Shown here one piece after another: positions 1 to 36,777 of a DNA stretch of 36,777 nt. Within the stretch, counting starts at the first letter, position 1. The number at the start of each line of letters is the position of its first letter. The notes under the pieces were generated by a model, which did no database searches, was not told the origin of the DNA, and worked only from the letters and a program-made list of their open reading frames with translations. The DNA is from Alphaproteobacteria bacterium (GTDB lineage Bacteria > Pseudomonadota > Alphaproteobacteria > Micavibrionales > Micavibrionaceae), in assembly GCA_029880245.1 (NCBI GenBank), contig JAOUOR010000014.1, positions 1 through 36,777 on the forward strand, written 5' to 3'. The position numbers and the translations under genes were made by a program.

Positions 1-459
1 GGGTAGGTTTTTTAAATCAGGAAAACTGGCTTTGGCATTTTCCAGTAAGTCTGTAGTAATCATATTTGGTGTAGCGATGGTTTCAAAACTACTGGCGCCT
101 TTGACCCTGTCATGGGCGGGTGCGGCAATAAGGTCTAGAAACGGTGCTTTAACTCTGGGGTTTTGGAGGTGGACCGTAAATGTTTGCCCCTGACTTTGCT
201 TTTTGATGTATCGTGCTGCCGCGATAGCTTTGCGTCCATTTGTAATAAGTATATCCGGCCATGGGGGTTCTAGCGCAGGTACAAAACTGTTTTGTGTTTC
301 AAAACCTAAATAGGGACATAATGTTTTCCATGGCTGTTTTAGTGAAATTTGTTTTATGTCAGGAATGATGCCAAGGTCCTGTGCGACACCTTTACAAGGA
401 TTTTCTGTGCCAATGAGGCCTTCGGTTAGAATCCAGATTGTCTTTTGTTTAAGTGCCAT
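1..459 (-). CDS. ELM1-like (DUF1022) protein, 5' part only
   Basis: This is the first 153 codons of a minus-strand gene that runs off the left edge of the window. It reads MALKQKTIWILTEGLIGTEN at the start, then GRKAIAAARYIKK, VHLQNPR and FDLI-like/APAHD segments. That order (a GRK..IAAARYI motif, then a V-LQ-PR motif, then a P-HD motif) is the pattern of the 'mitochondrial fission ELM1' family (DUF1022) common in alphaproteobacteria. The family is glycosyltransferase-like in sequence and its role in bacteria is not settled. There is no signal peptide, so it is probably cytoplasmic or peripheral to the membrane. It is transcribed away from the Lrp-type gene, and the 178-bp gap between them should hold both promoters. 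The family call is from motif recognition only. Confidence 0.72.
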   Translation of the reverse strand, partial: MALKQKTIWILTEGLIGTENPCKGVAQDLGIIPDIKQISLKQPWKTLCPYLGFETQNSFVPALEPPWPDILITNGRKAIAAARYIKKQSQGQTFTVHLQNPRVKAPFLDLIAAPAHDRVKGASSFETIATPNMITTDLLENAKASFPDLKNLP

Positions 460-587
460 TTCTCTTAATTTTGAACATAAGATTTAACAGGATATTATAA
501 AAAATACTTGCATTTTATGTGGGGCATACTTATATAGTGCCGCAGTTTGTGCAAGCAATAAATAAGAAAATGACTATATAAGTTGCG

Positions 588-616
588 TTGACTGTTTATT
601 CTTGTTTTTCTAATTA
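588..616 (+). promoter_or_regulatory. possible promoter of the Lrp/AsnC gene
   Basis: A TTGACT -35-like element at 588-593 is followed after 17 bp by TAATTA at 611-616, about 20 bp before the start codon at 638. The -35 is good and the -10 poor. Lrp-type regulators often control their own promoter, and the A/T-rich gap would suit that, but no clear palindrome was found. Confidence 0.3.
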
Positions 617-637
617 GGCGGAAAAAAAATAATTAAA

Positions 638-1108
638 ATGAAACGAACAAGACTTGATAAAATAGATAAAAAAATCCTCGATATTCTGCAAAATAATGGA
701 CGTATTACAAACGTAGAGCTGGCGCGGCTGGTTGGTATTTCCGCGCCACCATGTCTTAGGCGGGTCCGTGCTCTTGAAGAGTCAGGTTATATTCAGGGGT
801 ATCATGCAAAGCTCAACAGTACAGCTTTGGGCTATGGGGTCACGGTTTTTGCAATGGTCAGGCTGTCGTCCCAAGCTGAAAAAGATCTGAAGGATTTTGA
901 AAGCCGCCTTTCCAAAATGAGTTTGGTGCGTGAATGCTATATGCTGGCAGGTGAAGTTGATTTTATTCTGAAAATTGTTGCAAAAAGCTGGGATGAGTAT
1001 CAAGACTTTCTAACGAATGAATTGACGAGTGCACCAAATGTGACGTCTGTAAAATCATCTCTTGCTATGCGCTCTGCCAAGCAGCTTCCGGGTGTTCCAG
1101 TAGATTAG
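638..1108 (+). CDS. Lrp/AsnC family transcriptional regulator
   Basis: This 156-residue protein has the two-domain plan of Lrp/AsnC regulators. An N-terminal winged helix-turn-helix (about residues 6-60, with RITNVELARLVGIS as the recognition region and APPCLRRVRALEESGYI after it) precedes a C-terminal RAM/ligand-binding domain (about 66-145). Its length is normal for the family. Such proteins form octamers or higher assemblies, bind amino acids and regulate amino-acid or nutrient genes; the effector here cannot be read from sequence. It lies alone on the plus strand, divergent from the ELM1-like gene and converging with the esterase, whose stop overlaps its last codons by 4 bp (1105-1108). 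Confidence 0.9.
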   Translation: MKRTRLDKIDKKILDILQNNGRITNVELARLVGISAPPCLRRVRALEESGYIQGYHAKLNSTALGYGVTVFAMVRLSSQAEKDLKDFESRLSKMSLVRECYMLAGEVDFILKIVAKSWDEYQDFLTNELTSAPNVTSVKSSLAMRSAKQLPGVPVD

Positions 1109-1905
1109 TTCTGATCAATAGTCTTGAATTTATTATATTCAAGGAAGTGATGGATTTGTCCCATTACCTTTGGGTTAAACATCATAAATGAATGGGTGGC
1201 TTGTACAACAATATGATCGGTCATGCCCTCGATCTTTGTGCGCTCTACGGGCACAATGCCGTCATGTTCACCTGGCAAAACCCAAGGGGCGAGAGGGTTT
1301 ATTGACATGTTTCCTGCAATTACACCGAGCGGATAAGTAATGTCTTTGTCGATATGTGTGTAATCTGTTCGCAGTTGTTGTCCTGCCGGTCCGTAAATAT
1401 GTTTGAAAAGCGGCGCAATAATTTTTGTTTCAGAAAGAAAGTCGGCAAATTCACTGCCTGTATTAGGCGGCCCTAACATAACGACTTTGCCAAGATTCTC
1501 GGGCTTATGAATAGTTATATAATAGCGTGCAATCAGGCTGCCCATTGAGTGGGTAACAAAATGCAGTTCCTTGTTTTCCAAACAATGATCTGTAGTCTGA
1601 ATTTTCTCATGGATAAAATTTGTGAGTTCTTCAAGGCTCTGCTGACGAGAGGGATAGAGGATATTGAGCGTATCGTAACCCTTACCTTCCAGATATTTGG
1701 TAATCGGATACATGTCCATTTTGCTGCGCAAAATACCATGCAATAAAATTACGGTTTCACCTTTTTTCTCAGGCATGTCTCTTAGTCCTATATGTTTCTT
1801 CACTGATGTACAGTTGCTCAAGGTCATGCAAAGCACGATCAGAATAAGCTTTTTTCTTATCTTTCCCTTTTTTCCTTTTGCGCTTTCCATTGGGTAATAT
1901 TGCAT
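1105..1905 (-). CDS. alpha/beta-hydrolase lipoprotein (lipase/esterase-like)
   Basis: The product is about 266 residues, a predicted lipoprotein with an alpha/beta-hydrolase fold. A basic n-region ([10 protein letters not shown]) and hydrophobic stretch ([10 protein letters not shown]) end in the lipobox LSNC, with Cys32 as lipidation site. The oxyanion-loop motif LLHG is at 54-57, the nucleophile elbow THSMG puts Ser120 in place (Thr replaces the usual first Gly), and Asp215 (PGEHDG) and His238 (ATHSF) could complete the triad. It resembles PGAP1/lipase-like hydrolases; the substrate is unknown. I chose ATG at 1905 because AAAGGA lies 8 nt upstream; a TTG at 1941 gives a worse signal peptide. 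Any start that keeps the signal peptide lies inside trmFO. Confidence 0.8.
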
Positions 1906-3187
1906 AGGATTTATCCTTTCCCAAAGGAGGAAAGAGACCAAAATTGATGTTCATTGGTTGAAAGGTTTCGGCGCGTGCGCCGCCTGTGATGTGACCTATT
2001 AACGATCCAATTGCAGTAGTTTCAGGTGGTCTTTTAGGCTCAAGGCCAAGTGCGTCGCATGCGGCAAAGCGACCCGCAATTAGTCCAATTGATGCGCTTT
2101 CGACGTATCCTTCGCACCCTGTAATTTGTCCGGCGAACCTGATGTGGGGTTTTGTTTTAAGACGGAGCGTTTCGTCTAAAAGAATGGGTGAGTTTATAAA
2201 GGTATTTCTATGTAATCCGCCAAGTCTTGCAAATTCTGCGTTTTCAAGGCCGGGGATCATTCGCAGGACTTTAACCTGATCGCCGTATTTCATTTTGGTT
2301 TGAAAGCCTACGATATTATAAAGCGTCGCAAGGGCATTATCCTGACGCAGTTGCACAACGGCATAAGGTGGCTCATCGCTATAGGGGTTGGTCAGTCCAA
2401 CGGGCTTCATTGGACCAAAGCGCAAAGTCTCTTTTCCGCGTGACGCAGCGACTTCAATAGGCATGCACCCTTCAAAATAGGGAGTGTCTTTCTCCCAGTC
2501 TTTAAACTCGGCATATTGTGCAGATAAAAGTGCATCAATGAAATCTTCATATTGCGTTTTTGTCATCGGACAGTTGAGGTAATCTTTTCCTGTGCCGGAT
2601 GGTCCGGCTTTGTCGTAACGGGATTGAAACCATGCAATGTCCATATTGATGCTCTCGGCGTGAACAATAGGGGCTATGGCATCGAAAAAGGCCAGAGTAT
2701 CTTCTCCGGTTTCTGCGCGTATGGCCTGAGCCAGAGGATCAGAGGTTAAAGGGCCTGTAGCAATAATAACCTGACCCCACGAGGCATCGGGAAGCTCTGT
2801 AATTTCACTGTAATCTATAGTGATTAAAGGGTGGTTTTGTAGGGCTTTGGTTACGTTTTCTGCAAATATATCACGGTCCACAGCAAGAGCGCCTCCGGCG
2901 GGCACTGCGGCTTTATCGCCCTGCTCCATAATCAGGGAATCCAATAAGCGCATTTCGGCATGTAGCAAGCCTACCGCGTTATGCTCTGCATCATCGGAAC
3001 GAAAAGAGTTGGAGCATACAAGTTCGGCGCAATAGCCTGTTTGATGGGCATTGGTTTGCTTTTGTGGGCGCATTTCGTGAAGGATAACAGGAACCCCCAT
3101 CTGAGCGGCTTGCCATGCGGCTTCGCTGCCTGCTAAACCTGCGCCGATAACGTGGATCGGTTTAATATCTTTATTATTTTTTTGCAT
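1769..3187 (-). CDS. trmFO: methylenetetrahydrofolate-tRNA-(uracil-5-)-methyltransferase TrmFO
   Basis: TrmFO forms 5-methyluridine at position 54 of the tRNA T-loop, using methylenetetrahydrofolate as carbon donor and FAD/NAD(P)H as reductant. The 472-residue protein begins with a dinucleotide-binding motif ([12 protein letters not shown], residues 14-25), then [14 protein letters not shown] and AELVCSNSF (Cys58), both signatures of the family. [20 protein letters not shown] near residue 360 is the GidA/TrmFO C-terminal FAD contact. The tail carries an unusual Lys/Arg-rich run ([13 protein letters not shown]) before the last 30 residues. No strong Shine-Dalgarno site is seen. It lies 39 bp downstream of the Y-family polymerase on the same strand, so it may share that transcript. 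Confidence 0.95.
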
Positions 3188-3226
3188 GGCATGGTTTCTA
3201 GCAGAAAATACAATTCAAGGAAACAT

Positions 3227-4519
3227 TTATTCACTCCAGAATTCCTCTATGTCCGGTACGCGGCTAAAGGCGATTTTTGTGCCTATATCGCCGGAATTTG
3301 TCTTGGGCGGCAGACCGAGAGTGACAACATCGCTTTTGTATTTATTCTGGAGTTTCTTCATAGCCGCAAAAAGATTTTGTTCTCTTAACGCCTTTTTGCA
3401 GGATGAGTCATTTATATTGTGCAGGAATAGATCTTTGGTTGAGTCTTCTTTGTGCGTTAATCCGTGCAGGGAAATAGAGATTTTTTTGAATTTGAGCATT
3501 GTGATGTTACTGCAGTTTTTGTGCAAATCAAGGCGCATCATGTTCCAGATATCATCAAGCTGTTCGAGCAAAAAGAAAATGTTGTCTGTAGCATAAATAT
3601 TTATTCCCTTATTCCACCGTCCAACATTTTTTATGTGCGCAGAAAAATATAAATGCTGCGCAATTAATGTGTGATTATGTAGTCTATAAACGGCCTTTAG
3701 AAGAAGTTGTCTCGCCATATGCTGCGCAGAATTGTAATCCCGTTTTTCAGGATCCAGAACGCGGCTATGTCCAATCATAGACGGCTTGGTTTCAGGAGGT
3801 TCGAAATCATATCCATGCAGCCAGTACCAAAGGCGCTCCCCTTGAACATTGTTCCAGATTTTTCTGGCGTGTTTGGGGTCAGTATTCCAAAGATCTTTCA
3901 TAGTGTAGATACCGGATTTATTCAGGCGTTTATGCATATTAAAGCCTATGCCGGGAATATCGGTGAGGTTTAAACCTAAAAGCGGGCCGGGGAGGTCTTC
4001 TTGGCTGATGAACGTCAAACCGTCCGGTTTTTTCATATCACAGGCAATTTTTGCTAGTAATGAATTGGGGGCAACGCCGATTGAGCATTTAATATGGCTT
4101 CCGATGTTTTGTTGTATCCCTGTCTTTATTTTTGTTGCGATAATTTGTGCAGACTCTATGTTTCGTTTAGAAGGGGGAAGGCGGCTGGATAGCTCATCAA
4201 TAGAGCATATTTTATTGATTGGAATATGTTTGCCCACTTCTTCTATGATGCGGTTATGATATTCGACATAAGGTCTGTGCTGCGCAACAACGCAGTGTAA
4301 ATTCGGGCACATTTTTTTTGCCTCGCCGATCATTGTGCCTGTTTTAATGCCGTAAGCTTTTGCTTCGTAAGAGGCAGCTATGGCGCATGTATAATCTGTA
4401 TCGGCCGGTACGACAGCAACCGGTTTACCCCGCAGGGCAGGATTTTCCTGTTGCTCGACACTGGCGAAATAACTGTTCAGATCGAGAAAGAGCCATTTGA
4501 TACCGGAGTCCTTGTTCAT
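3227..4519 (-). CDS. Y-family DNA polymerase (DinB/UmuC-like)
   Basis: This is a 430-residue translesion polymerase. The first catalytic motif LFLDLNSYFASVEQ holds Asp13, and CSIDEL holds the Asp108-Glu109 pair, so all three metal ligands appear intact although the usual SIDEA is SIDEL. A helix-hairpin-helix segment (LTDIPGIGFNMHKRL, about 185-200) and a little-finger region follow. Near the end, REQNLFAAMKKLQNKYKSD and AFSRVP resemble UmuC-type tails; QNLF could bind the beta clamp. It could be called DinB or UmuC, and I cannot separate the two from sequence alone. A LexA-type box lies about 50 bp upstream, which fits SOS induction. trmFO follows on the same strand. Confidence 0.88.
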   Translation of the reverse strand: MNKDSGIKWLFLDLNSYFASVEQQENPALRGKPVAVVPADTDYTCAIAASYEAKAYGIKTGTMIGEAKKMCPNLHCVVAQHRPYVEYHNRIIEEVGKHIPINKICSIDELSSRLPPSKRNIESAQIIATKIKTGIQQNIGSHIKCSIGVAPNSLLAKIACDMKKPDGLTFISQEDLPGPLLGLNLTDIPGIGFNMHKRLNKSGIYTMKDLWNTDPKHARKIWNNVQGERLWYWLHGYDFEPPETKPSMIGHSRVLDPEKRDYNSAQHMARQLLLKAVYRLHNHTLIAQHLYFSAHIKNVGRWNKGINIYATDNIFFLLEQLDDIWNMMRLDLHKNCSNITMLKFKKISISLHGLTHKEDSTKDLFLHNINDSSCKKALREQNLFAAMKKLQNKYKSDVVTLGLPPKTNSGDIGTKIAFSRVPDIEEFWSE

Positions 4520-4553
4520 GGGGTTTTGCCTTTATTAATGATGCGTGTTACAG

Positions 4554-4585
4554 ACATAAACACAAACAAAGAACATATCAAGAAC
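4554..4585 (-). promoter_or_regulatory. LexA (SOS) operator and promoter of the Y-family polymerase gene
   Basis: GAAC-ATATCAA-GAAC at 4571-4585 reads on the minus strand as GTTC-TTGATAT-GTTC, an exact match to the alphaproteobacterial LexA consensus GTTC-N7-GTTC. The spacer and box overlap a possible -35 (TTGATA, 4581-4576), with TTATGT as -10 after 16 bp (4559-4554). LexA bound here would block polymerase. The start codon of the polymerase gene is at 4519. Confidence 0.75.
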
Positions 4586-4600
4586 AATTGTGGTAAGAGC

Positions 4601-4630
4601 TTGCTATTATTAAAGAAAAACTGCTATAAT
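4601..4630 (+). promoter_or_regulatory. extended -10 promoter of the TerB-like gene
   Basis: A perfect TATAAT at 4625-4630 is preceded by TGC, forming an extended -10. TTGCTA at 4601-4606 is a fair -35 with an 18-bp spacer. It lies 35 bp before the start of the TerB-like gene and back to back with the SOS-type promoter. Confidence 0.6.
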
Positions 4631-4665
4631 TTTGAGACTTTTATTATGAATAAAGGGCTTGAAAG

Positions 4666-5151
4666 ATGGATCAAGGTGTAACGGATAGTCAGTTTTTTAT
4701 GTGGCGGACGTTATTTGCTGTGGCGCATGCCGATAATGTTGTTACTTCCGAGGAAATCGGGTTTATGGCGCATATTCTGGAGGATATCGAGTTTTCCGAT
4801 GCTCAGGTTAATATCCTGAAAGAGGATGTTATGGTGGCTCAGGACCCTGTCTTGATGTTCAAGGGGATTACGGAATATAAGGACCGTGTTAAATTTTTCG
4901 AGTTTGCGCGGGATTTGGTTTGGGTTGATGGTGATTTTGCTTCCGAAGAGCAGGGTGTCATGATTAAACTGGGCGAGATTCATAACAAGGAAGCTGATTA
5001 TGATAAAATTATGGGGCATACAGCTTTAGAGTTTGAGGATGAAGAGTTTTCGTTCAATAATGACCTGTCTTCACAGTCAAAGCCCGGAGATATAAGCGGC
5101 ATTATTTCAAATTTCGGGCGTCGTTTTGTGGCATGGTTCGACGGAAAGTAA
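4666..5151 (+). CDS. TerB-like protein
   Basis: The 161-residue protein resembles the tellurite-resistance TerB fold, an all-helical domain with two acidic metal-binding repeats. Here these look like AHADNVVTSEEIGFM (about 21-35) and VWVDGDFASEEQGVM (about 85-100), each a D-rich loop followed by T/S-x-E-E at the start of a helix. The remaining 50 residues are acidic and Ser-rich. No signal peptide or membrane segment is present. TerB domains occur in stress, phage-defence and membrane-associated systems and also alone, as here, where no ter genes are nearby. Its function cannot be assigned. It stands alone between the SOS-type promoter region and a tRNA gene. Confidence 0.7.
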   Translation: MDQGVTDSQFFMWRTLFAVAHADNVVTSEEIGFMAHILEDIEFSDAQVNILKEDVMVAQDPVLMFKGITEYKDRVKFFEFARDLVWVDGDFASEEQGVMIKLGEIHNKEADYDKIMGHTALEFEDEEFSFNNDLSSQSKPGDISGIISNFGRRFVAWFDGK

Positions 5152-5221
5152 GCGGAAACTTCAAAAAAACTAAAACATATCTTGCCAAATAGCATACAAG
5201 GACTTAGTTAATAGAGCGGAT

Positions 5222-5299
5222 CGGAACGTAGCGCAGCCTGGTTAGCGCACTAAGCTGGGGGCTTAGGGGTCGGAGGTTCAAATCCTCTCGTTCCGACCA
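5222..5299 (+). tRNA. tRNA-Pro (anticodon GGG)
   Basis: The complete cloverleaf can be drawn. The acceptor CGGAACG (5222-5228) pairs with CGTTCCG, the D-arm stem is GCGC/GCGC, and the anticodon stem CTAAG/CTTAG encloses loop CTGGGGG with anticodon GGG. The T-arm is GGAGG-TTCAAAT-CCTCT. The CCA end (5297-5299) is encoded. The total is 78 nt. It reads CCC and CCU proline codons. No integrase or duplicated 3' end is seen nearby. Confidence 0.96.
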
Positions 5300-5417
5300 T
5301 TTCTTTTAATCCTTATATAATTTCCGCACATTGTATCTATGAATTCAATAACAAAATGCTGGATTGTGTTTTTAAACATGATAAACTTCGTTGCCTTAAA
5401 TTTCAGGAGATTCATAG

Positions 5418-6866
5418 ATGTCTGACGTCCCGTCACCAAATTTCAAGCCGTTTGCCAAAAGTAAGAAAAAGCGAAATATTCCTGTTCAGATTGTGCAGGA
5501 AAGTAAATTTCCGGATTGGTTGGCCAAGCAAGACAAAGCATTGCAGGCTTTGTGTGCTGAGCGTGGATTTAAAGCAAAATCCGGGAAGGGGCTTGTGCAT
5601 GTTGACAAAGACGGTAAGGCGCAGAGAATTTATTTTGGTATCAATGATTCTGTGAGCTATACAGATGGCGCTTTAATCTGTGAATTTATTGAAGGCTATT
5701 TTTCTGAAGAACTTTTGGAGACTATTAGTTTTTCTTTTGAAGTGAAATCTCCCTGTAAGATTTCCGAGCCAATATTTGAAAGGCTTTATATTGGATTTGG
5801 GCTGTGTTGCTATAGCTTCACAAAATATAAGAAAAAAAAGGCAACGACCAAGCCAAAACTAGTTCTGGACAAAGATTTTAAAATCAATACAAAACGAATT
5901 GAAACTATTGTCTCTTCTATATGTTTGGTGAGGGATCTTGTTAATATTCCTGCCAATGAGATGCATCCGCAGGCGCTTGAAAAAGTTGCCAAAGCCTTGG
6001 CGGATGAGCATAAGGCTGTATTTAAGAGTGTCGTAGATAACGATTTGATAAAGAAGAATTTCCCTCTTATTTATACAGTTGGAAAAGCAAGTGAAAACCG
6101 TCCACGCCTTATTGAGATTAACTGGGGTAAGAAAACCCATCCGAAAATCACCCTTGTGGGGAAGGGGGTTTGCTTTGATACAGGAGGGCTGGATATTAAG
6201 CCCTCTCAATTAATGTTGACGATGAAAAAGGATATGGGCGGGGCGGCTCATGTTCTTGCTCTGGCGCATTTGATTATAGCTTTGAAGTTACCGGTGAATT
6301 TGCAGGTTTTGGTGCCGGCTGTAGAAAATTCGATTTCTGGAAACGCTTTTAGGTCCTCGGATATTTTGAAATCCCGTAAGGGGCTAACTATTGAGGTTGG
6401 CAATACAGATGCAGAAGGACGACTTATTCTTGCCGATGCGCTTACTTATGCTTGTGAAGGAAAGCCAGAGATTATCATTGATTATGCAACACTTACCGGC
6501 TCTGCGCGCATAGCTGTAGGGTATGATTTGCCGGCTTTATTTTCAAATCGTGATGAGACTCTTGATGAGGTGCGGAATATATCGAAAATGGCCGGTGATC
6601 CTGTATGGCCTTTGCCTTTATGGCAACCCTATAAAAAGGATCTGGATAGTTCTATTGCCGATATTAGCAGTACAGGAGGCAAAGCAGGTGCGAGTACGGC
6701 GGCTTTGTTCATGCAAAGTTTTATTGATAATGCAATTGAATGGATTCATATGGATGTTTATGCGTGGGAGCAAAACGGTAAGCCCGGACGGCCAAAAGGT
6801 GGTGCGGATACAGGATTGCTTGCAATTTTTGCCTTTTTGGAAAAACGTTATGGGCAGAAACAATAA
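5418..6866 (+). CDS. M17 family leucyl aminopeptidase
   Basis: This two-zinc (or manganese) exopeptidase removes N-terminal residues from peptides in the cytoplasm. The catalytic half carries all the family residues: Lys249 and Asp254 in VGKGVCFDTGG, Lys261 in the next strand, Asp272, and Asp331, Glu333 and Arg335 in the signature NTDAEGRL. The N-terminal 160 residues match the family only loosely and contain basic patches (KSKKKR, KYKKKKATTK). At 482 residues the length is normal. A GGAG site 8 nt before ATG supports the start. It follows tRNA-Pro and precedes fdxA. It could be a second, PepB-like paralogue rather than the main PepA. Confidence 0.93.
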   Translation: MSDVPSPNFKPFAKSKKKRNIPVQIVQESKFPDWLAKQDKALQALCAERGFKAKSGKGLVHVDKDGKAQRIYFGINDSVSYTDGALICEFIEGYFSEELLETISFSFEVKSPCKISEPIFERLYIGFGLCCYSFTKYKKKKATTKPKLVLDKDFKINTKRIETIVSSICLVRDLVNIPANEMHPQALEKVAKALADEHKAVFKSVVDNDLIKKNFPLIYTVGKASENRPRLIEINWGKKTHPKITLVGKGVCFDTGGLDIKPSQLMLTMKKDMGGAAHVLALAHLIIALKLPVNLQVLVPAVENSISGNAFRSSDILKSRKGLTIEVGNTDAEGRLILADALTYACEGKPEIIIDYATLTGSARIAVGYDLPALFSNRDETLDEVRNISKMAGDPVWPLPLWQPYKKDLDSSIADISSTGGKAGASTAALFMQSFIDNAIEWIHMDVYAWEQNGKPGRPKGGADTGLLAIFAFLEKRYGQKQ

Positions 6867-6936
6867 AATAAGGATTGCCAATAGAATGGCGTCTTATTAA
6901 TTTGAACCTCATTAATAGCTAGGAGTAGTAATAAAG

Positions 6937-7275
6937 ATGACTTTTGTCGTGACTGAAGCATGCATAAGATGCAAATATACGGATTGCGTAGAAGTTTGCC
7001 CGGTTGATTGTTTTTATGAAGGTGAAAATATGCTTGTTATTCATCCGGATGAGTGTATTGATTGTGGTGTATGTGAACCGGAATGTCCTATTGAGGCAAT
7101 TTTGCCCGATACGGATAGCAAGGCGGATGAGTGGCTTGAAGTAAACCGTAAATATGCGGAAGAATGGCCCAATATAACGGTTAAGAAGGATCCGATGCCT
7201 GAAGCTGAGGAATTAAAGAATAAGCCGAATAAATATAAGCAATATTTTAGTCCTGAAGCCGGAGAAGGTGACTAA
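6937..7275 (+). CDS. fdxA: 7Fe ferredoxin (3Fe-4S / 4Fe-4S)
   Basis: The 112-residue protein is a small cytoplasmic electron carrier of the FdxA type. Cysteines at 9, 12, 17, 21 and 25 ([17 protein letters not shown]) and at 40, 43, 46 and 50 ([12 protein letters not shown]) provide ligands for one 3Fe-4S and one 4Fe-4S cluster. The C-terminal 50-residue helical tail ([17 protein letters not shown]) is typical of alphaproteobacterial FdxA. A clear GGAG site precedes the ATG. It is followed 27 bp later by cysK, with a possible partner reductase gene at 8365-9408 on the other strand. Confidence 0.95.
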
Positions 7276-7302
7276 TCAGTTCGTTTAAAAAGGAGAAAAA
7301 AG

Positions 7303-8310
7303 ATGAGCTTTACTGCAATAAAGACTGAAGAGCCGAACCCGTTGAAGCCTGATGCCGAATGTCGGGGCCATATCTATGACTCTATTCTTGATACGATTGG
7401 GGCCACGCCATTGGTTCGCGTCTCCAAGTTTATGGAAAAATATAAGCTGGAGGCAGAGATTTTGGCAAAGCTGGAATTTTTCAATCCAATTGCTTCTGTT
7501 AAGGATCGTATCGGCTTTGCAATGATAGAGGCTGCTGAGCGTGATGGTTTGATTACACCGGGAAAGACTGTTCTGATTGAGCCTACATCAGGCAATACAG
7601 GGATTGCGCTTGCTTTTGTCGCGGCTAATAAGGGGTATCGCTTGATACTGACTATGCCGGAAAGTATGTCTATTGAGCGTAGAAAAATGCTGAGATTTTA
7701 TGGAGCAGAGTTGGTGCTTACACCTAAAGAAAAAGGCATGAATGGCGCTATAGCCAAGGCGCAGGAACTACTTGAGGAACATAAGGATTCCTTTATGCCG
7801 GGTCAGTTCAAGAATAAGGCTAATCCCCAGATTCACGGTGAAACCACGGCTGAGGAAATCTGGATTGATACGGATGGGAAATGCGATATTCTGGTTTCCG
7901 GTGTTGGAACCGGTGGAACGCTTACAGGAGTTTCCCAGGTGCTTAAAGCCCGAAAGCCTGAGTTTAAAACCTATGCCGTAGAACCAGAAGAAAGCCCAAT
8001 TCTCTCAGGTGGCCAGCCTTCACCACATAAAATTCAGGGGATTGGAGCAGGTTTTGTGCCGGAGATATTAGATACTAGCCTGATTGATGAGCCTATTAAG
8101 GTTAGTAGCGATGTGGCTCTGGAGACTGCGCGTGAAATTGCAAGGCTTGAAGGTATTCCTTGCGGTATTTCTTCCGGTGCGGCTTTTGCGGCTGCTAAAG
8201 AAGTGGCTTTGAAGCCGGAGAATAAAGGTAAGCAGATTATAGCAATTATCCCGTCTTTTGCAGAACGTTATATCTCTACGGCACTGTTTGATGGTTTGGA
8301 CGAAGATTAA
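7303..8310 (+). CDS. cysK: cysteine synthase A (O-acetylserine sulfhydrylase)
   Basis: This PLP enzyme makes L-cysteine from O-acetylserine and sulfide. The fold-type II signature is complete: Lys67 in NPIASVKDR forms the Schiff base, SGNTG (96-100) holds the substrate and GVGTGGT binds the phosphate. The sequence is 335 residues, slightly longer than the usual 310-320 owing to an N-terminal extension of about 20 residues ([20 protein letters not shown]). A strong AAGGAG site supports the start. It may be co-transcribed with fdxA and ends at the terminator at 8340-8367. CysK can also bind other partners, which is not visible here. Confidence 0.95.
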
Positions 8311-8339
8311 ATTTCGTCATAATATTTAGGAGAATTGTT

Positions 8340-8364
8340 AAAACGCCCCTTTATCGGGGCGTTT

Positions 8365-8367
<3 letters not shown>
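8340..8367. terminator. bidirectional rho-independent terminator (cysK / ferredoxin reductase)
   Basis: A 10-bp stem (8340-8349 with 8356-8365, core ACGCCCC/GGGGCGT) has a 6-nt loop. It is flanked by A's on the left and T's on the right, so it can work on both strands. cysK ends 30 bp upstream on the plus strand, and the stop codon of the minus-strand reductase (8365-8367) lies at the edge of the stem. Confidence 0.88.
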
Positions 8368-9417
<1,050 letters not shown>

Positions 9418-9488
9418 TCATGTTTGGTTGTTTTGTTTCCAAAGTGATAGGATAAGATACTTGTCAAGTAAAGACACTTTTAGCGATT

Positions 9489-12242
9489 TCATGTGTCAGA
9501 TAACAGTGCCTTTAGCTCATATAGTTTTTCCAGAGCCTCTCGCGGGCTAAGTTCATCTGGAACGAGATGTTTAACTGCCTCGCCAATCTCTTTGTATTGC
9601 TCTATGCATGGATCATCCTTTTGTTCGTTCATAGGTGTAGCAAAAAGAGGAAGTTCCATATTTATTTCTCTTTTGGTGCCATTAAACTCCTCAAGTGTCT
9701 TAAGAATTTTTGATGCATTTTGAATGACGCTTTCCGGTAAGCCTGCAAGCTTCGCGACATGGATGCCATATGATTTTTGTGCGGCGCCTGATGATATTTT
9801 GTGCAGAAATATTATATCTTTTTGCCATTCCTTGACCTGCATGCTGTGACACGACATATGCGGTAATTTGTTTTCAAGAGTGGTTAGTTCATGGTAATGT
9901 GTTGCAAAGATTGTGCGGCATTTATTCTGATTGTGCAGATGTTCAAGGCAGGCCCATGCAATGGATAGACCGTCATAGGTTGATGTGCCTCGCCCTACCT
10001 CATCAAGAATAACGAGAGAGTGTTGCGTAGCGTTATTAAGAATTGCTGCAGCCTCAATCATTTCAACCATGAAGGTCGATTGACCTTTTGAGAGGTTATC
10101 CGAGGCGCCTACACGACTAAACACTTTGTCAATAACTCCGATGCTCGCAGAAGAGGCCGGTACGTAACAGCCCGCTTGTGCAAGAATAGCAATAAGAGCA
10201 TTTTGGCGCAGGAATGTTGATTTACCTGCCATGTTTGGTCCGGTTAGAAGCCATATACAGTCTTTATTGTCAATTGTACAATTATTGAGTGCAAAATTGT
10301 CACTCTTTTTTTTGAGAGCTTTTTCAACAACAGGATGACGTCCTTCAATTATTACAAAGTTTTTGGACTTATTAATCTCGGGCCTTGTATAATTCATGTC
10401 CTCGGCCAGTAGGGATAGCGCTGTGCTAACATCTATTTGTGCAAGTGCTGCTGCAATAATTTGTATCTGATCGGCATGTGCAGATACTTGCTGCACAAAG
10501 TTTTCAAAGATTTCATTTTCCAGAGCAATGGATTTGTCAGATGCGGAAAGCAATTCCTTCTCAAATTCTGATAATTCTGTTGTCGTAAATCTTACTGCAT
10601 TTGCTGTGGTTTGGCGGTGTATAAAGGGATTGCTATCACTTGGAACCATTAGAGGATCAGCCTTTTTGGAGCTAACCTCTACAAAATAGCCCAGTACATT
10701 ATTGTATTTGACTTTAAGTGTCTCAATCCCAGTTGCCTTCTGGTATGTACTTTGAAGCTGTGCAATCAAGGCTTTACTATTATCGCGCATCCCTTTGAGT
10801 TGATCCAGCTTTGCGTTATAGTCAGGTCGAATAAATCCGCCATCCCTCATTATAGCTGGCGGATTATCCATTAGGGCTGCCTTCAAATCATCGTGCAAAA
10901 TTTTTATAAACGAACTTTGCTGCAGGGATTTTGTAAGGTTTTCAAATAGTGGATGATTTTGTTTTTTTAGGCCCAATTGTATGATTTCAGACACAGCTAA
11001 ACCATCGCGCATAGCGCATAGATCTCTTGCTGTGCCACGCATTATAGTAAGCCGCGATAAGGCTCGCTGCATGTCGGGCAATAATTTGATGTATTCTATT
11101 ATTTTATCACGCAGGATAGTATCCGCACAAAAATACTCAATATAATCTAGGCGCTCGTTAATCTTTTCTATGTTTGTTAAAGGTTTTGAAATTTGATCCC
11201 GTAACAAGCGGGTGCCTGCAGCGCTGGATGTATAATCAATTGCGTGAATGAGGCTTCCGGTGTGCTCACCATCAATGGTTCGTAAAATTTCAAGGCTTCG
11301 AAGAGTAGAAGCATCAATAGACATGTAATCAGTGCCCAGAATTTTTTTTGGTCTGTCTATGTAAGGAAGTTTACCCTTTTGTGTTGAAGCAATATAACGG
11401 GTCAGGTTTATAATGGCTTGCGCCTCATGCGCTGAGGCATCTTGAAGCGCTGGAAGTATGGTGTTTTTATACGCGTCGTATCTGTTTAGTTGCTCTTCTT
11501 TTAGGGCAGAATCTTTGTAATCAGTATAAGTAATTGTAAAAGATGGATTATTAAAATTCTTTATAAAGACCCCTTTACTGTCTTCTTCAAGTAGTATTTC
11601 CTGTGGCTCTATAGCAGAAATATCTGACCCCAGGTCATTTATGGTGCCAGTCTTGGTGAAAAATGCCCCTGTTGATAGGTCCATCCAGGCTAATGCAGTA
11701 TTCTGGTTCTGCACCGATATGGCACAAATATAATTGGAGCGACCAGATTCCAGTAATGGTTCCTCGGTTAATGTGCCGGGGGTCACGATACGAATGACGC
11801 TTCTTTGAACTAGTGCTTTTGAAGCAGGTTTTCCTTGCTTTTTTACTCTCTTTTTAGCTTGATCCGGTGTTTCTTGCTGTTCACATATGGCGACTTTATG
11901 ACCCAACTTGATGAGTTTGGCCAGATATGGTTCGTAGGAGTGATAAGGCACACCGCACATGGCAATGGCTTTGTCCTGTGATTTGCCTCGCTTTGTCAGG
12001 GTTATATCAAGAATTTCCGAAGCAATCAGAGCATCATCAAAGAACAGCTCATAGAAATCACCCATGCGATAGAAAAGCAGGCAATCAGGGTGATCCTCTT
12101 TGATAACGTTATATTGAGCCATCATAGGGGTGTGACCTTGATCCATAAAGCGCTGCATTCGCGCTTCAAATATATCTGGATCATCTTGAAAATCCTGATG
12201 TGGATCATGTTTTTTAAGCGCATCGACCATGTCATATGTCAT
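9489..12242 (-). CDS. mutS: DNA mismatch repair protein MutS
   Basis: MutS recognises mismatches and small loops and recruits MutL using ATP. The mismatch-reading Phe-x-Glu motif is present in MGDFYELF (about residue 60). Lever and clamp domains follow. The ATPase contains Walker [11 protein letters not shown] (about 650), Walker [17 protein letters not shown] and the ATHYHELT switch. Total length is 917 residues, a little longer than the usual 850-900. The end contains a helix-hairpin dimerisation region and a short tail ([10 protein letters not shown]). It is 57 bp after dut in the same direction and so probably part of that transcript. Confidence 0.98.
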
Positions 12243-12299
12243 ACGACATCATGCACTGAGTGAAAACAGGTTTTTAAAGAAAAATATAGTGTTGTAGAG

Positions 12300-12785
12300 T
12301 TATTCTACACCTGTTGAGCCAAAACCGCCTTCACCACGACCTTCATCTTCTTCAAGATCTTCAACAACTTGCCAGTCAACATGAGTGTGACGTTCAACAA
12401 CCATTTGAGCAATACGCATACCGCGCTGAACTGTAAAAGCTTCTTGCCCGTGGTTAATCAATATTACTTTAATCTCACCGCGATAATCAGCATCAATTGT
12501 GCCCGGTGAATTTAGAACCGTAATGCCGTGATTAATTGCCAAACCTGAACGAGGACGTATTTGAGCTTCAAAACCATGGGGCAGGGCAATAGCCAGGCCG
12601 GTTGGTATTAAGGCTCGCTCTCCGGCACCTATTTCTATGGCTTCTTCCAGTGCGGCTGTGAGGTCCATACCTGCTGAATGGGTTGTTGCATAAGTAGGCA
12701 GCTTAAGGCCTACTGCATTTTCCAGAGGTTTTAGTGAAACCTGAATATCATCTTCATTAATAATGATTTTTAATTTATCCGTCAT
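12300..12785 (-). CDS. dut: deoxyuridine 5'-triphosphate nucleotidohydrolase (dUTPase)
   Basis: The trimeric dUTPase hydrolyses dUTP to dUMP and pyrophosphate, which keeps uracil out of DNA and supplies dTMP synthesis. All five motifs are present: HSAGMDL, RPRSGLA, the catalytic [18 protein letters not shown] and the flexible C-terminal [11 protein letters not shown]. At 161 residues it has normal length. It is 11 bp after coaBC and 57 bp before mutS, the familiar coaBC-dut pairing. A possible extension of the N-terminus is not needed because the ATG has coaBC directly upstream. Confidence 0.98.
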
Positions 12786-12796
12786 TTATAGCTCTG

Positions 12797-14020
12797 TTAT
12801 TTGCTTTCATTGTAATAGTTGATTATTTTTTTTGCCAATTTCTGAGCTGTTTCTTTTTTTGATAACAAGCTCCAGTCTTCTGTATCTTTATCCTGAGTGA
12901 TAAAATATATATGGCTTCGGTCACATCCAAAAGCTCTTTCTTTTCCAGAGATATCTTTTCCAACCAAATTAGCCAATATCCAATCACATTTTTTACTTTC
13001 AAACTTTTTTATAGCATTTTTATGAAGGTTCTCAGTTTCTGCGGCAAACCCTATTACAAGTGCAGGTCGTTTTTTTCGTGGCAATTGCGATATTGTTTTC
13101 AAAATATCAGGGTTTTCTTCTAAAATCAGTGTGTTTTGTGATTTTGATGCTGTTTTCTTGATCTTTTGCGCGGCTGGATTTTTGGCGCGCCAATCGCTCA
13201 CTGCGGCTGTGCAGACCGCTATATCCGCAGGGAGAGCCTTTTTACAGGCTTCTAGCATTTCTTCAGCGGTGTTTACTGATATAGTTATCATGTTTTTAGG
13301 GGGGTGCAAATGCGTCGGGCCGCTAATGAGTGTGACTTCGGCACCTAAATCACGTAAGGTCTCTGCTATGGCATAGCCTTGTTTGCCCGATGATCTGTTT
13401 CCTAGGAAACGTACCGGATCAACCGGTTCATAGGTTGGCCCTGCGGTGATTATTATTTTTTTTTTAGCCAAAGGTTTGTCACTAAAAAAAGTGCATAGAC
13501 TCTGGAATATTGTTTCGGGTTCACTTAAGCGACCCGTACCTGTCTCTCCGCAGGCCATATCACCACTTTCAGGGCCAATGAATAGTGTACCATAGTTCTT
13601 AAGTTTCAATATGTTATCTTGGGTTACCGGCTTTTCCCACATTTCCGGATTCATAGCTGGGGCAATCATAATGGGTTTGTCCGAGGCTAGTAGGGTGGTG
13701 CTGGCTAAGTCGTTAGCTAGCCCATGGGCCATTTTAGCTATGATATCGGCACTTGCGGGCGCAACTAGAACAAGATCACATTCACGGCTCAGACGTATGT
13801 GTCCCATTTCAGTTTCATCGGTTAAAGACCATAAGTCCGTGTAAACCTTACTTTGACTTAAAGAAGCAACGCTTAAAGGAGTAATAAAGTTTTCAGCGGC
13901 TTTGGTCATGATGCAGGTTACATCTCCGCCGTTCTTGCGAACTAGCCTTATGAGATCAAGAACCTTATAGGCGGCAATACCACCTGATATAATTAAAAGG
14001 ATCTTTTTACCTTCAAGCAT
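12797..14020 (-). CDS. coaBC: bifunctional phosphopantothenoylcysteine decarboxylase / phosphopantothenate-cysteine ligase
   Basis: CoaBC performs two steps of coenzyme A synthesis: joining cysteine to phosphopantothenate with CTP and then decarboxylating the product with FMN. The N-terminal CoaC half has GGIAAYK (13-19), a catalytic His in KMAHGLANDLAS (about 75) and PAMNPEMW; ACGETGTGRLSEP carries the reactive Cys. The C-terminal CoaB half begins with ITAGPTYEPVDPVRFLGNRSSGKQG. Length is 407 residues, normal for the fusion. The start has an AAAGGG site. A terminator hairpin lies only 22 bp upstream, so its promoter or readthrough is an open question. Confidence 0.97.
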   Translation of the reverse strand: MLEGKKILLIISGGIAAYKVLDLIRLVRKNGGDVTCIMTKAAENFITPLSVASLSQSKVYTDLWSLTDETEMGHIRLSRECDLVLVAPASADIIAKMAHGLANDLASTTLLASDKPIMIAPAMNPEMWEKPVTQDNILKLKNYGTLFIGPESGDMACGETGTGRLSEPETIFQSLCTFFSDKPLAKKKIIITAGPTYEPVDPVRFLGNRSSGKQGYAIAETLRDLGAEVTLISGPTHLHPPKNMITISVNTAEEMLEACKKALPADIAVCTAAVSDWRAKNPAAQKIKKTASKSQNTLILEENPDILKTISQLPRKKRPALVIGFAAETENLHKNAIKKFESKKCDWILANLVGKDISGKERAFGCDRSHIYFITQDKDTEDWSLLSKKETAQKLAKKIINYYNESK

Positions 14021-14042
14021 ATTGCTTTCCCTTTAAGTCTAT

Positions 14043-14072
14043 AAAACCCCGATGCCGGGCAAACGGGGTTTT
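14043..14072 (-). terminator. rho-independent terminator after the acidic membrane protein gene
   Basis: A 9-bp stem AAAACCCCG/CGGGGTTTT (14043-14051 with 14064-14072) encloses a 12-nt loop. Read on the minus strand it ends in a short T run (GGGGTTTTAT), and it lies 34 bp after the stop of the 14107-14649 gene. It is also only 22 bp before the coaBC start. Confidence 0.75.
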
Positions 14073-14106
14073 ACAAATTACATATAAACTTAGATAAGTC
14101 TAAAAT

Positions 14107-14649
14107 TTAATTTTGTATCTCAGCTTCTGAAATCGGCTCAGCGGTTTCACTTGCTGTGGCGCCAATATCCCCTGAAATATCTTCAGCTTTTTCAATAACC
14201 TCACTACCTTCTTCGACAATCGATTCTGTGATAGTCCCAGCGGCAGGTTCTATGAATTCTGCTTCTGTTTCAACTGATTCTGGCTCTGTAGAGTTTACTT
14301 TTTCAATATTTTCTGCAGACACACCAAATGTTGGCTTTTCATAGCCAGGGGTTTTGGTGACTTCTTCTGCTTCAATGTTCTCAAAAGCTTCTTGTATTTC
14401 AGCGATTCCTTCTTTTACATCTTCTAAAGGATTTTCTGTTAACCCCTTAATATCATTCAAAGAAGCCGATGTAGCACTTGTGTTGGCATCTGAATCGTTT
14501 TTTCCTTCACCGGAGGCCGGTTCGATAGCTGCAATCCCTTGCGTGGTAGCTTGTTGTGTCGATACATAATCATAGATCGCAAAAATAGAGATCAAGCCAA
14601 CTGCAAGGACTGTTGTTGAATATAAAATAGATTTGGTAAAATTGCTCAT
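14107..14649 (-). CDS. membrane-anchored acidic protein of unknown function
   Basis: I do not recognise this 180-residue protein. It has one N-terminal hydrophobic segment (about residues 8-26, SILYSTTVLAVGLISIFAI) that would act as an uncleaved anchor or signal, then 150 residues rich in Glu, Ser, Thr and Ala with no predicted globular domain. The external part, probably periplasmic, is very acidic and has loose repeats such as EKAEDISG, EAEFIEPAAG and ETAEPISEAE. Low-complexity sequence weakens homology searches. The gene has its own promoter-like element and terminator, so it is probably a single-gene transcript. It sits between ubiE and coaBC, where many alphaproteobacteria carry ubiB. 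Confidence 0.6.
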   Translation of the reverse strand: MSNFTKSILYSTTVLAVGLISIFAIYDYVSTQQATTQGIAAIEPASGEGKNDSDANTSATSASLNDIKGLTENPLEDVKEGIAEIQEAFENIEAEEVTKTPGYEKPTFGVSAENIEKVNSTEPESVETEAEFIEPAAGTITESIVEEGSEVIEKAEDISGDIGATASETAEPISEAEIQN

Positions 14650-14708
14650 TTTAATACCTTCCTATGCGCCATTATAGTGACGCATTACCCTTTTCTTGAA
14701 TTTCGAGG

Positions 14709-14738
14709 ATAATGCATCATTTTTTTTATAAGTGTCAA
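14709..14738 (-). promoter_or_regulatory. probable promoter of the acidic membrane protein gene
   Basis: On the minus strand a perfect TTGACA -35 (14738-14733) is followed after 18 bp by CATTAT (14714-14709) as a weak -10. The start codon is 60 bp downstream. This is downstream of the ubiE stop (14779) and so would serve only the gene at 14107-14649. Confidence 0.5.
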
Positions 14739-14778
14739 TAAAATCTTGGAATTATATACAAGAGCCTAGAGAATATTA

Positions 14779-15543
14779 TTAAAGTTTTGTGCCAATGTGA
14801 ACCGCTGCGATGCCTGCACTAAAATTTGTATAGCTAGCTTTTTCGAAACCCGCCTCTTTTATGCGCTGCATAAGTTTTTTCTGGGTTGGAAATTTCCGGA
14901 TACTTTCCACCAAATATTGATAACTCTCACGGTCTTGTGTGATTTTTTCGCCCATAAACGGGATGAATGCGTATGAGTATGTATCATAAGCTCTGGCGAG
15001 CATAGGTAGGCGGACATGTGAAAATTCAAGACAAAAGAATTTTCCGCCAGGACGTAAGACCCTATAGGCTTCTTTTAGCGCTGTATCTATATGCGTCACA
15101 TTGCGTAATCCAAAGGCAATTGTATAGATATCAATGCTGGAATCCGGAATCGGGAGGGATTCTGCATTGCCGGTGATCCAGTTAAAATCATTGAACCATC
15201 CTTTGTCTATGGCACGGCTACGACCTTTTATGAGCATATTATCATTAAGGTCACAAAGGGTGATGTTTGCACCAGAACCAACTTTTCTACGAATGCGAAA
15301 AGCAATATCGCCTGTGCCGCCTGCGACATCCAGATAATCTATTGAACGGCCGTCTAATGTGGCTCTAGGCCGGATCATGCGGACAAAACGGTCTTTCCAA
15401 AGACGGTGTATCCCGCCAGACATAATATCGTTCATTAAATCATAACGATCAGCAACAGAATCAAAAACACCTATGACATTATTTGTTTTTTCTTCCGGTG
15501 AAACATTTTTTTCCCCAAACCATGTACTTTCAGGATTTTCCAT
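14779..15543 (-). CDS. ubiE: ubiquinone/menaquinone biosynthesis C-methyltransferase UbiE
   Basis: UbiE uses S-adenosylmethionine to C-methylate the benzoquinol ring during ubiquinone (and, in some bacteria, menaquinone) synthesis. The 254-residue protein opens with FDSVADRYDLMNDIMSGGIHRLWK (about 28-51), a family signature, has the SAM-binding motif LDVAGGTGD (about 71-79) and then NAESLP and FGLRNV, with the late motif RVLRPGGKFFCLEFS. A strong AAGGAG site precedes the start. It lies divergent from murJ with only 37 bp between start codons. Its distal partners in quinone synthesis, except ubiK at 24384-24680, are outside the window. Confidence 0.97.
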   Translation of the reverse strand: MENPESTWFGEKNVSPEEKTNNVIGVFDSVADRYDLMNDIMSGGIHRLWKDRFVRMIRPRATLDGRSIDYLDVAGGTGDIAFRIRRKVGSGANITLCDLNDNMLIKGRSRAIDKGWFNDFNWITGNAESLPIPDSSIDIYTIAFGLRNVTHIDTALKEAYRVLRPGGKFFCLEFSHVRLPMLARAYDTYSYAFIPFMGEKITQDRESYQYLVESIRKFPTQKKLMQRIKEAGFEKASYTNFSAGIAAVHIGTKL

Positions 15544-15580
15544 GCTGTTTTTTCTCCTTATTACTGGTATTGATTAGCAT

Positions 15581-17131
15581 ATGAAACTTGCAAAAGCTAT
15601 GGTTACTGTTGCCGGGATGACCGGCTTATCCCGAATTGCCGGATTTGTTCGTGATATTTTGACGGCTGCATTCTTGGGGGCAGGGCCGGTGGCGGATGCG
15701 TTTTTTATCGCACTGAAGCTTCCGAATTTTTTCCGGCGCGTCACAGCAGAGGGGGCATTTAGCATTGCTTTTGTGCCGCTTTATTCGAGGACATTGCAAA
15801 CGGAAGGAAAAGATGAAGCTAATCGGTTTGCAAGCAATGCGTTCATGATTATGCTTTGCGTTTTAAGTGTTTTTACACTTCTTGTGATGATTTTTATGCC
15901 CTATGTTATCATGGTAATAACCCCTGGTTTTATAGGAGACGCACTGCGTCAGCCTATGGCTGTGGAATTTAGCAGAATCACATTTCCCTATCTTTTGCTG
16001 ATGTCTTTAACGGCTTTGCTTGGCGGGGTTTTAAATGCGCATGATCGCTTTGCCCCGTTTGCCTTTGCCCCTGTTTTGTTTAATGTGAGTTTGATTGTGG
16101 CTTTATTGGTATCAGGTTATTTTGAAAATGCCGGTTATGCTATGTCTTGGGGGATATTGGTGGCGGGTATTCTGCAACTTCTGTTCTTGTGGGTGGCAGC
16201 TTTTCGAAATAATGTACGAATAACATTCAAAAAGCCTATACTTGATGCAAAAACCAAGCGTGTCTTTAGACTCATGGGACCAGCCATGATCGGAGCGGGG
16301 GTTATGCATATCAACTTATTTGCGGATTTGATTATTGCCTCATTACTGGAGGAGGGGGCGATTTCCTATCTTTATTATGCGGATCGTTTAAATCAGCTTC
16401 CTCTTGGTGTGGTAGGGATAGCGGTGGGAACAGCGCTTTTGCCTATGCTCGCGCGGGCCATGGAACTTGAGGATAAAAGCCAGAGCAGGAACCTCTTTAA
16501 CCGTGCCTTGGAGTATTGTTTGTTGCTGGCATTGCCTGCGGCTGTGGCTCTGGCAGCAATTCCTTTGCCGTTGATTACTGTGTTATTCGAACGCGGTGCC
16601 TTTATGGCCAGTGATAGTCTTATGACGGCAAGTGTGCTGATGGCTTATGCAATGGGGCTGCCTGCTTATATTGCAATTAAGGTTTTTTCTACAGCCCATT
16701 GGGCGCGGGAAGATACGGTTACGCCTGTAAAAATCTCTGTTGTAGCAACGATCTTAAATATTGTTATGAGCATTGCCCTGATTCAGTATATCGGTGTTGT
16801 CGGGATTGCTCTGGCAACAGGAATAGCCGGATGGGTACAGTTTTTTGCCCATATTCATTATCTGAAAGATCATTCATCCGCGCAGCTTGATGCTCAATTC
16901 AAATTTGTAGTTGTTAAGATTATTATATCATCTTTGATCATGGGGGCGTCTTTATACGGAGCTGCTTTTATTTTGCATGATTATATCTTTAGCGCCTTTT
17001 TCTTAACCAGAATTACAGCTTTAGGCGGGTTGGTGATTTTTGGAATTCTTATATACGGGACTTTAATTTTAGGGTTGAAGGTTGTAAAACTCTCCGACAT
17101 TAAAAGACATTTACTTAAAAAAGGCACGTAA
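15581..17131 (+). CDS. murJ: lipid II flippase MurJ
   Basis: MurJ moves lipid-linked peptidoglycan precursors across the inner membrane. The 516 residues show about 14 hydrophobic segments and the MviN/MOP-family opening, TVAGMTGLSRIAGFVRDILTAAFLG, near residue 8. Later ADAFFIALKLPNFFRR and PLYSRTL resemble conserved cytoplasmic loops, and YYADRLNQLPLGVVGIAVGTALLPMLA the middle signature. No convincing Shine-Dalgarno site precedes the ATG; the 37-bp gap to divergent ubiE leaves little space for both promoters. trpS begins 3 nt after the stop, so these two genes are probably translated together. In many alphaproteobacteria glnD precedes murJ; it is not here. Confidence 0.96.
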   Translation: MKLAKAMVTVAGMTGLSRIAGFVRDILTAAFLGAGPVADAFFIALKLPNFFRRVTAEGAFSIAFVPLYSRTLQTEGKDEANRFASNAFMIMLCVLSVFTLLVMIFMPYVIMVITPGFIGDALRQPMAVEFSRITFPYLLLMSLTALLGGVLNAHDRFAPFAFAPVLFNVSLIVALLVSGYFENAGYAMSWGILVAGILQLLFLWVAAFRNNVRITFKKPILDAKTKRVFRLMGPAMIGAGVMHINLFADLIIASLLEEGAISYLYYADRLNQLPLGVVGIAVGTALLPMLARAMELEDKSQSRNLFNRALEYCLLLALPAAVALAAIPLPLITVLFERGAFMASDSLMTASVLMAYAMGLPAYIAIKVFSTAHWAREDTVTPVKISVVATILNIVMSIALIQYIGVVGIALATGIAGWVQFFAHIHYLKDHSSAQLDAQFKFVVVKIIISSLIMGASLYGAAFILHDYIFSAFFLTRITALGGLVIFGILIYGTLILGLKVVKLSDIKRHLLKKGT

Positions 17132-17134
17132 GAG

Positions 17135-18139
17135 ATGAAACGAATATTATCGGGTATGCAACCCACTAGCCAGCTTCATTTAGGAAATTACCTTGGGGCA
17201 CTGAAGAATTGGGTGTCTTTTCAAGAGGAAAAAGATGCGGAGTGTCTGTATTGTGTGGTGGATTTGCATGCAATCACAGTGCCTTATGATCCTAAGGTTC
17301 TTAAGAGAGCAACGTTAGAGATTGCCGCAGCTTATATCGCTTCAGGGATTGATCCCAAGAAATCAACAATCTTTGTACAATCAGCAGTTCCCGAGCATTC
17401 ACAGCTTATGTGGCTTTTGGGTACTATGGCGCAGATGGGTAAACTCCAGCGTATGACGCAGTTCAAGGACAAGGCTGGAAAAAATGCAGAGCGTGCGGGT
17501 TTAGGGTTATTTGCCTATCCTGTCCTTATGGCGGCGGATATTCTTATCTATAAGGCGACGCATGTGCCTGTGGGGGAGGACCAGAAGCAGCACCTTGAGC
17601 TGGCGCGTGATATTGCTTCTACATTTAACACTCGCTTTGGTGTTGATTTTTTTCCTCAGCCCGAGCCTGTGATTACCGGTCCTGCACCAAGAGTTATGTC
17701 TCTGCGTGATGGTACAAGTAAGATGAGTAAATCAGATCCTTCGGATATGTCACGAATTAATCTTACCGATGATGCGGATACGATTTTAAAGAAAATCAGG
17801 AAAGCCAAAACGGATTCGGAAGCTTTGCCGGAGAAATTATCGGATTTAGATAATCGCCCTGAGGCCCTTAACCTGATTACACTTTATGCGGCTTTGTCTA
17901 ATGAAAGCAAGGAAGATTCTTTAAAGCGTTTTAGTGGTAAAACGTTCTCGGAGTTTAAGCCTGAATTTGCCGAACTGGTGATTGAAAGTTTTGCGCCCAT
18001 TACAAACAACATGAATAAACTAATGAAAGATACTGAAAGTATTGAAAAAATTTTGAATTCTGGTGCGGAAAAGGCGCAGGAAATGGCGGCACCTGTTTTG
18101 GCGGAAGTTCACAGAATTATGGGGCTTTCTCGCCTTTAA
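17135..18139 (+). CDS. trpS: tryptophanyl-tRNA synthetase
   Basis: TrpRS charges tRNA-Trp. It is a class I synthetase: GMQPTSQLHLGNYLGAL (about 6-22) contains the HIGH-like motif and SKMSKSD (about 196-202) is the KMSKS loop. DLHAITVPYD, YPVLMAADILIYKA and VPVGEDQKQHLELARD are the usual active-site strands. It is 334 residues, the normal size, with no additional domain. The start is 3 nt after murJ, so it is most likely co-transcribed. No Trp-leader or T-box was found before it. Confidence 0.98.
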   Translation: MKRILSGMQPTSQLHLGNYLGALKNWVSFQEEKDAECLYCVVDLHAITVPYDPKVLKRATLEIAAAYIASGIDPKKSTIFVQSAVPEHSQLMWLLGTMAQMGKLQRMTQFKDKAGKNAERAGLGLFAYPVLMAADILIYKATHVPVGEDQKQHLELARDIASTFNTRFGVDFFPQPEPVITGPAPRVMSLRDGTSKMSKSDPSDMSRINLTDDADTILKKIRKAKTDSEALPEKLSDLDNRPEALNLITLYAALSNESKEDSLKRFSGKTFSEFKPEFAELVIESFAPITNNMNKLMKDTESIEKILNSGAEKAQEMAAPVLAEVHRIMGLSRL

Positions 18140-18227
18140 TCCGAGATAATAACAGAACTTATTTGCTTTTTTTTGTAAGACATAGCACAATGTCAGATGA
18201 TATTAACTGACTGAGGTTCGTGTAACA

Positions 18228-18887
18228 ATGCATTTTATAATTAAGATTTGCCTGACAGCTGCCGTGTTTATGACGTTGGCATTTTCAAATGCCAATGCGG
18301 AAATATTCTATATCGAAGATCAGGATGGACGTTTTTCAGTGTCTTTCCCTGATTTGTGGCGCATTACGAGTAATATGAAGCCGGATGATCAGTTGACGGT
18401 GGTTGGGCCAGGCGAGAATAATCTGGCGGTGTGCCGTGTTCGCGTTCGTGAAGAGGGGCGTTTTAAGATTTACCCTCAGACAGAATATGCTGATGAAATT
18501 CAAAAACTTGCTGTAAGTCGTGATTTTTGGGATAGTTATCTCGGTCAGTATGATAATTATGTGATTGAGGCAATGAAAGATGAAAAAGGTGTTGGACGTG
18601 GTTATGCAAGCATGGTGGAGGCCACTTACCGTACCAATGAAGGTGTTGTTGCCGATAAGCATGGTTTGATGTTTGCTTCGCTATATGGTGATAGAGTATA
18701 TATAGTTGAGTGTTCGGCTCAGGAGAAGCACTTTGAAAACTGGCGCAACGCCTTTATGGGTATAGTTAAATCTGTTGATTTTGAGAAAGCTTTTGGAGGA
18801 GAACAGCAAGGACATTATCGTGACTTTACAGATGATGACAGTGTTCGTATCCAAAGCGATGATCATAACGGTGTCTATAAATTCTGA
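18228..18887 (+). CDS. secreted protein of unknown function
   Basis: I cannot assign a family. A signal peptide is clear: a short basic start, a hydrophobic core (ICLTAAVFMTLAFS) and cleavage after NANA at about residue 24. The mature part, about 195 residues, starts with the compact motif FYIEDQDGRFSVSFPDLWRI, which looks like the beta-rich entry seen in many exported domains that handle small ligands or bind surfaces. It contains two Cys (CRVRV and VECSA) that could form a disulfide. The end is acidic and His-rich (GHYRDFTDDDSVRIQSDDHNG). The gene is 88 bp after trpS, has a GAGG site before its ATG, and ends before a strong hairpin. Confidence 0.65.
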   Translation: MHFIIKICLTAAVFMTLAFSNANAEIFYIEDQDGRFSVSFPDLWRITSNMKPDDQLTVVGPGENNLAVCRVRVREEGRFKIYPQTEYADEIQKLAVSRDFWDSYLGQYDNYVIEAMKDEKGVGRGYASMVEATYRTNEGVVADKHGLMFASLYGDRVYIVECSAQEKHFENWRNAFMGIVKSVDFEKAFGGEQQGHYRDFTDDDSVRIQSDDHNGVYKF

Positions 18888-18919
18888 TATTGGTTTTTTA
18901 TCCGTATTTGTTAAAATTT

Positions 18920-18944
18920 AAGGGCGCTTTTCAAAAGCGCCCTT
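18920..18944. terminator. strong hairpin after the secreted hypothetical gene
   Basis: A 10-bp perfect stem AAGGGCGCTT/AAGCGCCCTT (18920-18929 with 18935-18944) has a 5-nt loop. No long T run follows on the plus strand (GCTATAAGG), so termination would be imperfect; it could also protect the 3' end of the upstream mRNA. The next gene starts at 19000. Confidence 0.55.
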
Positions 18945-18999
18945 GCTATAAGGATTGATTGTGAGGCATTCTCGGGTAGTGAAGCGGGAGAGCTAAGAC

Positions 19000-19914
19000 T
19001 TGTTGATATATTTACCTATTGCTGAAATGGCCGTGGCAGTTGAGGAGATATTTCTGCTCGGCTTTTTCGTGGGGTTTGTATCAGGGGTGTTTGGGGTCGG
19101 CGGTGGGTTTCTAACCACGCCTTTGTTGATCTTTATGGGTATCCCGCCTACTGTGGCTGTTGGTACACAAGCTAGCCAACTCGTGGCATCAGGGACTAGC
19201 GGAGTGATAGGGTATTGGAAAAAGGGGTATGTGGATTTTTTTGTCGGTACGGTAATGCTGTGTGGTGGTGTGGTTGGCACTGTGTTCGGTATAATAATCT
19301 TCGAGCTTATGCAATATTTAGGTCAAATTGATCTGGTGATTTCCTTACTTTATATCATTTTGATGGGCAGCGTTGGCGGGATGATGCTTTTCGAAAGCGT
19401 GTTTAGTCTTTCAAAAGGTAAGAGAAAGTCTGTTAAACATGAATTTAATCGCTTTAATTCGCCGTCATTAATCTCTCGCTTGCCCTATAAGATGCGTTTT
19501 CCCCGCTCCAAATTATATATTAGTGCTTTTGTGCCGGCGGGGATCGGCTTTGTAAGCGGCTTTCTTGTTTCGACTATGGGCGTTGGTGGCGGCTTTTTAC
19601 TTGTGCCTGCCATGATTTATATTTTAGGGATGCCAGCTTATCTGGTGGCAGGAACTTCTCTCTTCCAGATTATATTTACCAGTGCTTTTTCCACGATCAT
19701 GCATGCCGTAACCAATAATAGTGTAGATATATTACTAGCACTATTTTTAATTATTGGCGGTGTGATAGGGGCACGTTTTGGAGTAATGGCTTCTAAGAAG
19801 GTGAAGGGAGCAAGAGCGCGTGTGATTCTTGCCTTAATTGTTCTGGCTGTATGTACTAAAATGGCTGTGCATTTGTTTCTTACGCCGGATAATTTTTTTG
19901 TGACGGTGATGTGA
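19000..19914 (+). CDS. TSUP family (TauE/SafE-like) membrane permease
   Basis: The protein has about 8 hydrophobic segments in two related halves, each opening with a glycine-rich loop (GVFGVGGGFLTTPLL near 28 and TMGVGGGFLLVPAM near 195). This is the TSUP family that carries sulfite, sulfonates and related organic acids; the substrate here is unknown. The start is TTG at 19000, with GGGAGAG at 18986-18992 and a 7-nt spacer; an ATG at 19024 has no site. It overlaps the next gene by 4 nt (translational coupling), so the pair probably works together. Confidence 0.88.
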   Translation: MLIYLPIAEMAVAVEEIFLLGFFVGFVSGVFGVGGGFLTTPLLIFMGIPPTVAVGTQASQLVASGTSGVIGYWKKGYVDFFVGTVMLCGGVVGTVFGIIIFELMQYLGQIDLVISLLYIILMGSVGGMMLFESVFSLSKGKRKSVKHEFNRFNSPSLISRLPYKMRFPRSKLYISAFVPAGIGFVSGFLVSTMGVGGGFLLVPAMIYILGMPAYLVAGTSLFQIIFTSAFSTIMHAVTNNSVDILLALFLIIGGVIGARFGVMASKKVKGARARVILALIVLAVCTKMAVHLFLTPDNFFVTVM

Positions 19915-20699
19915 TGCGTGTTGCTGTATTTTCAAGGTTAGCTTTATTGGTGGTTTCTACAGTATTTTTTATTATGAACACTAACGCGGCATATGCTCAG
20001 GATATTAGAACCGGAGATCATCTTGTAACCCAGGTTTCTAATGATTTTATTGATGTTAGCGCAGGATTTGGCGGAGCTGTCATTGATTTGTTTGGTGATA
20101 GAAATGATGCGAATACGGATGTAGCAATTGTGGTTGAAGGGCCAAAACGAAGGGTTACAATCTGGCAAAAGGAGCAAGTCATGGGGGCATGGGTAAATAG
20201 ATATTTCGTTAGTTTTGATTCTGTACCGGTTTTTTATAGTTATGCACTCGATAAAAGAGATTTTATTATTAATAATAGTGAGTTATCGGAGAAACATAAT
20301 GTAGGAATTGAGGCGCTTTTCAAGGAGGAGCAGATACGTAAATCCAGATCGATAGATGATATCGAGGTGTTTCGGAATGCTTTGGTCGAGGAAAGGAAGA
20401 ATTTGGGTGTTTTTCCTCAGGCCCCGGAAATGGTTGAGTTTCTAAACCCCTATTTTTTCAGGGCTCGTTTTAAAATCCCTCAATCTGTTCCTACAGGTGA
20501 ATATAAAATCCATACTTATCTTGTAAAAGATGGTGCAATTATTGATCGAGCGGTACAGGCTGTTTCTATAAAACAGGTTGGGATTAATGGATTGTTTCTA
20601 AGAATGGCCAAAGAGAATTCTTTTTTTTACGGGCTGGGCTGTATATTATTTGCATTTATAGCCGGATGGTTTGTAAGTGCTGTGCGCGTGAAGGTATAA
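19911..20699 (+). CDS. Alph_Pro_TM (TIGR02186-like) protein
   Basis: This 262-residue protein matches the alphaproteobacterial family Alph_Pro_TM (TIGR02186) as I know it: an N-terminal signal peptide (AVFSRLALLVVSTVFFIMNT, then AAYAQ with cleavage near residue 29), a periplasmic beta-rich region with the characteristic VEGPKRRVTIWQKEQ and MGAWVN strings, and one C-terminal membrane anchor (FYGLGCILFAFIAGWFVSAV). The start is GTG at 19911 or ATG at 19914, both overlapping the TSUP stop. The family is commonly encoded next to TSUP permeases; its role is not known. I infer a function together with the permease. The usp gene follows after 19 nt. Confidence 0.8.
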   Translation: MMRVAVFSRLALLVVSTVFFIMNTNAAYAQDIRTGDHLVTQVSNDFIDVSAGFGGAVIDLFGDRNDANTDVAIVVEGPKRRVTIWQKEQVMGAWVNRYFVSFDSVPVFYSYALDKRDFIINNSELSEKHNVGIEALFKEEQIRKSRSIDDIEVFRNALVEERKNLGVFPQAPEMVEFLNPYFFRARFKIPQSVPTGEYKIHTYLVKDGAIIDRAVQAVSIKQVGINGLFLRMAKENSFFYGLGCILFAFIAGWFVSAVRVKV

Positions 20700-20718
20700 C
20701 TTAGTGGAGAAAAGAAAC

Positions 20719-21177
20719 ATGTCCAAGCAAGGAAAACATGATGTTTATCTTTTGGTTGTTGATTCCAGTAAGGAGTTTCAGGCGGCCCTGGATTATTCAA
20801 TAAAAATGGCCAATGATAGTGATGCCCGGATTGCTTTGCTTCGTGTCATGCAGGTGGAGCATGTTGATCACTGGCAGAATATTGAGGAAAAAATACGCAG
20901 TGAAATGCGGGCGCATTCAGAGAGCCTTATCTGGGAAGCATCAGGCAGGATATTAAGAGAAACCGAACACTTCCCGATGGTGTGTATTGAAGAAGGAACC
21001 AAGAGTGATATCATCTTTGAAATGATTGAACAATATCCCAATATCAGTGCGCTGGTTCTGGGGGCTGATTCTGTTTTGAATAAGCCAGGGCCTCTTGTCA
21101 CTTATTTTGTAGGTAAGGGGTTGTCGCGCCTTAATGTGCCGCTGGTTATTGTACCTGGGCATTTGCAATCAGTATAA
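20719..21177 (+). CDS. universal stress protein (UspA family)
   Basis: The product is 152 residues when read from ATG at 20719, which has GGAG 9 nt upstream; a longer GTG-started form (20704) is less likely. It has the Rossmann-like UspA fold: an opening strand YLLVVDSSKEF and the C-terminal ATP-binding pattern LVLGADS...GKGLSRLNVPLVIVPG, with the glycines spaced as in ATP-binding members. USPs help cells survive stress and often bind ATP. The gene follows the TSUP/Alph_Pro_TM pair closely, but its partner in this position is likely Nfu and tsaB, as in other alphaproteobacteria. Confidence 0.85.
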   Translation: MSKQGKHDVYLLVVDSSKEFQAALDYSIKMANDSDARIALLRVMQVEHVDHWQNIEEKIRSEMRAHSESLIWEASGRILRETEHFPMVCIEEGTKSDIIFEMIEQYPNISALVLGADSVLNKPGPLVTYFVGKGLSRLNVPLVIVPGHLQSV

Positions 21178-21222
21178 AACCATTATATAAGCAGCTTAAC
21201 TTATATATGAAAGAGTTCTATC

Positions 21223-21792
21223 ATGTTTATACAAACTGAAACTACGCCAAATCCTGCAACTGTCAAGTTCATACCGGGACAAAGCATTTTGGCACAAGGA
21301 ACCATAGAATTTTCTGATGTTGGTCAGGCGGAACAATCTCCATTGGCTCAGCGCTTGTTTAGTTTGCAGGGCGTAACCCGTGTTTTTCTGGCAAAAGATT
21401 TTGTCTCGGTTAGCAAAGCCGATGATACGGATTGGTCCATGCTTAAACCCATGGTATTGGCAGCGCTCATGGAGCATTTATCAATGGGGCAGCCAATAAT
21501 ATTGGAATCTAAGTCAGAGATTGTAAATCTTGATTTGGATGACTGTAAGGATGAAATATCAAAGCAGATTGAAGTGCTTTTGAATGAGCGCGTTCGTCCG
21601 ATGGTGGCAATGGATGGTGGTGATATAGTTTTTGATCGCTTTGAAGATGGCATTGTTTATTTGCAGATGAAGGGAGCCTGTTCGGGGTGTCCTAGTTCTG
21701 CGGCAACACTGAAAATGGGTGTGGAGAATATGTTGAAGCATTATGTGCCGGAAGTTATAGAAGTTCGCCCAGTATCAGATAATCAGGGTTGA
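21223..21792 (+). CDS. Nfu-type iron-sulfur cluster scaffold
   Basis: This 189-residue protein carries an N-terminal Nfu domain (MFIQTETTPNPATVKFIPG) and a C-terminal NifU-like domain with the CSGCPSSA motif, whose two cysteines hold a 4Fe-4S cluster between subunits. DGGDIVFDRFEDGIVYLQMKG precedes it, as in mitochondrial NFU1. It delivers clusters to target enzymes, and its neighbours in this window include at least one Fe-S protein (FdxA). The gene is 45 bp after usp and 10 bp before tsaB, the order seen in many alphaproteobacteria. Confidence 0.94.
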   Translation: MFIQTETTPNPATVKFIPGQSILAQGTIEFSDVGQAEQSPLAQRLFSLQGVTRVFLAKDFVSVSKADDTDWSMLKPMVLAALMEHLSMGQPIILESKSEIVNLDLDDCKDEISKQIEVLLNERVRPMVAMDGGDIVFDRFEDGIVYLQMKGACSGCPSSAATLKMGVENMLKHYVPEVIEVRPVSDNQG

Positions 21793-21802
21793 AAGTTTTA
21801 TT

Positions 21803-22504
21803 ATGAAGATCCTAGCTTTTGATACCTTGATGAATGCGTGCAGTGTGGCATGTTTTGATTCGGTATCGGACAGCTTATTTACGAAAACTATAAAAATAGA
21901 ACGGGGACATGCTGAAATTTTGGTGCCAATGATTGAGGATGTGATGGCCCAATCAAAATGGACGTATCAGGATATAGATTTAATTGGTGTGACACGGGGG
22001 CCAGGTGCTTTTACGGGGCTAAGGATAGGGCTTTCGACAGCCAGAGCCTACGGGTTATCACTTGATAAGCCTGTCATGGGTGTATCGACTTTTGATGCTA
22101 TGTATCAAAATTATGCCCAAAAAAATAAGATTGAGTTGCAGGTTTGTATTTTGCTGGAGACCAAGCGCGATGACTATTATATGGCTTTATACTCCAAAGA
22201 GAGTGAAGTGGTCATGATGGGTGTATATACTGGAGAAAGTATATTGAATATGATTGCCGAAAACGAATCCCTCGTTGTTATCGGGAATGCTGTGGAACGC
22301 TTTAGGTCTGAATATAAAAAGGATTTGTCCGGCGCGTACCAGATTTCTGACAGCAATCAAATGATAGATATTTCAGATTTTGTGCGATATTTCATGAGTG
22401 AATATGAGATGGGGCAAGAGCTAAATACTGCTTTGCCTTTATATTTGAGAGATGCCGATGTTAGTTTTCCTAAAAAAAAGTCGCGTAAACTGAAAGCTTT
22501 ATAA
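21803..22504 (+). CDS. tsaB: TsaB, tRNA threonylcarbamoyladenosine biosynthesis
   Basis: TsaB is the dimerising partner of TsaD in formation of t6A37 in tRNAs reading ANN codons. It is an ASKHA-fold protein that has lost its own catalysis. The opening ILAFDTLMNACSVACFD, the central GVTRGPGAFTGLRIGLSTARAYG (about 54-76) and VSTFDAMYQ are typical. At 233 residues it is of normal length; the basic tail (PKKKSRKLKAL) is unremarkable. A rimI-like acetyltransferase usually follows tsaB in alphaproteobacteria but is absent here, with the MucR gene in its place. Confidence 0.92.
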   Translation: MKILAFDTLMNACSVACFDSVSDSLFTKTIKIERGHAEILVPMIEDVMAQSKWTYQDIDLIGVTRGPGAFTGLRIGLSTARAYGLSLDKPVMGVSTFDAMYQNYAQKNKIELQVCILLETKRDDYYMALYSKESEVVMMGVYTGESILNMIAENESLVVIGNAVERFRSEYKKDLSGAYQISDSNQMIDISDFVRYFMSEYEMGQELNTALPLYLRDADVSFPKKKSRKLKAL

Positions 22505-22552
22505 AAAATATCTTGTGTTATTGATTTCATATGTGATTTATATGACATAAAT

Positions 22553-22561
22553 TGGTATACT
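22553..22561 (+). promoter_or_regulatory. extended -10 promoter of the MucR-like gene
   Basis: TG-G-TATACT at 22553-22561 forms an extended -10 about 50 bp before the start codon at 22612. No strong -35 accompanies it. The region upstream is A/T-rich (CATATG, TTATATGACATAA), the kind of DNA Ros/MucR proteins bind, which would fit self-regulation. Confidence 0.5.
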
Positions 22562-22611
22562 GCCTGTTTCAAAATTACAGGTGAACTATAAAAAGAGTTA
22601 GGGGGCAAATA

Positions 22612-23013
22612 ATGAATGAAGATTCAAATCATGATTTTATATTAGAACTGACTACAGAGATTGTTTCGTCTTATGTTTCTAATAATGAGTTTTCAGCGGC
22701 AGATTTGCCGGAATTGATCAATAAAGTTTATAATGGTCTCAATAATGTGCGTGATGGAGTGCGAGCATTATCGCCGGATCGACCACAACCGGCAGTACCG
22801 ATTAACCGCTCAATATCCGATGATTTTCTTGTGTGTCTGGAAGACGGTAAAAAGCTTAAGATGCTTAAACGTCACCTTAAAACGGCCTATAACATGACTC
22901 CACAGCAATATCGTGAGAGATGGGGTTTGCCGGCCGATTATCCGATGGTTGCGCCAAGCTATGCTAAAAGGCGCAGTGAACTAGCCAAAAATATCGGGCT
23001 TGGGACTAAATAA
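22612..23013 (+). CDS. Ros/MucR family transcriptional regulator
   Basis: The 133-residue protein carries the family DNA-binding domain near its C-terminus: FLVCLEDGKKLKMLKRHLKT, YNMTPQQYRERWGLPADYPMV and APSYAKRRSELAK. MucR proteins are H-NS-like regulators of alphaproteobacteria that bind A/T-rich DNA and coat many promoters. The zinc finger is altered: Cys-x2-Asp replaces Cys-x2-Cys, and the last His position is Tyr, so zinc is likely not bound as in Ros; some relatives do without it. The N-terminal 60 residues may mediate oligomerisation. It stands alone after tsaB and converges on proC with an 11-nt gap. Confidence 0.92.
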   Translation: MNEDSNHDFILELTTEIVSSYVSNNEFSAADLPELINKVYNGLNNVRDGVRALSPDRPQPAVPINRSISDDFLVCLEDGKKLKMLKRHLKTAYNMTPQQYRERWGLPADYPMVAPSYAKRRSELAKNIGLGTK

Positions 23014-23024
23014 CCCTTTTTTTT

Positions 23025-23846
23025 TTAGGAGTTTAGGTCTTTTGAGCGTTGTTTCGCGGCTATCAGGGCTTCTGTGAGGATATTTTGTGCTCTTCCGTCC
23101 ATCAGGACTCTTAATGCGGCTTCGGTTGTTCCACCGGGGCTTGTAACGTTTTCACGTAAAACGCTTGCCGGAATATCTGGATCATGTTCGGCTAATGCGG
23201 CGCTTCCTATTACAGTTTGGCGGGAAAGAATTCTGGCCATCTCAGGGGGTAGGCCTAATTCAATGCCGGATTTTTCTAACATCTCGATAAGGTAAAAAAC
23301 ATAGGCTGGACCACTTCCTGATAAAGCTGTGACGGCATCCATTAAGGATTCTTCTTCGATCCATTCAACTTTTCCGGAAGTTTCCAGAAGCATCTGTGCC
23401 AGCTGTTTTTGAGCGCTGCTTGTGTTGGCATTTGATACACAAACGCTCATACCTTTGCCAATTGAGGCGGGGGTATTGGGCATAGTGCGGATAATGGGGC
23501 GGGATGATCCAAAAATATTTCCTAATGATGTTAAGTTTTGTCCTGCGGCTATTGATAGGATTGGAACAGAAATGGGTAAGGTCTTTGCAATTTCTTTTCC
23601 TGATTCATGCAATATTTGCGGTTTAACGGCAATAATTAGAAGATCCGAGCCTTTATCGTAAGATTTAGGCGGTGTATTAAGAAATTCGATTGCTTTATTG
23701 TCGCTAAAAAGATCAGAGGCTTGATGCGGGTCAATGACAATAGCGCTTTCTATCATATGGCTATCAACCCAGCCACGAAGCAGGGCGCCGCCCATCTTTC
23801 CGCAGCCGACGAGTGTAATACGAGCTTTTTGCGGTTTAGTTGACAT
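23025..23846 (-). CDS. proC: pyrroline-5-carboxylate reductase
   Basis: ProC reduces pyrroline-5-carboxylate to proline with NADPH, the last step of proline synthesis. The Rossmann motif VGCGKMGGALLRGW is at residues 13-26, SIAAGQNLTSLG and RTMPNTPASIGKGMSV are conserved, and LSGSGPAYVFYLIEML with SPGGTTEAAL near the end form the substrate site. The length of 273 is normal. It is the last gene of a minus-strand series, 24 bp after the YbjN gene; the three genes with ubiK are likely one operon. Confidence 0.96.
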   Translation of the reverse strand: MSTKPQKARITLVGCGKMGGALLRGWVDSHMIESAIVIDPHQASDLFSDNKAIEFLNTPPKSYDKGSDLLIIAVKPQILHESGKEIAKTLPISVPILSIAAGQNLTSLGNIFGSSRPIIRTMPNTPASIGKGMSVCVSNANTSSAQKQLAQMLLETSGKVEWIEEESLMDAVTALSGSGPAYVFYLIEMLEKSGIELGLPPEMARILSRQTVIGSAALAEHDPDIPASVLRENVTSPGGTTEAALRVLMDGRAQNILTEALIAAKQRSKDLNS

Positions 23847-23870
23847 GGTATGTACTCGTTTTTTGTAGAA

Positions 23871-24377
23871 TCAGGATTCTCCGGCAACATCCATCATCGC
23901 TAGGGATAGCATTTGCGGGTCAATCATCATATTGCTTGAGAGTATATAAAATACATGCTGATAGCGCTCACATTGCTTTAGGCCGATATCAATAAGCCTT
24001 TCCAATAAGTCAATTACGGCCTGACCTTTACTATTTTGTAGCAGACTGGTGTATCTAAAAATTGGTGAATTGGTTAGATGTTCTAATTCAAAATGTCCCA
24101 TCCATAAAGATGTGTTAATATCGGACAGAACCTTTGGTAAAGCCTCTTTGTTAATAGCCGAGATGCTTAAATTATACTGGCATAAAAATTGGAGCGCATT
24201 AAAGTCTCTATCCCATAAAAACAAAATTTCATACTCACTGGATTTACCAGATAAATTAAGAGCCAGTTTATCTTCACCCATTCGGCTATAAACCCAATGG
24301 TTCTGATCAAGTATCTCTTCGACACGGTCCAGCGGGTTTGGCAGATTTTTTTCAGTAATCTCGATTTGTGCTGTCAT
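23871..24377 (-). CDS. YbjN domain protein
   Basis: The 168-residue protein resembles the YbjN family, a type III-secretion-chaperone-like fold. Supporting segments are NPLDRVEEILDQNHWVYSR near the start, EILFLWDRDFNALQFLCQYNLSISA in the middle, and LNMGHFEL-like DINTSLWMGHFELEHLTNSP, with an alphaproteobacterial helical C-terminus (GLKQCERYQHVFYIL). In enterobacteria YbjN is a stress-responsive protein; no role can be given here. The gene is 6 nt after ubiK and 24 nt before proC, and this arrangement is common among alphaproteobacteria. Confidence 0.8.
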   Translation of the reverse strand: MTAQIEITEKNLPNPLDRVEEILDQNHWVYSRMGEDKLALNLSGKSSEYEILFLWDRDFNALQFLCQYNLSISAINKEALPKVLSDINTSLWMGHFELEHLTNSPIFRYTSLLQNSKGQAVIDLLERLIDIGLKQCERYQHVFYILSSNMMIDPQMLSLAMMDVAGES

Positions 24378-24383
24378 GTGTGC

Positions 24384-24680
24384 CTATTTACCTTTGCTCT
24401 TTTTAACGTTTTTGGACTTTGGTGCGGCTTTTTGAACCTTTTTTGCACCACTCAGGGCTTTGACTTCCTTTTTAAGGGCTTCTTGTTCTTCACGCAGTTT
24501 TATGACTGTGGCCTCAAGATGCTCAAAGTCTTCACGCGGGACAAGGTCAAGGCGTTGAGCAAGTTCATCAATGCGACTTTTTGCACTTTCACGGGCCTGA
24601 TTTTTTGCGCCGCTGATGATTTCAATGGTCCCGCCTGCAAAACGGGCCAAATCATCCAGAATTTTTTCTCGATTGCTCAT
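24384..24680 (-). CDS. ubiK: ubiquinone biosynthesis accessory factor UbiK
   Basis: This 98-residue protein of the UbiK/BMFP (YqiC) family has a short amphipathic N-terminus (REKILDDLARFAGGTIEIIS) that meets membranes, and a coiled-coil helix (about 35-78, RIDELAQRLDLVPREDFEHLEA then VIKLREEQEALKKE). UbiK helps UbiJ and the aerobic Ubi enzyme complex. The last 20 residues are Lys-rich and disordered. The coiled coil and length fit the family. It is the first gene of the minus-strand group with ybjN and proC and is divergent from lgt. Confidence 0.88.
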   Translation of the reverse strand: MSNREKILDDLARFAGGTIEIISGAKNQARESAKSRIDELAQRLDLVPREDFEHLEATVIKLREEQEALKKEVKALSGAKKVQKAAPKSKNVKKSKGK

Positions 24681-24852
24681 AGTCTTTTGCTTTATTTTCT
24701 TTTTTAGATATCCCAGTAAGCTTTATTCCTCAAGGCATTTAAAGTCTTTCTAAAAAGATTCCTGTGTATGAATTTGTGAATAAAACAGGTACTAAAGGGA
24801 AATAAATTTCTCTCTTTTTTTTCTACTGTTTTAAGGGTATCACTAGAGCATT

Positions 24853-25653
24853 ATGGCTTTATCTTTTCCAGAAATTGACCCTGTTGCGTTTGCTGTTGGT
24901 CCGGTTGTGATCCGCTGGTATGCGCTTGCCTATATAGCAGGGTTTTTGATTGGATGGCGCGTGAGTATGAAACTGGCTGAGCGGTTCAAGGGTGAGCCGC
25001 CGACGCGTGAGCATATTGACGATTTTCTGAGTTGGGCCATTATTGGTGTGATTATAGGCGGGCGTTTGGGATATGTTCTGTTTTATAATCCGGTTCACTA
25101 TTACTACAACCTTTCCGAAGTGTTTCAGGTCTGGAAAGGCGGGATGTCCTTTCATGGTGGTGTTCTGGGTCTTTTTGCAGCTATATTGCTTTATGTCGGA
25201 CCAAAGCAAATTCATATTCTAAGGCTTTCGGATGTGGTATGCGCAGTGGCACCTATTGGTCTTTTCTTTGGGCGCATGGCTAATTTTATTAATGCCGAGC
25301 TTTATGGTCGCGTTACGGCTTCACCATTGGGCATGATCTTTCCTGGTTCAGATGGGTTGCCGCGTCACCCTAGTCAGCTTTATGAGGCTGCTTTGGAAGG
25401 TATTGTGCTTTGTGCTGTGATTATGGTTCTGATTGTGAAGTATGACGCTCTTAGTCGTAAGGGGTTCATATCAGCCGTGTTTTTGTTTGGATATGGGGCG
25501 AGCCGCTTCTTTATAGAGATGTTTCGTGAACCTGATGCACAGATTGGTCTTATTGGTGAGTTTTTATCTATGGGTCAGATTTTAACTATACCAATGATCT
25601 TCATTGGTGTTGCAATGATGGTACATATTTTGCGGCAACCCAAAGAGGCGTAA
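24853..25653 (+). CDS. lgt: prolipoprotein diacylglyceryl transferase
   Basis: Lgt attaches diacylglycerol to the lipobox cysteine of prolipoproteins in the inner membrane. The protein has seven hydrophobic segments. SFHGGVLG places His101 where the essential His lies, GRMANFINAELYGR (Arg141, Glu149) is the family signature, and RHPSQLYEAALEG follows. Length 266 is normal. A possible substrate encoded in the window is the esterase with lipobox LSNC. The start has a weak site. It is the first gene of a plus-strand run with a methyltransferase 3 nt later and pgeF, an order common in alphaproteobacteria. Confidence 0.96.
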   Translation: MALSFPEIDPVAFAVGPVVIRWYALAYIAGFLIGWRVSMKLAERFKGEPPTREHIDDFLSWAIIGVIIGGRLGYVLFYNPVHYYYNLSEVFQVWKGGMSFHGGVLGLFAAILLYVGPKQIHILRLSDVVCAVAPIGLFFGRMANFINAELYGRVTASPLGMIFPGSDGLPRHPSQLYEAALEGIVLCAVIMVLIVKYDALSRKGFISAVFLFGYGASRFFIEMFREPDAQIGLIGEFLSMGQILTIPMIFIGVAMMVHILRQPKEA

Positions 25654-25656
25654 GAT

Positions 25657-26736
25657 ATGCTTTCGTCAATAGAAGATGTCCTTAGGAATAAGATCAAAAA
25701 AGGTGGTGCGATAGATCTGGCTGAGTTCATAAATATAGCGCTTTATCATCCAGAGTTTGGTTATTATATGACCCGCGATCCATTCGGTGTTGATGGTGAT
25801 TTTATCACTGCGCCAGAAGTTTCTCAAATGTTCGGGGAAATGCTTGGTGTGTGGCTGGCTGATATCTGGATGCAGATGGGAAAGCCTAAGAGGATAGTCC
25901 TGTTAGAGTGTGGCCCCGGACGGGGGACATTGATGGCGGATATCTTAAGAGCAACAGGCAATATTGTAGGTTTTCATGAAGCGCTACATATTAAGATGCT
26001 TGAATGTAGCCCCGTTTTGATGAGTAAGCAAAAGAAAGCCTTATCGTTTTTTAAAAAAGTGGAGTGGATAGATTCTCTTAAGATGCTTGAAGATAAATAT
26101 CCTATACTTGTGATTGGTAATGAGTTTCTAGATGCATTTCCGGTTCAACATTACAGGCGTAAAAACGGCAAGACACAAAAACGCGTTGTGGTGATGGATG
26201 GGGATGACTTCATAACAGATTGGCATGATACTGAATATGAGTGTCCTGCCGGCGTAATAATGGAGGTATCACTTGCGCAGGAGAATTTTATTGATGCTTG
26301 TTTGAAGCTTTTAAAGAAAGCATCTGGTGCATGCCTATTTATTGATTACGGCTATTTTAATGTAAAATTCGGTGAAACACTGCAAATTCTTAATAAGCAT
26401 AAAAAAGTCGGGTTATTTGATTATATTGGACAAAGTGACATTACGGCTCATGTGAATTTTGGAGAATTGAAGGAGAGAGTCCAAAACTCAGGTGCTATTT
26501 GGCATGGTGGTGTGACGCAAAGTGATTTTTTAACTAGCCTTGGTATTGAATTGCGGGCTGAGGCCTTAAAAAAAACAGCTTTAAAAAATTTGCCAATAAA
26601 GGACGCTCAACAGAAAATTATAGAAATTGATCGTGATCTGAATAGATTGATTGATACAAAAGAAATGGGAGAGTTATTTAAGGCTGTGTGTTTTTCGTTT
26701 GGTTTAAGTATTAATCCTGCAGGGTTTTTAAAATGA
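25657..26736 (+). CDS. SAM-dependent methyltransferase, NDUFAF7/MidA-like
   Basis: This 359-residue protein belongs to the NDUFAF7 (MidA) family. Supporting motifs are FGVDGDFITAPEVSQMFGEM (about 45-65), LLECGPGRGTLMADILRA (about 85-102, SAM site), GNEFLDAFPVQHYRR (about 160-175), and DYGYFNVKFGETLQ. The mitochondrial member dimethylates an Arg of the NDUFS2 subunit of complex I; the bacterial role is likely similar, by inference only. It starts 3 nt after lgt and overlaps pgeF by 4 nt (ATGA), so the three are co-translated. Confidence 0.9.
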   Translation: MLSSIEDVLRNKIKKGGAIDLAEFINIALYHPEFGYYMTRDPFGVDGDFITAPEVSQMFGEMLGVWLADIWMQMGKPKRIVLLECGPGRGTLMADILRATGNIVGFHEALHIKMLECSPVLMSKQKKALSFFKKVEWIDSLKMLEDKYPILVIGNEFLDAFPVQHYRRKNGKTQKRVVVMDGDDFITDWHDTEYECPAGVIMEVSLAQENFIDACLKLLKKASGACLFIDYGYFNVKFGETLQILNKHKKVGLFDYIGQSDITAHVNFGELKERVQNSGAIWHGGVTQSDFLTSLGIELRAEALKKTALKNLPIKDAQQKIIEIDRDLNRLIDTKEMGELFKAVCFSFGLSINPAGFLK

Positions 26737-27530
26737 ATGATTTAAAATATTTTACAGATAAAGGGCTGGAGCGAAAATCATCTGATATTATCTTTCATGG
26801 TTTTTTTACGAGGGTAGGGGGTGTCAGCCAGAAGGCGTATCAAGGCTTGAATTGCGGGCTTGGCTCGGATGATGATGCTCAACATGTAAAGAAAAACCGT
26901 GATTTAGTTTCTGAAAAAGCTGCTATTAAGCCTGAAAATTTGCTGTCCTTGTATCAGGTTCACGGAAACAGATGTTTAGTTGTAGATGAGGTTTTTGATT
27001 TGGCTCAAAGACCAAAAGGTGATGCTTTTATAACAGATTGCGCAGGGATAGGGCTTGGTATTTTAACGGCAGATTGCGTGCCCGTTTTATTTTATGGGCA
27101 TAAAAAGGATGGTACTCCAGTGATCGGGGCAGCTCATGCAGGCTGGAAAGGGGCTCTGTCCGGTGTTCTTGAAAATACAATATCTTGCATGATTGAGAAA
27201 AAATATACCCAGCCTGAGAGCATCTATGCTGTTGTTGGGCCATGTCTATTGAAGAAAAATTTTGAAGTGCAGCCTGATTTTGAAGAAAAATTTATTGATG
27301 AAAGCGATGATAGTGAATTATTTTTCTCTACAGATAATTGCAACAGATTAGTATTTGATTTATCAGGATATTGTGCGTATAGATTATCTCGTGTTGGCGT
27401 GCGCAATGTCACTTTAATGGATGTTGATACCTATTCTAACGACACGTTGTTTTATAGCTATAGGCGCGCTACACACAAGAATGAAAAGGAATATGGACGG
27501 CAGATATCTGTAATATCTATAAGAAATTAG
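26733..27530 (+). CDS. pgeF: PgeF, multicopper-oxidase-like purine/peptidoglycan-editing protein
   Basis: PgeF (formerly YfiH, 'laccase domain') was described as clearing UDP-MurNAc-L-Ser side products from peptidoglycan precursors; eukaryotic kin work on purine nucleosides. Conserved metal ligands are visible: His77 in QVHGNR, Cys115 in LTADCVP, and His135 in AAHAGWKG. The 265-residue length is normal. The start ATG overlaps the stop of the methyltransferase by 4 nt. It ends a tightly packed three-gene unit with lgt. prs follows after 105 bp with its own promoter. Confidence 0.92.
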   Translation: MNDLKYFTDKGLERKSSDIIFHGFFTRVGGVSQKAYQGLNCGLGSDDDAQHVKKNRDLVSEKAAIKPENLLSLYQVHGNRCLVVDEVFDLAQRPKGDAFITDCAGIGLGILTADCVPVLFYGHKKDGTPVIGAAHAGWKGALSGVLENTISCMIEKKYTQPESIYAVVGPCLLKKNFEVQPDFEEKFIDESDDSELFFSTDNCNRLVFDLSGYCAYRLSRVGVRNVTLMDVDTYSNDTLFYSYRRATHKNEKEYGRQISVISIRN

Positions 27531-27550
27531 AATTTTCAACCTAAGGCGGC

Positions 27551-27578
27551 TTGATTTACATTTCATTTTTCTTATAGT
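27551..27578 (+). promoter_or_regulatory. probable promoter of prs
   Basis: TTGATT at 27551-27556 and TATAGT at 27573-27578 are separated by 16 bp. The start codon at 27636 is 58 bp downstream. The elements lie in the pgeF-prs gap, where an independent start is expected. Confidence 0.5.
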
Positions 27579-27635
27579 GCGCTAAGTATGTGGGTGTAGA
27601 ATTTATGGGATATTGGTTATTTAAGGGATGAAAAA

Positions 27636-28565
27636 ATGAAACTGATTGCCGGAAACTCTAATATTGTTTTATCCGAGCATATTTCCAACTATCTTGATGT
27701 TCCTTTGACTCAGTGCAATATCAAGCGTTTCAATGACAAAGAAATATTTTTAGAGATTCTTGAGAATATTAGAGGTCAGGATACTTTTTTTGTTCAATCA
27801 ACATCTTATCCGGCAAATGATCATTTAATGGAGCTTCTTATTGCTATTGATGCTTTGCGTCGTGGCTCGGCAAGACGGATTACGGCGGTTATGCCGTATT
27901 TTGGATATGCACGTCAGGATAGAAAAACCGGAGGCAGAACACCTATTTCGGCAAAATTAGTGGCTAATCTAATCACTGCGGCGGGGGCGGACCGTGTTCT
28001 GACACTAGAGCTTCATGCAGGCCAGATACAGGGGTTCTTTGATATTCCGGTGGATAATCTTTCGGCAATACCTGTGTTTAAGGCTCATATTGAGGAAAAA
28101 TTTAACGGAGAGCCGCTTTGTGTTGTTTCTCCGGATGTAGGGGGTGTTGTACGGGCAAGAAAGCTGGCTAAACGGATTAATGCAGATCTGGCAATCATTG
28201 ATAAGCGCCGTGAAAAAGCAGGTGTCTCAGAAGTTATGAATGTGATCGGAGAAGTTAAAGGTAAGGTGTGTATCCTTGTGGATGATATAGTGGATTCTGG
28301 CGGTACACTGTGTAACGCAGCCATTGCTCTTGAGGAGCAGGGTGCAAAAGAGGTCCATTCTTATGTTGTGCATGGTGTGTTGTCTGGTCAAGCTGTAGAA
28401 CGTATAGAAAGCTCGCCGCTGAAAACCATGGTGATTACTGACAGCATTCAGGCTACGGAGGAAATAAAAAACTCTAAGAGTATTCAGCAAATCAGTATTG
28501 CAACTCTGGTTGGTGAAGCCGCTAAACGGATCCATGAAGAGCGCTCAGTTTCCGAATTGTTTTAA
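27636..28565 (+). CDS. prs: ribose-phosphate pyrophosphokinase (PRPP synthetase)
   Basis: Prs makes 5-phosphoribosyl-1-pyrophosphate from ribose-5-phosphate and ATP, feeding purine, pyrimidine, NAD, His and Trp synthesis. The two-lobed type I fold is complete: LIAGNSN start, NDKEIFLEI and DTFFVQST, then [37 protein letters not shown] and the PRPP-binding loop [17 protein letters not shown]. Length 309 is normal. AGGGATGAAAAA precedes the ATG as a weak site. It is followed by rplY as in many bacteria. Confidence 0.97.
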
Positions 28566-28623
28566 CGCACAATTATTTGCTTGAAAAACCTTTGTAAATC
28601 TGATTTAAGATAGCCCTCGAAAC

Positions 28624-28649
28624 GGGTCGGCACCCCTGGAGGTCGTCCC
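28624..28649 (+). other. possible structured 5' leader of rplY
   Basis: GGGTCGGC (28624-28631) can pair with GTCGTCCC (28642-28649) with one U-U mismatch and a 10-nt loop. The upstream CCC of ATAGCCC could compete for the GGG. It lies 24 nt before the rplY start, just upstream of its Shine-Dalgarno site, and its G+C is much higher than its surroundings. A role in control of L25 synthesis is only inferred. Confidence 0.3.
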
Positions 28650-28672
28650 ATTACTATGAAAAGGAAAAAGCA

Positions 28673-29359
28673 ATGTCTAAAAACTATGCATTAGATGCGG
28701 CTAATCGGGAACGCGCAGGTAAGGGGATAGCACGTACACTTCGCCGCGAAGGACGCATCCCGGCCGTGATTTACGGCGACGGGAAAGAGCCTATAAAAAT
28801 ATCCCTGGATCAGAATACAGCAAATGTGGAATATAATCGCGGTCACATGTATACAACTTTGTGTGATTTGAAGATTGATAAGGACAAACATGTCGTGCTT
28901 GCCCGTGATATTCAGATTCATCCTGTTACGGATGTGGTCGAGCATATTGATTTTCTTCGTGTGAATAAGAAAACCAAGATTGCTGTTATGGTTCCTGTGC
29001 ACTTTATCAATGAAGATAAATCTCCGTCTTTGGATCAAAAAGGTACTTTGAACGTTGTGCGTCATGAGGTTGAGCTTTTGTGTTCCGCCATGAATATTCC
29101 GGAATATATTGAAGCCAATGTGGAGGGTAAAGAGCATGGTGACGCTGTGAAAATCAGTGATGTTGTATTGCCTGAAGGAACGAAGCCTGTGATTGATAAT
29201 CGTGACTTTACGATTGCGACACTTGTGCCGCCTAAGACTGCTGAGCAGCTTGAGGCCGAAGAAGCTGCTATGGAAGCTGAGGGTGATGGTATCATCAGTG
29301 ATGAAGAAGCTGAAGGTGAAGAAGCTAAAGAGGGTGATGAAAAAGCATCTGAAGACTAA
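28673..29359 (+). CDS. rplY: 50S ribosomal protein L25 / general stress protein Ctc
   Basis: L25 binds 5S rRNA in the large subunit. The 228-residue protein is of the long Ctc form: an N-terminal L25 domain (about 5-92: NRERAGKGIARTLRREGRIPAVIYGDGKEP, shown in parts) and a C-terminal TL5-like beta domain (about 95-190, with VPVHFINEDKSP and LNVVRHEVELLC). The final 35 residues are an acidic tail (EAEEAAMEAEGDG, DEEAEGEEAKEGDEK) with no fold. A good AAGG site precedes the start, and a GC-rich hairpin lies before it. Prs upstream and pth downstream are its classical neighbours. Confidence 0.95.
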   Translation: MSKNYALDAANRERAGKGIARTLRREGRIPAVIYGDGKEPIKISLDQNTANVEYNRGHMYTTLCDLKIDKDKHVVLARDIQIHPVTDVVEHIDFLRVNKKTKIAVMVPVHFINEDKSPSLDQKGTLNVVRHEVELLCSAMNIPEYIEANVEGKEHGDAVKISDVVLPEGTKPVIDNRDFTIATLVPPKTAEQLEAEEAAMEAEGDGIISDEEAEGEEAKEGDEKASED

Positions 29360-29412
29360 ATTAAAGAATAATTTCATGTTTGACAAAATATTGTCAGTAT
29401 TGAATTTTAAGA

Positions 29413-29440
29413 AAGAGCCTTTATCCGAAGGCTCTTCTTT
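29413..29440 (+). terminator. hairpin between rplY and pth
   Basis: A 9-bp stem AAGAGCCTT/AAGGCTCTT (29413-29421 with 29428-29436) has a 6-nt loop and is followed by CTTTG. It falls 53 bp after the rplY stop and before the Shine-Dalgarno of pth, so it may act as a partial terminator that lowers pth expression. Confidence 0.6.
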
Positions 29441-29462
29441 GTATCAGAATGAGGGAAAAGAT

Positions 29463-30023
29463 ATGTGGCTCATTGTCGGGCTTGGCAATCCGGGAAAAGA
29501 CTATGAAAAGCATCGTCATAATGTCGGTTTCATGGTGATTGATGCTATTGCAGATGATAACCCTTCCTTTCCAGCCTTCCGGAGTAAATATAAGGGCTCT
29601 ATGACAGAAGGGGCGATCGCAGGGTCAAAGGTAATTTTACTGAAACCTGAAACTTTTATGAATTTATCAGGTGAGTCAGTTGTAAAGGTCTCTCAATTTT
29701 ATAAAACCCCACCCGAAAAAATCATTGTATTTCATGATGAACTTGATTTGAACCCCGGTGAGGTGCGTGTAAAGCTTGGTGGCGGTAATGCGGGTCATAA
29801 TGGCCTAAAATCGATACAGCAGCATTTGGGGACCCCTGATTTTTGGCGCGTTCGGATTGGAATAGGGCGTCCTCAACATAAGGGGCAAGTTAGCAGCTAT
29901 GTTTTGAGTAATTTTGATAAGGAAGACCAGAATTGGCTATCTGATCTTTTGGAAAAACTTTCTAGAAGTATAAGCATTATTATTCGTGAAAATCCAGATG
30001 CTTATGCTGAGCTTTTTAAGTAA
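29463..30023 (+). CDS. pth: peptidyl-tRNA hydrolase
   Basis: Pth frees tRNAs from stalled peptidyl-tRNAs. From ATG at 29463 the protein is 186 residues: MWLIVGLGNPG, then the catalytic-His segment HRHNVGF (His19), KPETFMNLSG, FHDELDL and GGGNAGHNGL, all conserved. The start has GAGGG with a 7-nt gap and lies after a hairpin. Upstream in-frame starts exist but would place the hairpin and 30 or more non-conserved residues in the protein, so I reject them. rplY ends 103 bp earlier. Confidence 0.96.
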   Translation: MWLIVGLGNPGKDYEKHRHNVGFMVIDAIADDNPSFPAFRSKYKGSMTEGAIAGSKVILLKPETFMNLSGESVVKVSQFYKTPPEKIIVFHDELDLNPGEVRVKLGGGNAGHNGLKSIQQHLGTPDFWRVRIGIGRPQHKGQVSSYVLSNFDKEDQNWLSDLLEKLSRSISIIIRENPDAYAELFK

Positions 30024-30035
30024 ATTTTGAATTAT

Positions 30036-30063
30036 TTGACAGATTAGAATTGATGGCTATAGT
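30036..30063 (+). promoter_or_regulatory. strong sigma70-type promoter of ychF
   Basis: A perfect -35 TTGACA (30036-30041), 16-bp spacer and TATAGT -10 (30058-30063) lie in the 72-bp gap before ychF, 33 bp before its start codon. Confidence 0.65.
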
Positions 30064-30095
30064 CACGCCTATAAATTTAGACAAGAGGTATCGAA

Positions 30096-31202
30096 ATGGG
30101 TTTTAATTGCGGGATTGTCGGACTTCCCAATGTAGGGAAATCTACACTTTTTAATGCATTGACGGCGACTGCTGCGGCGCAAGCTGCGAATTTCCCATTT
30201 TGTACGATTGAACCGAATGTGGGGCGCGTCTCTGTGCCGGATGAGCGCCTTAATAAAATCGCTGCTTTGGCCGGATCACAAAATATTTTGCCGGCGCAGC
30301 TCGAATTTGTAGATATTGCCGGTCTTGTGAAAGGAGCTTCACAGGGCGAGGGGCTGGGGAATCAGTTTCTGGGAAATATCCGTGAAACCGATGCGATTAT
30401 TCATGTTCTGCGTTGTTTTGAGGATGATGACATCCATCATGTAGATGGATCTGTTGACCCAATTAGAGATGCGGATGTGATTGAGACCGAATTAATGCTG
30501 GCTGATTTGGAAAGTATTACCAAGCAAATTGATAATATCGGTAAGAAAAAGCGTTCCGGTGATAAAAAAGTCGAGGCTCAGTGTGATTTTATGGAGCAGA
30601 TTAAAGTCAAGCTTGAAAGCGGTGAGCCTGTCAGATCAATGACAAAGTCTCTTGATGAAGATCAGACTCGTTGGCTTAAATCATGCCAAATGATAACAGC
30701 CAAGCCGGTTCTTTATGTCTGTAATGTATCGGAAGAAGATGCGGCTAAGGGCAATGAGTGGACTAAGAAAGTTGAGGAAATGGCGCAGAAAACAGGAGCC
30801 CGAGTAGTGCGTATTTCTGCTGCTGTCGAGGCCGAGATCGCGCAGCTTGATACGGAAGAAGAAAGATATGAATTTCTTGAAACTATGGGCTTAAGTGAAC
30901 CGGGCCTGAATCTGGTTATCCGAGAAGGGTATAAATTACTGGCGCTTCAGACCTATTTTACCGCTGGCCCTAAGGAAACACGTGCATGGACTATTCCTGT
31001 GGGTTGTAAGGCACCGCAAGCTGCCGGTGTTATCCATACTGACTTTGAAAAAGGTTTTATCAAGGCTGAGACTATTGCCTATGATGATTTCGTTAATAAT
31101 GGCGGGGAGCACGGTGCAAAGGAAAAGGGCAAAATGCGTCAAGAAGGTAAGGATTATATCGTTCAAGATGGTGATATAATTTTGTTCCGGTTTAATGTGT
31201 AA
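30096..31202 (+). CDS. ychF: redox-regulated ATPase YchF (OLA1)
   Basis: YchF is an Obg-family ATPase that binds ribosomes and reacts to oxidative stress. Motifs: [14 protein letters not shown] (P-loop, about 8-21), [11 protein letters not shown], and [20 protein letters not shown] (G3 region, about 70-90). The NKxD motif is replaced by CNVSEED, which shifts specificity to ATP, and the C-terminal TGS domain starts near 275. Length is 368 residues, normal. It has its own promoter. It is the last of the conserved rplY-pth-ychF series; downstream the gene content changes. Confidence 0.97.
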
Positions 31203-31255
31203 ATCGTTTTGTTTATTTCAGAGGAGTTCATATCATAATTTTTTATCTCACATTG

Positions 31256-31360
31256 TATAGTCATCTCGCTTTATTTTTACACAAAGCATAAGGAACAAAG
31301 CGTATTAAATATAAGTGAGTGACGAATAACGATGTGTAAAAATAAAGCGAGATGACTATA
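31256..31360. repeat. 105-bp element with perfect 28-bp inverted repeats (MITE-like)
   Basis: Left arm 31256-31283 (TATAGTCATCTCGC...) is exactly complementary to right arm 31333-31360 (...GAGATGACTATA); the 49-nt centre is not coding. A TA could be the duplicated target if the element is of the IS630/Tc1-mariner type. It lies between ychF (stop 31202) and the GH39-like gene (stop 31388) and would form a 28-bp hairpin in RNA. No transposase or second copy is seen in this window. Confidence 0.7.
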
Positions 31361-31387
31361 GAGGTTGGGATCAGGAGGCTAAAAAAC

Positions 31388-33397
31388 TCACTTTTGTTCT
31401 TCAAGCACGAGCCAGGCAATTGAATTCGGTTCCATATGAATGGTGACTGTCCATTGCTGGGTTGCAGGGATGGTCTTAGTGGCTGCTTTGGAGAGCATAA
31501 CTGATGGAGAGCTATTTATTTCACGTGCAATATCAGCGACACCATCATCTTCTGTATCCTGAGTTAAACGAATCATCTCCAACATACGATTTTGTTCAGC
31601 AATAGATATCTTTGATAAGAAACTTCTCTTATCTGGTTCTGTTAACAGTTTTGAAAATCTTGAAATTTCCTGTTCGTCGTATCCCTCACGCTTAAAGGCG
31701 CTGAATACTTCATCCCGTAATTTTTGTTTTACGGTCTTGCGGTGATCACGAACCTTCGGTTCTATAACAGACTTAACACTGACTGGGTTTGTGTGCGAAG
31801 AATCAATCAGATACAGAGAATATTGGATATTATTTTTGAACGGCAATGAAGAGAATGTAACAGTTACAGGCGTTTTTTGACGTGACATTTCTTCGGCATG
31901 TTGCAAGAGATCTTTTGTCTGAATCCCTATCTCGGAAAAATCTTGCTCCATAGATGAGGATAAGCCAAGTTTATGAGGCGATCTTTGACCAAGTATGACC
32001 TGTTCAAACATTTTGCTATCGTGAAAAGCCGACGTAAGTTGAGGAAGAGTGTAACCCTTCGTCATAGCTTTGGCGAGTGCTCCTTTTAGGATTGCGGATC
32101 GTGTGGGTATATATGAGGATAGAACTGCCGTGACGCGACCAGGGTCAGCTCCGCCTAACACGCTGATGAGTGGTTCGCTGGATGTCACATCCAGGCGTTT
32201 AGAACCAACTTGATCAAGAATGGAAAAAGCATGGAATGCGGGTTTCTTAATAAAACTCTTCGTATATAACCCGAAATCACCAATGAATTCTGGGGCCTCT
32301 TCCTGACGCTGTTCTATTAGTGATGTAAAGCTGTGGTATTTAATGCCGGCACGATCCATAGCTAGTAGCGTGGATACGACGTATGCTGCAAGTAAATGAG
32401 TATCTCTTTCTTGGCTTAAGACTTCAGGCCAGCTCTGCCAACTGGACCACTCACCTATTAGGAGATCGGTATTAGGATCATAACCAGCATCGCTCAACCA
32501 GCGGCGAGCCAGATAACTCGCGGCATCCCAAGAATAGAGAGGGTCTGCTGTGAACTGATGCCATACTATGAAGTCTATGGGTAGACGAGTAAGACCCAAC
32601 TCGGGGAGTGGTTCTTTGGCGCAATAGTTAATAAATTTCTGAAGCAAGGGAGGCCACCCGCTTGGCGACTTCGTATTGAGAAAAGCACTCACACCTGGTC
32701 CTCCGATCTTTGCCTTGGAATCAGCTCGGAGTGCGCCGAGAACGGAGTAACGATACAGCTTGAAGTATTCCTCTTCTGTCCCTTGCCAGTAACCACCATC
32801 AGGCTCCCACCAGATTTTGTACATGGCCGGAATACCGAGTTCACGATTGTAGTGATAGACAATACGCTCAACGAGTTTTGCCCACGCGGTGTAGTCCTTT
32901 GGCGGTGAATATGTTGCCTTGGCGGCAACATCTCCGGGTACCGGGCTCAAATCATTACTAGAGGACAGCCACAGAGGCATAGCCGCAATAGCAATTACAA
33001 CCTTTCCCCCTTTTTTATGAATCTCTTTTACGAGATCATCTGTCCAAGCTATTCTTGAGGCAATATCATCTGGAGTCTCGGAATTTTGGAGAATTTCTTT
33101 GAGATCTATTTCTATGGCTCCAGGTTTTAATTCATCAAAGAAACTCTGCTGGACGTATGATGGAAGGAAAAGGCCAAATGTAAATGCTCCTGCCCGAAAT
33201 GTGTATGGCATAGAAGCTGTCTGGCGGTCTGCATTGATAGTTACCAGTACGCCTTGAGCGGCAGCGTGAGGTGTTCTCGCATAAAACATAAAACCGACCA
33301 AGAACATGGCTGTTATCCCGTGAATTAGGATGTGTTGTCTTTTAATCCTGATACAGTTTCTCCTCATTTCGCCACGTCTTAATTTTGGATTTAGCAT
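31388..33397 (-). CDS. secreted GH39-like glycoside hydrolase
   Basis: The 669-residue protein starts with a signal or anchor (HILIHGITAMFLVGFMFYA, cleavage after AAAQ near residue 48). A (beta/alpha)8 region (about 60-440) resembles GH39 xylosidase/exopolysaccharide hydrolases. KIWWEPDGGYWQGT holds the likely acid/base Glu198 (Trp replaces the usual Asn before it), LLIGEWSS the likely nucleophile Glu316, and DFIVWHQF the His near residue 280. The last 230 residues have no recognised domain. Its codon and base use is richer in G+C than most neighbours. The gene stands alone with no sugar-transport partner. Substrate is unknown; it might trim the cell's own exopolysaccharide. Confidence 0.72.
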   Translation of the reverse strand: MLNPKLRRGEMRRNCIRIKRQHILIHGITAMFLVGFMFYARTPHAAAQGVLVTINADRQTASMPYTFRAGAFTFGLFLPSYVQQSFFDELKPGAIEIDLKEILQNSETPDDIASRIAWTDDLVKEIHKKGGKVVIAIAAMPLWLSSSNDLSPVPGDVAAKATYSPPKDYTAWAKLVERIVYHYNRELGIPAMYKIWWEPDGGYWQGTEEEYFKLYRYSVLGALRADSKAKIGGPGVSAFLNTKSPSGWPPLLQKFINYCAKEPLPELGLTRLPIDFIVWHQFTADPLYSWDAASYLARRWLSDAGYDPNTDLLIGEWSSWQSWPEVLSQERDTHLLAAYVVSTLLAMDRAGIKYHSFTSLIEQRQEEAPEFIGDFGLYTKSFIKKPAFHAFSILDQVGSKRLDVTSSEPLISVLGGADPGRVTAVLSSYIPTRSAILKGALAKAMTKGYTLPQLTSAFHDSKMFEQVILGQRSPHKLGLSSSMEQDFSEIGIQTKDLLQHAEEMSRQKTPVTVTFSSLPFKNNIQYSLYLIDSSHTNPVSVKSVIEPKVRDHRKTVKQKLRDEVFSAFKREGYDEQEISRFSKLLTEPDKRSFLSKISIAEQNRMLEMIRLTQDTEDDGVADIAREINSSPSVMLSKAATKTIPATQQWTVTIHMEPNSIAWLVLEEQK

Positions 33398-33871
33398 TAT
33401 TCATTATTCATGCTGAAAAACCAAGCTGTATTCTAACAGTCTTGTCTGAACCGGCTGTTGAAAGCCTTGATAAAAGTATTACCCACAGCTACCTGGTGGG
33501 CTATTTCAAATTTTAAGGACTGAGTGAGGATTGGAAATTTTAGAAATTGAAAAGAGCTTTGATATGGATTGAAATTGTTTTGTGTATGAGCAAAATACAA
33601 AGGGTAAATCTTATTTTCTTGACCTTAGCCCCGCAACCTGTCATACATCGCCAGTCGTTTGACGATGATGCTCTTTATAAGCAATAGAGCTTTTTGCAGG
33701 TGCCTTGATTGTAACAAGACCGTGAGACACTAGAGAAAAAACTCTAATTCACCTTTCCTCGTAAAGTTCAGTTTTATCGAACAGTCTTTCAAATATCAAA
33801 CGAGACAATGTGTGCTAAGTGGCAATTGTGCTGCTATGCGCCTAAAATTTTGCAGTGAAAGGATTAAAAAC
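33398..33871. other. 474-bp non-coding gap upstream of the cold-shock gene
   Basis: No convincing gene is seen here. The stretch has several small hairpins (for example GCTCT at 33670-33674 with AGAGC at 33686-33690 followed by five T's; CATCG at 33646-33650 with CGATG at 33663-33667; TAGAG-A6-CTCTA near 33730). The right half likely holds the promoter and a long 5' leader for the cold-shock gene; the left half holds the glycosidase promoter. Confidence 0.5.
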
Positions 33872-34093
33872 ATGCAAGACCAACAAACAGGAACCGTAAA
33901 GTGGTTTAACGATAATAAGGGCTTTGGCTTCATTCAACCCGATAATGGTAGCAGCGATGTGTTCGTACACATTAGCGCGGTTGAAAAGGCTGGCTGGCGT
34001 ACACTGAAAGAAGGTCAGAAAGTAAGTTACGACCTTCAGCGCGACCCAAAAAAGGGCAAAGATAGCGCAGCTAATCTGAAGGATGCGGCGTAA
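33872..34093 (+). CDS. CspA-type cold-shock protein
   Basis: The 73-residue protein is a single cold-shock domain: [17 protein letters not shown] contains RNP1 (KGFGFI), VFVHI is RNP2, and [15 protein letters not shown] completes the five-strand barrel. It binds single-stranded RNA and DNA and melts mRNA structure. I choose ATG at 33872, with AAAGGA 8 nt upstream; a GTG upstream would add 20 non-conserved residues. The long untranslated leader fits cold-shock control. It lies 27 nt before a DEAD-box-type helicase, a sensible cold-adaptation partner. Confidence 0.92.
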
Positions 34094-34120
34094 GCCACTC
34101 ACAATAAAGAAAGAAAATAT

Positions 34121-35311
34121 ATGAAAAATTTTGAAGGCTTCGGCCTAAACCATGCGCTGTCTAAATCCTTGGAGCACATGAAATACACAACTCCGACCCC
34201 CATTCAGGCGCAGGCGATCCCGTTTGCTCTGGGCGGGCATGACATCATGGGGACGGCTCAGACGGGGACGGGTAAAACGGCGGCGTTTGCCATTCCTTTG
34301 GTGGAAAAGCTTCTTAGCAATCCGCGTGGTTCTGCTCTTGTGTTGACGCCGACGCGGGAGTTGGGAAAGCAGATTATGGACATTATGCATCAGCTTCTCG
34401 GTCCCAAAAGCCCGATCAAGACCGCCTTTATCATTGGCGGGGAGCCGATGGGCAAGCAACTGAGGCAGCTTCGCGCAAGACCACGCTTGATTGTCGGGAC
34501 GCCGGGGCGGATCAATGATCATCTGGAACGTGGTTCGATGATGCTGCACGATACGCATTTTCTGGTGCTGGATGAAACCGACCGGATGCTGGATATGGGC
34601 TTTTCCGTTCAGCTTGAGCGGATTTTCAAATATATGCCGGATAAACGTCAGACGTTAATGTTTTCGGCCACCTTGCCGAATAACATCCTGAAGCTGTCAG
34701 AGAAATATCTAAATAATCCAAAGCGTATTGCAGTTGGCGAAACCAATGTGGTTGCGACGAATATCAAGCAGGATGTGATCCGGATAGAACAGGATAAAAA
34801 ATACAATGAACTCATGTCGCAGCTTTATGAGCGCAATGGCTCGGTCATTGTGTTTGTAAAAACCAAATATAATGCGGATAAGATGGCTAAAAACCTGCGC
34901 CGGGACGGATTTACCTCCGAAGCCCTGCATGGGGACTTGCGCCAAAATAAACGTGATAAGGTTATGCAGAATTTCAGAAAAATGAATTTCCGCGTTTTAA
35001 TTGCTACGGATATTGCTGCGCGCGGCCTTGATGTGCCACATATCGAGCATGTGATTAATTACGACCTGCCGCAAGTGGCGGAAGACTTTATTCACCGCAT
35101 GGGCAGGACAGCCAGAGCAGGGGCGGAAGGCTCCGCCGTAAGCTTTGTTTCCAATCAGGACGGACGGAAATGGCATGCGATTGAACGCTTGTTAAATCCG
35201 CAAGCAGCCAATGACAAAGGTTCTCATGCCCGCCCTGCGCGGAATAATCAGAACCGGAACAGGTCTGGCGGTAAAAAACGCTTTTATCGTGGCAAGAAGA
35301 AAGCGGCTTGA
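34121..35311 (+). CDS. DEAD-box-type RNA helicase (RhlE-like) with DETD motif
   Basis: This 396-residue protein has the complete helicase core: Q motif (TPTPIQAQAIP, about 25-35), Walker A AQTGTGKT (46-53), PTREL, GTPGR, motif II DETD at 151-154 (Ala to Thr in DEAD), SAT, and motifs IV-VI (VFVKTK, ATDIAARGLDVP, HRMGRTARAG). A short basic tail rich in Arg, Asn and Lys follows, as in RhlE proteins that bind RNA. It unwinds structured RNA. Base composition stands out: hand counts are 38 of 60 G+C at 34201-34260 and 37 of 60 at 34441-34500, against about 21 of 60 in ychF (30481-30540). It follows the cold-shock gene by 27 nt. Confidence 0.93.
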   Translation: MKNFEGFGLNHALSKSLEHMKYTTPTPIQAQAIPFALGGHDIMGTAQTGTGKTAAFAIPLVEKLLSNPRGSALVLTPTRELGKQIMDIMHQLLGPKSPIKTAFIIGGEPMGKQLRQLRARPRLIVGTPGRINDHLERGSMMLHDTHFLVLDETDRMLDMGFSVQLERIFKYMPDKRQTLMFSATLPNNILKLSEKYLNNPKRIAVGETNVVATNIKQDVIRIEQDKKYNELMSQLYERNGSVIVFVKTKYNADKMAKNLRRDGFTSEALHGDLRQNKRDKVMQNFRKMNFRVLIATDIAARGLDVPHIEHVINYDLPQVAEDFIHRMGRTARAGAEGSAVSFVSNQDGRKWHAIERLLNPQAANDKGSHARPARNNQNRNRSGGKKRFYRGKKKAA

Positions 35312-35356
35312 GTGACGGATAGAAGGTGAACAAAAAAGGGCTGGGGCTATTACAGG

Positions 35357-36229
35357 TTAACTACGCACCATCTTTTCATATGATGTTCGAATTTTGTTAG
35401 TTATCTCTCCAACTGTGAATTTATGGCCGTCGATCTGACCGACGGCTGTTATTTCAGCGGCAGTTCCTGTTAAAAAAACCTCGTCAATACTGGCAAGTTC
35501 CTCCGGCTTTATCTTACGCTCTTCAAAGGGGATACCTGCATCTTTAGCGATCTGGATCACCGTTTGACGTGTAATGCCGTTTAGGAAGCAATCGGGCGGC
35601 GGCGTAATTAAAGTACCGTTTTTGACGGCAAAGAAATTAGCTCCGGTTCCTTCTGCGATGTTGCCTTGATAATCGAGCATAAGAGCATCATCATAGCCAT
35701 CATCTTCTGCGGCATGTTTTGACATGGTACAGATCATATATAGGCCGCTGGCTTTGCTTTGTGTCGGCGCTGTGTCCGGTGCCGGCCTATGCCACGGGGA
35801 AGTTCTTAATGTAATGCCGTTTTTGTATTTTTCTTCATCAAAATAGCGCCCCCAAGACCAGGCCGCAACAGCCATATGAGTTTTGGTTTTGCGTGCGGCT
35901 ACACCCATTTGCTCGCCGCCACGCCACGCCAGAACACGGACGTAGCAGTCCTGCAAATCATTGGCTTTACAAACTTCATATTTAATTTTTTCTATCTCAT
36001 CAACGCTGTAAGGCACTTTCATACCCAAGATTTCTGCGGATTTATGCAAGCGCTCTGAATGTTCACGGCTTTTGAAGATTTTGCCATTATACATGCGCTC
36101 GCCCTCAAAGACGGCACTAGCATAATGCAGGCCATGGCTTAATACATGGACTTTACTTTCTTTCCATTTTTTCATCTCGCCATCAATCCAGATAAAACCA
36201 TCTCTTTGATCAAAGGGAATTTCGCTCAC
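35357..36229 (-). CDS. ilvE: branched-chain amino-acid aminotransferase
   Basis: This PLP class IV enzyme transfers the amino group for Leu, Ile and Val synthesis and breakdown. Visible motifs are FEGERMYNGKIFKSREHSERL (shown in parts, about 40-58), RVLAWRGGEQMG, the PLP lysine in SKASGLY (about 160), DDALMLDYQGNIAEGTGANFF (about 180-200, in parts) and FLTGTAAEITAV near the end. Length 290 is normal. It has its own promoter in the 97-bp gap before the divergent response regulator; the two genes are often adjacent in alphaproteobacteria. The nearest gene on the left, the helicase, converges on it with a 45-bp gap. Confidence 0.95.
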   Translation of the reverse strand: MSEIPFDQRDGFIWIDGEMKKWKESKVHVLSHGLHYASAVFEGERMYNGKIFKSREHSERLHKSAEILGMKVPYSVDEIEKIKYEVCKANDLQDCYVRVLAWRGGEQMGVAARKTKTHMAVAAWSWGRYFDEEKYKNGITLRTSPWHRPAPDTAPTQSKASGLYMICTMSKHAAEDDGYDDALMLDYQGNIAEGTGANFFAVKNGTLITPPPDCFLNGITRQTVIQIAKDAGIPFEERKIKPEELASIDEVFLTGTAAEITAVGQIDGHKFTVGEITNKIRTSYEKMVRS

Positions 36230-36326
36230 TTTTATTGGCCTTTCGCTTTATTATCTTTGAACAAAAAGCTATATAGGAATAAAGGTTTTGTAAATAGGAA
36301 TTATATAGGTGTAGGCGGATAGTAAT

Positions 36327-36777
36327 ATGCAGGGCCAAAGCAGCAGAACAAAAGATCATATTCTTGTCGTAGATGATGATGTCAGGATTAGTGAACTTGT
36401 TTCAAGATATCTGCATGAACAGGATTTTATTGCGCTGACAGCGTCATGTGCAGAGGATGCAAGGAAAAAGCTTGAGGTTTTTGAATTTGATGCTCTGATT
36501 ATAGATGTCATGATGCCGGGCCAAAATGGTTTGGAGTTTACCCAGAGCCTTAGAGAAGAAGGTATTGTGATGCCTGTTCTCTTGCTAACGGCCTTAAGTG
36601 AGGCGGAAGATCGTATTGCGGGTCTTGAGACAGGGGCTGATGATTATCTGGCCAAACCATTTGAGCCCAGAGAGCTTGTACTGCGCTTAAAATCAATTCT
36701 TAAACGCTCTCAGAGATCCTTGGCGGAGGTGTCTTCACTTTATAAAATGGGCGCATGTATTTATGATAAGGATAACG
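36327..36777 (+). CDS. response regulator, OmpR-type, 3' end missing
   Basis: The first 150 residues of a two-component response regulator are present; the window ends inside the gene. The receiver domain is complete: the acidic pocket VVDDD (about 14-18), phosphoacceptor Asp in IIDVMMPG (about 60), Thr in LLTALSE (about 88) and Lys in LAKPFEPRELVLRL (about 110). The next residues (SLYKMGACIYDKDN) look like the start of an OmpR/PhoB winged-helix domain, so a DNA-binding regulator is likely. It is divergent from ilvE. A sensor kinase, if present, lies beyond the right edge. Confidence 0.85.
   Translation, partial: MQGQSSRTKDHILVVDDDVRISELVSRYLHEQDFIALTASCAEDARKKLEVFEFDALIIDVMMPGQNGLEFTQSLREEGIVMPVLLLTALSEAEDRIAGLETGADDYLAKPFEPRELVLRLKSILKRSQRSLAEVSSLYKMGACIYDKDN

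Follow-up and report, generated by a model that had tools for sequence, protein, structure and literature searches.

A probable Correia-type, hairpin-forming mobile element in Micavibrio-type genomes, with an orientation that appears to follow replication

The element downstream of ychF

We analyzed a stretch of 36,777 nucleotides (the window) on contig JAOUOR010000014.1 of a Micavibrio-related alphaproteobacterium (assembly GCA_029880245.1; genome size 2.15 Mb). The ychF gene stops at position 31202 and is followed after 53 nt by a 105-bp element, which is separated by 27 nt from a convergent open reading frame (31388–33397) that encodes 669 aa and carries a domain of glycosyl hydrolase family 39 (GH39). 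The element consists of two exactly complementary 28-bp arms around a 49-nt centre, with the termini TATAGTC...GACTATA (Table 1). A repeat search recovered the arm pair with an imperfect extension to 39 nt, and no other local inverted repeat in the window ranked higher.

Table 1 Features of the element in the window
Feature	Position	Strand	Basis
Complete element with both outer TA dinucleotides; probable Correia-type palindromic mobile element	31256..31360	+ (core strand = + strand)	Matched by R1 in the sample of the own genome (106 bits, E 1e-21; R1 built from 49 copies including the window copy)
Left arm, TATAGTCATCTCGCTTTATTTTTACACA	31256..31283	+	Direct reading and repeat search; arm family in the genome
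Core, AAGC...GCGTATTAAATATAAGTGAG...AACGATG; with the inner hairpin, internal loops conserved	31284..31332	+	Alignment A1, covariation
Right arm, fully complementary to the left arm	31333..31360	+	Direct reading; arm comparison across copies
Left outer TA, probable target dinucleotide	31256..31257	.	Alignment A1; inference
Right outer TA, probable target duplication	31359..31360	.	Alignment A1; inference

The predicted RNA fold of positions 31240–31380 had an energy of −51.3 kcal/mol (z −9.6), which was equalled by none of 200 shuffled sequences. No terminator-like site was found at the element, and no Rfam family matched the window at gathering score. Thus, what the preliminary description had read from the letters, namely perfect repeats next to a glycosidase gene that are not explained by a terminator and would give a long hairpin when transcribed, agrees with our analysis. 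The position between convergent genes might suggest one isolated hairpin that regulates or terminates ychF or the adjacent gene; given the missing terminator match, the dozens of related copies elsewhere in the genome, which already refute it, and the absence of the element after ychF in congeners, this explanation has practically no probability left. The end of ychF was readable in eight congeners and the element was absent at this place in all of them, but genes other than the GH39 frame follow ychF there, and because the neighboring gene differs as well, this locus is not a clean empty site. In two species, TATAGTCACG upstream of ychF (L145:1441–1500 and the matching end of L146) resembles one end of the element, which might be explained by a promoter −10 box or by a relic.

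Copies in the genome and its relatives

The search for further copies by BLASTN that had been recommended in the preliminary description found about 30 places in the same genome, mostly near 105 bp and 70–85% alike. We also used a covariance model (R1), which was built from 49 Micavibrio-type copies only and contained no Neisseria sequence. Its raw count of 81 in this genome includes opposite-strand shadows, and because palindromes are matched on the opposite strand too, R1 counts per genome were set aside as copy numbers. A hand count of the distinct places among the listed R1 matches, together with the places found by BLAST only, gave a minimum of 50 distinct copies; this count, like all others given here, is derived from search results. 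Family members are 104–109 bp long, dispersed and intergenic, and form arm subfamilies in which the sequence varies and complementarity is kept. Where the preliminary description had set a mobile element against a single copy at a conserved place, we therefore found dispersed copies, together with the absence after ychF mentioned above.

R1 matches were present in 26 of 36 relatives, some of which had dozens of copies, and were absent from one near-complete congener (G009, two contigs). A scan of genome contigs for the core pattern gave Micavibrio sp. UBA5703 and other Alphaproteobacteria metagenome-assembled genomes as hosts. Viral contigs had no match to the exact core pattern, and plasmids had none to the window element or to one long form; another long form had relatives in plasmid-search records of Azotobacter, Pseudomonas and Halomonas. 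A second subfamily comprised four near-identical copies in G000 (C110, C105, C86 and C1; L047, L045, L046 and L044), whose 96–99% identity indicates recent activity. Two further copies were unusual. One (L048, G000:C98, about 82.7 kb) resembles a member of one subfamily inserted into a member of another at a TA and then shortened by core–core recombination. In the other (L020:1501–1597, G000:C85), the two arm types have traded places with respect to the core, which looks like an inversion of either the core or the arms. For Neisseria gonorrhoeae, inversion of Correia elements has been reported (cited in PMC10969869).

The perfect arms that drew attention to the window copy are peculiar to it. 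In a comparison of 138 distinct copies, the two arms were mostly 4 to 9 edits apart; they were free of differences in the window copy only, the arms of all others differing by at least two edits (typically 5 to 8). Therefore, perfect 28-bp arms are a private state of this copy and not the state of the family. Both arms are of the left-arm type CTCGCTTT and share their private bases, so that the most likely origin is the copying of one arm over the other, in the manner of template switching at quasi-palindromes.

Conserved fold and strand asymmetry

In the alignment of 49 copies (A1), 23 of 25 pairs show changes in both partners, and pairing holds in 94.6% of cells; when the partner was slid by one to three columns, pairing dropped to 31–42%. 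This covariation strongly supports the predicted fold. We then compared non-Watson–Crick cells on the core strand. With the predicted structure, G.T exceeded A.C by 109 to 20, a ratio that leans on a structure predicted from the same strand and on related copies; with a structure chosen by Watson–Crick pairs only, which gives the fairer figure, the counts were 83 and 39. In addition, the core strand folded better than its complement in 45 of the 49 copies. The G.T excess and the better folding of the core strand together argue for selection on one single strand, either RNA or DNA, and the conserved internal loops, taken with the one-strand G.T preference, suggest that the folded single strand is recognized by something.

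Empty sites and candidate enzymes

Empty sites in relatives, which the preliminary description had proposed to look for, were cleaner at other loci between congeners: L158 (G001) against L157 (G010), with 81% identity over 808 bp, and L177 (G004) against L160 (G003), with 83% over 824 bp. These sites show gain or loss of copies; the comparisons span 68–83% identity, and at such distance the junction and an exact target duplication lie below resolution. The outer TA was less conserved in old copies of alignment A1 than the inner TAGTC, which fits a TA dinucleotide as the probable target. The earlier label of a MITE thus holds with respect to multiple, dispersed copies, inverted ends, TA termini and patchy occurrence among relatives, but its attribution to an IS630/Tc1-type element is not supported.

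That attribution would make the element an ordinary MITE of a TA-target IS whose full-length copy was lost or is missing from the assembly, its resemblance to Correia elements (see below) being a convergence of small palindromes. TA at both ends, the inverted ends, the size and the lack of coding capacity would all fit, and the IS630-type DDE_3 domain was indeed found in four copy-bearing relatives (G002, G004, G005 and G010). However, no DDE_3 domain was found in the draft assembly of the own genome or in six other copy-rich relatives (G006, G007, G015, G021, G022 and G048), and G013 has the domain without copies of the element. The full-length IS with the same ends that BLASTN had been expected to reveal left no trace either, as the own genome contained no orphan arm that could belong to one. 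Furthermore, the core and inner helices, and not the ends alone, are conserved and covarying, and the Correia match exceeds structured decoys. We consider this origin unlikely. RUP of Streptococcus pneumoniae, which is about 107 bp long and depends on IS630-Spn1 (PMC2229807), is alike by description in length, TA target, inverted ends and lack of genes; a cognate IS630 is present in its genome, whereas none was found here.

Under a second possibility, the element would be REP-like or IS200/IS605-like, with a Y1 (HUH) transposase moving it in the form of single-stranded DNA. A hairpin, strand asymmetry and replication-strand bias, all seen in the present family, are IS200/IS605-like traits. The bias of IS200/IS605 elements is described in PMC6006769. 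CGTC-1 REPs, which are likewise palindromic and dispersed, have been reported in the same host group, for Micavibrio aeruginosavorus (PMC3733652). REPs measure 20–40 bp, bear a GTAG or CGTC tag and are accompanied by a RAYT (Y1) enzyme, whereas the window element has 105 bp and TA ends, and no Y1 domain (PF01797) was found in its genome or in G006, G015, G021, G022 and G048. The better-folding strand would also lie opposite the lagging-strand template, the reverse of the active strand of IS200-like elements. A Y1-moved element is therefore very unlikely.

An IS5-type domain (PF01609) occurred at one place in the genome, split over two overlapping frames near a contig end (C19:5119–5469, L265), where the strongest inverted repeat in the vicinity resembles GG(C/G)TCAGGAC and not TATAGTC. 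Accordingly, IS630, Y1/RAYT and IS5 partners were each set aside. It should be noted that the enzyme search covered DDE_3, Y1 and IS5-type domains and that IS copies may drop out of draft assemblies, which leaves these negative results short of proof.

Relationship to Correia elements

A short Correia element was taken from IMG/VR contigs with the help of the published repeat. It is 106 bp long, begins with TATAGT and has GGACAAGGCG at nearly the same place as the window element and GCAACGCTGT on the other side. R1 matched it over its full length (49 bits, E 1.5e-8 in 103 kb). By sequence profiles alone, it scored 11.9 and 14.1 bits, whereas 3000 decoys with the pairing, the composition and the TATAGT ends of the Correia element (CREE) reached at most 8.1 and 7.8 bits. 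The family of the window element also shares with the 104–108-bp form of CREE/NEMIS its length (105 vs 106 bp), the TATAG/CTATA ends, an imperfect palindrome, dispersed intergenic copies, the conserved core, and GGACAAGGC and GCAACGNTGT at corresponding places flanking the inner hairpin. On the other hand, the published 26-bp repeat reads TATAG[CT]GGATTAA..., and the Micavibrio-type arms (TATAGTC...) diverge after TATAGT; the 50-bp insert of the 153–157-bp Correia form is absent. CREE/NEMIS duplicate a TA target, their transcripts are cut or bound by RNase III and the elements carry outward promoters, while a simple consensus scan revealed no convincing outward promoter at the window element. 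The match to CREE is one of core and architecture, with different arms. Because the host is a Micavibrio-type alphaproteobacterium and not Neisseria, we use the name Correia-like rather than CREE. Other short dispersed palindromes of Proteobacteria (ERIC, YPAL and the Rickettsia palindromic elements; PMC2229807) are of similar length and were likened by description only.

We surveyed 398 Pseudomonadota genomes with R1 (E up to 0.01) and obtained matches in 67 genomes from 39 of 213 genera; at this threshold about four genomes are expected by chance, E-values being rough, and weak single matches are not individually countable. Among the 67, and found blind, was a 1.83-Mb Neisseria-like genome (G163, L118) with Correia-type arms. 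In other groups, the core CAAGGC...GAGCGACGA.YAACGC was kept, the arms were different and the TATAG ends were mostly absent; covariation was seen in 24 of 25 pairs, on an alignment fitted to the model. For 20 loci of other lineages, Rfam gave no family at gathering score, and its low-threshold matches were generic hairpins such as plant miRNAs. Some unusual forms were also observed. In a 69-bp Correia form (L103:683–751), the missing part corresponds almost exactly to the inner hairpin from AAGGCG to CAACG, and six loci of other Pseudomonadota (L131, L134, L138, L140, L142 and L143) contain two adjoining cores in opposite orientation, several of them inside longer elements ending like AGGGCCTGTT...AACAGGCCCT.

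In the literature that we searched, Correia elements were described from Neisseria only, and neither the term 'Correia-like' nor a link of Micavibrio to such elements appeared, the repeats described there being REPs only; most subscription journals were outside this scope, so an earlier description is possible. This is probably a Correia-type element, with a distribution wider than we found reported.

Orientation relative to replication

Copies on one contig mostly lie on the same strand. Using the 20-kb GC skew as a proxy for replication direction, we found the core strand opposite the positive-skew strand for 66 of 75 copies in relatives sampled for long contigs (G001, G003, G004, G021, G022 and the class member G120; not G015) and for 27 of 35 in the own genome (93 of 110 together), although copies on one contig are not fully independent. 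At an absolute skew of at least 0.05, the split in the sampled relatives was 55 to 4 (hand count), and on one contig (G003:C8) switches of strand mostly coincide with a change in the sign of the skew. The window copy departs from this rule, its core strand running with the skew (+0.127). Unlike this strong bias of Micavibrio-type genomes, three genomes of other groups (the Neisseria-like genome, G159 and G417) had none (10 to 9 among 19 copies), although the Neisseria-like sample is small.

The orientation could also reflect selection on transcripts instead of replication, copies being kept where the core strand is transcribed because the RNA hairpin undergoes processing, by RNase III for example, or is harmless in that direction. 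Between co-directional genes, copies did lie with transcription in 17 of 17 cases in the own genome (first pass) and in 15 of 18 in relatives, and the G.T excess on the core strand would also be expected from such selection. When tandem genes ran against the skew, 24 copies lay with transcription and 1 against; when the genes ran with the skew, only 6 lay with transcription and 14 against, and in the wider phylum the figure was 10 of 18 with transcription. From the two splits it follows that replication polarity is the better predictor of orientation, with transcription adding a smaller effect. A pure transcription-orientation model is weakened by these data, and we regard selection on transcripts as rather improbable. 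Insertion or survival of copies seems to be coupled to replication polarity.

A model for the family and its significance

Taken together, we propose, with a probability of roughly three in four, that the window element belongs to a dispersed family of non-autonomous mobile elements of Correia type (CREE/NEMIS) that form hairpins and are moved in trans, and whose orientation follows replication in Micavibrio-type genomes. Members of this family have the ends (TA)TAGTC...GACTA(TA) and a core that is conserved and structured (ACAAGGC...GCGTA..TACGT...AACGNTGT), between imperfect arms of about 26 nt in which a change on one side is matched on the other, and they would be moved by an enzyme encoded apart from them. 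For Correia elements themselves, the mobilizing mechanism has been stated as not determined (PMC2649163). The predominance of the core strand on the negative-skew strand would follow from insertion coupled to the replication fork, or from preferential loss where the better-folding strand is the lagging-strand template; the data fit either process without separating them.

A broader, more speculative view, which is possible though doubtful, is that Correia elements represent one branch of an old Pseudomonadota-wide hairpin superfamily with a conserved structured core, which might spread by fork-coupled insertion through an unrecognized enzyme or through replication or repair by the host and not through a classical TA-target transposase. 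The same core across Pseudomonadota provides many independent genomes in which to seek the mobilizing factor, and the replication-strand bias offers a testable clue to it.
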